Positions 1-64,000 of a stretch of 64,000 nt of DNA are shown here, in pieces. Made by a program: the position numbers and the translations under genes. The stretch lies in NCBI RefSeq assembly GCF_023168405.1, contig NZ_AP025285.1, positions 680,001-744,000 on the forward strand. Reading direction: 5' to 3'. Position 1 is the stretch's first letter. Each line of letters starts with the position of its first letter. The DNA comes from Leptogranulimonas caecicola. GTDB taxonomy: Bacteria > Actinomycetota > Coriobacteriia > Coriobacteriales > Atopobiaceae. The notes under the pieces are model-generated. The model was not told the origin of the DNA. It saw only the letters and a list, made by a program, of their open reading frames with translations, and ran no database searches.

Positions 1-143
1 CTTTAGTGGTCATGGACCCTCCTGGAAATGGCAGCTGAAAGTCGCCTACCTGCAGATATGCCACAAGAATAGAAATGTCGCGAGGAACTCGATGACTTTA
101 TTCTAAGGGACTAGAGTTGCCTGAATCTTAAGGAGAGTCCATA

Positions 144-215
144 ATGGCGTTTCAGATTTTAAGTTCTGTTCAGGCGGCACTGCTTTCAAGGAAGAAGAAG
201 TGGCCAAGCCATTAA
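144..215 (+). CDS. possible 23-residue small ORF upstream of the SDR gene
   Basis: A short ORF starts at an ATG preceded by a good ribosome binding site (AAGGAGAG) and ends 16 nt before the SDR start codon. The product is 23 residues, begins MAFQILSSVQ and has a basic RKKK stretch near the end. I do not recognise it. It could be a leader peptide coupled to the downstream gene, a small protein, or chance. The support is only the ribosome binding site and the spacing. Confidence 0.25.
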   Translation: MAFQILSSVQAALLSRKKKWPSH

Positions 216-231
216 GAAGAGAGGATCGGCT

Positions 232-1032
232 ATGGGTATGTTTGACGGTAAGACGGTGATCATCACTGGCGGCGGTTTTGCGGGGCTGCGCGATGGCTCG
301 GCGGGCTCCATTGGTTACGGCATCGCCACTGCCTTTGCAAAAGAAGGTGCGAACCTTGTGGTTACCGGCCGCAACACTGCCAAGCTGGAGGAGGCCAAGA
401 AGCGCCTCGAGGCCGACTTTGGAGTGCGTGTCCTTTGGGTTCAGGCTGACGTAGAAGCTGGTAAAGACAATAAAGCCACCGTGCAAAATGTGGTCGATCA
501 AACAGTTGCCGAGTTTGGCGGCATCGACGTGCTGGTAAACAATGCGCAGGCTTCGGCATCGGGCGTGACACTGGCAGATCACACGCCCGATCAGTTTGAC
601 CTGGCTATCTATTCTGGCCTTTATGCCACCTTCTATTACATGCAGGCCTGCTACCCCTACCTCAAGGAGTCCAAGGGCTCTGTCATCAACTTCGCTTCTG
701 GCGCCGGTCTCTTTGGCAACTATGGCCAGGTGGCCTATGCCGCTGCTAAGGAAGGCATCCGCGGCATGAGCCGTGTGGCCGCTACTGAGTGGGGTCCCGA
801 TGGCGTGAACGTCAACGTGGTATGCCCTCTGGCTTGGACCAAGGCTCTGGAGGACTTCCAAACTGCCTATCCCGACGCCTTTGAGGCCAATGTTCACATG
901 CCTCCCATGGGCCACTATGGCAACGTTGAGACCGAGATTGGTCGTGTAGTAGTTCAGCTTGCAAGCCCGGACTTCAAGTTCATGACGGGTGAGACCCTTG
1001 TACTTGAGGGTGGAATGGGTCAGCGCCCCTAA
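232..1032 (+). CDS. short-chain dehydrogenase/reductase (SDR)
   Basis: This is an NAD(P)-dependent oxidoreductase of the classical SDR fold, 266 residues, which is the usual length. The nucleotide-binding glycine motif begins at residue 12 (TGGG). It is stretched by about nine residues before the SIGYGIA helix, compared with the usual TGxxxGIG. The structural LVNNA motif, Ser156 and the Tyr169-x3-Lys173 pair form a complete catalytic set. The start at 232 follows GAGAGGA; a second in-frame ATG lies two codons later. It is monocistronic, with a strong terminator just after it. The substrate cannot be read from the sequence, and enoyl-reductase-like, sugar or steroid dehydrogenase roles all remain possible. 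The family call is certain and the substrate is unknown. Confidence 0.95.
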   Translation: MGMFDGKTVIITGGGFAGLRDGSAGSIGYGIATAFAKEGANLVVTGRNTAKLEEAKKRLEADFGVRVLWVQADVEAGKDNKATVQNVVDQTVAEFGGIDVLVNNAQASASGVTLADHTPDQFDLAIYSGLYATFYYMQACYPYLKESKGSVINFASGAGLFGNYGQVAYAAAKEGIRGMSRVAATEWGPDGVNVNVVCPLAWTKALEDFQTAYPDAFEANVHMPPMGHYGNVETEIGRVVVQLASPDFKFMTGETLVLEGGMGQRP

Positions 1033-1061
1033 AGTTTCGATCCCGTGCATAAGCTGCCGAG

Positions 1062-1099
1062 AAGAGCCGACCTCCTTTGTGGGGAGTCGGCTCTTTTGC
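1062..1099 (+). terminator. rho-independent terminator after the SDR gene
   Basis: An inverted repeat, AAGAGCCGAC / GTCGGCTCTT, encloses a short loop and is followed by T residues. It begins 30 nt after the SDR stop. A TGCCGAGAAG sequence related to the dispersed motif of this window overlaps its left arm. Confidence 0.75.
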
Positions 1100-1143
1100 T
1101 GCTCGCCTGCCGAGATTCGGCCCAAAAAAGCTTGTAGGGGTCG

Positions 1144-1491
1144 TTAGAGCGCGGCCTCGTCCGTATCCCCAGTGCGGATACGCCACACGTGGCTCATGGG
1201 CGTTACAAAGATCTTGCCGTCGCCCACCTGGCCCTCATCGTCGGTCTTCGCTGCCGAGACGATGGTCTTGCACAGGTCTTCGGCTCGCTCATCCTCACAC
1301 ACCACGATGATGATGGCTTTAGGCTGAGTTTGCACCAAGACCTCGGTGCCGCGGTAGTACTCGGTAAATCCATGCTGCTGGCCCATGCCCTGGGCCTGGA
1401 GGATGGTCACGCCGCCTGCGCCTGCCGCAACCAGCGCGTCGCGGGTGCGAGACACGGCTTCCGGCCGAATAACAGCTTCAATCTTTTGCAT
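1144..1491 (-). CDS. glnK: PII nitrogen regulatory protein (GlnB/GlnK family)
   Basis: This is a 115-residue PII trimer subunit that senses 2-oxoglutarate and ATP/ADP and controls ammonium uptake. The T-loop is recognisable (TEYYRGTE at residues 43-50), as is the C-terminal RTGDTDEAAL signature. Tyr46 is kept, but residue 51, the classical uridylylation tyrosine, is valine, so GlnD-type modification at that site is not possible. It lies downstream of amt on the same strand with a hairpin between them, the standard glnK-amt pairing reversed in order. The start ATG has an AAGGAG about nine bases upstream. The likely role is blocking the Amt channel when nitrogen is plentiful. The choice of glnK over glnB rests on the linkage to amt. 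Confidence 0.95.
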   Translation of the reverse strand: MQKIEAVIRPEAVSRTRDALVAAGAGGVTILQAQGMGQQHGFTEYYRGTEVLVQTQPKAIIIVVCEDERAEDLCKTIVSAAKTDDEGQVGDGKIFVTPMSHVWRIRTGDTDEAAL

Positions 1492-1539
1492 GGCTCAAAG
1501 ACTCCTTAGCGTAAAGGTTGAACGGGAGAGGAAGGGTAG

Positions 1540-1568
1540 GGGTTTCTCGGTAAGGAATGGCCGAGAAA
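1540..1568. repeat. dispersed motif copy forming a hairpin between amt and glnK
   Basis: GGGTTTCTCGGTA lies at 1540-1552. Its TTTCTCGG is mirrored by CCGAGAAA at 1561-1568, giving an 8-bp perfect stem with a 10-nt loop. It sits 15 nt beyond the amt stop and could act as a partial terminator or RNA-stability element between amt and glnK. Confidence 0.6.
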
Positions 1569-1582
1569 AACACCCATCCCTA

Positions 1583-2848
1583 CTAGTGAAGGTCCATGCC
1601 GGAGTAGGCGGGATAGGAGGGCTCGGAGTGCGCTGCGACGTCGAGGCCGATCTCTTCGTCCTCATGGGCAACGCGCAGGTCGCCGCCCAGGCGCTTCAAG
1701 AACCAGGCAAGCAGGAAGGAGAGGCCTCCGGCCCACGCGATGACAAAGAGCACGGAGAGCAGTTGGCGCACTACCTGCATGGGGTCGCCAAAGATGAGGC
1801 CGGCGAAGGGACCATAGGCAGGATTGGCAAAGATGCCTGTGAGGATGGTGCCCGTCATGCCGCCAATGCCGTGAACGCCAAAGGCATCTAAAGCGTCGTC
1901 ATAGCCCAGACGCGGCTTGAGGCGAGAGACGGCGAAGAAGCACACCACAGAGACGATGACGCCCATGAGCACGGCAGCCCAGATGTCTACGTAACCGGCG
2001 CCAGGAGTGACTGCTACGAGGCCGGCCACCGCACCAGAGCACGCACCAAAGAGGGTGACCTTGCGGGTACTGGCATACTCGCAGGCCATCCAGGAGAGCA
2101 TGGCGGCGGCAGCGGCGGTGTTGGTAGTGGCAAAGGCGAGGCCGGCCTGTCCGTTGGCTGCTCCGGCAGAACCGGCGTTAAAGCCAAACCAGCCTAGCCA
2201 TAAGAAGAGGGTGCCTAGCAAGATGAAGGGGATGTTGTGTGGCTGGTAGGAGAGCTTGCCGTTGCCAAAGCGGGGGCCCACCATAAGGGCGAGCACCAGC
2301 GCGGTGACGCCAGAAGAGATGTGGACCACGTCGCCGCCAGCAAAGTCGTAGGCGCCAAGGGCATCGGCAATCCAGCCGCCGCCCCACACCATGTGGGCTA
2401 GGGGACAATAGACGATCAAGACCCAAAGGCATATGAAGACAAGGAATTGAGAGAAACGCATGCGCTCGACGATGCCACCCACGATGATGGCCACGGTGAT
2501 AAGGGCGAACATGCCCTGGTAGATAGCCCATACAAACTCGGGGATGGTTCCCCAGACGGTATCTACAGTCACTCCTGAGAGAAAGACCCGCTCCAAGCCT
2601 CCCAAGAAGGGGTGGGCCAAAAAGCTGTCGCCTGCACCGGTGCCAAAGCCCGATCCAAACACCAGGCTGTAGCCGACAGCCACCCAGATGATTGACACCA
2701 CGCCCGCTACGGTGGTGCACATGAGCATGGTGTTGCCTACGTTCTTGCGACGTACCATGCCACCATAAAAGAATGCAATGCCCAAAGTCATGATGAAGAC
2801 GAGAAACGCGCTCACCAAGATAAAGGCAGTGTCTCCGGTGTCGATCAT
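1583..2848 (-). CDS. amt: ammonium transporter, Amt family
   Basis: This is a 421-residue integral membrane ammonium channel with about eleven membrane segments. The N terminus carries the typical MTLGIAFFYGGMVRRKN segment and the C terminus the conserved GLDVAAHSEP region that contacts PII. The length is normal for the family. It is followed on the same strand by the PII gene, which would close the channel under nitrogen excess. A ribosome binding site (AAAGGAGG) precedes the ATG. The 635-nt region upstream probably carries its promoter. No unusual features were seen. Confidence 0.97.
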   Translation of the reverse strand: MIDTGDTAFILVSAFLVFIMTLGIAFFYGGMVRRKNVGNTMLMCTTVAGVVSIIWVAVGYSLVFGSGFGTGAGDSFLAHPFLGGLERVFLSGVTVDTVWGTIPEFVWAIYQGMFALITVAIIVGGIVERMRFSQFLVFICLWVLIVYCPLAHMVWGGGWIADALGAYDFAGGDVVHISSGVTALVLALMVGPRFGNGKLSYQPHNIPFILLGTLFLWLGWFGFNAGSAGAANGQAGLAFATTNTAAAAAMLSWMACEYASTRKVTLFGACSGAVAGLVAVTPGAGYVDIWAAVLMGVIVSVVCFFAVSRLKPRLGYDDALDAFGVHGIGGMTGTILTGIFANPAYGPFAGLIFGDPMQVVRQLLSVLFVIAWAGGLSFLLAWFLKRLGGDLRVAHEDEEIGLDVAAHSEPSYPAYSGMDLH

Positions 2849-3483
2849 GGATGCCTCCTTTAGAAGTCGAGCCGCGCAGCCTTAAATACGCAGCTGGTCA
2901 GGAGGCACTTTCTCCTCAGTTGGTTGCCTCATGGTTTCAGAAACAAAAGATGGAATAGATGCTTACTCCCCCTTTATGGGAGTGAAATCCCAGAGAAACT
3001 CAGTTAATTTGCAGGAATAAGCCTTTACCCAGCTACGAGGGGTCTTTTGGACAATTTAGAGCGCGAGGTAGATACTATTGAAGCGCTACGAAATATAGAA
3101 AAGTAAATTCATTCTTTCTTAAGATGCATGAAATCTCATTCAGAATGCATATTTTTGTTCTTGCAATTAATCGAAACCCATAGAGTCACCTTCATGCAAA
3201 GTCAAGCAGTTAAGGTAAATTTGGGAAACTTAAATGCCATTTAAAGACGTGAAATACTAATTAGGGGATAGTTTTGGGGTTTGCTAAAGGCCTATTGAGG
3301 AACTATGAACAATAGACAACAGACTGTTTAAAGAGGGACCCTCTTGGTGCATAATCCCACTCGACCTAAAGCCGGTGCCCCATTGGCGGAATCGCATTTC
3401 GTATGCTTTGGAGAGGTTGCGTCCGCTTCGCCTGTGGCATCCCAGGCGCCTTGCGTACCCGGCTCGACTGAAAGGATTCACCC
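2849..3483. other. long AT-rich divergent intergenic region between amt and flavodoxin
   Basis: No ORF of note is present. It holds an inverted repeat ACTCCC/GGGAGT at 2965-2983, and two ATGCAT palindromes at 3124-3129 and 3145-3150 whose centres are 21 bp apart, the spacing of two DNA turns. The part from about 3050 to 3300 is markedly richer in A and T than the surrounding genes. It must contain the promoters of both flanking genes, but I could not fix a convincing -35/-10 pair. Confidence 0.5.
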
Positions 3484-3951
3484 ATGAATTCCATCGCTAT
3501 CGTGTACTGGAATGGCAATGAGAAGACTGAGACCATCGGCCGTATGATTGCTCGTGGCGCTGCAGACTCCGGCGTGCTGGTCACCATTTTTACTGCAGAA
3601 GAGTTCAAGCCTTCCCGCATGGCTTCGTTCAATGCGGTGGCCTTTGGCTGCCCCACGGTGGGCGATGAGGAATCCTATTCCTTCGACGCCTATCTAGACG
3701 AGCTGGGAGAGCACCTCCACGAGGCTCCTGTAGCCGTCTTTGGTTCCTACGAGGACGCCGGCGATGCCGTAGATGTGTGGGAAGAGTCCATGGTGAACCG
3801 TGGCGTAGAGCTGGTTTCTGCCATCAAGCTCGACAATTTCCCCCAGGGCGCCCAAGTGGAGCGCTGCATGGCGCTGGGTGCCAAGCTGGGGTCCTTTGCC
3901 AAGAGCGAGGAGCTCGACTCCTACGAGGAAGCCCAGATGGCGCTCGCCTAA
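3484..3951 (+). CDS. flavodoxin
   Basis: This is a short-chain flavodoxin of 155 residues, a soluble FMN-binding electron carrier. The phosphate-binding loop near the N terminus reads YWNGNEKTETIG, in place of the more common YWSGTGNTE. The GCPTVGDEE region and the GSYEDAGDAVDVWEE region correspond to the isoalloxazine-binding loops. The start follows AAAGGA. It stands alone and is followed by a terminator. Flavodoxins of this type serve pyruvate:ferredoxin-type oxidoreductases or ribonucleotide reductase activation; the partner is not visible here. Confidence 0.9.
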   Translation: MNSIAIVYWNGNEKTETIGRMIARGAADSGVLVTIFTAEEFKPSRMASFNAVAFGCPTVGDEESYSFDAYLDELGEHLHEAPVAVFGSYEDAGDAVDVWEESMVNRGVELVSAIKLDNFPQGAQVERCMALGAKLGSFAKSEELDSYEEAQMALA

Positions 3952-3983
3952 ACCCTAGAAAACCCCACCATAAAGAGCCAATG

Positions 3984-4022
3984 ATGCCGGCATTCCTGCA
4001 GCTTGCAGGGGTGCCGGTGTTT
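3984..4022 (+). terminator. rho-independent terminator after flavodoxin
   Basis: An inverted repeat of the form ATGCCGGCATTCCTGCA / TGCAGGGGTGCCGGTGT is followed by TTTGTGAGG and lies about 30 nt after the stop codon. The stem is long with minor mismatches. Confidence 0.7.
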
Positions 4023-4156
4023 GTGAGGTTTGTTTATCCGCCACAATAAGCGGACGGCTGCTTGAAAGTGGAGGTGGTCGGGTAGTAAATGGGCGAGTTA
4101 TTTTGAGGCCCAGTCTACTGAGCCCTCGCAGGTATTTACATTTGAAGGAGCAACTC

Positions 4157-5182
4157 ATGCGCATCAAGAACGCTAAAGTGTTTCAACCCGACGGTACGTT
4201 CAAAGAGACCGATATCGTCACCGAGGGCGAATATATCAAGTCTGATGCCGCCGCTGACGGCGAGATTGTCGACGCCTTCGACTTCATCGCCCTGCCCGGC
4301 TTGGTAGACATCCGTGTGAAGCAGGCTGCAGACACTGTCTACGATGATGCAGGCAACTATCGCGTTGACGAGGTCTCCCGCTATGAGGCTGGCAATGGCG
4401 TGTTGGGCTACATGCCTGCAGTGAGCCTGCCTGTCGCCCATGCCAAGAAGGTTACCAAGACGATCTTGGACTGGAACGGCGACGAAGCTGCCCGCAAGGA
4501 TGACAACGCCACTATCCTGGGCATTTCCTTGGAACACCCGCTGGCTCATATCGAGGATGCCAAGCCTTCTGAGGAGTCCTGGAAAGATCTGGCTTACGAC
4601 GACGTGGATACCTTCCGCGACCTCCAAAAAGACGCCCAGGGTCTCATCAAGGTCATCGATGTGGACGCTACTCATGAGGGTATCGAGACCTATGTGCGCG
4701 AGACCTCCAAAGACGCCGTGGTGGCCATTGTCGACAACGATGCCACCTTTGCCCAGGCCGAGAAGGCCATCAAGGCTGGCGCCACCCTGGTGTCTGCCCC
4801 TTGGGCCGAGCGCATCCAGCTGGATGACAAGAAGCCCGGCGTGATCGATGCCGCCTTCAAGAACGACGGCGTCTTTGTAGAGCTGGTGGCCAGCGAGGAC
4901 AATGGTTCCAAGAAGGACATCGTTGCCAACTTCGCCTTGCTGCAGGATCGCGTGGTGCTGGTATCTGAGGACGGCAACCTGTTCGACGCTATGAAGCGTG
5001 CCATCGAGATGGGCGTTCCCGCTCCCGTGGCCATCAATGCCGCCTCCCTCACTCCTGCCCTAGCCACCAAGCAAGAGGGCAAGGTGGGCTCTCTGGAGGA
5101 TGGCCGTCTGGCCAACATCATCCTGGTCGACTCCAGCTACCACATCAAGCATGTGATCAACCGCGGCAAGATGATCCTCTAG
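4157..5182 (+). CDS. NagA-like amidohydrolase homologue lacking metal ligands (probable pseudoenzyme)
   Basis: This is a 342-residue protein with the fold order of N-acetylglucosamine-6-phosphate deacetylase: a beta-sandwich start, then ALPGLVDI at residues 45-52, and a C-terminal GSLEDGRLANIILVD segment typical of the family. Compared from memory with E. coli NagA, Glu126 in the HLEGP-like stretch (here SLEHP) is kept. The GHSNAT histidine motif reads VDNDAT (192-197), THLYNAM reads SAPWAER (213-219), and the catalytic LVTDA reads LVSED (268-272). Both metal histidines and the aspartate therefore appear lost. The start at 4157 follows AAGGAGCAACTC. No nagB or sugar PTS gene is adjacent. The reading frame is intact, so the protein is probably made and may bind ligand or a partner rather than deacetylate. 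Confidence 0.75.
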   Translation: MRIKNAKVFQPDGTFKETDIVTEGEYIKSDAAADGEIVDAFDFIALPGLVDIRVKQAADTVYDDAGNYRVDEVSRYEAGNGVLGYMPAVSLPVAHAKKVTKTILDWNGDEAARKDDNATILGISLEHPLAHIEDAKPSEESWKDLAYDDVDTFRDLQKDAQGLIKVIDVDATHEGIETYVRETSKDAVVAIVDNDATFAQAEKAIKAGATLVSAPWAERIQLDDKKPGVIDAAFKNDGVFVELVASEDNGSKKDIVANFALLQDRVVLVSEDGNLFDAMKRAIEMGVPAPVAINAASLTPALATKQEGKVGSLEDGRLANIILVDSSYHIKHVINRGKMIL

Positions 5183-5236
5183 CTTGCAGCTCCCTGCTCT
5201 TGGGGCGCAGGCAGATATAACCTCGAGAATCTCTAG

Positions 5237-5275
5237 GCTCCGGCGCCTCGACATTTGAGGTGTCGGAGCTTTTTT
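5237..5275 (+). terminator. rho-independent terminator after the NagA-like gene
   Basis: The stem GCTCCGGCGCCTC / GAGGTGTCGGAGC with a short loop is followed by TTTTTT, about 55 nt after the stop codon. Confidence 0.85.
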
Positions 5276-5545
5276 GCAGGTTGAAATCAACTCAGTAGCC
5301 GCACCGTGTAAAGCACCCGGGTCCTTAAATTTTGGTATTCAACCCGTCTTCTCCAGGGGATTTATAAGGCGTAGAGAAGCTTCTTCGACCTTCTTAGATG
5401 GGTGGGTGACAGGGCCATGCGCTGGGATGTGCCACACAGATCGCTTCTGGCAGGCGCCAAGGTCCGCCCTGCGCAGGTTGGACATGCGTCCAACAAGACC
5501 CCTCGAGATCATAGCTTTGACGGGTTTGCGCGCCATGAGGCTTCA

Positions 5546-6202
5546 GTGACCGAGAAGCACTACCCCCTCGACCTGGGTGGATCTGCGCTGGCGGCGCTCA
5601 TTGTAGGTTTGGTTGTGGGGGCGCTCGTGGCCATCTTGGAACTCAACCCCAGGTTTAACTACCATACTGCGCTTTATCTTAGCTTTCCCTCTGGTTCCGT
5701 GGGCATCTGGGCCATTTTGGTAGTGGTCATCGCCAGCCTGAGCCCCAATGGCCGCCAGGCAGCGGTACGCACCGGCTGCTTCTTGGCAGGGGTGGTCACC
5801 ATCTACTACATCGTGCGTTTTGCCAACTACAGCGGCAATAACTACCGCATCATCCAGTCCATGTCAGAGGTTATGAGTCGCAAGTCCTCAGCTATTCAGG
5901 GTACTTGGTGGACCCAAAGCCGCATCCTTGCCATTGTCGTGTCCTATATGGCCTGCCTTTTGGGGGCCATTGTCGCGTGGGGCATCGCTCGGTTCTCGGG
6001 CACTCGTCACTATTGGCTCTTTGCCTCGATCCCCATCTTTTTGCTGGTCTTCGAGGGCTGGAGCTACTTTGTGCCCATGGCCCTCTACGTGCACATCAAC
6101 TACGTTCCTGCGGTGGTGGACGTAGTGGGAGCCCTGGCAGTCACCTGGATCTTGGTCCAAAATCGCCAAGACGCTCAGGAAGCTCAAGAGCAAGCTGCCT
6201 AG
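5546..6202 (+). CDS. six-helix membrane protein of unknown function
   Basis: This protein has about six predicted membrane helices (for example SALAALIVGLVVGALVAIL near the N terminus and GALAVTWILV at the end) and a short charged C-terminal tail rich in Gln, Ala and Glu. I chose the GTG at 5546 because GAGG lies five bases upstream and the first helix then follows closely. The frame is open back to an ATG at 5402, but that would add a polar 48-residue extension with no ribosome binding site. It is convergent with the acylphosphatase gene. I do not recognise the family, and no catalytic motif was seen. Confidence 0.75.
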   Translation: MTEKHYPLDLGGSALAALIVGLVVGALVAILELNPRFNYHTALYLSFPSGSVGIWAILVVVIASLSPNGRQAAVRTGCFLAGVVTIYYIVRFANYSGNNYRIIQSMSEVMSRKSSAIQGTWWTQSRILAIVVSYMACLLGAIVAWGIARFSGTRHYWLFASIPIFLLVFEGWSYFVPMALYVHINYVPAVVDVVGALAVTWILVQNRQDAQEAQEQAA

Positions 6203-6205
6203 CGA

Positions 6206-6240
6206 GAACCAAGCTTTTGGGCAAAGCTTCTTTTGGGTTC
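6206..6240. terminator. bidirectional hairpin between convergent genes
   Basis: GAACC...GGGTTC encloses a second inverted repeat, GCTTT/AAAGC. It lies between two convergent stop codons and has T-rich stretches on either strand, so it probably ends transcripts from both sides. Confidence 0.5.
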
Positions 6241-6241
6241 C

Positions 6242-6565
6242 TTAATACCTAATGTGGAAGACGTTGTCTTCAGGGATAGGGTCGATAGGATCGATATCTT
6301 CCACCGTAAAGCTCCAGGGAAGACGCGAATAGGCCCGTTGAAGTTGCGCAAAGAAACGTTGGCAATTCTCGGCAGATCCTTGAAGCTCCATAGAGACTGA
6401 GCCGTCGTCCTCGTTTTTCACCCAGCCGGCAAGATGCAGATGATTCGCAATGTCTGCAGAAGTGAAGCGAAAGCCTACGCCTTGGCAGCGCCCTCCAAAC
6501 CGTACTGTGTAACGACGGAGCCCTTGATCTGGGATGTGGGGATTGGGGGAGACGGAATCGGCCAT
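6242..6565 (-). CDS. acyP: acylphosphatase
   Basis: This is a small cytosolic enzyme that hydrolyses acyl phosphates. The motif GGRCQGVGFRF carries the phosphate-binding arginine, and GWVKNEDDGSVSMELQG carries the catalytic asparagine and the structural DGSV turn. Using the ATG at 6565, which has GGAGG five bases upstream, the protein is 107 residues, close to the normal 90-100. Earlier in-frame starts add a tail with no such site. It lies divergent from the ABC transporter operon. Confidence 0.92.
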   Translation of the reverse strand: MADSVSPNPHIPDQGLRRYTVRFGGRCQGVGFRFTSADIANHLHLAGWVKNEDDGSVSMELQGSAENCQRFFAQLQRAYSRLPWSFTVEDIDPIDPIPEDNVFHIRY

Positions 6566-6685
6566 GAGAGCCTCCAGGTAAGGAGAGGGGCGGTTTTTGA
6601 AGGGGCACAAGAGTTCTCTATAAAATCCTTCTGTGACCCTGCTCATCTTTATAATGGATTATTAGCGTGCGAAGGAGGGAGGGCT

Positions 6686-7387
6686 ATGGCGTTCGTGAGC
6701 TTTCAAGATGTGCATAAGGTCTATGCCATGGGCGACGTGTCTGTGATAGCGGTTGACGGCATGACCTTCTCTATTGAGCAGGGGGAACTCTGCATTATTG
6801 TAGGGCCTTCGGGCGCAGGTAAAACCACGGTGCTCAATATGTTGGGCGGCATGGACAGTCCTACCTCGGGCACCATTTATTTGGGTGACAAATGCGTTTC
6901 GTCCATGGACAAAAGACAGCTCACAGCCTATAGGCGAAACGATATTGGCTTTGTCTTCCAGTTCTACAATTTGGTGCAAAACCTTACGGCTCTAGAGAAC
7001 GTGGAGCTGGCCAGTCAAATTTGCGCCAACCCTCTGCCTGCAGCAGAAGTACTCGAACAGGTTGGGCTTGCTCACAGGCTCAACAATTTCCCTGCTCAGC
7101 TTTCTGGCGGCGAGCAACAGCGCGTGGCCATTGCCAGAGCCATCGCGAAGAATCCAGCGCTGCTGTTGTGCGATGAGCCAACCGGCGCACTGGATTACCG
7201 CACCGGCAAATCAATTCTCAAGCTTTTGCAAGATACCTGCCACCAAACCGGGCAGACGGTGGCTATCGTCACCCACAACCTTGCCTTTACACAGATCGCA
7301 GACCGCGTGATCTCGGTGCGTGAAGGACGAGCTGCCTCCATCGAGGTCAACCCTCATCCGGCCGATGCCGCCACTGTGGAGTGGTAG
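6686..7387 (+). CDS. ABC transporter ATP-binding protein (MacB/LolD type)
   Basis: This is an ATPase of about 233 residues that powers the adjacent FtsX-like permease. Walker A is GPSGAGKTT, the Q-loop is FQFYNLV, the signature is LSGGEQQR, Walker B is [12 protein letters not shown] and the switch histidine is in VTHN. All are canonical. The start at 6686 follows GGAGGGAGGG. The stop is separated from the permease start by three bases, so the two are surely co-translated. This ATPase class usually drives lipoprotein release, peptide export or cell-wall hydrolase activation rather than import. Confidence 0.95.
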
Positions 7388-7390
7388 CCT

Positions 7391-10300
7391 ATGCCCCCCA
7401 TCTACTGGAAAGAGATAGGGCGCACCATCAAAGCGTCGCTGGGCCGCTTCATTGCTATCGTCATCATCGTGGCCATGGGCTGCGGCTTTTTCGCTGGCCT
7501 GCGCATGACCGGTGTGGGAATGCGCAAATCGGCCGATGCGTTCTACGACGCCACTCGTTTGTTCGATATCCAGCTGGTCTCCACGTTGGGTTTTAGCGAC
7601 CAGACCGTGGATGAGATCGCAGTCACCCCCGGGGTCGAGGCGGTCATGCCTCAGCGCACAGTGGACGTCATGGCGGACATCGACGGCACCTCCCACTCGG
7701 TGCGCATCATGTCTTTTAATGAGGAAGCCGCTAAGGATTCCCAGGTAGATGGCCCTGCAGTGCTAAGTGAAAACGGGGGGTACCTGGATCGCCTCATGCT
7801 TATGGAAGGTCGCTGGCCCACTGCCGACAACGAATGCGTGGTGCTCTACAAGAAGGCCATTGCGGGGGCGATGCCCAAGACAATCAAAGTGCTCTATAGC
7901 TCCGCCGATCTCGACGGCGTGCTCAAAGTACGCGAGTACCAGGTGGTAGGAATGGTGGAATGCGCTGCCTTCACCAATGAGACCACGCTTTCTACCACCT
8001 CGTTGGGCAGCGGCATGCTGGGACAAGTGGCCTTTGTGGGGCCCTCTGCTTTCGACAGCGACACTCCCTATACCCAGGTCTCAGTCGAAGTCTCTGGGGC
8101 CAAGGATGCCCTCTGGGGGACCGATGCCTATCAGCAGCGGGTTGACGAGGTGGCAGCCTCTATCGACAGCCGCCTTGCTGGTATCGCAAACGGTCGTCTG
8201 GCCCAGGTGCGCGATGAGGCCCAAAAGACTTTGGACGACAATCGCGCCACCTACGAACGGGAACGCGCCGATGCCCAAGCCCAGCTTGATGACGCCAAGG
8301 CTCAGCTGGAAGACGCCAAGGCCCAGCTGGATTCAGGCCAGGCCTCCTTGGACGAGGGACGCGCCACCCTTGCCGAGAAACGACAGCAGTTGGCGGATGG
8401 CCGCGCTCAGTGGGAAGAGGGCTCTGCTGAGCTGGCTGACAAAGAAGTCGAGCTAGAAAATGGGAGGGTGGAGCTGGAGCAGGCGCAGGCCACCTTAGAC
8501 GACAACAGCGCCACTCTCCAAGAGGCCGGGCGACAGCTGCGAGAGGCTCAAACGCAGTTGGAAGCCCAGGCCTCTGCCATCGATGAAGCCAAGCAGCAGA
8601 TCTCTGCCTATGAGCAGGGATGCCAAGCACTGGTGTCTGCTGCACAAGCCCAGGGGCTTAAGGGCGCTACGGTGGCAGAGATCCAGCAAGAGGCGGCAGC
8701 CTTTATCGGCCAGCTGGAAGCCGCGGCTACTGCTGGCCAACCTATCTCCCAAGAGACGCTCGCAGGCCTTAAGGCTTTGGAAGCTCAGGCAAACACGCTG
8801 CTGGACAACGAGAGCGCCATTCAACAGGCCAAAGACGGCGTGGCGCGCTATGAAGAGGGGCTGGCTGCCCTCAAAGTCCAGGAGGGTCAGCTCAATGAGG
8901 GGGCGCGTCGGCTAGAGGCCGGCCGCTCCCAGCTGAATGCCCACAGAACGCAGCTAGAGGACGGCGCGGCGCAGATTGCAGCAGCCAAAGAGCAGTTGGC
9001 GTCCACCAAGGCCCAGCTGGATGATGGCGAGCGGCAGATTCAAGAGGGGCAGCAGTCGCTGGACGAGGCGGCCGCGAGGCTTGAGCAAGGCAGAAAAGAC
9101 TACGAGAGCGGCCTGGCCGAGTATAAGGAAAACGAGGCAAAGGCCCAGCAAGAGTTTGCAGAGGCCGAGGCCAAACTTGCCGATGGCCAGGCAGAGATAG
9201 ACGATATCGCCCGTCCTGACATCTATCTGTTGGACCGCACGCGCAACTATGGCGCGGAATCCTATAAGTCTGACTCCCAGCGCATCGACGCCATCGCCAC
9301 CGCGTTCCCGTTCTTCTTCTTTTTGGTGGCGGCCCTGGTGTCGCTCACTACCATGACGCGCATGGTGGATGACGAGCGTGGGCTCATTGGCACCTATAAG
9401 GCGCTGGGATATTCGGCGGGCGCCATCTGCGCCAAGTACCTCATCTATGCAGGGCTGGCCTCGGTGGTCGGTGCGCTTTTGGGCATTCTTACCATGTCCC
9501 AGCTCTTACCCGGCGTGATCTTTGACGCCTATGGCATCATCTATGCGGTCCCTGCTCGGCCGTGGCCGCTGCCCATCGAGGCGCCTCAAGCACTGGCGGC
9601 GGCGTTTCTCGGCATCGCGGTGACCTTGGGCGCCACCTTGTTCGCCTGCCTTTCCAGCTTGCGAGAAAGCCCGGCCTCGCTCATGCAGCCTCGTGCCCCC
9701 AAGGCTGGAAAACGCATCTTGCTGGAGCGCGTCAAGCCCCTTTGGAATCGCCTGTCATTCTCTTGGAAGGTCACCTTCCGCAATATCTTTCGCTATAAGC
9801 GCCGCTTCTTCATGACGGTGGTGGGCATCGCCGGCTGCACCATGCTGCTGCTCACAGGCTTTGGGGTGCGTGACTCTATCAACGACATCATCGATAAGCA
9901 ATTTGGCGAGATCATGCACTACAACCTTACGGTGGGCCTCGCCGAGGACGCGACGCCTGAGGAGCATGAGGCCGTGGTGACCTACCTGGCAAGCCATACC
10001 AACGCAGCAGCCACCCAGAGCGCCTATACAGAAAACGTCATGGCAGACAGCGCCGCCAGCGACGGCAAAAACCATACGGCCACGCTGACGGTGCCCGAGG
10101 ATGCCTTGGGGTTTAGCTCGGTGATGACCTTGAGAAACCGTGTCACCAAAGAGCCCTGCGAGCTTGCTGACGATGCCTGTATCGTGACCGAGAAACTCGC
10201 CGCCTCGCTAGGCGTCGCCCCTGGGGATACCCTCGAGCTCTACCAGGAAGACGCCGTGGGCAACCGCACCGGAAGCCCCCACAAGATTACGGTGACCGGA

Positions 10301-10921
10301 GTCTGCGAGACCTATCTGGGCTCGGTGGTCTACCTAGGCAAAGGGGCCTATGAGAAAGCCTTTGGCCCTCTGCCGGAAGCCCACACCGTCTATGGGCTGG
10401 TGCCCGAGAGCGGCTCTGAGCGCCAAGAGATCATCGAGGCCGTGGAGGCCATGGGCGGCGTGGACACCGTGACGCTCAACGACGAGACCATCGCCAGTTA
10501 CCGCTCCATGCTCAAATCGGTGGATTCGGTGATGATCGTGCTTATCGCGGCGGCGGCGTTGCTGGCCTTTGTGGTGCTCTACAACCTGGCAAACATCAAT
10601 ATCGCCGAGCGCGTCCGCGAGATCGCCAGCCTTAAGGTATTGGGATTTACTCCAAAAGAAGTGGACGCCTACGTGTTTCGCGAGATAGTGCTCATCGTGA
10701 TCATCGGCGCGCTGGTAGGCCTTGTCATGGGCGTGTGGTTTGAGTCCTACGTCATCGTGACTGCCGAGGTGGACGCTGCAATGTTTGGCCGCGAGATCCA
10801 TGCTGTGAGCTTTGTCATGGCCTTTGGGCTCACCCTGGGCTTCTGCGGACTGGTACTTTTGGCCATGCTCCCCAAGCTTGCCTCCATCGACATGGTAGAA
10901 AGCCTCAAATCGGTAGAGTAA
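7391..10921 (+). CDS. FtsX-like ABC permease with long extracytoplasmic coiled coil
   Basis: This is a 1176-residue membrane protein. A first helix lies near residues 18-38, followed by a periplasmic-type globular part. A long coiled coil of about 340 residues (268-605) follows, rich in AQLDDAKAQLEDAK-like heptads. A first FtsX block of three helices then lies around 640-790, a second extracytoplasmic domain follows, and a final FtsX block lies around residues 1040-1170. This duplicated FtsX topology makes it a full permease by itself. It is translationally coupled to the ATPase. Proteins of this build are common in Firmicutes and Coriobacteriia and are mechanotransmitters rather than importers. 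The coiled coil could reach the cell wall and control a hydrolase, as FtsEX does. The substrate is unknown. Confidence 0.93.
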   Translation: MPPIYWKEIGRTIKASLGRFIAIVIIVAMGCGFFAGLRMTGVGMRKSADAFYDATRLFDIQLVSTLGFSDQTVDEIAVTPGVEAVMPQRTVDVMADIDGTSHSVRIMSFNEEAAKDSQVDGPAVLSENGGYLDRLMLMEGRWPTADNECVVLYKKAIAGAMPKTIKVLYSSADLDGVLKVREYQVVGMVECAAFTNETTLSTTSLGSGMLGQVAFVGPSAFDSDTPYTQVSVEVSGAKDALWGTDAYQQRVDEVAASIDSRLAGIANGRLAQVRDEAQKTLDDNRATYERERADAQAQLDDAKAQLEDAKAQLDSGQASLDEGRATLAEKRQQLADGRAQWEEGSAELADKEVELENGRVELEQAQATLDDNSATLQEAGRQLREAQTQLEAQASAIDEAKQQISAYEQGCQALVSAAQAQGLKGATVAEIQQEAAAFIGQLEAAATAGQPISQETLAGLKALEAQANTLLDNESAIQQAKDGVARYEEGLAALKVQEGQLNEGARRLEAGRSQLNAHRTQLEDGAAQIAAAKEQLASTKAQLDDGERQIQEGQQSLDEAAARLEQGRKDYESGLAEYKENEAKAQQEFAEAEAKLADGQAEIDDIARPDIYLLDRTRNYGAESYKSDSQRIDAIATAFPFFFFLVAALVSLTTMTRMVDDERGLIGTYKALGYSAGAICAKYLIYAGLASVVGALLGILTMSQLLPGVIFDAYGIIYAVPARPWPLPIEAPQALAAAFLGIAVTLGATLFACLSSLRESPASLMQPRAPKAGKRILLERVKPLWNRLSFSWKVTFRNIFRYKRRFFMTVVGIAGCTMLLLTGFGVRDSINDIIDKQFGEIMHYNLTVGLAEDATPEEHEAVVTYLASHTNAAATQSAYTENVMADSAASDGKNHTATLTVPEDALGFSSVMTLRNRVTKEPCELADDACIVTEKLAASLGVAPGDTLELYQEDAVGNRTGSPHKITVTGVCETYLGSVVYLGKGAYEKAFGPLPEAHTVYGLVPESGSERQEIIEAVEAMGGVDTVTLNDETIASYRSMLKSVDSVMIVLIAAAALLAFVVLYNLANINIAERVREIASLKVLGFTPKEVDAYVFREIVLIVIIGALVGLVMGVWFESYVIVTAEVDAAMFGREIHAVSFVMAFGLTLGFCGLVLLAMLPKLASIDMVESLKSVE

Positions 10922-10966
10922 CATTTATATGTCTATGTATTGACCCCTTTGCACCCGGAGGACCTT

Positions 10967-11902
10967 ATGGACGCCCCCTATTCCATCATCGTTGACTCTC
11001 CTTGTGAGATCACCAAAGAATTCGCCGAGCAAAACGACCTTACCGTCCTGCACTTCACCTATACGGAGGCAGACAAAGAGGACGGCGGCCTCTCGGGCAC
11101 CGACAACCTCTTCAACGCCAAGACTGCCCATGAGTTCTATGACGCCATGCGTCACGGCGCCTCTCCCATGACCAGCCAGCCTTCACAGTTGGAGTTCGAG
11201 GAGTGCTTCCGCCAGGTGGCCAAGAGCGGAAAACCCGCCATTTACCTGGCCTTTGATTCCGGCATCTCCGGCTGCTACGAGGGCGCTTGTACCGCGCTGG
11301 AGCGCGTGAAGGAAGACTATCCTGGCATCCCCCTCACCATTGTGGACACCAAGCTTGCATCCACTCCTTTGAACCTGCTGGTGTACGAGGCGGTGCGCCA
11401 GCGCAACAAGGGCCTTTCGATGGAGGGCCTGGCTCAATGGGCGACCGAGGCTCACAACTTCATCCACACCCTCTTTATGGTGGATGACCTCAAGGCTTTG
11501 GCCCGTGGCGGCCGCATTCCCACCGGCATTGCCTTTGTGGGCACCAAGCTCGACATCAAGCCCATGCTCACCATTGCGCTGGACGGCAAGCTGGAGCTGG
11601 TAGGCGTGGCGCGCGGCCGCAAGAAGGGCATTCGTCGCCTGGCCGACAACTACCTCAAGAACCACGAGGAGAACACTCCGGTGTGCGCCATTGGCAATGC
11701 CGATTGCCCTGCCGACGTTCGCCGTCTGGAAGACCTGATCTCCCGCTCCGATGAGAACACTCTCTTCTTGGAGAGCTTTGCTGGCCCGACCATCGGCTGT
11801 CACGTAGGCCCGGGCTTCATGTCTTGCTGCTTCTGGGGCGCAGACAAGCGCGGCACCATGGCAGTGCCCGATAAGATCGCCAGCCAGGTGGAGCACGAGT
11901 AA
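10967..11902 (+). CDS. DegV family fatty-acid-binding protein
   Basis: This is a DegV protein of about 311 residues, which binds long-chain fatty acids and in other bacteria feeds them to fatty acid kinase FakA. It starts with YSIIVDSPCEIT, the family N-terminal motif, and carries MTSQPSQLEF and the basic GGRIPTGIAFVGTKLDIKPM region of the lipid pocket. I chose the ATG at 10967 because GGAGG lies six bases upstream; an earlier in-frame ATG at 10940 has none. It follows the ABC permease by 45 nt, so it may be cotranscribed, and it ends at a clear terminator. Confidence 0.93.
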   Translation: MDAPYSIIVDSPCEITKEFAEQNDLTVLHFTYTEADKEDGGLSGTDNLFNAKTAHEFYDAMRHGASPMTSQPSQLEFEECFRQVAKSGKPAIYLAFDSGISGCYEGACTALERVKEDYPGIPLTIVDTKLASTPLNLLVYEAVRQRNKGLSMEGLAQWATEAHNFIHTLFMVDDLKALARGGRIPTGIAFVGTKLDIKPMLTIALDGKLELVGVARGRKKGIRRLADNYLKNHEENTPVCAIGNADCPADVRRLEDLISRSDENTLFLESFAGPTIGCHVGPGFMSCCFWGADKRGTMAVPDKIASQVEHE

Positions 11903-11946
11903 CCTTAACGGAGCATGCGCCAGGCTCTTGCGCACTCAAACCCACG

Positions 11947-11990
11947 CACCCTCCTGCTTGGAAGCGTTCCAGGTAGGAGGGTGTGTTTCT
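11947..11990 (+). terminator. terminator between degV and fic, merging into a motif copy
   Basis: The perfect arms CACCCTCCT / AGGAGGGTG enclose a second stem TTGGAA/TTCCA. The trailing TGTTTCT is part of GTTTCTCGGCA at 11985-11995, a near copy of the dispersed 13-mer, so here the motif takes the place of a U-tract. Confidence 0.75.
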
Positions 11991-12035
11991 CGGCAGTTTG
12001 AGGACTCGGGGGGCTGACAGGCGCCTTCTGGGATG

Positions 12036-12794
12036 CTAGCGCACGCGGTCTTCCCAGGTGCGCAGGGTCTCCTCGCGTAGGAAGGCCTTGAAAGGCGCCA
12101 AGTCTCCGGTGGAATCAAAGGCTTCCAGGGCCTCGTAGAAGGCGGCTTGGTCGCTGGCGTAGACGCACACTGGCGGATGGCCGCCGGCCAGCAGGATGAA
12201 GTTGGCCAGGTCGCGGGCCACGCGGCCTGTTCCCTCGGAGAAGGGGTGGATGGAGACCAGCGCGTTGTGGAAGTAGGCGGCGCAGGTGAGAGCGCGCTTG
12301 GGAGTGAGATTGGGGAGCTGAGCGCACACTTCGCGGCAGAGCTCCCGGGTGAGCAGAGGGCAGTCTTCAGGGGAGGCGCCCACCTCATGGGTCTCGCGCA
12401 CGATATAGTCGCTCAATTTATATTTGCCCGGACGCTCGCCATCTGCAAGCTGAGTGGGGCTGTAGGTGCCATAGGTCAGCGTGCGATGGAGCGAGAGCAC
12501 CAGCGATTCGTCCAAGGGGCGGCAGTACGCAAGGGCGTCCAGCATCCAGAAGAAGGCCACCCGCTGGTTAGCGATAGAGATGAGGTTTCGCACGGGGCCG
12601 GTGTAGTTGGTGACGCTGGCATGCTCGAAGACCTGGCTGGCTTCTTGAAAGGTGATGTCGGCACGCTCGATCTTGGCCGATTGGTAGGCAAACTCCAGCG
12701 CGAAATCTGACAGCTCGTAGTTTTGCTCTTGATGCGAGAGCGAGGACCACCAAGACAACACGTCGTCGTAGGTAACCGGAGTCTTGCGAGCCAT
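12036..12794 (-). CDS. Fic family protein with altered GNGR motif
   Basis: This is a 252-residue Fic-domain protein; such enzymes transfer AMP or other nucleotide parts to target hydroxyls. The active-site loop reads HPFSEGTGRVAR. The catalytic histidine and both arginines are present, but the usual asparagine of GNGR is threonine, which may weaken phosphate anchoring. Upstream, SAKIER resembles the autoinhibitory S-x-x-x-E-G/N helix motif of class II Fic proteins, with Gly replaced by Arg. The start at 12794 follows GAGGAGG; the frame extends ten codons further upstream. It is monocistronic and convergent with degV. No partner antitoxin gene was seen. Confidence 0.88.
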   Translation of the reverse strand: MARKTPVTYDDVLSWWSSLSHQEQNYELSDFALEFAYQSAKIERADITFQEASQVFEHASVTNYTGPVRNLISIANQRVAFFWMLDALAYCRPLDESLVLSLHRTLTYGTYSPTQLADGERPGKYKLSDYIVRETHEVGASPEDCPLLTRELCREVCAQLPNLTPKRALTCAAYFHNALVSIHPFSEGTGRVARDLANFILLAGGHPPVCVYASDQAAFYEALEAFDSTGDLAPFKAFLREETLRTWEDRVR

Positions 12795-13042
12795 GGACAA
12801 CCTCCTCACACGGTGCTTTGACATCTATGATGACAAAACCAGGTGGGCGATGGGGCGGCAAATGGGGGAACGGGGTGCTTTCTTTACAAATGATGAGGGA
12901 GGGTCTGGAGAAACCGTGGTGAGCTCGTGGCGGCTCTAAGGAAGTTATTCAACTGCGAGGTTTGCGACCCATACTTACCTAAGGCCGCTCTTTTAGAGAG
13001 GGCACGTGAGGCAGGCAGTGGCAGAAGGAAGGATGATCGTCC

Positions 13043-14929
13043 ATGGCGCTCACCCGGAGAAATTTTTTATGTGGCGCGGCTGGCTTGGCAGGATTGACCC
13101 TTGCGTCGTGCGCCCAGAACCCTGCTCCCGCTGAGGAAGACTCTGCTGATCAGAAAAAACCCAAGGTAGACGTGCATGCCTTTGATAAGTTGGCACTGGA
13201 TGGCTCTGCGTGGAACTACGACGAGGAACACGACGTCTATTATCAGTTGGGATTGCCTTATGTGCTTGATCCCGTAGCAAGCCTTTACCAAAAACTCTCT
13301 ATCTATGTGCCTGGCGCCTATTTTGAGAGCAAGGCTCATGGCGCCACCTATGAGTGCCATGTGAAAGAAGACAGCCAGGTGGCTGAGATCCCTCAGGCCT
13401 CTGCGCCCATTCTTTTGCCCATTAACTGCGGCGACTTTGGCCCGCAGATCGCAGCCAGCACCTATAGCTACGAGGGCCTCAAGACCTATCTGGACGCTGG
13501 CTGCATCTATGTATTTGCGGGATGCCGCGGCCGCTCAGGAGGCTATGAGTCCAAAAACCAGCTGGAAGGCGACGGGTCCTTTGACGGCGGCATGCCTTGG
13601 AACATCACCGACCTCAAAGCAGCCGTCCGCTTCCTTCGCTATAACGCTGCCGTTCTGCCCGGAGGCGCCCAATCCATCTATGGCATGGGGTTAGGGGCTG
13701 GTGCAGGCATCGCGTCGCTTATGGGCGTTTCAGGCGATGCCCCTTGTTTTGACCTCTATCTTAAGGAGGACGGCGCGGCCCTTTGGGATGGCCGGGGAAA
13801 CCCGGTCTCAGATGCTCTTACTGGCGTACTTGCGTGGACGCCGGTGGTAGACCTTACCCATCAAGATGGCGCCTATGAGTGGCTCTATGGGCGCTTCTCT
13901 CAGAGTGAGAGTCGGGTCACCGATCTTTGGACCTCGGCGCTCTCTCAAGATCTGGCAGGCACCTACGGCCCCTTTGTAAACGCGCTGGGGCTCTCTTCAG
14001 GCTCTGGAGAGGACGCTCGAGAGCTATCGCTGGTAGAGACTGGCGACGGTCTTTGGAGCGATGGCGGCTATTACCAGGAGCTTCTCTCTCAGCTGGAGGG
14101 GGCAGCCACGCAGTTTTTCGAGCATGCGTCTTTTCCTGCCACGCTCTCAGCCTCTATCCAAACCAGCGCGGGGTTCCCAGGCGGCCAAGCTACTGGCGCC
14201 GACAGCCAAGCCATCGCTGCCAACGTGGCCCAAAGCGCTACGGGCGAGGCAGTGTCGTCTGCCCCGGCTATCTCGGTGCCTTCTGTGGCAGCCTACTTGG
14301 CCACCCTCAACAGCACCAGTCAATGGCTCTCCTACAACCCCTCAGATATGGTGGTGCGCATTGCCGATTTGCGCAGCTTCATCCAAGCCTGCGCCCCTGC
14401 CAGTCTGCCTTGCACTGCCTTCGATGGCATTGAATGCAAAACCGACGAGAACCAGCTCTTCGGGACCGGGACCCATGCGACGCTGCACTTTAGCAGGGAT
14501 ATCTACGAGCTGCTCAACCACAACCAGAGCACCTATGCCACACTTTCTGGCTGGCAGAACACCTATCCGGGCGATTGGGGCGTCGAGCTTCTTGAGAAAA
14601 ACGCCCAGGGCGCCACTGTCGAGCGCCGGGGGCAGATGGCCAACGCCTTTAACTATCTGGTAGGGGAGACCGATCTTCTCGGCAGCGCGAAAGTGGCTCC
14701 TCAGTGGCGTATCCAGGTGGGTCTCGCGCAGTCGGTGGTGCCCTTTACCTCGGGTATCAATTTGGCCTGGTGCTTGCGCTCCACTGGGGCTGCCCAGCAA
14801 GTAGACCTCACTTGCGTATGGGGCGGCGGCCACGACCTATGCGAAGTAACCGGCGCTGCTCCAGAAAACCTGGTGAACTGGATCAAGGAGCGCATCCCTC
14901 AGGTGGATGAGTCCGAGCGCACCCAATAG
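13043..14929 (+). CDS. tannase-like secreted lipoprotein lacking the nucleophile serine
   Basis: The 628-residue product begins with a twin-arginine-type lipoprotein signal (TRRNFLCG ... LTLASC), so it should be exported folded and anchored to the membrane. The body resembles bacterial subtype-B tannase/feruloyl-esterase-like alpha/beta hydrolases: SIYVPGAYFESKA, then a GCRGRSGGY stretch, then WNITDLKAAVRFLRYNAAVLPGGA leading to the nucleophile elbow. The elbow reads G216-L-G218-A-G220, so the GxSxG serine is a glycine. A candidate histidine is kept in WGGGHDLCE near the C terminus. A Gln/Ser/Ala-rich spacer lies around residues 385-415. The gene stands alone and is convergent with a DUF2142 gene. 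It may bind aromatic esters or glycans without cutting them. The tannase assignment is from remembered family motifs. Confidence 0.7.
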   Translation: MALTRRNFLCGAAGLAGLTLASCAQNPAPAEEDSADQKKPKVDVHAFDKLALDGSAWNYDEEHDVYYQLGLPYVLDPVASLYQKLSIYVPGAYFESKAHGATYECHVKEDSQVAEIPQASAPILLPINCGDFGPQIAASTYSYEGLKTYLDAGCIYVFAGCRGRSGGYESKNQLEGDGSFDGGMPWNITDLKAAVRFLRYNAAVLPGGAQSIYGMGLGAGAGIASLMGVSGDAPCFDLYLKEDGAALWDGRGNPVSDALTGVLAWTPVVDLTHQDGAYEWLYGRFSQSESRVTDLWTSALSQDLAGTYGPFVNALGLSSGSGEDARELSLVETGDGLWSDGGYYQELLSQLEGAATQFFEHASFPATLSASIQTSAGFPGGQATGADSQAIAANVAQSATGEAVSSAPAISVPSVAAYLATLNSTSQWLSYNPSDMVVRIADLRSFIQACAPASLPCTAFDGIECKTDENQLFGTGTHATLHFSRDIYELLNHNQSTYATLSGWQNTYPGDWGVELLEKNAQGATVERRGQMANAFNYLVGETDLLGSAKVAPQWRIQVGLAQSVVPFTSGINLAWCLRSTGAAQQVDLTCVWGGGHDLCEVTGAAPENLVNWIKERIPQVDESERTQ

Positions 14930-14955
14930 CGTCCCACTCGCCCTAGGACGGCAAG

Positions 14956-16587
14956 CTAGAGGCGCATCACAAAGCCGCTTATAAAGATTGCCCAGCTGAG
15001 CGCCGCCATAATCCCGCTCAAGGCCAAGGGGGCGGCTGCAGCTGCCCTGGCGCCTGCCCAGGAGCGCGCTTTTTGGGCGAGGTGCGTAGCTGGGCCGCTG
15101 CCGAAGTTGAGGCAGATGAGCAGGAACGGCCCCATCTCAAAGAGCAGGTAGCGCACCTGGAGCCCCAGCACCAAGGGCGCCCCCAGATTGGTGTAGTTGA
15201 GGTAGAGGGCGGTGGCCATGAGGCAAAAGCCCAAGAAGATGCCGATAAAAAGGCTCCAGCGATAGCGGGGCTGAGCGCCGAAGTCATCTGCTTGGGTGCG
15301 GTCTGCCACCACGGACCAAGCCAAACAGCCTATGAATGCTGCCGAGAAAAGTGGCCATCCAGAGGGGATGGGCAAGTAGCAGAAGTTGATGAAGAGGTTG
15401 GCGAAGAGCTGGAAGGGCGTGAATACATTGATGAAAGAGGCCAAAAGGATGAGAGGGTAGGCCCAGAGATGCTCCAGGATGAAGCGGAGCTGCCCTAGGC
15501 TGTCGATGCTGGTAGAGCCGCCACGGGTGTCAGGGGCGATGGAGGCATTGTCAAAGAGATAGGGCACCACAAAGCTTGCCAGTAGCCCCACTACGCAGAG
15601 CGTGGCCGCTCCAATCCAGAGGACTCGATCCCGCGGGCGCTTGAATTTGCAGCGCGGCATGAATAGGAAGAGAAGGGCTGCAGGCAAAAAAACCGCTTTG
15701 GTGTAGGTGCCGATGACCCAAGGCGCCAAGATCCAGGCAGCCCTACCCAGGCTCAAGGGCTCATGGGGGGTCTGCAGCTCTTTGGCAAAACTGGCGCCGG
15801 CTAGAGAGAGCAGGGCGATAGCGCAGGGGTCGTAGGAGTAATTGGCAGCCATGAAGAGCAGGGTAGGGGTGAGGCCAAAGACCAAAAGGATGCGCCTTCC
15901 AGAGACCAGCCGGCTCATGGCCAGTGCCATGAGCGCGATATAGGCAATCATGTTGGTGAGACGCCCGTAGAACAGCTGCACCGAGAGGGGCGCCCCGCAC
16001 GCCTGGGCTAAAGCCAGCCCCAGCGCATTGGGGAGCCGAGTGGGCTGCAGCGAGGTCTCGGGAGACTCCTCTTGAGGAAAGGTCACCTGGTCCCAGCGAT
16101 CCATATAGGCTTGCGCTCTATCCAAATTGCCATCCTGCTGGATAGTGGACCAGTTGGCCGACCAGTCATCCTCGCTGGTACCCCAAGGGAAAGGCCCCAC
16201 GTTGTAGATGCCGTCAGGGTCGAAGTTGGTGAGTTCTCCTACCGATAAGAGCCTCTCTTGGCCTGCAGCAATGGCTGCCGCGCTGCGGTAATGGGCGTAC
16301 CCATCCCAGCTCACAGAGACGATGGCAGGCATGAAGCAACAATATAGGAGGCCCAAAGGAGCGGCGATGGCCACAAAGCAGGCGATAGGACGGCCAGCCA
16401 ACTGGCGACCCTTGAGAACCCAAAGCCCTATGCTGGGTGCGAAGAGCGCCCAGAAAAGGGCCAAGCGCCAAGGACAGCCCAAAAGGGCGCAGGCGACCCA
16501 TGTCACCAGGGCTATGAGCCCCAGGAGGGAGCCCAGCCAGAGGCGGGGGTGGTTCTCGGTAATAGTTTTTATAGAAGCGACGGACAT
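14956..16587 (-). CDS. DUF2142-like polytopic membrane protein
   Basis: This is a 543-residue protein with about twelve membrane helices. It resembles the DUF2142 / GT-C-like family found in surface polysaccharide loci. After the first helices, an extracytoplasmic loop begins with SWDGYAHYRSAAA, similar to the acidic first loop in which GT-C enzymes hold a catalytic Asp/Glu. The ATG at 16587 has only a weak GAAGAGAG upstream. It is divergent from queD and lies near the GT2/DUF2304 pair, so a role in moving lipid-linked sugars onto a cell-surface polymer is reasonable but inferred. Confidence 0.75.
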   Translation of the reverse strand: MSVASIKTITENHPRLWLGSLLGLIALVTWVACALLGCPWRLALFWALFAPSIGLWVLKGRQLAGRPIACFVAIAAPLGLLYCCFMPAIVSVSWDGYAHYRSAAAIAAGQERLLSVGELTNFDPDGIYNVGPFPWGTSEDDWSANWSTIQQDGNLDRAQAYMDRWDQVTFPQEESPETSLQPTRLPNALGLALAQACGAPLSVQLFYGRLTNMIAYIALMALAMSRLVSGRRILLVFGLTPTLLFMAANYSYDPCAIALLSLAGASFAKELQTPHEPLSLGRAAWILAPWVIGTYTKAVFLPAALLFLFMPRCKFKRPRDRVLWIGAATLCVVGLLASFVVPYLFDNASIAPDTRGGSTSIDSLGQLRFILEHLWAYPLILLASFINVFTPFQLFANLFINFCYLPIPSGWPLFSAAFIGCLAWSVVADRTQADDFGAQPRYRWSLFIGIFLGFCLMATALYLNYTNLGAPLVLGLQVRYLLFEMGPFLLICLNFGSGPATHLAQKARSWAGARAAAAAPLALSGIMAALSWAIFISGFVMRL

Positions 16588-16841
16588 GAAAACTCTCTTC
16601 GTGCCAAATGAGATGCGGGCTCTGGAGCAGGTGACGTCCTTAAGGCCCTAAGGAGACGGTGCTGGATTGCTTGAATGGTAAAGGCGGGTATTCTGTAGCC
16701 TAAAGTGGCCTTTGACCCCTTTGGCATCCCTGATTTCAAGGTATCAGCATCCTGGGTCAAAATGGGTCTAAGAGTCGCTGCGCACTTAAATGACACCAGA
16801 GGCGCTTGGCTGCGAGCACCTGAGATGAAAAGAGGACGCTC

Positions 16842-17261
16842 ATGTACGGGCTTATTGCTGAAGGACACTTTGATGCCGCTCACTTTTTGGCAGACTATCA
16901 CGGCAAATGTGAAAACCTCCATGGCCACAGATGGCGGGTGGAGGTGACGGTGGAGTCTCAAGAGCTGGGTCAAGAGGGCACAGAGCGATCCATGGTGGCG
17001 GACTTCGGCCGCTTCAAGCGAAGTGTAGCTGCGGTGTGCGATGAGTTCGACCATAGGCTGCTGGTAGAGCAGGGCACGCTCAAGCCCACCACCGTCCAGG
17101 CGTTGGAGTCAGAAGGTTTCGCCCTGGAGGTGCTGCCTTTCCGCACTACGGCAGAGAATCTGGCCCATGAGATCTTCTGCCGCCTGGAGGCCAAAGGATT
17201 GCCGGTGGTCCAGGTAGAAGTAGATGAAACGCCGGCCAACCGCGCGTTTTTCCGGCGCTAG
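16842..17261 (+). CDS. queD: 6-carboxytetrahydropterin synthase-like enzyme (QueD)
   Basis: This is a 139-residue member of the PTPS/QueD family, which makes 6-carboxytetrahydropterin for queuosine. The zinc histidines are in HFDAAHFL and NLHGHRW. The catalytic cysteine lies in GKCEN, FDHRLL carries the Asp-His pair, and VEVDETP the substrate glutamate. The catalytic set is therefore complete. No queC, queE or queF gene is adjacent, and I found no convincing preQ1 riboswitch in the 250 nt upstream. It could act with unlinked queuosine genes. Confidence 0.92.
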   Translation: MYGLIAEGHFDAAHFLADYHGKCENLHGHRWRVEVTVESQELGQEGTERSMVADFGRFKRSVAAVCDEFDHRLLVEQGTLKPTTVQALESEGFALEVLPFRTTAENLAHEIFCRLEAKGLPVVQVEVDETPANRAFFRR

Positions 17262-17315
17262 GAGGGTCGAGGGGCGATTCGATACCCAAGATGTAGGAGG
17301 GGGCGTCGCGGCGTG

Positions 17316-17675
17316 TTAGCGGCGCTCCTGCCTCTCTTGGGCCTCTTCGCGGTTGTCGTCCAGCGCCACTTCTTGGGCCAGCTGGTCCAAGCGGTATTTG
17401 AGCTGGGAGATCTTGGCAGAGTCGCGATATTGGCGCAAAAGCATGATGGCGATGACGCCTACCAGGATGAGGTTTGAGGGCGAGACAAAGCCCAAGAGGT
17501 CGCTTAACCAATAGATGGGCTGAGGGAAGATGGCGATGAGCACCAGCAGGGCCACGAAGCACACCCAAAAGAGCGAGTCTTCAATTTGGATACGCTGCTT
17601 GCGAATGGAGCGGCAGATCATCAGAAAAGTGATGGCGGCTCCTAGAAAACAGACGAGGCGCAGAGGGATTTCCAC
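17316..17675 (-). CDS. DUF2304 family small membrane protein
   Basis: This 119-residue protein has three membrane helices and a charged, coiled C-terminal tail (KYRLDQLAQEVALDD), typical of DUF2304. It starts at GTG (17675) with AGGAG upstream, nine bases after the stop of the glycosyltransferase gene. DUF2304 proteins are regularly paired with GT2 dolichyl/undecaprenyl-phosphate sugar transferases and probably help flip or handle the lipid-linked sugar. The pairing here is exactly that. Confidence 0.88.
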   Translation of the reverse strand: MEIPLRLVCFLGAAITFLMICRSIRKQRIQIEDSLFWVCFVALLVLIAIFPQPIYWLSDLLGFVSPSNLILVGVIAIMLLRQYRDSAKISQLKYRLDQLAQEVALDDNREEAQERQERR

Positions 17676-17684
17676 GGATGACTC

Positions 17685-18368
17685 CTATCGAAACCACTGG
17701 AAGAGCAGGATGTTTAAGCAGGTGCGAGCCATATAAAGTATGGCTTTGGTGGGCTTGAGGTAGCTCTCGCCGGCCATACGGTCGCGCATTTGAGCGGGCA
17801 CTTCGATGACTTTGGCGCCGCGCTTGCGAATGAGTAGGGCCACCGCGTCTGGCTCGGGCCCAATGTCCATGCCGGTGGCGTAGGGATCGAACATGTCTTT
17901 GGAAAACATGCGCATGCCGCTGGTGGGATCTGTGATGGTGACGCCGGTGGTGATGCGGATGAGCCAGGAGATAAGCGCATTTCCTACGTGGCGCAGGGAG
18001 CGGCCGCGCTCGCCCTCCAAAAAGCGGCTGGCGATGACGATGTCTGCCTGCTGGTCTTCCATGGCCTTGGCCATGGGGGCAATGTAGTCCGGCAGGTGCT
18101 GGCCGTCTGCGTCAAACTGCACCACGGCATCGTAGCCATTGCGCAAGGCATACTTCATGCCTGCCTGAAAGCCAGAGGTGAGCCCGCAGTTCACCGGCAT
18201 GTCCAAGTGGTTGTAGCCCCTGGCGTCGCAGATCTCGCCAGTGTGGTCGCGGGATCCGTCGTTGATGATCAGCACATCGATCCAAGGGCAGGCAGCCTTA
18301 AGGCCGTCGACGGTGGCCTCCAGGCTCTCTTCTTCGTTATAGGCGGGCACTACGGCCAGGATGTTCAA
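17685..18368 (-). CDS. family 2 glycosyltransferase (polyprenyl-phosphate sugar synthase type)
   Basis: This is a GT-A fold enzyme of about 228 residues, similar to DPM1-type synthases that put a sugar on polyprenyl phosphate. Motifs are VPAYNEEE at the start, then INDGSRD, the QFDADGQH metal motif and a downstream SGMRMFSK acceptor region. I place the start at the TTG at 18368 (MNILAVVPAYNEEE), as family members begin there and AAAGGTGG sits seven bases upstream; an ATG at 18416 is in frame but poorly placed. It forms a two-gene unit with the DUF2304 gene. Confidence 0.9.
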   Translation of the reverse strand: MNILAVVPAYNEEESLEATVDGLKAACPWIDVLIINDGSRDHTGEICDARGYNHLDMPVNCGLTSGFQAGMKYALRNGYDAVVQFDADGQHLPDYIAPMAKAMEDQQADIVIASRFLEGERGRSLRHVGNALISWLIRITTGVTITDPTSGMRMFSKDMFDPYATGMDIGPEPDAVALLIRKRGAKVIEVPAQMRDRMAGESYLKPTKAILYMARTCLNILLFQWFR

Positions 18369-18514
18369 CAGGGGACCACCTTTGCTCAAGAGTCGCTTGC
18401 CCACCCATCCTAGCATTGTCCATTGGTAGAGAAGCGTTTATCCGCAGGTCAGACAGCTGTCTATGAGGTTTCCTCATAGTCTTTAAGATGAGAAAAATCT
18501 TTCATTATATCCAG

Positions 18515-18523
18515 TGCTACAAT
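18515..18523 (+). promoter_or_regulatory. extended -10 promoter of carD
   Basis: TG-C-TACAAT forms a good extended -10 element 26 nt before the carD start codon. No clear -35 is present, which an extended -10 can tolerate. Confidence 0.5.
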
Positions 18524-18549
18524 GAATGCAAGGGAAACGGAGGAATTGT

Positions 18550-19032
18550 ATGTATTCAGTCGGTGATTTTATCGTCCATCCCGGTCAAGGCGTCTGTCGC
18601 GTAGAAGCAATCGACACTTCAGACACCCCCACCTATCACCTCATGCCCACCCATGGCCGCAATCCCATGCTCATCAAGTATCCCGTGGCATCAGAGGACA
18701 ATCTGCGTCCGGTGGTCTCTGCAGAAGAGGCCAACGGCCTTATCAACAACATCTGCGAGATGGAGCTCGACCCGTTCACTGACCGCTCTGCCGTTCTTGA
18801 AGAGAAGCATTTCAAAAAGGCTATCCGCCACGGTTCCTGCAAAGACGTGGTGCGCATCGCCAAAACCTTCCGTAGCCGTATCCAAGATGCCCAGTCCTCC
18901 CATAAAAAGGCCCCGGTCATCTACGAGCGCATCTACAAAGAGGCTCAGGAGCGCTCCCTCTCTGAGCTTTCTTGCGCACTGGACGAATCTCCCGATCAGA
19001 TAACGGCTCGTTTTCAGGCCGCCCTCTCTTAG
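18550..19032 (+). CDS. carD: CarD family transcriptional regulator
   Basis: This is a 160-residue CarD/CdnL protein, which binds RNA polymerase beta and stabilises open complexes at weak promoters. The N-terminal Tudor-like RNA-polymerase-interaction domain starts MYSVGDFIVHPGQGVCRVEAI, and a helical DNA-contact C-terminal domain follows. The length fits the family. The start at 18550 has GGAGG seven bases upstream. The gene is likely monocistronic with its own promoter. Confidence 0.93.
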   Translation: MYSVGDFIVHPGQGVCRVEAIDTSDTPTYHLMPTHGRNPMLIKYPVASEDNLRPVVSAEEANGLINNICEMELDPFTDRSAVLEEKHFKKAIRHGSCKDVVRIAKTFRSRIQDAQSSHKKAPVIYERIYKEAQERSLSELSCALDESPDQITARFQAALS

Positions 19033-19079
19033 CCATTTGCGCACATCCATCCTATAAGCTAATAGCAGACACGCCTTAA

Positions 19080-19099
19080 GGCCCCGCCAATCCGGGGCC
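19080..19099 (+). terminator. short GC-rich hairpin after carD
   Basis: GGCCCCG / CGGGGCC with a 6-nt loop lies about 50 nt after carD. It is followed by TCTCTGG rather than a full T-run, so termination may be partial. Confidence 0.45.
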
Positions 19100-19122
19100 T
19101 CTCTGGTAATAAGGAGGATCTC

Positions 19123-19416
19123 ATGGAAGCTGTCTCTGCCACCCAAGGCCGCGCCATTCTCACGGTGCTTGGCTCTGACCGCGCAGGCATCGTTGCCGCC
19201 ATCACTCAGGTGCTGGCAAACCACGACGCCAATATCTTGGACATCTCGCAAACCATCCTGCAGGGCATCTTCACCATGACCATGCTGGTAGACCTCACCG
19301 CCGTCAGCGTGGAGTTCGACGCTCTCAAAGAGGAGCTCGATGAGGTCGCCAAATCCCTAGGCGTGCAGGTAATGCTCCAGCGCGAGGATGTGTTCCGCTT
19401 CATGTATCGCCTCTAA
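19123..19416 (+). CDS. ACT domain protein (UPF0237 type)
   Basis: This is a 97-residue single-ACT protein. It begins with ILTVLGSDRAGIVAAIT, and NILDISQTILQGIFTM marks the ligand-binding dimer interface of the UPF0237 group. The start has AAGGAGG seven bases upstream. It lies nine bases before the citrate synthase gene and is probably cotranscribed. Such proteins are thought to sense amino acids; the ligand is unknown. Confidence 0.92.
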   Translation: MEAVSATQGRAILTVLGSDRAGIVAAITQVLANHDANILDISQTILQGIFTMTMLVDLTAVSVEFDALKEELDEVAKSLGVQVMLQREDVFRFMYRL

Positions 19417-19425
19417 GGAGCCCCT

Positions 19426-20895
19426 ATGACTCAAGACGCGACCTATCGTTTGGCAACACCTGGCACCTATCGTCCGGTGATTCCCTCGGCAGCCACCTCA
19501 GCCCTGCTTCACGTGATGGATGTGAGCCCCATGCCCTCCGTCTCGCTGGGCCGCCCGCCAGTGAGCGACGGGCTTTACGAGGGCTTCTTCTCCATCGACG
19601 CCATCGACCCAGAGCTTTACCGCCACTATGGCGTGAAGCGCGGCCTTAGGAATGACGATGGATCAGGTGTGGTGGCTGGCCTTACCACCATCTGCAATGT
19701 GCACGGCTATACCAAAGATGAAGCCGGTATTCATCCCGATAAGGGAGACCTCATCCTCCGCGGCTACTCCATAGGCCAGCTGGTGGAGGCGGCCCACGCC
19801 GAGGATCGCTTTGGTTACGAGGAGCTTTCCTATCTCCTGCTTACCGGCAAGCTGCCCTCTGCAGCCCAACTGGCAGACTACAACGCGCGCATCGACGCGC
19901 GCCGCTCGCTGCCCACAGGCTACCTGGCGCTCTTCCCGCGCACCACGGCCTCCAGCTCCATCATGAATGTGCTCCAGCGAGCCACGCTGCTGCTCTACGC
20001 CTTCGATGAGAATCCTGACGCCACCGATCCCGAGCATGAGATCGACGTGGCGCTCTCGCTTTTGGCAAGGCTGCCGCGTATCGCCGCCATCGCTTCCAAC
20101 GCCTACAGCGCCGAGACCAACCAAACTCAGCTGCGCATCCCTCCCATCGAGCCAGGCCTGTCCATGGCAGAGACCATCTTGGACGTGCTTCGCGGCGAGA
20201 AAAACTACAGCCATGAAGAGGCCATGGTCCTAGACTCGATGCTCATGCTCCATGCCGAGCATGGCGGCGGCAACAACTCCACCTTCACCTGCCGCGTGCT
20301 TTCCTCCTCTGGCACCGATCCCTACTCGGCCTATGCCGCTGCCATGGGTTCGCTCAAAGGCCCCAAGCACGGGGGTGCCAACTTCAAGTTGGGCCAGATG
20401 ATCGACGACGTGGCAGCCCACGTAAAAGATCCTACCGACGACGAGGAAGTGGTTGCCTACCTCGAGCGCATCGCCAGAAAAGAGGCATTCGACGGGTCTG
20501 GCTTGCTCTACGGCGTAGGCCACGCGGTCTATACCCTCTCCGACCCTCGCGCCGAGATCATCCGCTCCCAGGCCGCCCAGTTGGCCCAAAACAAGGGATA
20601 TACCAGCCGCTATCAGCTCATCCATGCCATCGAGCGGCTGGGGCCCCAGGTGGTGCAAAAGGTGCGGCAGACCGCCAAGCCCCTCTGCGCCAATGTGGAC
20701 CTCTATGCCGGCTTTGTCTACGACATGTTGGATATCCCCGCCGAGATGCACACACCCATCTTCGCCATCGCCCGCCTCTCTGGCTGGGTGGCCCATCGCA
20801 TGGAGGAGCTCTATGGCGCCGGCCGCATCATTCGACCAGCCTACATCTCGGTGGAATCCCACCCCACCTACGTGCCCCTGAACGATCGTCTCTAG
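19426..20895 (+). CDS. gltA: citrate synthase (citrate/2-methylcitrate synthase family)
   Basis: This is a 489-residue enzyme that joins acetyl-CoA with oxaloacetate. It has an N-terminal extension of about 60 residues before the conserved core. The first catalytic region reads LHAEHGGGNNSTFTCR, the central one GPKHGGANFKLG with the catalytic histidine, and the next GLLYGVGHAVYTLSDPRA, where the common GHRVYK arginine is alanine. It follows the ACT gene and precedes a HAD phosphatase gene. In organisms with a partial TCA cycle it feeds glutamate synthesis. Substrate preference between acetyl-CoA and propionyl-CoA cannot be set from sequence. Confidence 0.9.
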   Translation: MTQDATYRLATPGTYRPVIPSAATSALLHVMDVSPMPSVSLGRPPVSDGLYEGFFSIDAIDPELYRHYGVKRGLRNDDGSGVVAGLTTICNVHGYTKDEAGIHPDKGDLILRGYSIGQLVEAAHAEDRFGYEELSYLLLTGKLPSAAQLADYNARIDARRSLPTGYLALFPRTTASSSIMNVLQRATLLLYAFDENPDATDPEHEIDVALSLLARLPRIAAIASNAYSAETNQTQLRIPPIEPGLSMAETILDVLRGEKNYSHEEAMVLDSMLMLHAEHGGGNNSTFTCRVLSSSGTDPYSAYAAAMGSLKGPKHGGANFKLGQMIDDVAAHVKDPTDDEEVVAYLERIARKEAFDGSGLLYGVGHAVYTLSDPRAEIIRSQAAQLAQNKGYTSRYQLIHAIERLGPQVVQKVRQTAKPLCANVDLYAGFVYDMLDIPAEMHTPIFAIARLSGWVAHRMEELYGAGRIIRPAYISVESHPTYVPLNDRL

Positions 20896-20915
20896 CCAAA
20901 GGCCAGGAGAGCTCC

Positions 20916-21776
20916 ATGACCCACGACCCCGCCCAGATCGCCACAGGACCCCTATCCATTGTCTTCACAGACCTCGACGGCACTTTTTTAACTACCGACA
21001 AGCGCGTCCATCCCACTTGTCGCGCTGCCCTGGAGGCGCTTCAAGAGCATCAGGTGCCCTTTGTGATCTGCACGGGTCGCGCAGTCTCTGGCGTCTACCC
21101 TGAGCTTCGCGCCCTGCCCGCCCTTTCCTACATCATTGCCTGCAATGGGGCGGTAGTGGCCAATGCCACGACTTCCCAAGAGCTCCACGCCACGCCCTTG
21201 GGCCACCAGCGGGCCCGCCAGCTCTTCGATGCGGTGGCTCATCTGGACGTCAACGTCGACTTTTTCGCCGATGGCTGCGCCTATGCCGAAAAGGACCGAT
21301 TCTCAAAGCTCGACACCTATGGGTTGGAACCTCACTTTTTGGCCCAAACGCGCCGCTCGCGCAGGGTGGTCGAGAGCCTTGTTGAGCTCTTGGATCAGGT
21401 GGGGCGAGTGGATCGCATGAGCGTCTACTACCACACGCCAGAGCAGCGCCGGGCGGTGCTCGAGGCTGCCGAGGCTATGGGCGGCCTTACTGTCACCTCC
21501 TCGGAATTCTGCAATCTCGAGATCAGCGATAAAGAGGCCAATAAGGGCACGGCTGCCTGCTGGCTCTGCGACTACTTGGGCATTCCTGTAGAAGAAGCCG
21601 CCGCTTTTGGCGACGGCTTGAATGACACCCCCATGCTCGCAGCCTTAGGCGATGGGGTCGCTATGGCAAACGCTCAGCCCGGAGTGGCAGACTATGCCAA
21701 CCATATCACCGCCCTTATCAACGACGAGGGCGGCGTGGGCGATTATCTTTTGAGACGTCTGGCTGCTCAGGATTAA
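20916..21776 (+). CDS. Cof-type HAD-IIB phosphatase
   Basis: This is a 286-residue haloacid-dehalogenase phosphatase. Motif I is FTDLDGTFL, motif II lies in ICTGR, and motif IV is AFGDGLNDTPML with the two metal aspartates. The C2B cap lies between them. It follows citrate synthase by 20 nt and is likely part of the same transcript. Substrates of this family are sugar phosphates or cofactor phosphates, not predictable here. Confidence 0.92.
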   Translation: MTHDPAQIATGPLSIVFTDLDGTFLTTDKRVHPTCRAALEALQEHQVPFVICTGRAVSGVYPELRALPALSYIIACNGAVVANATTSQELHATPLGHQRARQLFDAVAHLDVNVDFFADGCAYAEKDRFSKLDTYGLEPHFLAQTRRSRRVVESLVELLDQVGRVDRMSVYYHTPEQRRAVLEAAEAMGGLTVTSSEFCNLEISDKEANKGTAACWLCDYLGIPVEEAAAFGDGLNDTPMLAALGDGVAMANAQPGVADYANHITALINDEGGVGDYLLRRLAAQD

Positions 21777-21812
21777 TCTTCAAGCGCTGCTTTGATGAGG
21801 GGCAGCAGCTCC

Positions 21813-23708
21813 TTAAGAGGCTTGGGCACTCAGGGTTTGACCATCCACTTCAACATGATAGGTAGCGTTGGGCACGATGCGAGAAGAGCTAAAGATAATC
21901 AGCTCATAGGGTTGGCTTGGCTCCCAGGTCTCAACGACGGCTCCGGCTTCGTCTTTAAGGGTCACTGTGGCGCCTACCTGCTGGGACCCGGTGTTCACTG
22001 TAAGCACCCCCTGGGTGGCGGTGGTCAGGGTCTGCACCATCTTGGCAGCCCCTGTGCCTTTGAACGTGCCTCCCGTGATGGTTCCAGTGGTATCAAAATC
22101 TAAAATCGAGGGGTCTCCTTGGGTGGGACCTTCACAGGCAATGGTGCCCCCGGTGATCTCTAGGGAGCCATTGGAGTCGATGGCATCCCCTGACGCCTGG
22201 ATGTCCAAGGTGCCTCCAGAAATGGTGATGGCGCAGGAAGAGCCCCCTTGTGCCTGAGGGCCAAAGGTTTGGGTAGCGCTGCCGTCGGAGGCATTGATGC
22301 CGTCATCGGCAGCCGTCAGGGTAACGGTGCCATCGGTGACATCCACCCGTGCCCCTTCCAGTCCCTCGTAGCAGGTAGAGATGGCAATGGCGCCTCCAGA
22401 GACCGTGAGGGTCCCCTCTGCATGGGCGCCATCGTCTCCCGAGGCCAACTCAAGCTCACCGCCGCTTAAGGAGAGGTCGCCATCTGAGTGCAGGGCATCG
22501 TCTTCGGCATCGATGATGAGAGTGTCGCCACGCACTGTGAGAGAGCTGCCGGCTTTTAGACCTTTGGTGCTGGTGGCGTCGCTGGCGTCTTCTGTAGATC
22601 CCTTTACTGCGCTGGTATCTGAGGGCGCTGCGGCATTTTCAGGCCCTGCAGCAGGAGGCATCTGAGCGTTCGAGCCAAGGGCTTCTCCAGAAGGCATTGC
22701 AGGCGGCATGGTGCCTGAAGGCGGCGTTTGTCCTTGACTTGGGCTGTCTTTGCCACCAAAGCCTGGGGCATCGCTGCTGTCTTGTCCGGGCCCTCCTAGA
22801 CCCAAAGAGCCGTTTTGCGCGCCTGGTTGTGCCGGAGGCTCTCCTGGGGCTTGGGCGTTTGAAGCGGGCGTGGCTTCAGGGGCGCCATCGCCGCTGGTGA
22901 TAGAAAGGCTGCCGTCGGCAATATCCATCCAGCTCGAGGCGCTCACGCCATCGCCTTGGCTCTCTATGTCCAAAGACCCGCTTTCTACGTAGACATAGCC
23001 CAGGGAGGCATCGTCGCTATTCTCGGCATGGAGGCCGTCTTCGACTGAGGTGATCTGAAGGCTGGCTTCTTTGATACAAAGGCTGTCGTTGGCTTCGGCG
23101 CCATGGCTGGCTGCTTCGATCTGGTAGGTGCCGCCGGCAATTACCAGATCATCTTTGCAGTCGATGCCCTTGCCTGCTGCAGAAGTGATGGTGAGCAATC
23201 CCCCTCCGTTGAGAGTGAGGTCGCTGCTGCTCGCAATTGCGCAAGGAGACGAGGAGCCTTCTGAGACGGCGTCCTCCGAGGTTTGGCTAAGGGACGAGTT
23301 GCCTTCTAAGGTGATAATGACCTTATCGGCTTGGGTGATAGCAAGAGGGGTGTCGGTCGAGTTAGATAGGGCGGCCTCTTGTAGAACGAGGTGGACTTTG
23401 GCATCTTGAGGGGCATCGACGGCAAGGGAGCCTTCGGCCAGTTGGCCAGAGATGAGATAGATGCCTTCCTGGGTGAGTGTCACCTGGGAGCCGTCCACAG
23501 ACACACCGGGAGTTCGTGAGGCCTCTTCGAGCTGAGAGAGGTCGAGTGAGACGGCGGTGTCGGCATCGTAGGCGGTGTCAGAATCGCGGTCGGTGAAGTA
23601 GGCGCCCTGAGCAGTCTGGGACGCTGCGGGGAGGGTGGGCGCAGCACAGCCTGCCAGAAGCGTGGTGGACAGGCAGAGTCCTGCCACAAGTGCGGGAAGT
23701 TTCTTCAT
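21813..23708 (-). CDS. carbohydrate-binding beta-helix lipoprotein (Cthe_2159-like)
   Basis: The 631-residue product has a lipoprotein signal (TLLAGCAAP), so it is anchored outside the membrane. The body consists of repeated right-handed beta-helix rungs such as GGTYQIEAASHGAEANDS and SGGELELASGDDGAHAEGT, the pattern of the calcium- and polygalacturonate-binding Cthe_2159 family. A Pro/Gly/Ala/Ser/Gln-rich disordered insert of about 115 residues (roughly 270-385) splits the helix. It is the last gene of an operon with DUF4956 and the broken VTC gene, a set seen together in other Gram-positives. This gene itself is intact. Confidence 0.85.
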   Translation of the reverse strand: MKKLPALVAGLCLSTTLLAGCAAPTLPAASQTAQGAYFTDRDSDTAYDADTAVSLDLSQLEEASRTPGVSVDGSQVTLTQEGIYLISGQLAEGSLAVDAPQDAKVHLVLQEAALSNSTDTPLAITQADKVIITLEGNSSLSQTSEDAVSEGSSSPCAIASSSDLTLNGGGLLTITSAAGKGIDCKDDLVIAGGTYQIEAASHGAEANDSLCIKEASLQITSVEDGLHAENSDDASLGYVYVESGSLDIESQGDGVSASSWMDIADGSLSITSGDGAPEATPASNAQAPGEPPAQPGAQNGSLGLGGPGQDSSDAPGFGGKDSPSQGQTPPSGTMPPAMPSGEALGSNAQMPPAAGPENAAAPSDTSAVKGSTEDASDATSTKGLKAGSSLTVRGDTLIIDAEDDALHSDGDLSLSGGELELASGDDGAHAEGTLTVSGGAIAISTCYEGLEGARVDVTDGTVTLTAADDGINASDGSATQTFGPQAQGGSSCAITISGGTLDIQASGDAIDSNGSLEITGGTIACEGPTQGDPSILDFDTTGTITGGTFKGTGAAKMVQTLTTATQGVLTVNTGSQQVGATVTLKDEAGAVVETWEPSQPYELIIFSSSRIVPNATYHVEVDGQTLSAQAS

Positions 23709-23728
23709 GGGTGTCCTTTTTGTCTGGG

Positions 23729-24418
23729 TTAGAGCGAAGTAACCTCGGTAGGCTGGGGAGAGAGGCAGATTTCCAAGTTGCCGTTGCGCAGGCGAAGATC
23801 GTCGATAAGGGACTTCTCTTGAGCGCCGTCCTTAAGGCAGATCTCATAGGTGAGTTTGAAGAGGCTGCCAAGATTGCAGGTTTTCACGCGAATAAGCTGA
23901 TGGGAAGTGGCGTAGGCGGCAAAGAGGTCATCGAAGATTCGGGGGTAGTCCAGGTCTTCGGGCACGGTGACGGTGAGCGTGCGATAGTGCGAGCTGCGGC
24001 TGGTATGGGTGCCAAAAGAGTTCACCAGCAAGAAGGCGGCGCACATGATGAGGGTGAAGGCGAGCCCATAGGCTACATAGCCCATGCCGCAGATAAGGCC
24101 TGTGCCCATGCCAATAAAGAGGGCGCAGATCTTTTTGGCAGAGCCGGGCACCGAGCGAAAGCGCACCAGGCTAAAGGCGCCGGCTACTGCCACTCCGGTG
24201 CCTACGTTGCCATTCACAAACATGATGACTGCGCAGACGACTGCTGGCAGCAGGGCCAAAGTGGTGCAGAAGGTAGCAGATACCCTACTTTTAAAGCTAT
24301 AGGCCGCAGCCAGTATGAGTCCCAGCACAAGCGCGCTTCCTAGGGCAATCCCAAAGCCCGCAGGACTCATTCCCAGGCTTTCTGAGGCAAAGAGGGTGGA
24401 AAAAAGAGAGGTGTCCAT
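23729..24418 (-). CDS. DUF4956 membrane protein
   Basis: The protein has about 229 residues with four or so membrane helices in the first half (for example IALGSALVLGLILAAAY) and a cytosolic C-terminal part with the RSSHYRTLTVTVPEDLDYP segment of the DUF4956 family. I chose the ATG at 24418 because AAAGGA precedes it; an ATG three codons earlier overlaps that site. It lies between the broken VTC gene and the beta-helix lipoprotein gene with gaps of 15 and 20 nt, so all three form one operon. The function is unknown; conserved linkage to VTC polymerases suggests a membrane partner. Confidence 0.88.
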   Translation of the reverse strand: MDTSLFSTLFASESLGMSPAGFGIALGSALVLGLILAAAYSFKSRVSATFCTTLALLPAVVCAVIMFVNGNVGTGVAVAGAFSLVRFRSVPGSAKKICALFIGMGTGLICGMGYVAYGLAFTLIMCAAFLLVNSFGTHTSRSSHYRTLTVTVPEDLDYPRIFDDLFAAYATSHQLIRVKTCNLGSLFKLTYEICLKDGAQEKSLIDDLRLRNGNLEICLSPQPTEVTSL

Positions 24419-24433
24419 TGGGTGCATCCTTTC

Positions 24434-25216
24434 TTAGCAGGCCAGTGCCTGGAGGGTTTGAGTCGAGGGCATCGAGGCGAAGAGTGTCCAGGCGCGGCCG
24501 TACTTGGAAAACGAGGAGGGATAGAGGTGCAGCTCGGACAAGAGGCCGCTGAGCCAAAGGGGGATCGCCTGGGCGCACTTCACCTCCATAAGCACCTGGG
24601 AAGAGGGCAAAAGCTGGACGCCTGAAGCCTGGGCGTTCAGGGACAGGTGAGCGGCGCTTGCTTTGAGAGCGCGGTCAAAGGTGACACGCAGCTCAGGGCT
24701 TGAGGGGTCGTGCGCTGCAAGCGCTGCGGGCATTAAAGCGTCAGATAGGCTCCCGCCGGCACGCAGCCGCAAAGAGTCGCGCTCGTAGCTCACCACAAGT
24801 GCGGGTGCCAGCGAGTCGTAAAAACCCAGGAAACGGTCGATCTCCCGGGCGGTGGCAGAGCTTTCGGGAGCTTCGCTCTGTCCCCAGAGCCAGGCCATTG
24901 CCTGAGTGTAGCCAGCCTGGCAGCGACGCTTGTACACCTAGCCGCGATACTTCTTTTTGAGCTCCACAAATACTGGAGTTTCGCCGGATGCCGGGCCGTA
25001 GGAGCGTAGGCGCAGCTTCTCTTTGTAGGCGGGCTTCTCGGCAGATCGGCGTGCCAGCACCAGATTGGGCGTGTCAAAGTAGAGGCTGCGCACCGTCGAA
25101 TGCGGCCAGCGATCCGGCTCCATGTAGAGGGTGAGGGCGTCTCGCAGTGCGGCATACTGGGAGAGGTCCAAGAGGTATTTGAGTTCGTGCCTTTGAAAGA
25201 GTGCGGTATAAGCCAC
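24434..25216 (-). pseudogene. VTC-domain polyphosphate polymerase, interrupted by in-frame TAG
   Basis: The gene starts at GTG 25216 with GGAGG upstream. The first half (ERHELKYLL-like start, RSLYFDTPN, YKEKLRLRSYG, ELKKKYRG) stops at TAG at 24938-24940. The second half continues in the same frame with VYKRRCQAGY and then shows the conserved VLMEVKCAQAIPLWL and SFSKYGRAW motifs of VTC-type polymerases. The break falls inside the usual KKKYKGxVYKRR strand, so a single codon has become a stop. Intact, the protein would make polyphosphate from ATP or act on a related substrate at the membrane. The C-terminal half has no obvious internal ribosome binding site. A sequencing error is possible, but two further lesions lie in the adjacent regulator genes. 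Confidence 0.85.
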
Positions 25217-25356
25217 AGAACCTCCTTTGGTCTGTGCAGGAGGTTAGGCATCGAAGCTTAAGCCAACTCAAAATGGCGCCACAATCTTTAAGACTTTAGG
25301 CTCGCTTTAGGTTGGCTCCATAGACTGGGCTCACAGATTGGAAGCAAAGGAGTGTC

Positions 25357-26082
25357 GTGAGACTGCTGATAGCCGAGGACGAAGCACCCCTGGCCAGGGT
25401 GCTAAAAAAGCTCTTAGAGAAGAGCCGCTTTACTGTGGACGTGGTGGGAGACGGCGCCCAGGCGCTTGCTTACCTTGCCAGCGGCGCCTACGATGCGGCG
25501 ATCCTCGACGTCATGATGCCCAAGCTGGACGGAGTGGAGGTGGTGCGCTCTCTGCGCGCTTAAAACAATCCGGTTCCCGTGCTCATGCTCACGGCGAAAG
25601 CCGAGCTTGACGATCGCGTCACAGGCCTTGAGAGCGGCGCTGACTACTATTTTACCAAGCCTTTCGAGGCAGCCGAGCTCGTCGCTGCCTTGCACGCCAT
25701 CACTCGCAGCCATGCCGAGGTAGACGGTCGTCTCGCCAAAGAAGGCGTCACGTTGGATCGCACTACGTTTAGGCTTTCTGGCCCCGAAGGGTCTTTGGAG
25801 CTGCCCAACAAAGAGTTTCAAGTGGTGGAGTATCTGATGGCCCATCCGGGGCGCATCGTCTCTGCAGATCAGCTGCGGGACCGACTGTGGGACGCCTCTT
25901 CTGCCCCGGATATCAGCGTGGTGTGGGCCTACATCTCCTACCTGCGCAAGAAGCTGGCTTTGGTAGGCGCTCCTTTCACCATCAAAAGCTCGCGCAATGT
26001 GGGCTACTCGCTGCAACCTGCAGTCCTCGAGGACCCCGCGGCTTCCCCAAGCTCTCACTTCAAGGACTCCCATGATCGCTAA
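25357..26082 (+). pseudogene. OmpR-family response regulator, interrupted by in-frame TAA
   Basis: It starts at GTG 25357 (RLLIAEDEAPLARVL). The receiver domain has the AEDE acidic pair and the LDVMMPKLDG phospho-aspartate loop. TAA at 25561-25563 breaks it right after EVVRSLRA. The same frame goes on with NNPVPVLMLTAK, which is the next receiver strand with its conserved threonine, then ADYYFTKPF with the conserved lysine, and a winged-helix DNA-binding domain ending at 26082. An AAA-to-TAA change would explain it. The downstream part could start only at a poor internal codon and would lack the phosphorylation site. It is divergent from the VTC operon and overlaps the kinase start by 11 nt. 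Confidence 0.88.
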
Positions 26083-27462
26083 GTTTCGCCGACGCTTCAT
26101 AGGCCTCGCCATGGCCACCCAGCTTTTCCTGCTTGCAGCCATCCTTTTGGCCATGAATCTGCTCAACTACCAGGCCATCCTCGCCGAGGCTGGCACCCTT
26201 CTGGCCACGTTGGCCCAAAACCAGGGCACCTTCCCTGAGCTCGCGGCCCCTACCCGGGAGGCACTCCCTGCCGATAAAGGCCCCGCCAGCCTCCCTACTC
26301 GCCGGAGCTGCCCTACGAGTCCCGCTACTTCTCTGTCTTCTATGACGATGCAGGCCAGGCGGTTGCCGCCGACGTGTCCCATATCGCCTCGGTGGACAAA
26401 TCCGGAGCTGTCGCCCTCGCCGATGCAGTGGTCGCTCAGGCTGCCGAGAAACCCCAGCTCCCAAAGGCGGGTGCTTCTGAGGGGACTCAAAGCCCCCAGG
26501 CTTTGGGGACCTATGGCTTTTCCGGCGCCTATCGCTATCTTTTCTCGGCAGATCCTAAAGGCGAGCGCGTCACCTTCCTAGACTGCAGGCGGCAGTTGGA
26601 TCAGTCTTGGCGGTCGGTGGCCACCTCGGTGGCCATGGCGGCGGCGGGCTATGGAGTGGCAAGCCTCATCATTGTGCTGGCTTCGAAACAGCTGGTGCGG
26701 CCTTTGGTAGAAGCGCAGCGAAAGCAGCGCCGTTTCATCACCGATGCAAGCCATGAGCTTAGGACGCCTCTATCCATCATCTTGGCCAACGCTGACCTGT
26801 TGGAGTTGGAGGGGGAGGGTGACCCAGAGAGCATCGGTGACATAAAGTCCCAGGTGCGACGCATGGAATCGCTCACCGATGATCTGGTGGCGCTCGCCCG
26901 TCTGGAAGAGGCTCATGCCCAGGCGAAAACCGGCTCAGTGGATCTTTCTGCAGTGGTACAAGAGGCGATCGCACCCTACGAAGCGGTGGCGGCCCAGCAA
27001 TCCAAAGAGCTGATAGTCGAGGTGGCCCCTGGCCTTGTGGGCTCAGGCAGCGCTCCAGAGATGGGAAGCCTGGTGGGAATCCTTTTGGATAACGCCTTTA
27101 AGTACTCGCCGGAAGCCGCATCTGTGCAGGTGGGTCTAGCGGCCTCCAAGGATGGGAAATCGGCAGAGCTTCGCGTGTCCAACGCCACCTGCGAACCTCT
27201 GGATCCTGCCCAACTTCCCGCTCTGTTCGACCGCTTTTATCGGACCGGTGAATCCCGCGCCTCAGAGACGGGAGGCCATGGCATTGGGCTTGCCATGGCA
27301 AAGGCTCTCGTAGGGGCGGCAGGGGGGACCATTGTGGCCACCGCCCCTGAGCGCTCGACCTTTGTGATAGAGGTGTCGCTGCCCCTGCATAAAAACGTCT
27401 CCTGTCGCCGGGAGGGCGACAGGAGACGCAAGAGGCGTGGGGTGCCCAATGGTTCTAGTTAG
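26072..27462 (+). pseudogene. sensor histidine kinase, broken by a -1 frameshift
   Basis: The start at ATG 26072 overlaps the response regulator end. The first frame gives a membrane helix (LFLLAAILLAMNLLNYQ) and runs to about 26300. There the homologous reading moves to the next frame (SPELPYESRYFSVFYDDAG), which matches a one-base deletion. The downstream frame holds a second helix, the H-box FITDASHELRTPLSI, the N-box LLDNAFKYSPE, FDRFYRTG and GGHGIGLAMA, so the catalytic core is well kept. The last residues read through a perfect hairpin and share their stop region with kup. With the RR stop this leaves no working two-component pair. Confidence 0.85.
27396..27428 (-). terminator. kup terminator embedded in the kinase 3' end
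   Basis: The perfect 14-bp arms CGTCTCCTGTCGCC / GGCGACAGGAGACG have a 5-nt loop. On the minus strand the hairpin is followed by TTTTTAT, so it ends kup transcripts. It lies inside the last codons of the convergent histidine kinase ORF. Confidence 0.85.
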
Positions 27463-29729
27463 CGCTCGTCCGGGTCATTGGGATGGGCGGGCTTCTCGGC
27501 GCCGGGCTTAGGCTTTTCGATACCCACCGGCTTGCCCTGAGCATCGAAGATGATCTTGGGGTGGCAGCCGGTGCGGTCGGAGCTCTCGTTGCCGCCAATG
27601 ACGTTGGCCTCGATCTCTGCCAGGGTATCAGCCATCTCGTCTGCCAGATCGGCAGAGAGCACATCGTCTTCGTCTGACTCCTCGTCGATCTCAGGCTCGC
27701 TCAGGCCCAAGGGCACGCGCTCCAGCACAGGGGCCGGTGTGGCGCGACTAAAGAGCGGCACATACTCGAAGAGGACGCCGGAGGTGGCCAGACCGTACCA
27801 CTGGGCAGCGTTGCCGCAGATGCGGCGAATGGCGTATTTTACGCTCATGACGGTGCGGTCGTTGCCGGAGAGCTCGGTCTCGGGGGTGAGGAGCTTGCGC
27901 AACATCACGAAGCGGAAGTCGCCCACCTTGCCGGGGTCGCGGTAGATGGAATAGTTGATGGGCTGGGGAGCCATCTCTCCGGTGTCTACCAGGTCGCCAA
28001 TAACCTGGCGCAGGTAGGTGTTCACGCGCTGGTTCATCTTGAAGCCCAGGTGCAGGGTGACTTTGAAGATGAAGTCGGTGCCAAAGTTATTGACGGTGTA
28101 GGCGTGGGTGTAGGGCTCGTCGGTCACGCGCACCGTGAGGAAGAAGTAGCAGCGGGCACGCTTGGGGCGCTTGTCCAAAATGGAGTAGAGGATGTCGCGG
28201 TCCAACATGTCCGGGGTGGCGTCGTTGGTGAGAAACACCACGTTGTCTGCCAACATGGGGATGTGCTCATCTGCGGTAAGGCGCTCCAGCTGTGGGATAT
28301 AGCGGCTGACCGGCAGATAAACCGATTGGGAGCGCTCGATGGCCGAGCCGCGGCGCCAGACATACATGATGTAGAAGATGACGGCCGCCATAAGGATGGT
28401 GACATAGCCGCCATGGAGGAACTTGGCCAGAGAGGATAGGAAGAATGCGCCTTCCAGAGCGAGGAAGAAGGCGGCAAAAACCACTGCCAGCGCGGTGTGA
28501 CGGCGCACCTGAGAGAGATAGACCGTGAGCAGCAAGGTGGTCATGAGCATGGTGATGGTGATGGCCAGGCCGTAGGCGGCCTCCATGGCGTAGGAGGTCT
28601 TGAACAGCAAAACCACGCCAATGCAGCCTATCCACATGACGGTGTTCACCATGGGGATATAGAGCTGGCCCTTGGTTTGAGAGGGGTAGGTGACCCTTAG
28701 GTGGGGCAACAGGTTCAAGCGGGTGGCCTCAGAGACCAGGGTGAACGAGCCTGTGATGAGCGCCTGGCTGGCGATAAGGCCGGCCACTGCCGAAAGCACC
28801 ACGGCAAAAGCGCGAAGGTCTACAGGCATCATCTCAAAGAAAGGATTCAGGCCCTCCAGGGAAGCCAGCTGGGCGTTACCGGAGTTGGCGATGATCCAAG
28901 CGCCTTGGCCCAGATAGTTGAGGAAAAGGCAGGTTACCACGAAAGGCCAGGAAGCGTAGATGTTGACTCGGCCTACATGGCCCATGTCAGAGTAAAGGGC
29001 CTCAGCACCGGTGGTAGCCAGAAAAACGAAGCCCAACACCGCAAAGCCCGCCTTATTAAGGGGCCCAAAGAGGAACATGATGCCGCGCAAGGGGTTCAAG
29101 GCGCGAAGCATGTCCCAATTGCCGGCCAGGTTCACTACGCCCATGATGGCCAGGAATAAGAACCAGATGCACATAAGGGGGCCAAAGAGCTTGCCGATGG
29201 AGTTGGTGCCCGCACGTTGGAGCAAGAACAATCCGCACAAGATCACGACGGTGATGAGCACGACGAGCGTAGGAGTGTCGCCCAAAAACGCATGGCCGGC
29301 CTCGATGGTGCGAAGGCCTTCGACGGCGGTGGTGACCGTGACTGCGGGGGTCAAGATGCCGTCTGCCAAAAGAGCAGCGCCGCCAATCATAGCGGGCAGG
29401 ATGAGCCACTTGGCGCAGGAGCGCACCAGCGAGTAGAGGGCGAAGATGCCGCCTTCGTTGTGGTTGTCTGCGCGCATGGCGATAAGCACATATTTGACTG
29501 TGGTGATGAGCATCACGGTCCAAATGATGAGGGAGACGGCGCCAATGATCATGTCTTGGGAGACGCTTTCAAGGCCGCCGTTGCCCTCGACAATGGCTTT
29601 CATAACGTAGAGAGGGCTGGTGCCAATGTCACCGTAGACCACGCCCAGGGTTACAAGGGACATGCCAAGAGAGAAGGGGATTGCCCCGTGGCCCGCCTTC
29701 TTGGCGACGGCCGGAACTGTGGATGCCAA
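27459..29729 (-). CDS. kup: KUP/HAK/KT potassium uptake protein
   Basis: This is a 756-residue potassium transporter with twelve membrane helices. It opens with SLVTLGVVYGDIGTSPLYVMK, the diagnostic first-helix motif, and has a long cytosolic C-terminal domain plus an acidic, disordered tail (DEESDEDD). The start is TTG at 29729 with GAGGAGG upstream. Its stop overlaps that of the convergent kinase pseudogene. I saw no recognisable c-di-AMP (ydaO) riboswitch in the leader. Proton-coupled uptake is expected. Confidence 0.96.
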   Translation of the reverse strand: MASTVPAVAKKAGHGAIPFSLGMSLVTLGVVYGDIGTSPLYVMKAIVEGNGGLESVSQDMIIGAVSLIIWTVMLITTVKYVLIAMRADNHNEGGIFALYSLVRSCAKWLILPAMIGGAALLADGILTPAVTVTTAVEGLRTIEAGHAFLGDTPTLVVLITVVILCGLFLLQRAGTNSIGKLFGPLMCIWFLFLAIMGVVNLAGNWDMLRALNPLRGIMFLFGPLNKAGFAVLGFVFLATTGAEALYSDMGHVGRVNIYASWPFVVTCLFLNYLGQGAWIIANSGNAQLASLEGLNPFFEMMPVDLRAFAVVLSAVAGLIASQALITGSFTLVSEATRLNLLPHLRVTYPSQTKGQLYIPMVNTVMWIGCIGVVLLFKTSYAMEAAYGLAITITMLMTTLLLTVYLSQVRRHTALAVVFAAFFLALEGAFFLSSLAKFLHGGYVTILMAAVIFYIMYVWRRGSAIERSQSVYLPVSRYIPQLERLTADEHIPMLADNVVFLTNDATPDMLDRDILYSILDKRPKRARCYFFLTVRVTDEPYTHAYTVNNFGTDFIFKVTLHLGFKMNQRVNTYLRQVIGDLVDTGEMAPQPINYSIYRDPGKVGDFRFVMLRKLLTPETELSGNDRTVMSVKYAIRRICGNAAQWYGLATSGVLFEYVPLFSRATPAPVLERVPLGLSEPEIDEESDEDDVLSADLADEMADTLAEIEANVIGGNESSDRTGCHPKIIFDAQGKPVGIEKPKPGAEKPAHPNDPDER

Positions 29730-30100
29730 AAGATGCCTCCTCGTAGGGGTGAAAAACCCACGTAAAACGGATAGTGCTCAAGAACCTAGCGATGATACGC
29801 CTCTTTTATAAACCATGTGCTCTCAAGAAGCTCGAAGACCCTCAAGAGCGTGGCTGCACGTTGAGGAATTCCCCTAAAAAAGCGAAGGAGCAAAACGCAT
29901 CTGTAAGAGAAGAAGCCCTAGGTGCAAGGCGCTTTTGAGTCTATTCCCAAGCATGCAAAAGAGCACGCAATGGCACAGGGATTTTCTCGGCTGCCTCAAG
30001 GGCTTAAATCAGAGTACTCTCAATAGGAGACCCTTGATCTTTGAGGTTATATACGCCGCACAGCTGTCCTGGCAGTGCGGCCCGCATCCAAGGAGGCCCT
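29730..30100. other. divergent intergenic region between kup and the S10 peptidase
   Basis: No gene is seen. An AT-rich patch with TTTATAAA near 29805-29812 may belong to a kup promoter. A variant of the dispersed motif (ATTTTCTCGGCTG) lies at 29981-29993. No riboswitch or clear operator was recognised. Confidence 0.4.
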
Positions 30101-31582
30101 ATGGCAGACACGTCCACCATTCCTCAAGCCCCTGCGCCCCCTGCGCCCGCGTCAGTCCCTGACTCCTCTTCAAAAGAGCTGGTGTGGCACGGCGCCAATG
30201 GGCAGCGCATAAGCTATAGGGCCACCGCTGAGCTGCTGCCCATCCATCATTACGAGACTGGGGCGCTCATAGGCACGATGTTCATGATCAGCTATCTGGC
30301 TCAAGACGGCACCGATGACCGGCCTGTGACCTTTCTTTGGAACGGCGGCCCCGGCGCTTCCTCAGACATGATCAATATCGGCGGCCTGGGTCCCCACTAT
30401 GTGCCTGTGCGCGGCACGGATCATCTGAGCAATCCCAGCGTGTACAGGGACAATCCCTACACGTTGCTCCAGGAATCCGACCTGGTGTTCATCGACGCCT
30501 TTGGATGCGGCCTCTCTAAGATGGACCCTTCTTTCGACGCCAAGACGGTCTGGGGCGTCGATGGCGACGCCAGCGCCTGCGCCTCGGGAGTGGCTGCGTG
30601 GGTCCAAAAGCACCATCGCTACAATTCGCCGCTCTTCCTCTACGGTGAGTCCTATGGCACGTTGCGCAATGCCCTGGTCTTCAGGCTGCTGGGGGAGCGA
30701 GGCGTCTCTGTCACCGGCGTCGTCGAGCAGTCCTCCATCCTGGACTTCGCCCCCACGCTTTCTGGCAACGACGACTATTACTTGGGCATGCTTCCCCTCT
30801 ATGCGGCTGCTGCGTGTCACTTTGGCAAGGCGGGAACGCAAAGCGCCGTCTCTGAGTGGTGGGACAAGGCTCAAAGCTTTGCAGATACCACGTTGGCGAG
30901 CGCCATCACCCAGGGGGACAATCTCTCGACAGAGACGTTTAACGATGTGGCCCAAGAGATGAGCCGGCTCATTGGCCTGAGCCCTGACTTTATCAAGAGC
31001 CGCGGCCTTCGTATCGAGCTCGATGACTTCAGGGCCCATCTCTTGGAATCCGAGGGCAAGTTTATCGGGCGCTACGACATGCGCTATACCTCCTTTGCCT
31101 ATAAGCCCGTCCAAGGGAACAGCGAGTTTTTCTCGGGCGAAGACCCCTCTATGGACGCCATCAATTCCCCTTACGTCTCGGCCTATCTACGCTTGGTCCA
31201 AGAGACAGGCTATGAGGTGGACCCCAACTACAACGCCCTCAACTTCAAGGTGAACCAGGCATGGAACTGGGCTCATCAGGCGCCAGGCACCCAGGGGATG
31301 CCCACCGTGCCCGACGGGTCCTTTGACATCTCTTGCGCCCTGCGACGCAATCCCCGAGCTCGTATCCTTTTCATTGGCGGCTATTTCGATGCAGCGACAC
31401 CCTTCTGGAACGTGCGCCACGACATGGCCAAACTCTTCTTGCCGCCCGAGCTCAAGGCGCAGATCCAGTATCGCGTCTATGAGACGGGCCACATGACCTA
31501 TGCCGACGACAAGGTGCCCGCCCTCTTGGCCGCCGACCTCAAAGCGTTCTACGGCAAATGCACGCGCGCGCTGGACGACTAG
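30101..31582 (+). CDS. S10 family serine carboxypeptidase-like protein
   Basis: This is a 493-residue alpha/beta hydrolase. WNGGPGASSD forms the oxyanion region, GESYGTLRNALV holds the nucleophile serine, GGYFDAATPF the aspartate, and YETGHMTYAD the histidine, so the triad is complete. It lacks a signal peptide, starting MADTSTIPQAPAPPAPA with a Pro-rich tail, so it seems cytosolic. The start at 30101 follows AAGGAGG. S10 peptidases remove C-terminal residues at acid pH in eukaryotes; bacterial versions are poorly studied. It stands alone. Confidence 0.92.
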   Translation: MADTSTIPQAPAPPAPASVPDSSSKELVWHGANGQRISYRATAELLPIHHYETGALIGTMFMISYLAQDGTDDRPVTFLWNGGPGASSDMINIGGLGPHYVPVRGTDHLSNPSVYRDNPYTLLQESDLVFIDAFGCGLSKMDPSFDAKTVWGVDGDASACASGVAAWVQKHHRYNSPLFLYGESYGTLRNALVFRLLGERGVSVTGVVEQSSILDFAPTLSGNDDYYLGMLPLYAAAACHFGKAGTQSAVSEWWDKAQSFADTTLASAITQGDNLSTETFNDVAQEMSRLIGLSPDFIKSRGLRIELDDFRAHLLESEGKFIGRYDMRYTSFAYKPVQGNSEFFSGEDPSMDAINSPYVSAYLRLVQETGYEVDPNYNALNFKVNQAWNWAHQAPGTQGMPTVPDGSFDISCALRRNPRARILFIGGYFDAATPFWNVRHDMAKLFLPPELKAQIQYRVYETGHMTYADDKVPALLAADLKAFYGKCTRALDD

Positions 31583-31594
31583 GGTTTCTCGGCA
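31582..31594 (+). repeat. dispersed 13-mer copy, exact
   Basis: GGGTTTCTCGGCA begins on the last base of the S10 stop codon and precedes the terminator hairpin by 14 nt. Confidence 0.8.
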
Positions 31595-31607
31595 AATAGT
31601 CGCTCAA

Positions 31608-31653
31608 GCAAAATGCGCGGTCTCCCTATGAGAGATCGCGCATTTTGCTGTTT
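31608..31653 (+). terminator. rho-independent terminator after the S10 gene
   Basis: GCAAAATGCGCGGTCTC and GAGATCGCGCATTTTGC form a 17-bp stem with one G-T pair and a 7-nt loop, followed by TGTTTTG. Confidence 0.85.
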
Positions 31654-31729
31654 TGCAACGCCTAAGCAAGCTGCGGTTATCTGGGCGGCCGTGCGCAAGC
31701 CCAAGGTATCCAGACCCCAAGTTCGGTGC

Positions 31730-34309
31730 TTAATGGCGATTGCCTCCCTGACGGCCTTGGCCCTTGCGGTTTTGGCCTTGCGGGCCGCTTCCCGTAGGCC
31801 TGCCCCCTCTGCGAGGGCCAGGGGCGCCATGGAGCCTCTGGCCTCTTGGTTGCCGAGAAGAGCTGTCCTTCCCATAGGGGCGCTTGCCCTGGGTGGCGCC
31901 ATTGCCTCGTCTGCCTCGGCCGGAGTGCGAAGGCGTTGTGCGCCCGCGTGCAGCAGCCTCTTTGGCGCGCCTGGCCTTGAGCTCGGCAAGCTCCTCCTCT
32001 GAGATCGGCGTGCGGCGCACCAGATAGACGTGGTGGATCTTGGCGTTTCGCTCGAAGTCTTGAGGGATGGTGCCTTGGGTGACGTCTTGGATCTCGACGC
32101 CTGCGCGGCTTAAGGCCTCCACATCAGGAGTGAAGTTTCTCAGGTTGCAGGAGAACAGACACACGCCGTCGCGGGTGAGCAGGCGGGAGATGCCTATGAG
32201 CAGCTCGGCATGGTCTGCCTGCACATCGAAGGTGCGTGATCCCATAGAGGAGGAGTTGGAGAAGGTGGGGGGATCGCAGTAGATGAGGTCCCAGCGGTTT
32301 TTGGTGCGCCGCTGCTCGTCCACCCAGCGCAACACGTCTGCCTTGATGTACTCGTGGTTCTCTCCCACAAAGCCGTTGCGCTCCATATTGCGCTGCGCCC
32401 AGTCCAAATAGGTATAGGACAGGTCTACGGTGGTGGTGTAGCCAGCACCACCATCGGCTGCATAGACGGTGCCGGTGCCGGTATAGGCGAAGAGGTTCAG
32501 GAAGCGCTTGGAGCCCTGCATGGCCTTGGCCATCTCGCGGATCTCTGCGCGCACCAGGCGGTGATCCAGGAACAGGCCGCAATCCAAGCGATCTACCAGG
32601 TTGATCTCAAAGAGCAGGCCGCCTTCCTCCACCAGCTTGGCGCCGGGGGCAAGCGGAGCTCCGGCCACCCTGCGAAGCTTAGGCTTGCGCACCCGTGCAC
32701 CCGGTGCTTTGGACTTCGCCAAGAGTTCCTGGGAGCGGATGGAGCGGGTGATGTCTTCAGGGGCCGCATACTGCGAGCCTCCCTTGGAATGCTGGCGCAC
32801 GCGCAGCGCCACGTCCCGGCCTCGGACTCCCACAACTCTTGGGGCCACCGTAAGCACGTCGATCAAGCGGCGGCGGACCTTCTCGGCATCGATCTCTTTG
32901 GGAGCGGCATACTCTTGCACCACCAGCCAACGGCCGGGCGTTTGAGGGGCTCCCTGGAACAGGTCCAGTGCCACGTTGTAGTCCGGCAGGTCCTGGTCGT
33001 AGACCCGGTAGCAGGTCACGTCTTCTTCCTGGGCCCAGGACTTGCGCGCTTTGGCCACCTTCTCCAGGCGGGCGGCAAACTGGTCGGTGGCGGGCACCAG
33101 CACGGGGATCTGATCGCCCCCTGCCAGAGTGACCGTGGCCGCCGGCTCTAAGGCCACATTGTCGTAGGCGCGCAGGGTGGCGTCGCCTTTGCCCAGCTTG
33201 AGCTCCAGGGTCTCTTGGGGCTCCGTGCCCAGGAGGGCATCCAGAGCGGCGTCGCGGGTGAGGCAGGCGGCAGGGCAAATCTCGGGCAGTCCCGAGAAAA
33301 GCGAGGCCAAGCAAGAGAACGCCTCGGCTTCCCTGGGCGCCTCATCGGCATGGAGCCAGGAGAGGTCTGCTACTGCCAGGCGGTTCTCGCTCAAACGCTC
33401 ACCCAAGTGCATCACTTCTTTTACCGAGAAGAACTCCGGTTCCCGGTCGATGCCGGCGGCGCGCAGGATAGAGCGCACGGCGGTGGCATAGCCATCGCGG
33501 CTGTCGGTAGCACAAAGGATCAAGGGGCGGTCTTTGCCCTGGTCTGCCCGGTGCTCAGCCTCTTTGCAGATGAGCGTCCAGGTGCGGGCGGCATGCTTGA
33601 GCCAATGGGTGAACCCCCAGGTCACACGCAGGAGGCCGGGGGCACGATCCAAGGCGACCTGAGCGGCTTCTGCCACCAGCGACCCGTTGCCCGCAAAGGC
33701 CACAGCTAGAGAAGGGACGACGTCTTCGCTTACCATGTGCTGCCAGCCGGAGGTCCAGAGCATGGCAGCGGCATAGTCTGCCCTTAGCGCGGGGATGGTG
33801 GCTCTGCGCTCGGCGCGCTCATAACCGCGCTGGAACAGCGCGGCGCCAGAAAGGTCGATGCCAACGGAGAGGTGCCCCTCGCGCAAGCGCACGCGAATAC
33901 GAAGGTCAGGGCGCTGGGTGTCCACATTGGGACGCACGCCGCGCATCGCCAACATGCGGTCGACGATAGCGTCCTTCACACGCTGGGACACATAGCGGGT
34001 GTTGTCGAGCCCCGCCGATTCGCCAGTGGAAAAGACGGCAAAAGTGGAGGAGGGGGCCAAGTGCTCCTCCCAAGGTATGGCAGAAGCTACTTGGTAGAGG
34101 TCTTCTGGGCCAGAGATGGGGGCCTGCTCGATAACGGCTACGATGGTGCTGGCCATGCGGCTCCACATGCAGGCGGTATAGGCGTCGCGCAGGGGTCCCT
34201 CGAAAGAAACCTGGCCCATAAGGGGGCGCACTCGAGAAGCGCCAAGGGATTCAAGCTCTGAAGCCAAGAGGTGCTCAAGACCCGTGGGGCAGGTAGCGTA
34301 AAAACGCAT
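31730..34309 (-). CDS. rlmL: fused 23S rRNA methyltransferase RlmKL with degenerate RlmL half
   Basis: The 859-residue protein has the RlmKL order: a THUMP domain, an RlmL Rossmann domain, then RlmK. In E. coli it methylates G2445 (RlmL) and G2069 (RlmK). The RlmK half keeps FLNLFAYTGTGTVYA near residue 602 and YCDPPTFSNSS near 676. In the RlmL half the SAM loop, normally DPMCGSGT, reads VAFAGNGS (203-210), and the catalytic NPPY reads DLSW (315-318), although flanking blocks such as DRAPGL and WGFTHW align well. RlmL activity is therefore probably lost. The last 90 residues are a basic Gly/Arg/Gln-rich tail, absent in E. coli, that may bind RNA. Stable production is expected, since the frame is intact. 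Confidence 0.9.
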   Translation of the reverse strand: MRFYATCPTGLEHLLASELESLGASRVRPLMGQVSFEGPLRDAYTACMWSRMASTIVAVIEQAPISGPEDLYQVASAIPWEEHLAPSSTFAVFSTGESAGLDNTRYVSQRVKDAIVDRMLAMRGVRPNVDTQRPDLRIRVRLREGHLSVGIDLSGAALFQRGYERAERRATIPALRADYAAAMLWTSGWQHMVSEDVVPSLAVAFAGNGSLVAEAAQVALDRAPGLLRVTWGFTHWLKHAARTWTLICKEAEHRADQGKDRPLILCATDSRDGYATAVRSILRAAGIDREPEFFSVKEVMHLGERLSENRLAVADLSWLHADEAPREAEAFSCLASLFSGLPEICPAACLTRDAALDALLGTEPQETLELKLGKGDATLRAYDNVALEPAATVTLAGGDQIPVLVPATDQFAARLEKVAKARKSWAQEEDVTCYRVYDQDLPDYNVALDLFQGAPQTPGRWLVVQEYAAPKEIDAEKVRRRLIDVLTVAPRVVGVRGRDVALRVRQHSKGGSQYAAPEDITRSIRSQELLAKSKAPGARVRKPKLRRVAGAPLAPGAKLVEEGGLLFEINLVDRLDCGLFLDHRLVRAEIREMAKAMQGSKRFLNLFAYTGTGTVYAADGGAGYTTTVDLSYTYLDWAQRNMERNGFVGENHEYIKADVLRWVDEQRRTKNRWDLIYCDPPTFSNSSSMGSRTFDVQADHAELLIGISRLLTRDGVCLFSCNLRNFTPDVEALSRAGVEIQDVTQGTIPQDFERNAKIHHVYLVRRTPISEEELAELKARRAKEAAARGRTTPSHSGRGRRGNGATQGKRPYGKDSSSRQPRGQRLHGAPGPRRGGRPTGSGPQGQNRKGQGRQGGNRH

Positions 34310-34431
34310 ATAGCCGCCTTTCTTCCTTTTTCAAGCAGACACAGACACCATCCTAACGGTCTCAGGCGCCTATGTCTGCTAATTCATACCATTGGCCCAG
34401 CAGGCCTCAGTTATCTTGTGCTCCTTGGCGG

Positions 34432-35343
34432 TTAGAGCTCTACCGAGAGATAGCGCTCGCCGGTATCCGGCAGCACGGCGACGATGACGGCTCCCTCAAA
34501 GTCAGGGCGAGAAGCCAGCGCCAAGGCGGCTGCCACCGCAGCGCCCGAGGAGATGCCCACAAAAAGCCCCAGCTCTTCTGAGAGGCGCACTTTGGCGGCG
34601 ATGGCGTCGTCAGAGGTGACAGGCACAACCTCGTCTACCACCGAAGCGTCGTAGTTGTCAGGGATGAAGTTGGCGCCGATGCCTTGGATCTTGTGGGGCC
34701 CGGCGGGCTTTCCGACAAGCACCTGAGACTCGGCAGGCTCCACGGCAACCGAATAGACGGAGGGCTTCATCTCTTTGAGGAAGCGTGCGGTGCCAGAGAT
34801 GGTGCCGCCGGTGCCTACACCGGCCACGATGGCATCCACGCCGCCATCGGTGTCATGCCAGATCTCAGGGCCAGTGGTGCGGTAGTGGGCCAGAGGGTTC
34901 TCGGGATTAGAGAACTGGCCCATGACCTTGGCTCCCTCGATCTCTTTCTCCAACTGAGCGGCCTTGTCCACCGAGCCTGCCATACCTTCGGGGCCCGGGG
35001 TGAGCACGATTTTCGCACCATAGGCCGCCGCAAGCTTGCGGCGCTCGACGCTCATGGTCTCAGGCATCACCAAGATCATGGAATAGCCGCGCTCGGCAGC
35101 GATCATGGCCAGCCCCACGCCGGTGTTGCCGCTGGTGGGCTCGATGATGGTGCCTCCGGGCTTGAGCGTGCCGTCCAGCTCTGCGGCGTCGACCATGGCG
35201 CGGGCTATGCGGTCTTTTGCAGAGCCGCCAGGGTTTTTGGCTTCGAGCTTGCCCAAGATGGTGGCCCTGCCTTCGCAAAGCAGCGACAGGTCTACCAGCG
35301 GGGTATCTCCAATGGCTGCGCTTACGCTGGTGGCGATGTTCAT
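34432..35343 (-). CDS. cysK: cysteine synthase A
   Basis: This is a 303-residue PLP enzyme (O-acetylserine sulfhydrylase). The Schiff-base lysine lies in GGSAKDRIA, the substrate loop is PTSGNTGVG, and GVGTGGTISG binds the phosphate. The start at 35343 follows GGAGG; an in-frame extension of 29 codons lacks such a site. No cysE gene is adjacent. It probably forms cysteine from O-acetylserine and sulfide. Confidence 0.96.
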   Translation of the reverse strand: MNIATSVSAAIGDTPLVDLSLLCEGRATILGKLEAKNPGGSAKDRIARAMVDAAELDGTLKPGGTIIEPTSGNTGVGLAMIAAERGYSMILVMPETMSVERRKLAAAYGAKIVLTPGPEGMAGSVDKAAQLEKEIEGAKVMGQFSNPENPLAHYRTTGPEIWHDTDGGVDAIVAGVGTGGTISGTARFLKEMKPSVYSVAVEPAESQVLVGKPAGPHKIQGIGANFIPDNYDASVVDEVVPVTSDDAIAAKVRLSEELGLFVGISSGAAVAAALALASRPDFEGAVIVAVLPDTGERYLSVEL

Positions 35344-35435
35344 AGATCCTCCTTGGTATCGCCTGGTTAAAACCGCTCTCTTGGCCATGCCTCTGGGCGT
35401 GGCAGGGGAGCGTGATGACTTGGTACCCAAAGCCG

Positions 35436-36023
35436 TTAGAGCGTTGCCTTTGCGATGGCGGCTTTGATCTCGTCAATGCCGGCGCCGGTGGCAGAGGAGC
35501 TCACCAAAAGATCCGACGGCTCCATCCCCAGCTCCTTGGCGATCAAGGACCTTTGGCGCCCCTGTTGCGAGCGGCTGAGCTTATCGGCTTTAGTAAGCAC
35601 GATTTGCAAGGGGTAGTCGCCTTCTTGGAGGAAGGCCACCATGTCGCGGTCGAGGGCAGAGGGCTCGTGGCGTATGTCTATCAAAGAGATCACCAGGTTG
35701 AAGCTGCGCTCCTGGCCAAAGTAGCCGGCGATGAGGTCTGCCCACCGTTGCTTTTCTGAGCCGCTGACGGCTGCATAACCGTAACCGGGCAGATCCACTA
35801 GATAGATGCCGTCCACATCATAGAAGTTGATAGTGGCCGTTTTGCCGGGCTTGGCGCTTACCTTGGCCAACGCCTTGCGACCTACCAGCCGGTTGAGCAG
35901 GGACGACTTGCCCACGTTGGAGCGCCCAACAATGGCTACCTCGGGACGAGCGGCCTCTGGCAGCTGTTCAGCAGTGCCAAAGGCCGCCTCGAAGCGGGCG
36001 TCAGAATAGTTGATCTTTGCCAT
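35436..36023 (-). CDS. engB: ribosome biogenesis GTPase YihA/EngB
   Basis: This is a 195-residue TrmE-Era-EngA-type GTPase needed for 50S assembly. G1 is GRSNVGKSSL, G2 lies in SAKPGKTATIN, G3 is DLPGYG, G4 is TKADK and G5 is SSATGAG. All are canonical and the length is normal. It is upstream of cysK on the same strand with a gap of about 90 nt. Confidence 0.96.
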   Translation of the reverse strand: MAKINYSDARFEAAFGTAEQLPEAARPEVAIVGRSNVGKSSLLNRLVGRKALAKVSAKPGKTATINFYDVDGIYLVDLPGYGYAAVSGSEKQRWADLIAGYFGQERSFNLVISLIDIRHEPSALDRDMVAFLQEGDYPLQIVLTKADKLSRSQQGRQRSLIAKELGMEPSDLLVSSSATGAGIDEIKAAIAKATL

Positions 36024-36260
36024 AGGGATGCCTTTCTATGCGCGTCTCTGTTCATGATGCCCGACTCGACGGCCTGCTATGGCCCCGGTGCATATATTTG
36101 CGGATTCTTCTGTTAAAAAAGTGCGTTGGCCTCCATTCAGCCTACTACCAGGGTTGTAGGGACAGCCGCGCTTCTAAAATGAGCTGAAGAGGAGTCACGC
36201 AGGTTTCTTTTAGGGACCTGTGGATTTGGTTCCACACATATCCACAAGGAAGGGATACCC

Positions 36261-37991
36261 ATGGAAAAGACCATCCAGGAGCGCGCGCAGCTCTGGAAAG
36301 AGAATGTCGACGAACCTGAGCTCATCGCCGAGCTTGAGGATCTGTTGGCCAAGAACGATGAAGATTCTATTGTCGATGCCTTCTATCGCGATCTGGAGTT
36401 TGGCACCGCCGGCCTTCGCGGCGTGCTGGGCGTAGGCACCAACCGCATGAACGTCTACACCGTCTCCCAGGCCACCCAAGGCCTGGCAGACTATCTGAAC
36501 GCCCACTTCGAGAACCCTTGCGTGGCCATCATGCGCGACTCGCGCAACAAGGGCGAGGAGTTTGTGAAGGCCGCTGCCAGCGTGCTCGCCGCCAACGGCG
36601 TGAAGTCTTTGGTGGCTCCTCGCATCGAGCCGGTGCCCGTGCTCTCCTTCACCACCCGTCATCTGGAGTGCTCGGCAGGCATCGTCATCACTGCCTCCCA
36701 CAACCCCGCTCCCTACAACGGCTACAAGGTCTACGGTCCCGACGGCTGCCAGATCGCCAATGAGGCTGCCGACGAGATCCAGGATTCCATCAACAAGACC
36801 GACATCTTCAACGGCGTGAAGACCATGGACTTTGGTCAAGCCGAGGAGCAGGGCCTGGTGAGCTGGATCCCCGATCAGGTCATCGAGGACTACCTGGACG
36901 CCATCCAGACCGTCTCTGTTCCTGGCTGCGTGGCCGAGGACGGCTCCTTCAAGGTGGTCTACACCCCGCTCAACGGAAGCGGCCTGGAGTGCGTCACCAA
37001 GATTTTGTCTCGCGTAGGCATCGACAACGTGGTGGTAGTGCCTGAGCAAAAAGAGCCCAACGGCGATTTCCCCACCTGCCCCTATCCCAACCCCGAGATC
37101 CGCGAGGCTCTGCAAAAGGGTTTGGAGCTCTGCGACGAGGTCAAGCCCGACCTGCTTCTGGCCACTGACCCCGACGCCGACCGCGTGGGCGTCGCCGTGC
37201 CTCACAACGGCGACTACAAACTGCTCTCCGGCAACGAGGTAGGCGTCCTGCTTATCGACTGGCTCACCCGCCTCAAGCAGGAGGCTGGCGAGGACGTCGC
37301 CCGCAAGGTGGCCGTCTCCACCATCGTCTCCAGCTCCATGCCGGACGCGCTGGCCGCCCACTACGGCTTCGAGATGCGCCGCGTGCTCACCGGCTTCAAG
37401 TACATCGGCGGCCAGATCGACATGCTCACCTCCAAGGGCGAGGGCGACCGCTACCTGCTGGGCTTCGAGGAGTCCTACGGCTATCTGGCCGGCACCCACG
37501 CTCGCGACAAGGATGCCGTGGTCACTTCCATGCTCATCTGCGAGATGGCCGGCTGGTATGCCAAGCAGGGCAAAGACCTCTACGAGGCCATGGACGAGCT
37601 CTACCGCGAGTTTGGCTTCTACCTCAACGGCGTGGTGAACGTCACCTTCCCCGGCGCCGCTGGCGCCGACAAGATGGCTTCCATCATGGCCGGCCTGCGC
37701 GAGCAGCAGCCTGCCACCATCGCCGGCTACGACGTCGAGGGCTATACCGACTACGCCTCGGGCGTCGAGATGCCCATCGTCTACAAGGATCCTGAGGACC
37801 CCATCCAGATCCTGCCCTCCGCCAACGTGCTGGAGTTCCGCCTCGCTGGCGGCCACAAGGTCATCGTGCGCCCCTCGGGCACCGAGCCCAAGATCAAGGC
37901 GTACCTGTTCTCTGTGGGCGAGACCCGCGAAGAGGCCGAGGCCGTCCAGGACAAGCTGGCCATCGACGCCAAGGAGAACCTGCTGGCCTAA
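36261..37991 (+). CDS. phosphosugar mutase (phosphoglucomutase/phosphomannomutase)
   Basis: This is a 576-residue alpha-D-phosphohexomutase that interconverts hexose 1- and 6-phosphates. The phosphoserine loop is TASHNPAPYNGYK, the metal loop is DPDADRVG, the sugar loop is GFEESYGYL, and the phosphate site is RPSGTEPKIK. Codon use is very biased to C- and G-ending codons and the start follows AAGGAAGGG, suggesting high expression. It supplies sugar 1-phosphates for nucleotide sugars used in envelope synthesis. Confidence 0.95.
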   Translation: MEKTIQERAQLWKENVDEPELIAELEDLLAKNDEDSIVDAFYRDLEFGTAGLRGVLGVGTNRMNVYTVSQATQGLADYLNAHFENPCVAIMRDSRNKGEEFVKAAASVLAANGVKSLVAPRIEPVPVLSFTTRHLECSAGIVITASHNPAPYNGYKVYGPDGCQIANEAADEIQDSINKTDIFNGVKTMDFGQAEEQGLVSWIPDQVIEDYLDAIQTVSVPGCVAEDGSFKVVYTPLNGSGLECVTKILSRVGIDNVVVVPEQKEPNGDFPTCPYPNPEIREALQKGLELCDEVKPDLLLATDPDADRVGVAVPHNGDYKLLSGNEVGVLLIDWLTRLKQEAGEDVARKVAVSTIVSSSMPDALAAHYGFEMRRVLTGFKYIGGQIDMLTSKGEGDRYLLGFEESYGYLAGTHARDKDAVVTSMLICEMAGWYAKQGKDLYEAMDELYREFGFYLNGVVNVTFPGAAGADKMASIMAGLREQQPATIAGYDVEGYTDYASGVEMPIVYKDPEDPIQILPSANVLEFRLAGGHKVIVRPSGTEPKIKAYLFSVGETREEAEAVQDKLAIDAKENLLA

Positions 37992-38036
37992 GCGCGCTCC
38001 TAAGGGGATCCGCGGCGCCGTGCGCGCCCTACTGAA

Positions 38037-38074
38037 GAAGGCACCTCATCTTTTGAGATGGCGTGCCTTCTCTT
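38037..38074 (+). terminator. rho-independent terminator after the phosphosugar mutase
   Basis: The arms GAAGGCAC and GTGCCTTC enclose a second stem CATCT/AGATG and are followed by TCTTGTG. Confidence 0.75.
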
Positions 38075-38147
38075 GTGCATCCAATGAGAGACAACGCTCT
38101 CTGAGCCACGGGAGGCCTTGAGAGGGCAGGACGCCCGTTGGCCTCCT

Positions 38148-38160
38148 TGCCGAGAAACCC
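38148..38160 (-). repeat. dispersed 13-mer copy, exact
   Basis: On the minus strand GGGTTTCTCGGCA starts six bases after the stop of the C39-like gene, in the same orientation as that gene. Confidence 0.8.
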
Positions 38161-38166
38161 TTGGCC

Positions 38167-39297
38167 TCAGGACTTGGCAGCGGCGCTAAACCTGAAGGCA
38201 CTAGAGAGGTCGGAGGCTACGGTCGCCGGATCCCACTGATGGGCGCTGTTGGCCGTGGAGGCGGGATCGTAGACCTTGAGAGCGCCATCGTCGCCGGGAG
38301 CCAAAAGCACCCAGTGGGCGGTGGCGCCTAGAGCCCCGCCGCTGGTCTGGGCTACCACGTATGCGTTGTCTTTGAGGGCATCGGCGAGCACAGAGACCTG
38401 GTTGCCGGCTTGAGAGGCTCCTTGCGTGCCGCTCTGAGCGCTGGAGCTATCGGAAGACTGCGAGGATTCGCCAGAGGTGGCGGAGGCGATATCCAGCGGC
38501 GTGATGGTGACGCCTAGGTCGGAGCTCTTCTCGGTAAAGAAAGAGGGATCGGTGCCTGAGTCCCCGGTGGCCTTGGAGGCATCGGCTGCCAGCTTGGCGA
38601 TGGCGGCAGGGGAGAGGTCGGGGCTGCCGGTAAGGGCCATGATCGCCATAGAGGCGGCTACTGGGCCTGAACCTGCAGTGGCCATATAGCCGTCGCCGTA
38701 GCTGCGGTAGCCCCACTGAAGATCCCAATCAAACAGCTCGGGGACGGTGCCTGCGGTGAGGTCGCCGGTGTAGGCGGCGGGCTCTTGGGAGTCGGCGTCT
38801 TTGCCGGCGGTGGGCCAGTTGTAGACAAAGGAGACTGCGCCAGGCTCTGCCAGGGCAAGAGAAAGCAGGGACTCGGGATAGTTCTCTGGATGCTGAGCCA
38901 GCTCTTCGATTTGCTGGGCGCGGGCGAGGGCCTGGGAGTAGCCGGTTTTAAGGTCGTTGGGCATCTGCTCTGAGACTTGAGGGGCCTCAGGCGCGGCTTC
39001 TTGGGGATGCGAGCAGGAGGCCACCCAAAAGATGATAAGGACGATCACAATAAGGATGGCGGCGGCCAGCACGATGAAGTGAGGGTCTACGGCATTGATG
39101 CGCCCCCGGCGCCCCGCGAAGTTGATGGGGTGGCGCTGGAGCTGATAGCCGCTGGCGTTGCGCCGACGCTGGCTGGGGGTCTGCAGCCCGCGACCGTGGA
39201 GCTGCGGGGAGCCGGTGCGGCGGCGTTGGCGCGATCTGGAGGAATTGGTGTGCCTGAGCGGCGGACGCTCGCTTCCCAAATGTTGGTTCTCGTTCAT
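38167..39297 (-). CDS. membrane-anchored C39-like peptidase homologue with Cys-to-Ser change
   Basis: The protein has 376 residues. A basic, Arg/Gln-rich cytosolic N-terminal part is followed by one membrane helix (FIVLAAAILIVIVLIIFWVA) and an outside domain. That domain resembles peptidase C39_2: FDWDLQWGYRSYGDG, then the nucleophile block ATAGSGPVAASMA, and AHWVLLAPGDDGALKVYDP with the histidine and aspartate. The family block is normally GCGPT, but here Ser210 replaces the cysteine. Cysteine peptidase activity is unlikely, and a serine nucleophile in this fold would be unusual. A Ser/Gln-rich insert lies around residues 270-295. The start at 39297 follows GAGGGGG. It may be a substrate-binding or scaffold protein at the cell surface. 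Confidence 0.75.
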   Translation of the reverse strand: MNENQHLGSERPPLRHTNSSRSRQRRRTGSPQLHGRGLQTPSQRRRNASGYQLQRHPINFAGRRGRINAVDPHFIVLAAAILIVIVLIIFWVASCSHPQEAAPEAPQVSEQMPNDLKTGYSQALARAQQIEELAQHPENYPESLLSLALAEPGAVSFVYNWPTAGKDADSQEPAAYTGDLTAGTVPELFDWDLQWGYRSYGDGYMATAGSGPVAASMAIMALTGSPDLSPAAIAKLAADASKATGDSGTDPSFFTEKSSDLGVTITPLDIASATSGESSQSSDSSSAQSGTQGASQAGNQVSVLADALKDNAYVVAQTSGGALGATAHWVLLAPGDDGALKVYDPASTANSAHQWDPATVASDLSSAFRFSAAAKS

Positions 39298-39640
39298 AAA
39301 TCCCCCTCGATACGTAATAGCGCGATGGTTCGAATAGAGCTCAATTAGATCCATGATAGCTTCTTTAGACAAGGGCTAAAAAATAGTCATGTTCTTGGGC
39401 TTCAGGAACCTGGTTGCTGCCGATAAAAACACCGATGGCCGAAGGATTTCTACCGTTGGCCGTGCCTCAATTGTTACGAAACAATCAATAGACAGCCATT
39501 AAGTGCATCAAAACTCTTTTGACAAGCCAAACTCTTTCTAAATCGCTCGGATTTCTCTTATGAGAGAGATGGGCCTTTCATACATCGTGATGCATGAAAG
39601 GTCTCCAGCACCAAAGGATTTGCGCGGAAAGGAGGAGCTC
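39298..39640. other. divergent region between the C39-like gene and argR
   Basis: No gene is seen. TTGACA at 39519-39524 is a good -35 candidate for argR, but no matching -10 lies 17 nt away. I looked for an ArgR box (TGAAT-N4-ATTCA type) and found none that is convincing. The stretch is AT-richer than the flanking genes. Confidence 0.4.
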
Positions 39641-40075
39641 TTGGTTAAGGGACGCAACGATCGTCAAGACGCGATCCGCGAGATCGTGCGCAGCAAGAGC
39701 ATCCGTACCCAGCGCGTGCTGGTCCAAGAGCTTGAGGCTGAGGGCTATGTATGCACTCAGGCTACCGTCTCTCGCGACATTGCAGACATGGGTTTGCGCA
39801 AGCTTCCTGAGGGCGTGTACGTGTTGGCTGAGGACCTCCATCTTCAGCGCATGGTTTCTGAGCTGGTTATCGGCGTGACCGCATCCAGCAGCTTGGTGCT
39901 GGTGAAAGCCCAGCCAGGCACTGCCTCTGGCATCGCTGCCGCCATCGATGCGGCAGATCTCCCAGAAGTGGTGGGAACCTTGGCGGGCAATGACACCATT
40001 TTGGTGGTGGCCACTTCCCCTGAGGCAGCTCAGGCCTTTGAGAAGCACATAGACAAGCTTCGCAACTTCCGATGA
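39641..40075 (+). CDS. argR: arginine repressor ArgR
   Basis: This is a 144-residue regulator. The winged-helix N-terminal domain has TQATVSRDIADMGLRKL as its recognition helix, and the C-terminal hexamer domain carries the arginine site (GTLAGNDTILVV). The start is TTG at 39641, directly after AAAGGAGGAGCTC; the frame runs open 27 codons further up without any site. It is followed by argG and argH, which it presumably represses in the presence of arginine. Confidence 0.94.
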   Translation: MVKGRNDRQDAIREIVRSKSIRTQRVLVQELEAEGYVCTQATVSRDIADMGLRKLPEGVYVLAEDLHLQRMVSELVIGVTASSSLVLVKAQPGTASGIAAAIDAADLPEVVGTLAGNDTILVVATSPEAAQAFEKHIDKLRNFR

Positions 40076-40121
40076 TAGCGGCCATCCGGTGATGTGATCC
40101 CGGGTGTCCGCGCCCCAGACC

Positions 40122-40182
40122 CCAACCGCACTAGGGTATGGCGCCCTGGTGGGTTGGCCGCACCGTTGGTAGGTCCCAACGG
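40122..40182 (+). promoter_or_regulatory. structured leader between argR and argG
   Basis: Nested inverted repeats are seen: CCAACC (40122-40127) with GGTTGG (40152-40157) around AGGG/CCCT, followed by a second hairpin CCGTTGG/CCAACGG (40163-40182). No T-run follows, so a simple terminator is unlikely. It may be an attenuator, an mRNA stability element or an ArgR-independent control. I do not recognise a known riboswitch. Confidence 0.4.
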
Positions 40183-40282
40183 GCGGGCAGTCCTCAAGCA
40201 ACGACTTCAAAAACTACATAGTCGTCTTTCACAGCTTTATTTAAGGCTTGTGATTGTCTCGGATCTCGCGAAGGAGCTTCTC

Positions 40283-41629
40283 ATGACTCACACTGCTACT
40301 GCCTCTACTGCCGCCCAGACCTCTGCCCCCAAGGGCAAAGTAGTGCTTGCCTATTCCGGCGGCTTGGACACCTCCTGTTTGATTCCTTGGCTTCAGGAAC
40401 AAGGTTACGAGGTGGTGACTGCTATTGCTGCCTTGGGCCAGCCCGGTTCCTCCGACATCGACGCCATCGCCCAGAAGGCCATCTCGCTGGGTGCGGTGGC
40501 TTCCTATGCCATCGATATGCGTGAGGAATTCACTGAGGACGTCTGTGCCTGCGCCATCAAGGCCAATGCGCTTTATGAGAACAAGTACCCTTTGCTCTCC
40601 GCACTTTCGCGTCCGGTGATCTGCAAGCACATGGTAGACATCGCCCACAAGGAGGGCGCTGTGGCCATCGCCCATGGCTGCACCGGCAAGGGCAACGACC
40701 AGGTACGTTTCGAGCTGGAGTGCAAGGCGCTCGATCCCAATCTGGAGATCTTGGGCCCGGTGCGCGACTGGGACCTGCTCACCCGCTCCCAGGAGATCGA
40801 GTACTGTGCTGACCACGGTCTTTTTATCGAGGTCACCAAAGAGTCTCCCTACTCCATCGACGAGAACGTCTGGGGTCGCGCCATCGAGTGCGGCGTGCTG
40901 GAAAATCCCTGGAACGAGCCACCGGCAGACGTCTGGGTCATGACTGCGGATCCCCTCGAGGCGCCCGACCAGCCCGTTGACATTGTGATCTCCTTCGAGG
41001 CCGGCAAACCCTGCGCCCTCAACGGCGAAAATCTGGGCATGCTGGAGCTCATCACCAAGCTCAACCACATTGCCGGCGAGGCGGGTTTTGGCCGCATCGA
41101 CATGATCGAAGACCGCGTCATCGGCATCAAGAGCCGCGAGTGCTACGAGCAGCCCGCCGCCCTCACCCTTATCAAGGCCCATCAAGCCCTGGAGAGCCTC
41201 TGCTTGCCTGGCGATGTGCTCAATACCAAGCTGGAGCTGGAGCATCAGTGGGCCAAGCAGGTCTATAGCGGCCTTTGGTACAGCCCCTTGAAAGACGCGT
41301 TGGACGCCTTCTTCGAGGCCACCCAAAAGACCGTCACCGGCGATGTGCGCTTGCGCCTTTACAAGGGTTCCTGCACGGTCATTGGCACCAAGTCTGCTCA
41401 CTCCATGTACGACTTTGGTCTGGCCACCTATGACGAGGGCGACACCTACGACCGCACTGCCGCCAAGGGCTTCATGGATCTCTTTGGCCTGCCCAACAAG
41501 GTCTGGGCCCAGCGCTCGCTGGAGGAGCTGGCAGAGTCTGCAGATGCGACCGACGCCTTCCTGCACACCCCGCTGGTCTTGAGCGTCGAGGCTGCCGGGG
41601 CTCCCGCCCAGGTGAAGTCCTTCTCTTAA
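40283..41629 (+). CDS. argG: argininosuccinate synthase
   Basis: This is a 448-residue ATP-dependent enzyme joining citrulline and aspartate. The PP-loop is LAYSGGLDTSC, GCTGKGNDQVRFE forms the citrulline/aspartate site, and SPYSIDENVWGRAIE is conserved. The start at 40283 follows AAGGAGCTTCTC. With argH and argR it forms the last two steps of arginine synthesis. No carbamoyltransferase or ornithine genes are nearby, so citrulline may come from elsewhere. Confidence 0.97.
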   Translation: MTHTATASTAAQTSAPKGKVVLAYSGGLDTSCLIPWLQEQGYEVVTAIAALGQPGSSDIDAIAQKAISLGAVASYAIDMREEFTEDVCACAIKANALYENKYPLLSALSRPVICKHMVDIAHKEGAVAIAHGCTGKGNDQVRFELECKALDPNLEILGPVRDWDLLTRSQEIEYCADHGLFIEVTKESPYSIDENVWGRAIECGVLENPWNEPPADVWVMTADPLEAPDQPVDIVISFEAGKPCALNGENLGMLELITKLNHIAGEAGFGRIDMIEDRVIGIKSRECYEQPAALTLIKAHQALESLCLPGDVLNTKLELEHQWAKQVYSGLWYSPLKDALDAFFEATQKTVTGDVRLRLYKGSCTVIGTKSAHSMYDFGLATYDEGDTYDRTAAKGFMDLFGLPNKVWAQRSLEELAESADATDAFLHTPLVLSVEAAGAPAQVKSFS

Positions 41630-41768
41630 AAACCCACCCTACCTCTCGTCACAGGAGCGCAGGCTTTTGGTGCAGCGACTCGGGCCAAAAGCCTGCGCAT
41701 CTGTCGTTAAGATTCCTTGCCGATACACGCCGCCATCCCAGATGGCGCCATGCCAGAAAGTAGGACCT

Positions 41769-43202
41769 ATGAGCCAGACAGAGACCGCCTCAAACGCTGC
41801 GCCCTTATGGGGCGGTCGTTTCTCGGCAACGCCTGAAGGCGCCCTGGAGCTCTTTGGAGCCTCGTTGGGCTTTGACCAGCGGCTGTGGCCCTACGATATC
41901 GCCGGATCGCGCGCTCATGCCAAGATGCTGGGAGCCCAAGAGATCCTTTCTGCACAAGACGTGGATGCGATCCTTCAAGGGCTCGACCAGGTGGCCGCTG
42001 CCATCAAGGCAGGAGAACTCGCCTTTGACCCGGCTCAAGACGAAGACGTGCACATGGCGGTGGAACGGGAGCTCACAGCCAGGATCGGCGCTGCGGGAGG
42101 CAGGCTGCATACCGGCAGGTCGAGAAACGACCAGTCGGTCACAGACCTTCGCCTCTTTGCCAAGGATCAGGCGTGGGCGCTCTGGGAAGCCCTGGGCGCG
42201 CTGGCGGAGGCCTGCATTGCCAGGGCTCGGCAGGAGATGGGCGTGGTGATGCCCGGCTACACGCACCTGCAGCCGGCGCAGCCAGTGCTTTTCTCCCATC
42301 ATCTTCTGGCCTATGGATGGATGTTTTTGCGGGATATGGAGCGCATGGCGCAGGCTGCGGCTGCAGCCGACAAGTCGCCTTTGGGAGCTGCAGCGCTGGC
42401 AGGCACCACCTACCCGCTGGACCGCTTCCAAACGGCCTCTGAGCTGGGCATGAGCGCGCCTATTCCCAACTCTATGGACGCAGTGGCAGACCGCGACTTT
42501 GCCGCAGATCTCATCTACGCCTGCTCCATGGCCCAGATGCACCTGTCGCGCCTCTGCGAGGAGCTGGTCGTCTGGTCTTCTGCCGAGTTTGGCTTCATCG
42601 AGATGGACGACGCCCACTCCACTGGCTCCTCCATCATGCCTCAAAAGAAAAACCCCGACTTTTGCGAGCTGGTGCGCGGCAAGACCGGCCGCGTCTATGG
42701 CGACCTCATGAGCCTGCTTACGGTGCTCAAAGGCCTGCCGCTCACCTACGACAAGGACCTTCAAGAGGACAAGGAGCCGCTCTTTGATGCTGTAGACACC
42801 GTGGCGGGATCGGTGGACGCCTGCTGCGGCATGATCGCCACCATGAAGGTGAAGCGCGACGCCATGGCTTCTGCCAGCCACGAGGGCTATATGGCCGCTA
42901 CTGATCTAGCCGATTACCTGGTGGGGCAAGGCATGCCTTTCCGCGAGGCCCACGGGGTGGTGGGGCGCCTGGTGGCCGACTGCGTAGCGCAAGGCCTTAC
43001 CCTCCAGCAGCTCACCTTAGACGAGCTGCGCAGCTATTCGCCCCTCTTCGACCAAGGGGCTCTGGAGGCAGTGAAGATCGACCAAGTGGTGGCCCAACGC
43101 ACCACCTACGGAGGCACCGCTCCTGTCGCCGTGGAGCACCAGCTTCAAGAGATCCAGGAGGCGTTGGCCTCCCAGCGGCAGTCGCGCATCCAAGCCTCCT
43201 AA
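41769..43202 (+). CDS. argH: argininosuccinate lyase
   Basis: The enzyme has 477 residues and cleaves argininosuccinate to arginine and fumarate. It shows WGGRFS at the N terminus, HTGRSRNDQ, MPGYTHLQPAQP, and the fumarase-family signature GSSIMPQKKNPD. The length is normal with no fused acetyltransferase. The start at 41769 has only a weak site (AGGACCT). It ends at a very strong terminator shared with the convergent PBP gene. Confidence 0.97.
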   Translation: MSQTETASNAAPLWGGRFSATPEGALELFGASLGFDQRLWPYDIAGSRAHAKMLGAQEILSAQDVDAILQGLDQVAAAIKAGELAFDPAQDEDVHMAVERELTARIGAAGGRLHTGRSRNDQSVTDLRLFAKDQAWALWEALGALAEACIARARQEMGVVMPGYTHLQPAQPVLFSHHLLAYGWMFLRDMERMAQAAAAADKSPLGAAALAGTTYPLDRFQTASELGMSAPIPNSMDAVADRDFAADLIYACSMAQMHLSRLCEELVVWSSAEFGFIEMDDAHSTGSSIMPQKKNPDFCELVRGKTGRVYGDLMSLLTVLKGLPLTYDKDLQEDKEPLFDAVDTVAGSVDACCGMIATMKVKRDAMASASHEGYMAATDLADYLVGQGMPFREAHGVVGRLVADCVAQGLTLQQLTLDELRSYSPLFDQGALEAVKIDQVVAQRTTYGGTAPVAVEHQLQEIQEALASQRQSRIQAS

Positions 43203-43241
43203 CTGCTTCAACCTTTGGGGGCGCGGGTTTATCGGCAGCAA

Positions 43242-43290
43242 AAAGGGCTTCTTGGCAGGAATCGCTCCTTGCCGAGAAGCCCTTTGCTTT
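43242..43290. terminator. long terminator hairpin between argH and PBP1A, with motif variants
   Basis: AAAGGGCTTCTTGGCAGGA pairs over nearly its full length with TCCTTGCCGAGAAGCCCTTT, with a 5-nt loop, followed by GCTTT. The right arm holds TGCCGAGAAGCCC, a one-base variant of the dispersed motif. Another variant (GGGTTTATCGGCA) lies at 43225-43237. Confidence 0.85.
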
Positions 43291-43341
43291 AGGGGTCGCG
43301 CGCGTGGGCGTAGACTCAAAGCCAGCGAAGTGCTGGGATGT

Positions 43342-45510
43342 TTAAGGGGTGGGTGCAGTTTGGCCTGCCTCGCCGCCACCTTGAGCGGCGCCGCCTGAGG
43401 TGTCGCCACCCTCTGTGCCACCTGTGCCCTCTGTGCCTTGGGACGGGGCAGGCGTTTGGGTCTCGGGCTGGGTTTGGGAGGCCTCGGGCTCGGTTTGGGT
43501 AGGTGCCTGCTCTTGTGGCTGCTGCTGTTGAGGGGTGCTCTGAGAGCGGCGGCTGGAGCTGCCCGAGCTCGAGGCGGTGCCGCGCGAGAACTCCCAAGAG
43601 CTGTTGGGTTTGTAGGCGGGCGCAGTTTCCTCGGTAAACTCTTGTCGAGGGGTGTCTCCCAAGTAGGCTTTCACAAAGTTGGCCCAGATGGGGCAGGAGC
43701 TGTTGGAGGGGTGGCCGTCGGACCCGTCAATGACCACGGTCTTGGAGGAGTCGGGATAGCCGGTCCATACCGCCACGGCGATCTGGGGCGTGTACCCGCA
43801 GAACCAGAGGTTGTCTGCGAGGTCTGTGGTGCCCGTCTTGCCGGCTATAGGCTGGTTGATGCCGTAGTTTTTGATGACGGAGGCAGTGGCGCCGGAGTTG
43901 GAGATGACGCCCTGGAGCACCTTGGTGGCAGCATAGACCACCGAGGGGTCCACCGCGGTGGTGGGGGAGTCCTTGTGCTCGTAGACCTTGTTGCCATTGC
44001 GATCCTCGATGCGGGTGATGGCCACCGCGTCGCGATGCTGGCCGTTGGCTGCGAGAGTCGCGTAGGCTTCTGCCATCTGCACCACGGGCACAGGGATGGT
44101 GCCCAGGGTAATGGAGTCGTAGGCAGGCAAGTCCTCGGTGACCCCCATGTCTTTGGCTGCCTGGGCGATCTTTTGGCCGCCGATGGCTTGGGCCACCTGC
44201 ACATAGCCGGTGTTGGAGGAGAGCTCGGTGGCTCGAGCGAGCGAGATGTTGCCGTAGCTCACGCCGCCATAGTTTCTTACCTTCCAAGTGGAGGAAACGG
44301 TGAGGGGAGAGTTGCAATTGAGCAGCACGTCGGGGTTCACGCCTTCGCGAAGGGCCGCCACCAGGGTGAAGACCTTGAAGGTGGAACCCGGCTGGCGCAG
44401 GCCTTGGGTAGCCAGGTTCACCTGGCTTTTGGAAAAGTCGCTGCCGCCCACCATGGCCTTGATGTAGCCGGTGGAGGGGTCGATGGCCACCAGGGAGCTC
44501 TGAAGGCCCTCCTGGCCAATCTTTTGAAGCTGCTCGTTCACCGCATCCTCTGCCTGCTTTTGGGCGTCCGGATCGATGGTGGTGTAAACCTTGAGGCCAC
44601 CCTTCATCACCGTGTCGCTGGAGAAATCCTGGGAAAGCAGCTCTTTGATGTATTGGGTCCAATAGGGATAGGTGCCCGTGTTGGACATGACGTTGGTGCC
44701 CAGATTGAGCTCCAGGGGGGTGTTCACCGCCTCGTCGTATTCCTCTTGGGAGATGTCGCCGGCCTCTTTCATGCGCCTGAGCACCAGGTTGCGACGCTCG
44801 ATGGAGGCGTCGGGGTGCTGGGTGGGGTCATAGAGCGACGGCGAGTTGGGGATGCCTATGAGCAGGGCTGCCTGGGCCAACGTGAGGTCTTTGGCGCTCA
44901 CGTTGAAGTAGGTTTTCGACGCGGCCTCGATGCCGTAGGCGCCCGAGCCGTAGTAGATGGTGTTGAGGTACATGTTAAGGATCTGGTCCTTGGAGTACTT
45001 CTTCTCCAGCTCGGTGGCGATGTAGGCCTCGCGCACCTTGCGTCGCAGGGTCTTGTCGAACTGCTCGTCAGAGAGGACGGTGTTTCGCACCAGCTGCTGG
45101 TCGATGGTGGAAGCGCCTTCGCTGCCTCCTAGAAGCGTCACCACCACGGCGCGGGCGATGCCTTGAGGGTCTACGCCGTTGTGCTGGTAGAAGCGAATGT
45201 CCTCGGTATCCACGGTGCCCTTCACCACATAGGGCGAGATCTCGTCCAAGGTGACGGCGCGACGGTTCTCCGCATAGTATTCAGCGATCACATTGCCTTG
45301 AGAGTCGAAGACCGTAGTGGGCTCAGAAACAAGGTAGGCGTCGTCAGACTCGAAGTCTGGAAGGTCTTTGAGCCAGTTGTCGACCACGGTTCCTAAGGAG
45401 AAGGCCAAGGCAATGGTGATGAGTACGATGAAGCCCAGAAGCCCCGCAATGCCAAAGCCAACGAAATGGGTCCTCGAGTGCCTGCGGGCACGTCGGGTCC
45501 TGATTCCCAT
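43342..45510 (-). CDS. class A penicillin-binding protein (PBP1A type)
   Basis: This is a 722-residue bifunctional peptidoglycan synthase. After one N-terminal helix, the GT51 domain has TEDIRFYQHNGVDPQG and ASTIDQQLVRN. The transpeptidase domain has SxxK in PGSTFKVF, an SxN motif at SSNTGYV, and KTGTTD. A C-terminal tail of about 80 residues is rich in Ser, Gln, Thr, Pro and Gly and is probably disordered outside the cell. GGAGG precedes the ATG. It is divergent from the autolysin gene, so wall synthesis and cutting share one intergenic region. Confidence 0.95.
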   Translation of the reverse strand: MGIRTRRARRHSRTHFVGFGIAGLLGFIVLITIALAFSLGTVVDNWLKDLPDFESDDAYLVSEPTTVFDSQGNVIAEYYAENRRAVTLDEISPYVVKGTVDTEDIRFYQHNGVDPQGIARAVVVTLLGGSEGASTIDQQLVRNTVLSDEQFDKTLRRKVREAYIATELEKKYSKDQILNMYLNTIYYGSGAYGIEAASKTYFNVSAKDLTLAQAALLIGIPNSPSLYDPTQHPDASIERRNLVLRRMKEAGDISQEEYDEAVNTPLELNLGTNVMSNTGTYPYWTQYIKELLSQDFSSDTVMKGGLKVYTTIDPDAQKQAEDAVNEQLQKIGQEGLQSSLVAIDPSTGYIKAMVGGSDFSKSQVNLATQGLRQPGSTFKVFTLVAALREGVNPDVLLNCNSPLTVSSTWKVRNYGGVSYGNISLARATELSSNTGYVQVAQAIGGQKIAQAAKDMGVTEDLPAYDSITLGTIPVPVVQMAEAYATLAANGQHRDAVAITRIEDRNGNKVYEHKDSPTTAVDPSVVYAATKVLQGVISNSGATASVIKNYGINQPIAGKTGTTDLADNLWFCGYTPQIAVAVWTGYPDSSKTVVIDGSDGHPSNSSCPIWANFVKAYLGDTPRQEFTEETAPAYKPNSSWEFSRGTASSSGSSSRRSQSTPQQQQPQEQAPTQTEPEASQTQPETQTPAPSQGTEGTGGTEGGDTSGGAAQGGGEAGQTAPTP

Positions 45511-45819
45511 AAAGGTCCTCCTTTACTTTACGTCCCTGTGCATTATCGGTCATGAAGGCACCGTTAGGTCTATGGGGCGCTCGATTCATCTCATTTATGA
45601 AATATCGTCACCGCTGTGATAAATAGCTGTAAGAGCGCCTGTTTAACCGGCAGTTACGAGGGCTGGCAACCTTTAGGCTCAAGCTCGCTTTTACCTATAG
45701 GGGCTTAGGCGGGAGTTGGGCAACCAGTGGCCAAAAACGTCTCCTTCTGGAATCTATAATAGATTGCCTGTTATCATTTTGTGCGAGAAGAGAACGCATT
45801 CTAGCGTGGGGGATAGCCT
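45511..45819. other. divergent region between PBP1A and the autolysin
   Basis: No gene is seen. The autolysin promoter probably uses TATAAT at 45755-45760. This -10 lies inside the perfect palindrome AATCTAT-A-ATAGATT (45751-45765), which could be an operator. No strong -35 is present 17 nt upstream. The PBP1A promoter was not located. Confidence 0.5.
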
Positions 45820-48354
45820 ATGACGATATCAGTGAAGAAAATAAAGAAGCTCCTTTTGGGAGCCCTTTCTTTGGGAGCGGCACTGGTGCTTTTCGCTGCT
45901 CCTGTACCTGCTCTGGCAACCTGTGGCCCAGTGGCGCTGGACCCCGGCCATGGCGGCAACGACCCTGGTGCTTCATCAGGCAAATACGTTTTACTCGACA
46001 AGGAACTCGTTGAGAGCGATTTGACTTGGCAAGTTGCCCATTATTGCAAAGAGCGCTTAGATCAACTTGGAATCCCCAACTTTATCGTCAAAGAAAAGTG
46101 GGAATCACTTTCACGCATTCAGCGTTGGCAGCGGGCCAAGGCAAAAGATGCGCGTGTACTTATCTCCTTTCATATGAATGCTGCTGACGGCATTCCTTCA
46201 GCCAATGGTTCCGAGGTGCTCTGTTGCAACTTCTCTACGTGGAACCAGTTCACCAACCGCGAGAGCCGCGCCTTTGGCTCGGACCTGCTCAAGCGCTTTC
46301 AGGAGATGGGCTTTTACAATCGCGGCAACAAGTTCAACACGGGCACCGGCACTTACCCCGACGGCTCTGCGGCAGACTCCATGGGCATCAACTATTACCC
46401 GCGCCTGGACGGTACTACTGGCCTTATCATTGAGCACGGGTTTTTAACCAACCAGCATGATGCCGGGCTTCTGAATAACCCAGAGGTGCTCAAGCAGATG
46501 GGTTATGCAGACGCCGAGGCCATCGCAAAGCAGTGGCCCAACAGCTATGTGAAGCCTGCCGCCTCGGTGCGTCCCAGCAGGGCCCACTGGGCCCAAGACG
46601 CCAAGGGTTGGAAGTACATCCTCTCTGACGGCTCGGCTGCCACCAGCTGCTGGCAAAAGATCAATGGTAAGTGGTATCGCTTTGGCGCGGACGGTTACAT
46701 GCTCTCCGGCGAGATCGCGCTGGGCGGCGCTCACTATTTACTGGGTGGCCCGAGCGACGGCGCCATGGTTACTGGCTGGGTCTGGCGAAACGGCGCCTGG
46801 TATTACTACGGCGGTCCTGACGACGGCGCCATGAAGACTGGCTGGGCCTATGAAGGCGGCTGGTATTACCTGGGCAATGACGGCCGTATGCGCACCGGTT
46901 GGGTGCGGGTGGACTCCGTCTGGTACTGGCTCAACGGCTCTGGCCGCATGGCTACCGGCTGGCTCAGCCTGGGCGGCACCTGGTACTGGCTGGATCTCAA
47001 TAGCGGCGCGATGGCTGAGAACGGTACTGCGGTATGCCACGGCGTACGTTCGCTCTTCAATGGCTCGGGCGCATGGATCTCTGGCTCTGGCTGGCGTCAG
47101 CTGGGCGATCGCTGGTTCTATCTCTCTGGCGATCGCGTGGCTACCGGCTGGCTCAACCTGGGTGGCGCCTGGTACTGGCTGGCTGGCGACGGCGCTATGG
47201 CTACCGGCTGGACTGCGGTTGGCGGTAGCTGGTATTACCTAGGCAGCCAGGGCGACGGCGCCATGAAGACCGGCTGGATCTGGGTGGACAACAAGTGGTA
47301 CTACTGCAACGGCTCCGGCGCCATGCTCACCGGTTGGCAGTGGATCGGCAATGCCTGGTATCTCCTGGGTTCCGACGGCGCCATGCTCACTGGCTGGCAG
47401 CGCATCGACAACAAGACCTACTACCTCGATGGCTCTGGAGCCATGCTCACCGGAAAGCAGACCATCGACGGTAAGAACTACGAGTTCAACAGCTCCGGCG
47501 TGCTCCTGAACGACCCCAATCAGCGGATAGGTTGGTTCAAAGAGCCCAATGGCCAGTGGCGTTACTACGATTCCAAGGGGAACATGCTCACCGGCTGGCA
47601 AACCATCAACGGCGCTCGCTACTATCTGGGCACTAACGGCATCATGGTCACTGGCCGCCAGACCATCGACGGAGCCGCCTATGTGTTTGACAATGACGGC
47701 AAGGCCATCAATGGCTGGTACAACGCCTCTTTGCAACCTTCCAACTCCTCAGTCTCTGGCTCGAAGGTCCATTACTATGAGGGCGGCAAGGAGACCTACA
47801 CCCGTCCCGGCAATACCCCGGTCATGGGCGCGTCTGCGATGAGCAAGGATGCCTTTGTGAAGGCCTTCGCTGCAAAGATCCAGGCTAACTACCCGCAGAT
47901 CTACCGCAATGATGCCAAATACGGGGCACAGACTCCCGAGGCCTTTGCCCAGGCAACTTGGGACGCAGCCGAGAAGGAAGGCGTGCGCCCCGAGGTGCTC
48001 GCAGCTCAGGTTGGCAATGAGACCGGTTGGCTCAAGTTTGGCGGCATCGTCAATGCGAATCAGTGCAACTTTGGCGGTCTTGGCGCCCTGGATGGCAATG
48101 CCAACGGCAATGCTCCCACCTTCGCCAACGTGCAAGAAGGCCTCTTGGCCCAAGCGCAGCATCTCAAGGCCTACTCTTCCAAAGAGGCGCTTGCCCAGCC
48201 CTGCGTGGATCCTCGATTCCACGTCATCGCAAACCGCGGCATCGCACCCTACCTGGAGGATTACGGCGCCGACGGCCATGGCGGGCTGGTATGGGCGAGC
48301 AATCGTCTCTATGGGCGCGATCTGCTGGCAGCCATGAAGGCTATCACCGGCTAA
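45820..48354 (+). CDS. bifunctional autolysin: amidase_3 + cell-wall repeats + glucosaminidase
   Basis: The 844-residue secreted protein has a signal peptide (1-33) and then an N-acetylmuramoyl-L-alanine amidase_3 domain (about 34-240). The zinc ligands lie in DPGHGGNDPG, KELVESD and SFHMNA, and the catalytic Glu in LIIEHGFLTN. About 17 aromatic repeats follow (roughly 252-645) of the type GWLNLGGAWYWLAGDGAMAT, like choline-binding repeats. After a linker comes a glucosaminidase domain (about 669-844), with LAAQVGNETGW holding the likely catalytic Glu. One protein can thus cut both the stem peptide amide and the glycan chain, combining what LytA and LytB do in pneumococcus. It is divergent from PBP1A. 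Confidence 0.92.
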   Translation: MTISVKKIKKLLLGALSLGAALVLFAAPVPALATCGPVALDPGHGGNDPGASSGKYVLLDKELVESDLTWQVAHYCKERLDQLGIPNFIVKEKWESLSRIQRWQRAKAKDARVLISFHMNAADGIPSANGSEVLCCNFSTWNQFTNRESRAFGSDLLKRFQEMGFYNRGNKFNTGTGTYPDGSAADSMGINYYPRLDGTTGLIIEHGFLTNQHDAGLLNNPEVLKQMGYADAEAIAKQWPNSYVKPAASVRPSRAHWAQDAKGWKYILSDGSAATSCWQKINGKWYRFGADGYMLSGEIALGGAHYLLGGPSDGAMVTGWVWRNGAWYYYGGPDDGAMKTGWAYEGGWYYLGNDGRMRTGWVRVDSVWYWLNGSGRMATGWLSLGGTWYWLDLNSGAMAENGTAVCHGVRSLFNGSGAWISGSGWRQLGDRWFYLSGDRVATGWLNLGGAWYWLAGDGAMATGWTAVGGSWYYLGSQGDGAMKTGWIWVDNKWYYCNGSGAMLTGWQWIGNAWYLLGSDGAMLTGWQRIDNKTYYLDGSGAMLTGKQTIDGKNYEFNSSGVLLNDPNQRIGWFKEPNGQWRYYDSKGNMLTGWQTINGARYYLGTNGIMVTGRQTIDGAAYVFDNDGKAINGWYNASLQPSNSSVSGSKVHYYEGGKETYTRPGNTPVMGASAMSKDAFVKAFAAKIQANYPQIYRNDAKYGAQTPEAFAQATWDAAEKEGVRPEVLAAQVGNETGWLKFGGIVNANQCNFGGLGALDGNANGNAPTFANVQEGLLAQAQHLKAYSSKEALAQPCVDPRFHVIANRGIAPYLEDYGADGHGGLVWASNRLYGRDLLAAMKAITG

Positions 48355-48377
48355 CCAGCACCTTCGGGTAAGGAAGG

Positions 48378-48414
48378 GCTGCCAAACCGAAAAGCCAAGG
48401 GTTTCTCGGCAGCC
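48378..48414 (+). terminator. hairpin after the autolysin, built on a motif copy
   Basis: GGCTGCC-AAACC pairs with GGTTT-(CTC)-GGCAGCC. The right arm is the exact dispersed 13-mer (48399-48411). No T-run follows, so it is a weak terminator or an RNA 3'-end structure. Confidence 0.5.
48399..48411 (+). repeat. dispersed 13-mer copy, exact
   Basis: GGGTTTCTCGGCA lies 45 nt after the autolysin stop, in the same orientation as the gene. Confidence 0.8.
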
Positions 48415-48555
48415 ATAAAGAATGCACGACCTTTTAGACGGGCCTTTTGCCTTAAGGGCGAAGGGCCCGTTTGGGGTAGGATGGACAGACGCAAAGGCTG
48501 CCCCGCAAGAGGGGTTTTACAAGATGTCGTGGGATGCTGCGGCTAAGGAGGGACT

Positions 48556-49764
48556 ATGCTCGGCGTTGAGGAGCAGATGAAAGTCATCGAGTCTGGCGCG
48601 ATGCAGATCGTGCCGCAAGAAGAGCTCAAGAAGAAGCTGGCCAAGGGCACGCCGCTCAATATCAAGCTGGGCGTGGATCCTACCAGCCCCGACCTTCACC
48701 TGGGCCATGCGGTGCCCCTGCGCAAGATGCGCCAGTTCCAGGATTTGGGCCATAACGTCACCCTCATCATCGGCAACGGCACGGCGCTCATCGGCGACCC
48801 CTCCGGTCGCGATTCCACCCGGCCGCCTCTCACGGAGGAGCAGGTGGAGGCCAATGCCAAGACCTATGTCGAGCAGGCTATGAAGATCTTGGATCCTGAG
48901 AAGACCACCATCGTGCACAACGGCGACTGGATCAAGCCGCTTACCCTCCAAGACATGCTGGGCCTCATGTCGCAGTTCACCGTGGCGCGCATCTTGGAGC
49001 GCGAGGACTTCTCCAACCGTTACCAAAACCATCTGCCCATCGCCCTGCACGAGTTCATCTACCCGGTGCTTCAAGCTTACGACTCGGTGATGATCAACGC
49101 CGATCTGGAGATGGGCGGCAACGACCAGATCTTCAACCTTCTGGCCGGCCGCGACCTCATGGAGAAGCGCGGCATGGAGCCCCAGGTGGCCCTTACCATG
49201 CCGCTTTTGGAGGGCACTGACGGCCATAAGAAGATGTCCAAGTCCTACGGCAATTACGTGGGCCTCACCGATGAGCCTGCAGACATGTACGGCAAGGTCA
49301 TGTCCATTCCCGACGAGCTTCTGGGCCGCTACTACCGTCTGGCCTCCACCCTGCCGGTCGAGGAGGTGGACGCCATAGATGCCTCTCTGGCCGAGGGCAC
49401 CGCAGACCCTTATGCCTTGAAGCGCCGGCTGGCTGCCAATATCGTGGAGCTCTACCACGGCGCGCAGGCAGCGCAAGATGCCGCTGCGGCCTTCGACGCC
49501 CTCTTCAAGGAGCACCAGCGCCCCCACGCCCCTGAAGTGGCCTGTGAGCTCACCGTCAACGACGAGGGCAAAGTCTACCTGCCTGCGCTGCTGGCCCAGG
49601 TGGGCCTGGCCAAGAGTGCAGGGGAGGGACGTCGCCTCATCGACGGCGGCGGCGTGCGCGTGAACGACGAGCCCTTGGCCCCAAAGACCTACAACCTTGA
49701 CCCCTCCCAGGTGGAAGGCGCCTTTATCCAGGTGGGAAAGCGCAGGGCGGTCCAGCTTGTCTAA
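48556..49764 (+). CDS. tyrS: tyrosyl-tRNA synthetase
   Basis: This is a 402-residue class I synthetase charging tRNA-Tyr. The HIGH motif is HLGH, the KMSKS motif is intact (KKMSKS), and an S4 RNA-binding domain lies at the C terminus (AGEGRRLIDGGGVRVND). The ATG has AAGGAGGG upstream. No T-box leader was seen in the 200 nt before it. The U32 peptidase gene starts within 40 nt and is probably in the same transcript. Confidence 0.97.
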   Translation: MLGVEEQMKVIESGAMQIVPQEELKKKLAKGTPLNIKLGVDPTSPDLHLGHAVPLRKMRQFQDLGHNVTLIIGNGTALIGDPSGRDSTRPPLTEEQVEANAKTYVEQAMKILDPEKTTIVHNGDWIKPLTLQDMLGLMSQFTVARILEREDFSNRYQNHLPIALHEFIYPVLQAYDSVMINADLEMGGNDQIFNLLAGRDLMEKRGMEPQVALTMPLLEGTDGHKKMSKSYGNYVGLTDEPADMYGKVMSIPDELLGRYYRLASTLPVEEVDAIDASLAEGTADPYALKRRLAANIVELYHGAQAAQDAAAAFDALFKEHQRPHAPEVACELTVNDEGKVYLPALLAQVGLAKSAGEGRRLIDGGGVRVNDEPLAPKTYNLDPSQVEGAFIQVGKRRAVQLV

Positions 49765-49801
49765 GGCATCCGCTTCCCAGACATCTTCTCCCCAGGCGCC
49801 T

Positions 49802-52306
49802 ATGGATGCAAAGAAACCCGTACCCTTGCCGCAGGATCTCGTCTGCGAGCTGCTCGCTCCAGCCGGAGGTCCTGCGGCCTTTAGGGCAGCTTTGGCAGGT
49901 GGGGCTGATGCCATCTACTGCGGGCTTGGCAACGACTTCAACGCTCGCCGTGGGGCAGACAACTTTGATGACGCCTCCTTTCAGGAGGCATGTCAAGAGG
50001 CCCATGTGGCAGGAGCTCGCGTCTTTGTGGCCATGAACGTGCTTGTGACAGACGACGAGATGCCTGCTGCCCTGGCGCTGGCCGCCCGTGCCGTGCGGCT
50101 GGGCGCCGATGCCCTCATCATTCAAGACTGGGGGCTGGCGGCTGAGGTGGCCAGGCGCTTCCCCCAGGTAGAAGTCCATGTGTCTACCCAAGCGAACATC
50201 CAAGATCCCCGAGGGGTCCAGTGGTGCGCTGCCCAGGGCTATGAACGGGTGACGCTCTCTCGCGAGCTCTCCCTAGAAGAGATTGCAGCCTGCTGCGCCA
50301 CCGGTGTAGAGTGCGAAGTCTTTGGCCATGGCGCTCTTTGTTTTTGCTATTCGGGCCTCTGCTCTATGAGCGCTCTGAGGGGATCTCGTTCGGCCAACCG
50401 AGGCCTTTGCGCCCAGCCTTGCCGACTGCCCCATGAGCTCTATAGCGCCCAGGGCAAAAGGCTGGGCCCGGTGGCCTGGGAGCGCGGCCTTTGTCCCAAA
50501 GACGCCTTAAGCCTGGATCATCTGGGCGAGCTGGTCTTAATGGGCGTGGGCTCCCTCAAGGTCGAGGGACGCATGAAAGCGCCCGACTATGTGCTTGCGG
50601 TGGTAAGCGCCTATAGGTCTGCACTGGACCGCATAGCCCGCGTGCGTTCTCGCGAGTTGGATCCAGAAGCGCGCGACTCGTTGTTCCGCCAGCTCAAGCG
50701 CGCCTTTAATCGCGACTTCACCGACGGCTACCTTCTGGGGATATCCGACAACTCCCTCATGAGCTACGAGCGGTCCAACAACAGGGGAGAGCTGGTAGGC
50801 CATGTGGTGCGTGCCCAGGGTCATGAGGCTGCCATCTATACCCAGGCTCCTTTGGGCAAGGGCGATCTGCTAGAGCTTCGCCCCAAGGACCATCCTGAGG
50901 CCTTCCTCACCACTAATGCGCCTCGGGACGTGGAGGCAGATAGCCAGGTGGTGTGCGGCGTCAAGCGCCCGGTGCCTGCAGGCACTCCCGTGCGCCTGTT
51001 GCGCAGCCAAGAAGCCATCGTGGCGGCCGAGCGCCTGCAGTCCGCTCCCTATCCAGCCAAGCGTCCAGTGTCCATGCACATTGTTTGCAAGCTGGGCCAG
51101 CCGCTCTCCATCCAGCTCTGCGCGTTGCCCAGGCGGGACGCCCCGGCGGTAGCGGTGAGCGTCCAGGGCCCTGTGGTTGAGGCCGCGCGCACCAAAGCGG
51201 TCACCGCCCAAGACCTCCAAGAGCACGCAGGCCGTCTAGGGCAGAGCCCCTTTGTGGCTGCTTCAATCACTGTAGATATTGATGAGGGCTGCGGCTTGGG
51301 CTTCTCGGCAGTCCATAGGCTCAGGAGCCAGGCTGCCGACGCCCTCGAGGAGGCCATCTGCGCCCCCTATGAGAAGCGGGTGGGCGAGGTGGCTGCGCCT
51401 CCCAGTTGGAAGCAGTGGTGCGAGCAGGCGGCTTCCTGGCGCAAAGATGCAGGCCTTGCTTTAGGAAGGCCAGGCCCCAAGGGCGAGGCCGCGCTGCGCC
51501 AGGCCGCTCAAGAGGCCCAGGTCTGCTGCGTGGTCTCCACTCCGGAGGGCGCCCAAGCTGCGCTGGCGGCCGGTGCAACCCGTCTCTATGCGCCGGCCGA
51601 CGCCCTGGCTCAGGGGGGATTTCCCCAAGAAACCATCCCTTGGCTGGATGAGGTGTGCCGTCTCAAGGATCACGGGCGCCTGGACCGCTGGGTGGTGCCA
51701 GAGGCGCCCTGCGCGGTGGGTTCCATGAGCGAGTTCGCTTTGGCGCAGCAGCGCGGGGCCGCCCCGGAGATCCGACCCTGCATAGGGGTGTCCAACCGCG
51801 CTTGTGTCACCGCCCTTGAGAAGGCGGGCGCTTCTGGCTTTTGGCTCTCTCACGAGCTCGCTGTCGCCCAGATGGCGCCGGTATGCGCGGCCACCTCGCT
51901 TCCCTGCGGGCTGGTGGTCTACGGTCAGGAGAGAGCGATGACCTCGGAGCATTGCGTGCTCCAGATGGCCGACGCCTGCTCGGGCCATTGCGATACCTGC
52001 GGCCTTCGCGCCCAGAAGCTCTACCTCAAGAACATCGATGGCCGCGCGCTGCCGGTCACCACCGACCTTCAGGGCCGCTCCCGCATCTATTGGGACCAGC
52101 CGCTGGATGCGGTCCCCAAGCTGCGCGAGCTTCTGGGTGCAGGGCTCACTCGCTTTATGGTGGACGCCACCCTTTTAGATGCCCAGAAAACCGCGGCCTC
52201 GGTGTCTCGCCTTCGCGAGGCCTTGGAGGCGGTGGCAACCGGTGCACCTCTGCCTGCCCCGGAAGCCGGGTCTAGCTTGGGCCATCTGTTCTCTCCGGTA
52301 GAGTAA
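49802..52306 (+). CDS. U32 family peptidase (RlhA/collagenase-like)
   Basis: This is an 834-residue protein of the U32 family, whose studied members hydroxylate RNA (RlhA, TrhP) rather than cut collagen. It opens ELLAPAGGPAAFRAAL. The cysteine cluster is seen in EVFGHGALCFCYSGLCSMS and RGLCAQPCRLPHEL, with a later pair in CSGHCDTCGL, suitable for an Fe-S cluster. A DUF3656-like middle region follows. The start at 49802 lacks a clear ribosome site. The frame is open upstream into tyrS, so translational coupling from tyrS is likely. A terminator follows. Confidence 0.9.
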   Translation: MDAKKPVPLPQDLVCELLAPAGGPAAFRAALAGGADAIYCGLGNDFNARRGADNFDDASFQEACQEAHVAGARVFVAMNVLVTDDEMPAALALAARAVRLGADALIIQDWGLAAEVARRFPQVEVHVSTQANIQDPRGVQWCAAQGYERVTLSRELSLEEIAACCATGVECEVFGHGALCFCYSGLCSMSALRGSRSANRGLCAQPCRLPHELYSAQGKRLGPVAWERGLCPKDALSLDHLGELVLMGVGSLKVEGRMKAPDYVLAVVSAYRSALDRIARVRSRELDPEARDSLFRQLKRAFNRDFTDGYLLGISDNSLMSYERSNNRGELVGHVVRAQGHEAAIYTQAPLGKGDLLELRPKDHPEAFLTTNAPRDVEADSQVVCGVKRPVPAGTPVRLLRSQEAIVAAERLQSAPYPAKRPVSMHIVCKLGQPLSIQLCALPRRDAPAVAVSVQGPVVEAARTKAVTAQDLQEHAGRLGQSPFVAASITVDIDEGCGLGFSAVHRLRSQAADALEEAICAPYEKRVGEVAAPPSWKQWCEQAASWRKDAGLALGRPGPKGEAALRQAAQEAQVCCVVSTPEGAQAALAAGATRLYAPADALAQGGFPQETIPWLDEVCRLKDHGRLDRWVVPEAPCAVGSMSEFALAQQRGAAPEIRPCIGVSNRACVTALEKAGASGFWLSHELAVAQMAPVCAATSLPCGLVVYGQERAMTSEHCVLQMADACSGHCDTCGLRAQKLYLKNIDGRALPVTTDLQGRSRIYWDQPLDAVPKLRELLGAGLTRFMVDATLLDAQKTAASVSRLREALEAVATGAPLPAPEAGSSLGHLFSPVE

Positions 52307-52314
52307 GGGCTGCC

Positions 52315-52350
52315 GCCGCAATGCCGCTTTCGGCTTGAGGCCCTTTTTTC
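52315..52350 (+). terminator. rho-independent terminator after the U32 gene
   Basis: AAGGGC / GCCCTT encloses GCCG-CTTT-CGGC and is followed by six T residues. It starts nine bases after the stop codon. Confidence 0.85.
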
Positions 52351-52381
52351 TGCCGGCCGTGAATAAGAGGTGGCGATGGAA

Positions 52382-52394
52382 GGGCTTCTCGGCA
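52382..52394 (+). repeat. dispersed motif variant (one mismatch)
   Basis: GGGCTTCTCGGCA lies 75 nt after the U32 stop, just beyond its terminator. Confidence 0.5.
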
Positions 52395-52543
52395 GCTTTT
52401 GAGAGTTGCCAAGACCCTGTGGGTATGGTGAGGGAAGGTGGGTTTGCATGGGTTCATGGTGCATACTTGCCAAAGGCAGCTTTCAGGCTGCGACTTGACA
52501 TACGATCGCTCTTGGAGTTTCGAGAGCTGGAAAGGAGCCACTC

Positions 52544-52774
52544 ATGGCTGTGGATGAAGAGCTGTTGGAGCGTGTGCTCGACGCGGTGCGCCCGAGCCTT
52601 CAGGCAGACGGCGGCGACTGCGAGTTGGTGGCCGTCGATGACGATGGCGTGGTTTCGCTGGAGCTTACCGGCGCCTGCGCTGGGTGCGCACTCTCTAACA
52701 TGACCCTGTCGATGGGCATCGAGCGTGTGCTTAAAGAGCATGTGCCTGGCGTGACTGCGGTCCGTGCAGTCTAG
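52544..52774 (+). CDS. NifU-like Fe-S scaffold protein
   Basis: This is a 76-residue single-domain NifU C-terminal type protein. The cluster-binding motif is CAGCALSNMTL, and LQADGGDCELVAV is the usual conserved start of the domain. The ATG follows AAAGGAGCC. It has its own upstream space of 190 nt and stands alone. It carries assembled clusters to target enzymes, perhaps including the Fe-S protein encoded just upstream. Confidence 0.93.
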   Translation: MAVDEELLERVLDAVRPSLQADGGDCELVAVDDDGVVSLELTGACAGCALSNMTLSMGIERVLKEHVPGVTAVRAV

Positions 52775-52851
52775 GCGCCCGCGCACTTTCGCGGCGCGCA
52801 AGGGACGTCTTGTGAAAAGTCACGTATTGGCAGGTTGTTAGAGGAGGCGGC

Positions 52852-54255
52852 GTGCTCTCACGCACCGATCCCAAGCGCGCACCGTTGTCGGTGAAGCGCA
52901 ATATGGTGTGGAACAGCGTTGGCTCCTTTGGCAACCTGCTCTGTGCCTGGCTCATCACGGTGTTCGTGATGCGGCTTTCGGCTACCTACGACGCTCCAGG
53001 CGTCTATTCTTACGTGGTGTCTGTCTATGCGATCTTCTCGTCTTTGGTGGACTACCGCCTCTACATGTATCAAATTGGCGATCTTCACGGCGAGAACAGC
53101 CTGGGCGAGTATTTTGCGCTGCGACTCATCACCTCGGGGATCGCTCTGGTGCTCATCGCCGTTTACTCGCTGGCTACCAGCGCCCCAGACCTTTTGATCC
53201 CCATCGTTTTCTATTCGCTCTACAAGATCGCGGGCACCATCCTAGATTGTTTTCACGCCTTGGAGCAGCGAGAAAAGCGCATGGACTACATTGGCATCTC
53301 CTACGCCATCCAAGGCGTGGTGTCGCTGGCGGCCTTTGTGGCGGTCTTTGCTGCTACCCAAAACCTCTCGCTTACCCTGTTCGCCATGTTTGTGGTCACG
53401 GTAATAGTGGGCATCGTCTACGACTTGCCTCGAGTGCGCTACTTCGAGGAGTTCAAACCTCGTATTAGCACCGCTAAAGCCAGAGAGCTTCTGGTGCGTT
53501 GCGCCCCGGCGGTGTTGGCGTTTATGGCTATCTCGGGTGCCACCTCGATCCCTCGCCAGTACCTCATGAACGCTCAAGGTGAAGCTGCGCTTGGCGTGTA
53601 TGGAACCATGGTAGCACCGGTGGCTATCGTGCAAACCGGTGCAGGCTTTGTGTACAACCCGCTTCTGACCTACTTCAAAGAGATCTATGAGCGTCGCGAT
53701 CGCCGCTCCTTTATAAAGCTCATGGGACTCACCCTGGCAGCCATCGTGGTCATTGGCATCCTATGCCTCATTGGCGTGCAGCTTTTGGGCGCGTTTCTCT
53801 ACGGGCTCATCTATGGCGATCGCATTTTGGAATACCTCTATCTGCTGCCGCCTATGGTAATCGCTGCGTTGGCCATTGCCTATATGGGCTTTCTCAACAG
53901 CCTTGAAACTGTGTTCTACGATTTCAAGTCCACCTTTGTGGGCGGCGTGGTGGCTCTGGCAGCGGCTCTGGTCACCATGGTGCCCCTGGTGAACGTCTTT
54001 GGGCTCAATGGCGTCACCTACTGTTCCATCATCTCATCGCTGGCTTCTACCTTAGTGATGCTGGGTTTCTTAGCCCACGAGCTCAAAGGGCACTTTGCCT
54101 CCGACGACAGCCTGACTCACTTGGAGGCGGCCCTTTCAGAGGCGCCGTCAGAGCCAGAGGCTCCTTTGCACCCCAAGGATTGCAGCTCCAAGGAGGATTG
54201 CGGCTCCAAAGCAGTCAAATACTCCAAAGAGTGCGAAGAGCCTATTGAGAGGTAG
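52852..54255 (+). CDS. Wzx-like polysaccharide/teichoic acid flippase
   Basis: This is a 467-residue protein of the MOP superfamily (Polysacc_synt type) with about twelve membrane helices, starting at GTG with GAGGAGG upstream. It would move lipid-linked glycan units across the membrane. In pneumococcus the flippase of the same superfamily, TacF, moves phosphocholine-loaded teichoic acid units. Given the Pce-like esterase 1 kb downstream, a similar cargo is possible but not shown. The last 45 residues form a charged Ser/Glu/Lys/Cys-rich tail, unusual for the family. No glycosyltransferase is adjacent. Confidence 0.87.
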   Translation: MLSRTDPKRAPLSVKRNMVWNSVGSFGNLLCAWLITVFVMRLSATYDAPGVYSYVVSVYAIFSSLVDYRLYMYQIGDLHGENSLGEYFALRLITSGIALVLIAVYSLATSAPDLLIPIVFYSLYKIAGTILDCFHALEQREKRMDYIGISYAIQGVVSLAAFVAVFAATQNLSLTLFAMFVVTVIVGIVYDLPRVRYFEEFKPRISTAKARELLVRCAPAVLAFMAISGATSIPRQYLMNAQGEAALGVYGTMVAPVAIVQTGAGFVYNPLLTYFKEIYERRDRRSFIKLMGLTLAAIVVIGILCLIGVQLLGAFLYGLIYGDRILEYLYLLPPMVIAALAIAYMGFLNSLETVFYDFKSTFVGGVVALAAALVTMVPLVNVFGLNGVTYCSIISSLASTLVMLGFLAHELKGHFASDDSLTHLEAALSEAPSEPEAPLHPKDCSSKEDCGSKAVKYSKECEEPIER

Positions 54256-54272
54256 GGCTTAAGGAGGGCAGC

Positions 54273-54284
54273 GGTTTCTCGGTA
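54273..54284 (+). repeat. dispersed motif copy (12 of 13)
   Basis: GGTTTCTCGGTA lies 18 nt after the flippase stop, same orientation. Confidence 0.6.
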
Positions 54285-54334
54285 AGGTAGGCTTAAGAGG
54301 TTAGCTAGGCGAGGATGCAAGGAAAGGTGGAGTC

Positions 54335-54892
54335 ATGGTCCTCTCGGATCGAGACATCAAGCGCGAGATGGAGCAGGGACGCATCGTGATCGAGCCACTC
54401 CAGATCAAAGATGTGCAGCCGGCTTCTGTGGATGTGCGCTTAGGATCCAACTTTCGCATCTTTCGCAATTCCATTCATACCTATATCGACCCGCTCACAG
54501 AGCAGCCAGACCTCACCGAGGAGGTAGTGGTTCCTGAGGGCGAGGCCTTCATCTTGCATCCAGGCCAGTTTGCGCTGGGCACCACTTTAGAGCGCATCGC
54601 CCTGCCAGACGACATCTTGGGAAAGCTTGAGGGCAAGTCTACACTGGGCCGTCTGGGTCTCATGATCCACTCCACCGCAGGCTATGTGGATCCCGGCTGG
54701 GACGGCGAGCTCACGCTTGAGCTTTCCAATGTGGCTACGCTGCCCATCATGCTTCATCCAGGCATGCGCATAGGCCAGCTCTCCTTTGAGCGCATGAGCT
54801 CCCCGGTGGAGCGCCCCTATGGCTCGGCGCAGTTAGGAAGCCATTACCAAGGGCAAAAGGGAGCCACGGCTTCTCACGTGCTTACTGACTAA
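54335..54892 (+). CDS. dcd: dCTP deaminase, probably bifunctional DCD-DUT
   Basis: This is a 185-residue enzyme of the dUTPase/DCD fold. It resembles the mycobacterial bifunctional form, which turns dCTP directly into dUMP: VQPASVDVRLGSNFR, LEGKSTLGRLGL, HSTAGYVDPGWDGELTLELSN, and a C-terminal GSHYQGQKGAT loop. The catalytic Glu and Ser-Arg loop are in place. The bifunctional nature is inferred from similarity. A strong terminator follows. Confidence 0.94.
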   Translation: MVLSDRDIKREMEQGRIVIEPLQIKDVQPASVDVRLGSNFRIFRNSIHTYIDPLTEQPDLTEEVVVPEGEAFILHPGQFALGTTLERIALPDDILGKLEGKSTLGRLGLMIHSTAGYVDPGWDGELTLELSNVATLPIMLHPGMRIGQLSFERMSSPVERPYGSAQLGSHYQGQKGATASHVLTD

Positions 54893-54933
54893 CAGGCCGC
54901 CCAGATTTAGGCCACTACTACACATAATGTTTG

Positions 54934-54970
54934 GCTGCCCTCGCCCTTTTGTGGCGAGGGCAGCTCTGTT
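54934..54970 (+). terminator. rho-independent terminator after dcd
   Basis: GCTGCCCTCGCC / GGCGAGGGCAGC is a perfect 12-bp stem with a 7-nt loop followed by TCTGTTT. Confidence 0.85.
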
Positions 54971-55081
54971 TAGAGAAGTCGGAGCTCTTCGCGAGCTCGG
55001 CGAACCAGTTCTAAAGGCCATGAAACCTAAAGACACCCTTGCATGGGCTGAGACAAATAGTGCGAGTCGTGATAGAGTCTT

Positions 55082-55147
55082 TTGTCTGTAGCTAAACTGA
55101 ACTATATGTATTTGAATAACTAGGTATTCAAAGCAAAGAAATACCTA
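55082..55147 (+). promoter_or_regulatory. promoter candidate with two competing inverted repeats before the Pce-like gene
   Basis: TTGTCT at 55082 and TATGTA at 55105 are 17 nt apart. Directly downstream, TTTGAATA (55111-55118) pairs with TATTCAAA (55125-55132). The overlapping CTAGGTATT (55120-55128) pairs instead with AATACCTAG (55139-55147). The two structures exclude each other, so this could be an operator pair or an RNA switch. The rest of the 326-nt gap after dcd holds its terminator and no gene. Confidence 0.5.
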
Positions 55148-55218
55148 GGTTTACAGGAAACCATTACACGATTACCAAGGTAAACCCTGGGTGCCCCAGG
55201 TGTGAAGGAGTTTGAAAG

Positions 55219-57534
55219 ATGATGTGCTCTGCCCGCAAGCGCGTTCTGGTGGCATTGGCGGTGGCGTGGGGGCTTTGCTGCTGTCTTGCTGTGCCGTCTC
55301 GAGTGTGGGCAGCTCCAGCCGTCACGTCGCCTGTCAACTCCACGGCGCGAGTCCACGTGCTCTCCTTTGGCTTCACCGACGCCATCTTGCTGGAGAGCGA
55401 CGGTCGCTTTGGTCTGGTGGATGCCGGAGAGGACAACGACTACCCGTCTGGCGCAGATCCTCGCTATCCGTTGCGCGAGGGCATCACCCGTGGGGGAGGG
55501 GTAACCGACAAGCTCTTTGCCTACATGAAGGCCATGGGTGTCACCAGCGAGAACTTCGAGTTCCTTGTGTGCACCCACCCCCACAGCGACCACATTGGCG
55601 GCGCCGACGAGGTTATCGAGGAGTTCAAGCCTCAGCGCGTCTACCTCATGCCCTATAAAGATTCCTATATCTTAGAGCCCTCCCGCCTCTGGGACAACCA
55701 GTATGTCTACGACCGCACGGTAGCCGCAGCGCTGGCAAATGGCGCCACGCTCATCCAGGGCTTCGACACCTCTGCCCCCGTGGATCCCGGCCGTCTGGAA
55801 GAGGCTCCAGAAGATCCCGCTCCCACTGATCCCGTGGATCCTCAGGACCCTGCAGATCCCGAGAAACCCGCACAACCCGATACCACGGACCCTTCTCAGC
55901 AGCCCACCGATACCCCAGAGTCCCCTGTAGCTTCTGAGCCTTCTGCTACCGAGAAGAGCGTCTCCGCTCCTGTAGCGGGCGATCCTGTGGCGTTGGACGC
56001 CCAAGAGATGGTAGAGGCCGTGGCTCCTCAGGCGGCTCCGGAGACCGTGCAAGAAGACGAGGCGGCAGGCGCCTCCAAGCCTCAGGTCATTTCCCCCGCC
56101 CCGGAAGGCGCGAAGGGATCCTATGTGGGCAATCCCCAGTTCAAGCTGGGCTCTATGGATGTCTCTATTTATAATTACGATACTGACTACTTCACCCATC
56201 CTAAGTACGATGCCAATGAGTTCTCGCTGGGCGTCTTGGTCGAGGCCAACTCCCATAAGGCCTTTTTGGCAGGAGACATTGGAAACCTGGATGGCGATGA
56301 GGACCGCTTGGCCAAAGAGCTGAGCAAGGTAGACTTGCTCAAGCTGGGACATCATGGTCTGGAGGGCTCTAACTCCCGCCGCTACCTCAACTCCCTGTCG
56401 CCTCGCACTCTGGTGATGACCTCGGAGCTCTCTTCTGGGGTGCCGTCTCAAGATGTGCTGGACTACACCAAAGACTCCGAGGCGCGACTCATCGATGCGG
56501 TGCATCAGGCAGAGCTCAACCGAGCTGCCACAGTGGTGGATTTCTCCTACGGCAAGATATCCTACAACGTTCCCGAGACCGGGGAAGTCCGCTATCTCTG
56601 GCGCGAGAACTCCCCGCACTATATACGCTTTGAGGACGGCTACCTCAAAAAAGCCACCGAGTGGAATCAGGCTCGCTGGGGCGATTGGTATCACTTCAAC
56701 CGCTCTCCCTACGCCCAGGAAGGCACTTGGTATCGCGAAGGAACTTACTTTTTCTACCTTATGCCTGACGGCGCCATGGCCAAGGACGGCGTGGTGATCG
56801 TGGAGGGCAAGACCTATCTCTTTGATGACGAGGGTCATATGATGAGCCTGCCTCAAGGATGGTCCTTTGTAGAGGGAGCCTGGCGCTATGGCATGAGCGA
56901 CGGCACGGTGAAAACCGGCTGGCTCAACGAGCATGGCACCTGGTACTACTTGGATCCCAAAACCTGCGCTATGGCCCAGGGGTGGGAACAGGTGAACGGT
57001 ACCTGGTATTATCTTGCCCCCGGCTCTGGTGCCATGAGGACCGGATGGCTTGACCTGGGAGGTACCTGGTATTACCTGCAAGGCTCCGGCGCCATGGCCC
57101 AAGGCTGGCTTTTCGATCGGGGAAGCTGGTACTATCTCGCTCCCGGCTCAGGCGCCATGGCTCGTGGTTGGGCGCAGGCAGACAACGCGTGGTACTACCT
57201 CTCTGGATCAGGCGCCATGGTCACCGGGTGGCTCAACCTTGGAGGCACCTGGTACTACCTCGCTCCTGGATCGGGAGCCATGGTCACCGGGTGGCTCAAC
57301 CTTGGAGGCACCTGGTATTACCTCACAAGTTCCGGCGCCATGGCTCGTGGTTGGGTGCAGGTGGACAACACGTGGTATTACCTTCGCGGATCAGGCGCCA
57401 TGGCCACTGGCTGGATCCAGCTGGGTGCAACCTGGTACTATCTCGCCCCCGAATCAGGTGCCATGGTCACAGGCAGCCATGTTATCGACGGCACCCAGTA
57501 CAGTTTTAACGGTTCTGGGGCGTGGGTGGCCTAA
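55219..57534 (+). CDS. secreted Pce/CbpE-like phosphocholine esterase homologue with cell-wall repeats
   Basis: The 771-residue exported protein has a signal peptide (about 1-31) and a metallo-beta-lactamase-fold domain (about 38-470). It then carries about 13 aromatic cell-wall repeats (480-771) ending GSGAWVA. Metal ligands are H120, H122, D124, H125 (HPHSDH), D353 (AGDI) and H378/H379. By memory it aligns closely with pneumococcal Pce (CbpE), which removes phosphocholine from teichoic acid: DAILLESDGRFGLVDAGED, the PRYPLREGI stretch and SRLWDNQYVYD all have direct counterparts. A Pro/Glu/Thr/Ala-rich insert of about 117 residues (185-301) interrupts the catalytic domain, which I do not know from Pce. 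The exact substrate is inferred. Confidence 0.88.
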   Translation: MMCSARKRVLVALAVAWGLCCCLAVPSRVWAAPAVTSPVNSTARVHVLSFGFTDAILLESDGRFGLVDAGEDNDYPSGADPRYPLREGITRGGGVTDKLFAYMKAMGVTSENFEFLVCTHPHSDHIGGADEVIEEFKPQRVYLMPYKDSYILEPSRLWDNQYVYDRTVAAALANGATLIQGFDTSAPVDPGRLEEAPEDPAPTDPVDPQDPADPEKPAQPDTTDPSQQPTDTPESPVASEPSATEKSVSAPVAGDPVALDAQEMVEAVAPQAAPETVQEDEAAGASKPQVISPAPEGAKGSYVGNPQFKLGSMDVSIYNYDTDYFTHPKYDANEFSLGVLVEANSHKAFLAGDIGNLDGDEDRLAKELSKVDLLKLGHHGLEGSNSRRYLNSLSPRTLVMTSELSSGVPSQDVLDYTKDSEARLIDAVHQAELNRAATVVDFSYGKISYNVPETGEVRYLWRENSPHYIRFEDGYLKKATEWNQARWGDWYHFNRSPYAQEGTWYREGTYFFYLMPDGAMAKDGVVIVEGKTYLFDDEGHMMSLPQGWSFVEGAWRYGMSDGTVKTGWLNEHGTWYYLDPKTCAMAQGWEQVNGTWYYLAPGSGAMRTGWLDLGGTWYYLQGSGAMAQGWLFDRGSWYYLAPGSGAMARGWAQADNAWYYLSGSGAMVTGWLNLGGTWYYLAPGSGAMVTGWLNLGGTWYYLTSSGAMARGWVQVDNTWYYLRGSGAMATGWIQLGATWYYLAPESGAMVTGSHVIDGTQYSFNGSGAWVA
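57214..57317 (+). repeat. recent 63-nt tandem duplication in the cell-wall repeat region
   Basis: The 41 nt from 57214 recur without a change from 57277, exactly 63 nt (21 codons) later. Other units in this gene are related but less alike. This points to a recent unit duplication and probable copy-number variation between strains. Confidence 0.85.
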
Positions 57535-57576
57535 ATGGCGGTCCTGCTCAAAATGAGCCTCTAAATCCACTACGCT

Positions 57577-57616
57577 ACTCAGGCAGCTCGCTTTCTTGGG
57601 TTGCCTGAGTCTTTCT
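57577..57616 (+). terminator. rho-independent terminator after the Pce-like gene
   Basis: ACTCAGGCA / TGCCTGAGT with a 16-nt loop is followed by CTTTCT, about 45 nt after the stop codon. Confidence 0.7.
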
Positions 57617-57646
57617 ATCGACGTGTCTTTTGCAATAAGGAGCGCC

Positions 57647-58615
57647 ATGCTAAACGAGATCTACCACTCCTTAGACCCGGTGGCCTTCACCATCGGCCCT
57701 CTGGCCGTGCGCTGGTATGGACTGGCTTACTTGGCCGCATTCCTGCTAGGAGGCCTCCTGGTGGGCAAGATCTCCCGCCACTGGAAGCTGGGTTTGTCGG
57801 CAGACGACATCATGACAGTGGTGGTAGGCATCGCTTTAGGAGCGGTCATTGGCGGAAGGCTTGGCTATTGCCTCTTCTATGGCGACGGCTACTACCTGGC
57901 CCACCCTCTAAAGATCTTGGCCACCTATGAGGGCGGCATGAGCTTTCATGGGGGCTTGGTGGGCGCTATTATCGGCGGCTGCATTGCAGCGAGGCCAGTG
58001 CATGTGTCGGCGTTGACCTTCTGCGATCTGGGCGTCATCGTGACCCCCATCGGCCTCTTCTTTGGCCGTTTGGCCAACTTTGTGAACGGCGAGCTCTGGG
58101 GAAAGCCCACCGATCTTCCCTGGGGCGTGGTCTTCGAAGCCGGCGGAGCGGCCCGCCACCCCTCCCAGCTCTACGAGGCGCTCCTCGAGGGCGTGGTGAT
58201 GTTCGTGATCCTCTACAGCCTGTCGCGCAAGCTGCCGCCTAGGCCTCAGGGCACCTTCACAGGCCTGTTCTTGCTTCTCTACGGCGTCTTTCGCATCCTC
58301 ATCGAGTTTGTGCGCGTCCCCGACGCCCAGCTGGGCTACCTCTTTGGTCCCATCACCATGGGCCAGGTGCTCTCGCTGCCTCTGGTGATCATCGGCGCCC
58401 TTATCCTCTATTGGGCTCACAAAACCCAGCGCCCTCAGATTGGCCACACCTATATGGTGACTGCCGGGGTGGACCGGGAGCTGCCTCACGAGCCCGCCGA
58501 CGACATCGATGTGCCTCCGGTAGCAGGCCCCGCTTCTCGTCCAGAGGATTCTCCCAAGGCTCCAGATGCCTCCGCTGCCGAGAAACCCTCCCATCGCCGT
58601 CAGGGGCAACCCTAA
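57647..58615 (+). CDS. lgt: prolipoprotein diacylglyceryl transferase
   Basis: This is a 322-residue membrane enzyme that adds diacylglycerol to lipobox cysteines. GMSFHGGLVGAIIGG and GRLANFVNGELWGKPTDLPW form the signature, and RHPSQLYEA is conserved. About seven helices are followed by a polar Pro/Ala/Glu tail of about 55 residues. The start at 57647 follows AATAAGGAGC. It would process the tannase-like and beta-helix lipoproteins of this window. One exact copy of the dispersed 13-mer falls inside the tail coding sequence, encoding A-E-K-P. Confidence 0.96.
   Translation: MLNEIYHSLDPVAFTIGPLAVRWYGLAYLAAFLLGGLLVGKISRHWKLGLSADDIMTVVVGIALGAVIGGRLGYCLFYGDGYYLAHPLKILATYEGGMSFHGGLVGAIIGGCIAARPVHVSALTFCDLGVIVTPIGLFFGRLANFVNGELWGKPTDLPWGVVFEAGGAARHPSQLYEALLEGVVMFVILYSLSRKLPPRPQGTFTGLFLLLYGVFRILIEFVRVPDAQLGYLFGPITMGQVLSLPLVIIGALILYWAHKTQRPQIGHTYMVTAGVDRELPHEPADDIDVPPVAGPASRPEDSPKAPDASAAEKPSHRRQGQP
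58576..58588 (-). repeat. dispersed 13-mer copy, exact, in the lgt 3' end
   Basis: TGCCGAGAAACCC, the reverse complement of the motif, lies 28-40 nt before the lgt stop codon, in the disordered tail where codon choice is free. Confidence 0.7.
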
Positions 58616-58719
58616 GGGCTGCGAGCATCACGCATATCGATGTCCCTTGCTGTCTGGGGATATTGCGTGGCGGGCAACAGATGCCAAGGTGGAGGGTACA
58701 GGTGACTCTGTAACAGAGC

Positions 58720-58756
58720 GGGCTGTTCTGCTGCGCGCAGGGCGGCCCTCTTTTTT
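58720..58756 (+). terminator. terminator-like hairpin directly before the pilin-domain gene
   Basis: GGGCTG pairs with CGGCCC around an inner CTGCGCGCAG palindrome and is followed by TCTTTTTT. The ribosome site AGGAGG begins one base after the T-run. Just upstream, CTCTGT-A-ACAGAG (58706-58718) is a further palindrome. The position suits either the end of the lgt transcript or an attenuator of the next gene. Confidence 0.65.
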
Positions 58757-58766
58757 AGGAGGCGCC

Positions 58767-59927
58767 ATGCACCATCGAGGTATCTGTCATAAGAGTCTGG
58801 GAGCAGCAGGGCTTTTACTGGTGGCAATGGCGGTGGTTCTCGGCTTGGGGCTCATGCCTGTCAAGGCGACAGCCCAGCAAGCCTCTGACCAAGCCATAGC
58901 AGAGACCTCGCAAGCTCAGGATCGCCTGATGACGGCAGCCCCGGTAAATCCGCTGGATTGTTTCGATGTGACGGCCACGGTTTCTCTTTCGGGCGGCTCT
59001 TTAGAGGCAGGGGAGTTCACCTTCAGGCTCACAGACTCTACCGGATCGGCGATGCAGGTTGCCAACCAGCACAGCGATCTCACTGGCCAAAATAATTATG
59101 TGAATTTTGAGATCCCTTATGGGCAGGTGGGCACGCGCACCTATAGGCTTGCCCAAGAGAACAACCCTCGCTATCGCTGCGATGCCACGGTGTACGAGGT
59201 CACGGTCACTGTGACCCAGGATATGCTGGGCAACAAAGGCGCCAGCGTGACCTATAGCACGGGCGGCAAGACCGTGTCTCAGGCTGCTTTTTCCAACGGC
59301 CCGCTGCCTCCTCCTTCGGGCCAGTGGGTTCATGAGGATGGCGTCACTCGGTATCGCACCCCTCAGGGTGCCTATGCATCTGGTTGGTGCACCATTGACG
59401 GCCAGACCTATTACTTTGATACTTCGGGCGACCATGGGCGCAGGACAGGCTGGTTGCAGCAGGCCGGCACTTGGTACTTCTTGAGCCCTGCAGACGGTCA
59501 TAGGGAGACCGGCTGGATTAAAGAGGGCGGCGCCTGGTATTACCTCAACCCTTCCACCGGCGCCATGGCCACCGGTTGGGCGTGGGTCAACGGCGCGTGG
59601 TACTACCTCAAAGGCTCGGGCGCCATGGCTGCCGGTTGGGTATTCACGGGCAGCCAGTGGTACTTCCTGCGCTCTACGGGAGCCATGGCCACAGGTTGGA
59701 TTTGGACAGGTGGCGCCTGGTATTATCTGGCGCCTGGAGACGGCCATATGTATCGGGGATGGGGCTTCATCAATGGCAGCTGGTACTTTTGCGATCGCTC
59801 CAGCGGCGCCATGAAGACCGGCTGGATTTGGGACGGGGCCTGGTATTACCTCTACAGCTCCGGCGCCATGGCTCATAACACCACTATTGGAGGCTATAGG
59901 CTCGATTCCAGCGGAGCCTGGGTCTAA
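58767..59927 (+). CDS. FctA/Spy0128-type pilin domain protein with cell-wall repeats
   Basis: The 386-residue exported protein has a signal peptide (about 1-37) and a pilin/FctA beta-sandwich domain (about 64-178: FDVTATVSLSGG, GEFTFRLTDSTG, VYEVTVTV). About nine aromatic cell-wall repeats follow, ending LDSSGAWV. In FctA domains a Lys in the first strand forms an isopeptide bond with an Asn near the end, helped by a Glu. Here the Lys position is V72 while E131 and N177 appear kept, so the bond is probably absent. There is no LPxTG signal; attachment would be through the repeats. The start at 58767 follows TAGGAGG. It is likely a surface adhesin or spacer protein. Confidence 0.8.
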   Translation: MHHRGICHKSLGAAGLLLVAMAVVLGLGLMPVKATAQQASDQAIAETSQAQDRLMTAAPVNPLDCFDVTATVSLSGGSLEAGEFTFRLTDSTGSAMQVANQHSDLTGQNNYVNFEIPYGQVGTRTYRLAQENNPRYRCDATVYEVTVTVTQDMLGNKGASVTYSTGGKTVSQAAFSNGPLPPPSGQWVHEDGVTRYRTPQGAYASGWCTIDGQTYYFDTSGDHGRRTGWLQQAGTWYFLSPADGHRETGWIKEGGAWYYLNPSTGAMATGWAWVNGAWYYLKGSGAMAAGWVFTGSQWYFLRSTGAMATGWIWTGGAWYYLAPGDGHMYRGWGFINGSWYFCDRSSGAMKTGWIWDGAWYYLYSSGAMAHNTTIGGYRLDSSGAWV

Positions 59928-60018
59928 TCTAGCTATCCTTTAGGGCCTTTTTATCTTTGCGAGGCGTTAAGGGTGTGGATTTCTGGAGGCCCAGAGGCAC
60001 CGTGTATCATTAGGCCCT

Positions 60019-61254
60019 GTGAGGGGCTCGTTCCAAGGCGGGCCTGTCGTATCTAAAGAAAGCACAGTGTTTATGGATGCAGCCCAGGCTCATCAAGCTT
60101 TAGTAGAAGAACTAGCCCGCAGGACCCATACCAAAGCCGCAGATTGGTACTTGGTATTCAAAGCGCGTTATGGCTTAGAGGAGATCTTTCAAGCTGTTAA
60201 AGCCGTCCATGGTTCGGGAGCTGTGGCTACCCAGCTGTTTACCTGCTGCACTGCGGTGGCGCCCATCGTGGCGGCCGGGCTCACCCCTGTCTATGGCGAC
60301 ATAGAGGCGGCAACCCTGACGCTGGATCCTTCCAGGCTTCCTCAGCCTGCCATGCCTTTGCGGGCGGTGGTGCTCCAGCACACCTTTGGCATCATCGACG
60401 ACCGCTCCTCGACCCAGTTGGCCGAACGAGCCCATCAAGCTGGTGCGCTGCTGGTGGAAGACAGCGCTCACTGCGCCTGTCGCATGGCTCTGGATGAGGA
60501 TGGCTGTCCGGTGGCAGATGTCTCGGTGCACTCCTTTGGTGCCGAGAAGATGCTGCGCACCTCTTTTGGCGGGGCCGTCTGGATCAATCCGCGCTCGCCT
60601 TTCAAAGAGGTGCTTGAGCCTTTGGCATCGTCCCTGTCTCAATTGCCTCCTCTCGCGCCAAAGCTGGAAAAAGCCACTCGTCGCTACCTCAATCAAAACC
60701 GAGTGCTCAACCGTTTGCCGCGATCGCTGGCACGCTCGCTCAGGGCTTCTTGGGCGGCTTCTGGCGCCCTTGAGCCGGCGGTGGCTGCTGCAGAGCAGGA
60801 AGGAGAGCTGCCTCACCGTCCCATGGCGCCCAGCCCTTGGATCTGCGAGCGCGTGCTCTCTGAGCTTTCGCGCCTCGATGAGAATTGGCAGGCTCGCGAA
60901 GCGGTGGTGACCCGTTATTGCGAGCTTTTTGAGGGTCAGGTGGACTATCCTGCCGGCCAAGGGGCAACCCCGGCACAGCCGTTGCTGCGTTTTGGACTCA
61001 TTGCTCCTTCTACCAGCGCTTCCGAGGCGGCCATCGCAGCGGTGCGCTCCTTGGGATACTTGGCAGAAGATTGGTATCGCCCTTCGCTTTATCCCGGCGC
61101 TCTGGATCCCAAGGCGTTCTGCGTGCCTCGAGATCTCAGTATACTGCCGGTGTGCGATGCGGTGACTGCAGGTACCATAGCCCTTCCCACCGAGCTTCCC
61201 CTAGAGGCGCTGGAGAGCGTGGCCCAGGCAGTCAAGGAAGCCCTTAAAAACTAG
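60019..61254 (+). CDS. DegT/DnrJ/EryC1/StrS-type PLP aminotransferase
   Basis: This is a protein of up to 411 residues of the sugar aminotransferase family, which makes amino sugars for surface glycans. VEDSAHCA has the PLP aspartate, and HSFGAEKMLRTSFGG the Schiff-base lysine in the usual place. The start is unsure: GTG 60019 keeps the frame, but ATG 60073 is also possible and neither has a good ribosome site. No nucleotide-sugar dehydratase is adjacent. Pneumococcal teichoic acid contains a 4-amino sugar made by such an enzyme, which would fit the surface-polymer hypothesis. Confidence 0.85.
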   Translation: MRGSFQGGPVVSKESTVFMDAAQAHQALVEELARRTHTKAADWYLVFKARYGLEEIFQAVKAVHGSGAVATQLFTCCTAVAPIVAAGLTPVYGDIEAATLTLDPSRLPQPAMPLRAVVLQHTFGIIDDRSSTQLAERAHQAGALLVEDSAHCACRMALDEDGCPVADVSVHSFGAEKMLRTSFGGAVWINPRSPFKEVLEPLASSLSQLPPLAPKLEKATRRYLNQNRVLNRLPRSLARSLRASWAASGALEPAVAAAEQEGELPHRPMAPSPWICERVLSELSRLDENWQAREAVVTRYCELFEGQVDYPAGQGATPAQPLLRFGLIAPSTSASEAAIAAVRSLGYLAEDWYRPSLYPGALDPKAFCVPRDLSILPVCDAVTAGTIALPTELPLEALESVAQAVKEALKN

Positions 61255-61270
61255 GGACGCCTTGGGGGAT

Positions 61271-61283
61271 GGGTTTCTCGGCA
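61271..61283 (+). repeat. dispersed 13-mer copy, exact
   Basis: GGGTTTCTCGGCA lies 16 nt after the aminotransferase stop, same orientation, and is followed by the small GGCAC/GTGCC stem. Confidence 0.8.
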
Positions 61284-61366
61284 CGGTTTGTGCCCGTCAG
61301 CTTCCGTAAACGACGGCGGCGCGCCAAGAGCAAAGCCCGCTGCCTTTGGTAAGGATAAGGATTTTC

Positions 61367-62623
61367 ATGGTGTATCCAGGCATGATCTCAGAGCAAGAGC
61401 TCGCTCAAAAGCTGCAGCCGGTGTGTTTGGGCGGCGATATCTTGGGCTATTCCTATGTGCGGTCGTTTCATGAGCGCTATGGAGTCAACCCCATCATCCT
61501 GTCTGGGGTCAATGTGCAGGTGACCTCGGCGTCGCGCTTCTGCGACTATCGCATCCTGGAGGACATGGGCAACGAAGACGTGCTTATGGGGGCCCTGCGC
61601 GAGCTGGGAGAAGAGCTGGCTTCCCGGGGCAAGGTGGGCCTTGTGCTGGGCTCTGCCGACTGGCATGCCCGCCTTTTGGCTCATCACAAAGACGAGCTTT
61701 CCCAGTGGTATTACGTGCCCTATATCGACGCTTCTTTGATGGACGAGATATGCCAAAAGGACCGCTTTTATGCCATCTGCGAAGATCTGGGCATCGCCTA
61801 TCCCAAAACCTGGACGGTCTCTGTGGCAGAGGCCCAGGCACTTGATCCTGCTACTTTGCCATTTCCGCTCATCGTGAAGCCGGCTCACTCGGCCTCCTAT
61901 GACCAGCTGGTCTTTGAGGGCAAAGAAAAGGTCTATACCGTTGAGAATCCCGGTCAGCTGACCCGGGTGCTGGGCATCTTGGCCGCCTCTCCCTATGAGG
62001 GCCATCTGGTGCTCCAAGACTTCATCCCCGGAGGCGATGATGCCATCCGCTCGCTCACAGTGTTTGCGAATGCCCAGGGTCAAGCGCGCGTGATCTCGGG
62101 AGGCCGTGTGGTGCTCCAAGACCATTCTCCCATTCTCATCGGCAACCCTTGCTGCATCTTGAGCGAGCGCGTTCCCCAGGTGATCGAGGATGCCGCGCGC
62201 TTCTTGGCCCACGTGGGCTACCACGGCATGGCGAACTTCGACATCAAATACGATCAGCGTGACGGTAGCTATAAGTTCTTCGAGGTCAACACTCGTCCCG
62301 GTCGCAACAGTTATTACATGACGCTGGGCGGGGTATGCTTTGTGGAGCCCATCGTCCAAGACTTTGTACTGGGCCAGGAGGTGCCCTATCGCGAGGCTTT
62401 CGATCCCTTCCTTTATACGGTGATCCCGCCTTCGGTGGTCTCGCATCACGTCGCCAACGAAGCCCTGCGCGAGGAGGCTCTCGCCTGTTTTAAGAAGGGT
62501 ATTGCCGGCTATCCCTACGACTACAAGCCCGACACCTTGAAGCACAAGCTTTTGGCGCGCCTGCTATTGCTCAACCAAAACCGCAAATTCAACCGCTATC
62601 TGGGCAAGGATGGAAAAGCGTGA
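61367..62623 (+). CDS. ATP-grasp ligase, D-aspartate ligase-like
   Basis: The 418-residue protein has an N-terminal GGDILGYSYVRSFHERYG block, as in D-aspartate ligase (Asl) and related carboxylate-amine ligases. An ATP-grasp core follows, with PLIVKPAHSASYDQL for ATP binding and FFEVNTRPGRNSYYM for metal binding. Asl adds beta-linked D-Asp to the Lys of the peptidoglycan stem, forming the cross-bridge in several Gram-positives. The start at 61367 follows AAGGATAAGG. A role in the wall cross-bridge or in amino-acid decoration of a surface polymer is inferred from family and setting. Confidence 0.85.
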   Translation: MVYPGMISEQELAQKLQPVCLGGDILGYSYVRSFHERYGVNPIILSGVNVQVTSASRFCDYRILEDMGNEDVLMGALRELGEELASRGKVGLVLGSADWHARLLAHHKDELSQWYYVPYIDASLMDEICQKDRFYAICEDLGIAYPKTWTVSVAEAQALDPATLPFPLIVKPAHSASYDQLVFEGKEKVYTVENPGQLTRVLGILAASPYEGHLVLQDFIPGGDDAIRSLTVFANAQGQARVISGGRVVLQDHSPILIGNPCCILSERVPQVIEDAARFLAHVGYHGMANFDIKYDQRDGSYKFFEVNTRPGRNSYYMTLGGVCFVEPIVQDFVLGQEVPYREAFDPFLYTVIPPSVVSHHVANEALREEALACFKKGIAGYPYDYKPDTLKHKLLARLLLLNQNRKFNRYLGKDGKA

Positions 62624-62658
62624 GGCACCGCGCACCTTGGCTGTCCCTCTCCAAAGGC

Positions 62659-62671
62659 TACCGAGAAACCC
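62659..62671 (-). repeat. dispersed motif copy (GGGTTTCTCGGTA)
   Basis: The reverse complement TACCGAGAAACCC lies 36 nt after the ATP-grasp stop. Confidence 0.7.
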
Positions 62672-62764
62672 GCTCCATGGCTACCAAGGCTTTTGAAGAT
62701 CTCGGGCAGTCTCTGCGCTGATTTGCTAGAGATGCGCTTCAGGCATTTGGCTCTGCTTGGCCTG

Positions 62765-64000
62765 ATGGCTATTATATTGATCCATACGGATTTGCAGGGT
62801 GTCTTCAGAAATCAGCGGATAGCTTCGCGGCCCCTGTACTCTATTCGCCATATCACGCCCCAGGGAGGGTCGATGACTTTTAGCAAACGCCTCGCTGCGC
62901 TGGCCTTCGCAATCGCGCTCGCTTGCCTCTGCATAGTGGCGCTTCCTCAACCGGCGCAGGCAGAGACCTCGGCAGAGCTTCAGGCTCAGCTGGATGCCGC
63001 CAAGTCCAAGCGCGACGAGCTCTATCAGCAGGCAGACGAGATCTCCTCTCAGCTCAACGACACCCGCACCCAGCTGGACGAGGTCAACGGGCAGATCGAT
63101 GAGACCCAGGCCAAGATCGACGATGTCCAAAAGGACATCTCTGCCAAAGAGGCCGAGCTCAAAGAGCGCCAGGCCACACTGGCTACGACCATCAGCCAAA
63201 ACTACAAGACGGGCGGTGTTTCCTGGCTCTCCCTCATCATGGAAGCCACCACCTTCGATGACTTTGTCTCGCGTGTGTATTACGCCGATAAGATCAGCCA
63301 ATCCCAGGCAGACGTCATCGAGGAGACCAACCGCCTGCGCGAGGAGCTGGCTGCCAAGAAGGCCGAGCTCGACCATGAGCAGGAGCAGCTACAACAGCAA
63401 AAGTCCGAGTCTGAGACGCTCTTGGCCCAACAGGAGAGCCAGCAGGCAGACCTCAACGCCAAGATATCCGAGGCTGACTCCTATGTGAACAGCCTAGATC
63501 AGCAGGTCAAAGACAAGATGGCCGAAGAGGCCGAGGTTGCCCGTGTCGCCGCAGAAGAGGCTGCTCGCCAGGCTGCCGCAGAGGCTGCAGCCAACAACGG
63601 CAATTATTACCGTCCCTCTTCTAGTGGCTCGGTAGGCTCCGGCGGTGGCTCGGGTACCGGCTCTGGCGGCCTCACCCAAAGCCAGCGCAATACCATACTT
63701 TCTGCTGCGTACTCTCTGGTGGGCAAGGTCAACTACGTCTGGGGCGGCGAAAACCCCTCCACGGGCCTCGACTGCTCCGGCTTCACCCGTTGGTGCTATG
63801 CCCAGGCAGGCATTAGCTTGCCCCACAGCTCCTCTTCCCAGCGCGCCTTGGTAGCCAGCCACACTGGCCTCAAGTCGGTAGGCAACCTCATCCCTGGCGA
63901 TATTTTGTGCTGGGGCGGCCACGTGGGCATCTATGCTGGCGGCAACACAGTCATCGACTGCAACTGGCCGCCCGACGGCGTGCGCATCGCCACCATCTGG
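62765..64000 (+). CDS. NlpC/P60 peptidoglycan hydrolase with coiled coil, 3' end cut by window; start region frameshifted
   Basis: The main frame encodes a signal-like hydrophobic segment (ALAFAIALACLCIVALPQ), then a coiled coil (QLDAAKSKRDELYQQADE onward, about 200 residues), an Ala-rich and Gly/Ser linker, and an NlpC/P60 domain. That domain has the cysteine in GLDCSGFTRW and the histidine in WGGHVGIYAGG; it runs off the window. Such proteins (CwlO/PcsB-like layout) cut stem peptides, often under FtsEX control. The best ribosome site (AGGGAGG) precedes ATG 62874, but that ATG is one base out of frame and stops at 62934. With one more T at 62879-62881 it would read MTFSKRLAALAFA. In the current sequence the frame opens at ATG 62765, without a ribosome site. 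Confidence 0.8.
   Translation, partial: MAIILIHTDLQGVFRNQRIASRPLYSIRHITPQGGSMTFSKRLAALAFAIALACLCIVALPQPAQAETSAELQAQLDAAKSKRDELYQQADEISSQLNDTRTQLDEVNGQIDETQAKIDDVQKDISAKEAELKERQATLATTISQNYKTGGVSWLSLIMEATTFDDFVSRVYYADKISQSQADVIEETNRLREELAAKKAELDHEQEQLQQQKSESETLLAQQESQQADLNAKISEADSYVNSLDQQVKDKMAEEAEVARVAAEEAARQAAAEAAANNGNYYRPSSSGSVGSGGGSGTGSGGLTQSQRNTILSAAYSLVGKVNYVWGGENPSTGLDCSGFTRWCYAQAGISLPHSSSSQRALVASHTGLKSVGNLIPGDILCWGGHVGIYAGGNTVIDCNWPPDGVRIATIW

Follow-up and report, generated by a model that had tools for sequence, protein, structure and literature searches.

The question raised by this locus is whether an actinobacterium encodes a phosphocholine esterase of the kind known from the pneumococcus. 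Pneumococcal Pce works at the cell surface and is linked to colonisation and to recognition by the immune system; surface phosphocholine is recognised by C-reactive protein and by natural antibodies. The original prediction placed a Pce-like esterase in the window, by which we mean the whole stretch of 64,000 nucleotides that was analysed, located at 680-744 kb in the one-contig genome (2.0 Mb, 99% complete) of an actinobacterium related to Olsenella.

The gene and its product

An open reading frame was confirmed at positions 55219-57534 of the window, on the forward strand as are all the features described in this section, and it encodes a protein of 771 aa from an ATG start; a ribosome-binding site (AAGGAG, 55205-55210) can be read from the sequence 8 bases before the ATG. 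According to phmmer and Pfam, this pce-like gene specifies a predicted secreted MBL-fold hydrolase with choline-binding repeats. The protein would start with a signal peptide (aa 1-31, 55219-55311), recognised by its basic start, hydrophobic core, and AxA-like site, and likely cut between VWA and AP.

The MBL catalytic domain comes in two halves. The first (aa 43-188, 55345-55782), delimited by HMM alignment and by conservation against 81 relatives, contains the metal motif THPHSDH (55573-55593) and the Pce-specific loops DYPSGADPRYPLREGI and YKDS...RLWDNQYVYD, the latter including the RLWDN block (55684-55698) that is conserved in Pce-type sequences. It is followed by a Pro/Ala/Glu-rich insertion of 110 aa (aa 190-299, 55786-56115), predicted to be disordered from the alignment with 2BIB, the pLDDT, and the composition. 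The second half (aa 300-457, 56116-56589) carries the AGDI and GHHG motifs. The C-terminal choline-binding module (56857-57531) consists of ten units of the GWxxxxGxWYYL type and a last one that ends in SGAWV, as shown by the repeat listing and by Pfam, where Choline_bind_3 (4e-48) and Choline_bind_1 (3e-44) are far above cut-off and Lactamase_B reaches 3e-9; TRF calls a tandem repeat inside this module at 57190-57444. The predicted order of an MBL domain and then the repeats is borne out.

The sequence blocks on which the prediction was based, DAILLES, VDAGEDNDYPSGADPRYPLREGI, and SRLWDN, are all present, as is the C-terminal SGAWVA. They are not a chance resemblance, since a phmmer search with the first 494 residues against all PDB sequences finds the Pce/CbpE entries 12QJ, 1WRA, and 2BIB on top, with E-values between 6e-52 and 6e-51. 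Behind them, a lactamase-domain protein and ComEC appear from E 0.003, with the ComEC entries at 0.0096-0.015, and the NCBIfam model ComEC_Rec2 scores 57.6 bits, far below its cut-off of 190 bits.

Predicted fold and conserved positions

An AlphaFold model, built with nine coriobacterial homologues, has a confident core with pLDDT mostly between 75 and 96, while pLDDT falls below 50 in a disordered stretch (model residues 151-258). Foldseek ranks 1WRA and 2BIB first (about 5e-27), with ComEC 9IC4 at 2e-11. The VIA-align comparison also puts these two Pce entries first, with 2BIB (Z 37.7) and 1WRA (Z 37.6) aligned over 286-287 residues at 37% identity, and ComEC next with Z 25.8 and 22% identity. 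The claim that the protein is closer to Pce than to ComEC-type MBL proteins therefore holds both in sequence (E of about 1e-51 against about 0.01) and in structure (Z 37.7 against 25.8).

All six metal ligands of Pce are kept. Residues H120, H122, D124, H125, D353, and H379 correspond in the alignment to Pce H85, H87, D89, H90, D203, and H229, with Pce residues counted along the 2BIB alignment; D353 lies in AGDI and H379 in GHHG. His87, Asp203, and His229 of 2BIB have been named as metal ligands (PMC2916828), and the other three were taken from the conserved HxHxDH motif. Furthermore, 36 positions are at least 93% conserved in an alignment of 81 Pce-type sequences, and at every one of them the window protein carries the residue typical of the family. 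These include positions mostly missing from eight ComEC-type or related rows, among them E24, P41, Y48, P49, R51, Y111, D113, W123, D124, and N125 in Pce numbering. In the RLWDN block, the tryptophan is found in 80 of the 81 sequences and the aspartate and asparagine in every one, and the block is mostly absent from the ComEC-type outgroup.

The insertion, which the original prediction did not mention, interrupts the catalytic domain near Pce residues 146-150 and is absent from 2BIB. Insertions of varied length occur at this same point in other members of the family, and three loci from Lachnospiraceae, Eubacterium, and Clostridia (L060, L058, and L106) carry a Cna_B domain at the equivalent place. 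The 110-aa insertion could alter the access to the active site. Another domain variant is found in Paraeggerthella, whose Pce carries an extra C-terminal glucosaminidase domain (L023:196-2835 and L048:2068-4707), which would join an esterase and a putative murein hydrolase in one protein. In two streptococcal loci (L107 and L109), the pce frame is split into two ORFs, by either an interrupted gene or a sequencing error.

Phylogenetic position and distribution

In a careful tree of 65 rows, all 58 Pce-type rows, the streptococcal ones included, are split by a 100/100 branch from an outgroup of seven ComEC-type and related MBL rows, and a quick tree of 89 rows likewise places the Pce-type rows on one side of a branch and the ComEC-type ones on the other, with support of 99. 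The outgroup branches are long, and the Pce clade is thus shown without a settled root. The phylogenetic check proposed with the original prediction places the window protein within the Pce clade and apart from the ComEC-type proteins with the full 100/100 support. A Pce-type protein is found outside the streptococci, as predicted. The window protein groups with that of Olsenella sp. KGMB02461 (Atopobiaceae; 94% identical), which likewise keeps the metal ligands and the conserved positions, and with a further member of its family (G022).

The streptococcal Pce proteins form one tight group inside the Pce clade, and a recent transfer from streptococci was discarded because the window protein clusters with its own class, away from them. 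A mobile origin was also set aside: no Pce match was found in the phage and plasmid collections, only two weak matches (L129 and L130, 32-33% identity) lie on contigs classed as viral, and the GC content of the gene (59.7%) equals that of the window (59.4%).

The Pce-type family is common: of 464 stretches picked out of public genomes by pattern matching, 420 proved to be relatives. Its members are spread widely through Coriobacteriia, Lachnospiraceae, and Actinomycetaceae. This wide distribution and the variable insertion within the catalytic domain are the new details added here. At the same time, the presence of Pce outside the streptococci is less remarkable than it may seem, given this spread and the earlier prediction for Gemella (PMC7136413).

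The phosphocholine pathway of the host

Homologues of LicA, LicB, LicC, and LicD are all encoded in the host genome. The region at 291-298 kb contains two LicC-LicA fusions, an EamA transporter, and a LicD protein (2e-35), followed by a glycosyltransferase and then a CDP-glycerol-transferase-like protein. The EamA transporter is the LicB homologue, its sole PDB match being pneumococcal LicB (7B0K, 1.3e-29). The second fusion has its best matches in pneumococcal LicC (1JYK, 9e-37) and the choline kinase 4R77 (1.5e-22), and matches PntC at only 8e-11. The residues D105 and D192 of pneumococcal LicC have been reported to face the amine (PMC6697681), and the host's own LicC domain aligns a Ser and a Glu at these positions. 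Thus, the specificity for phosphocholine would come from LicB and the choline kinase fused to LicC, and not from those residues. No PEP mutase was found in the one-contig, 99%-complete genome.

In locus L002, two neighbouring LicC-LicA fusions flank a third cytidylyltransferase-like gene, and one of the fusions (10954-12846) has an N-terminal match to a winged-helix DNA-binding domain. In locus L003, a gene cut off by the locus edge (1-2070) fuses a YidC-type insertase domain to a CDP-glycerol glycerophosphotransferase domain, and adjoins an LtaS-like sulfatase.

Linkage between pce and lic genes

The pce-like gene is about 437 kb away from the lic genes of its own genome, and the evidence for linkage comes from its relatives. 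Of 60 relatives from the same order, eight carry a Pce-type gene (E <1e-40). Three of these eight carry pce next to lic genes: between LicCA and LicD in G018, after LicD in G037, and adjoining LicCA in G053. With a chance of about 2% per gene, the binomial probability of this adjacency is about 4e-4, a rough bound in which each lic match counts as one 20-kb target and both matches and genome sizes were summed by hand. A strong LicCA match is present in seven of the eight, the eighth (G010) being a 57%-complete bin; since LicCA is often present in relatives that lack Pce as well, finding the two in one genome carries little weight by itself, and their adjacency counts for more.

A survey of 80 named public loci, with a lic homologue defined by E <1e-10 within 10 kb, gave 7 of 19 loci in Coriobacteriia, 16 of 30 in Clostridia, 15 of 19 in Streptococcus, and the single unclassified one; outside Streptococcus, this amounts to 24 of 61 Pce loci. 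The contigs being short, these counts are lower bounds. None of the 11 loci labelled Actinomycetes has a lic homologue within 10 kb, among them loci of Actinomyces, Schaalia, and Pauljensenia (L067, L069, L091, L092, L095, L096, and L099-L101).

Other choline-binding proteins and neighbours

Choline repeats have 51 matches in about nine genes of the genome, most of which also encode cell-wall enzyme or surface domains. The partner domains recognised by Pfam in the genes scanned are amidase plus glucosaminidase-like, NlpC/P60, L,D-transpeptidase, transglutaminase-like, C69 peptidase, and FctA, and one of the scanned proteins has no other domain match. Two of these genes share the window and the forward strand with the pce-like gene. 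The product of the reading frame at 45820-48354 combines an N-terminal Amidase_3 domain with about ten choline-binding repeats and, at the C terminus, a glucosaminidase-like domain that scores 29.4 bits in Pfam, just below the cut-off of 30.2; it looks like a bifunctional choline-binding autolysin, predicted to be secreted. The other (58608-59927) encodes a surface protein with an FctA isopeptide domain and repeats, matched by Pfam, and sits one gene downstream of the pce-like gene, after an lgt-like gene. The multi-pass membrane protein encoded nearby at 52852-54255 appears flippase-like by eye; searches of Pfam, PDB, and PHROGs gave no notable match, and a TacF-type identity is unsupported.

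Proposed function and alternative readings

On the computed homology, fold, metal ligands, repeats, lic gene set, and linkage in relatives, we consider it very probable that the product of the gene is a teichoic-acid-type phosphocholine esterase, of the same kind as pneumococcal Pce, and that it trims the cell's own surface polymer. We infer its secretion, catalysis, substrate, and physiological role as follows. The signal peptide would export the protein, and the choline-binding repeats would grip phosphocholine, holding the enzyme on the surface of its own cell. There, the two-metal MBL site would hydrolyse phosphocholine off accessible, probably terminal, residues of the anchoring polymer. 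The phosphocholine would be put in place by the Lic proteins, with LicB for uptake, LicA as the kinase, LicC as the cytidylyltransferase, and LicD for the transfer; their genes lie elsewhere in the genome. The outcome would be an adjustable density of surface phosphocholine and, with it, an adjustable binding of choline-binding proteins, including the autolysin of the window. In the pneumococcus, Pce releases about 20% of the phosphocholine residues (PMC4929436).

Other readings of the gene differ mainly in the substrate or in whether the activity is kept. An active Pce could have host or dietary phosphocholine compounds as its main target, such as platelet-activating factor, which Pce has been reported to hydrolyse (PMC5137146), with the product feeding choline to LicB, whose homologue would serve as the importer. 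We regard this as unlikely, because the repeats would anchor the enzyme to the cell's own wall, and because the genes linked to pce in the relatives, LicD and LicCA, encode incorporation enzymes; such a target would, in any case, be compatible with action on the own surface. The removal of phosphoethanolamine or aminoethylphosphonate, amine groups related to phosphocholine, from the surface polymer would find some backing in the Ser and Glu at both amine-facing positions of LicC, and in the phosphonate pathways with LicC-like PntC enzymes of Olsenella uli and Atopobium rimae (PMC6697681). This is improbable in a genome whose LicC domains are fused to choline-kinase domains, whose LicB matches only its pneumococcal counterpart in the PDB, and which has choline-binding repeats in the window protein and about eight others; an aminoethylphosphonate decoration, in particular, is hard to expect without a PEP mutase match.

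The long insertion that splits the catalytic domain, along with the adhesin-type Cna_B domain at the equivalent point in the relatives from Lachnospiraceae, might instead suggest a degenerate protein with a structural, adhesin role, where the MBL fold is kept and the activity lost. However, every metal ligand and all the family-wide conserved positions are intact, in the 94%-identical Olsenella relative too, making such a loss very improbable. Finally, a ComEC-type or generic secreted MBL nuclease or hydrolase joined to choline-binding repeats would explain the common superfamily and the sub-threshold ComEC_Rec2 match, but the fold score, the sequence score, the Pce-specific loops, and the tree all place the protein with Pce, and a distinct ComEC-like gene is present at 915 kb of the genome, so that we give this reading hardly any credence.

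Beyond this gene, we put forward, as a tentative proposal that we hold to be possible rather than probable, that phosphocholine decoration and its trimming by Pce are an old surface-remodelling system shared by Actinomycetota and Lachnospiraceae of the gut and mouth, with the pneumococcus as only one of its users, and that a loop of the catalytic domain has become an insertion site for host-facing modules, a disordered linker in Olsenella and Cna_B in Lachnospiraceae. If commensal Coriobacteriia and Lachnospiraceae do make and trim phosphocholine, surface phosphocholine would be a common and adjustable feature of gut bacteria instead of a streptococcal speciality, and the commensals would offer many natural Pce variants for enzyme study.

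Comparison with known systems

No report of Pce in Actinomycetota was found in the literature searched, whose coverage was partial. The resemblance of Erysipelothrix SpaA to Pce, which was derived from a threaded model with 17.6% identity (PMC7083082), was set aside as a precedent. A precedent lies in Gemella, for which phosphocholine esterases have been predicted and which has genes for phosphocholine incorporation (PMC7136413). Both Gemella and our host lie outside Streptococcus and combine the MBL fold with choline-binding repeats; however, Gemella, likened here by its published description, belongs to the Bacilli, near the streptococci, whereas our host is an actinobacterium.

The C-terminal MBL domain of ComEC (9IC4) has the same fold and is the next-best structural match, but at the low identity given above it lacks the Pce-specific loops, stands in a membrane-protein context, and falls in a separate clade. 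With regard to the pneumococcal Lic pathway, all four kinds of protein are present in the host, although its LicC and LicA are fused, twice, and LicD adjoins on the opposite strand. The closest system is Pce/CbpE/LytD of Streptococcus pneumoniae (2BIB, 1WRA, and 12QJ), which shares with the window protein the signal peptide, the two-metal MBL site, the Pce-only loops, and the repeats. Contrary to the pneumococcal enzyme, the window protein has a disordered insertion in its catalytic domain and about 11 repeat units without the 85-aa C-terminal tail that follows them in Pce, and its gene is located away from lic.
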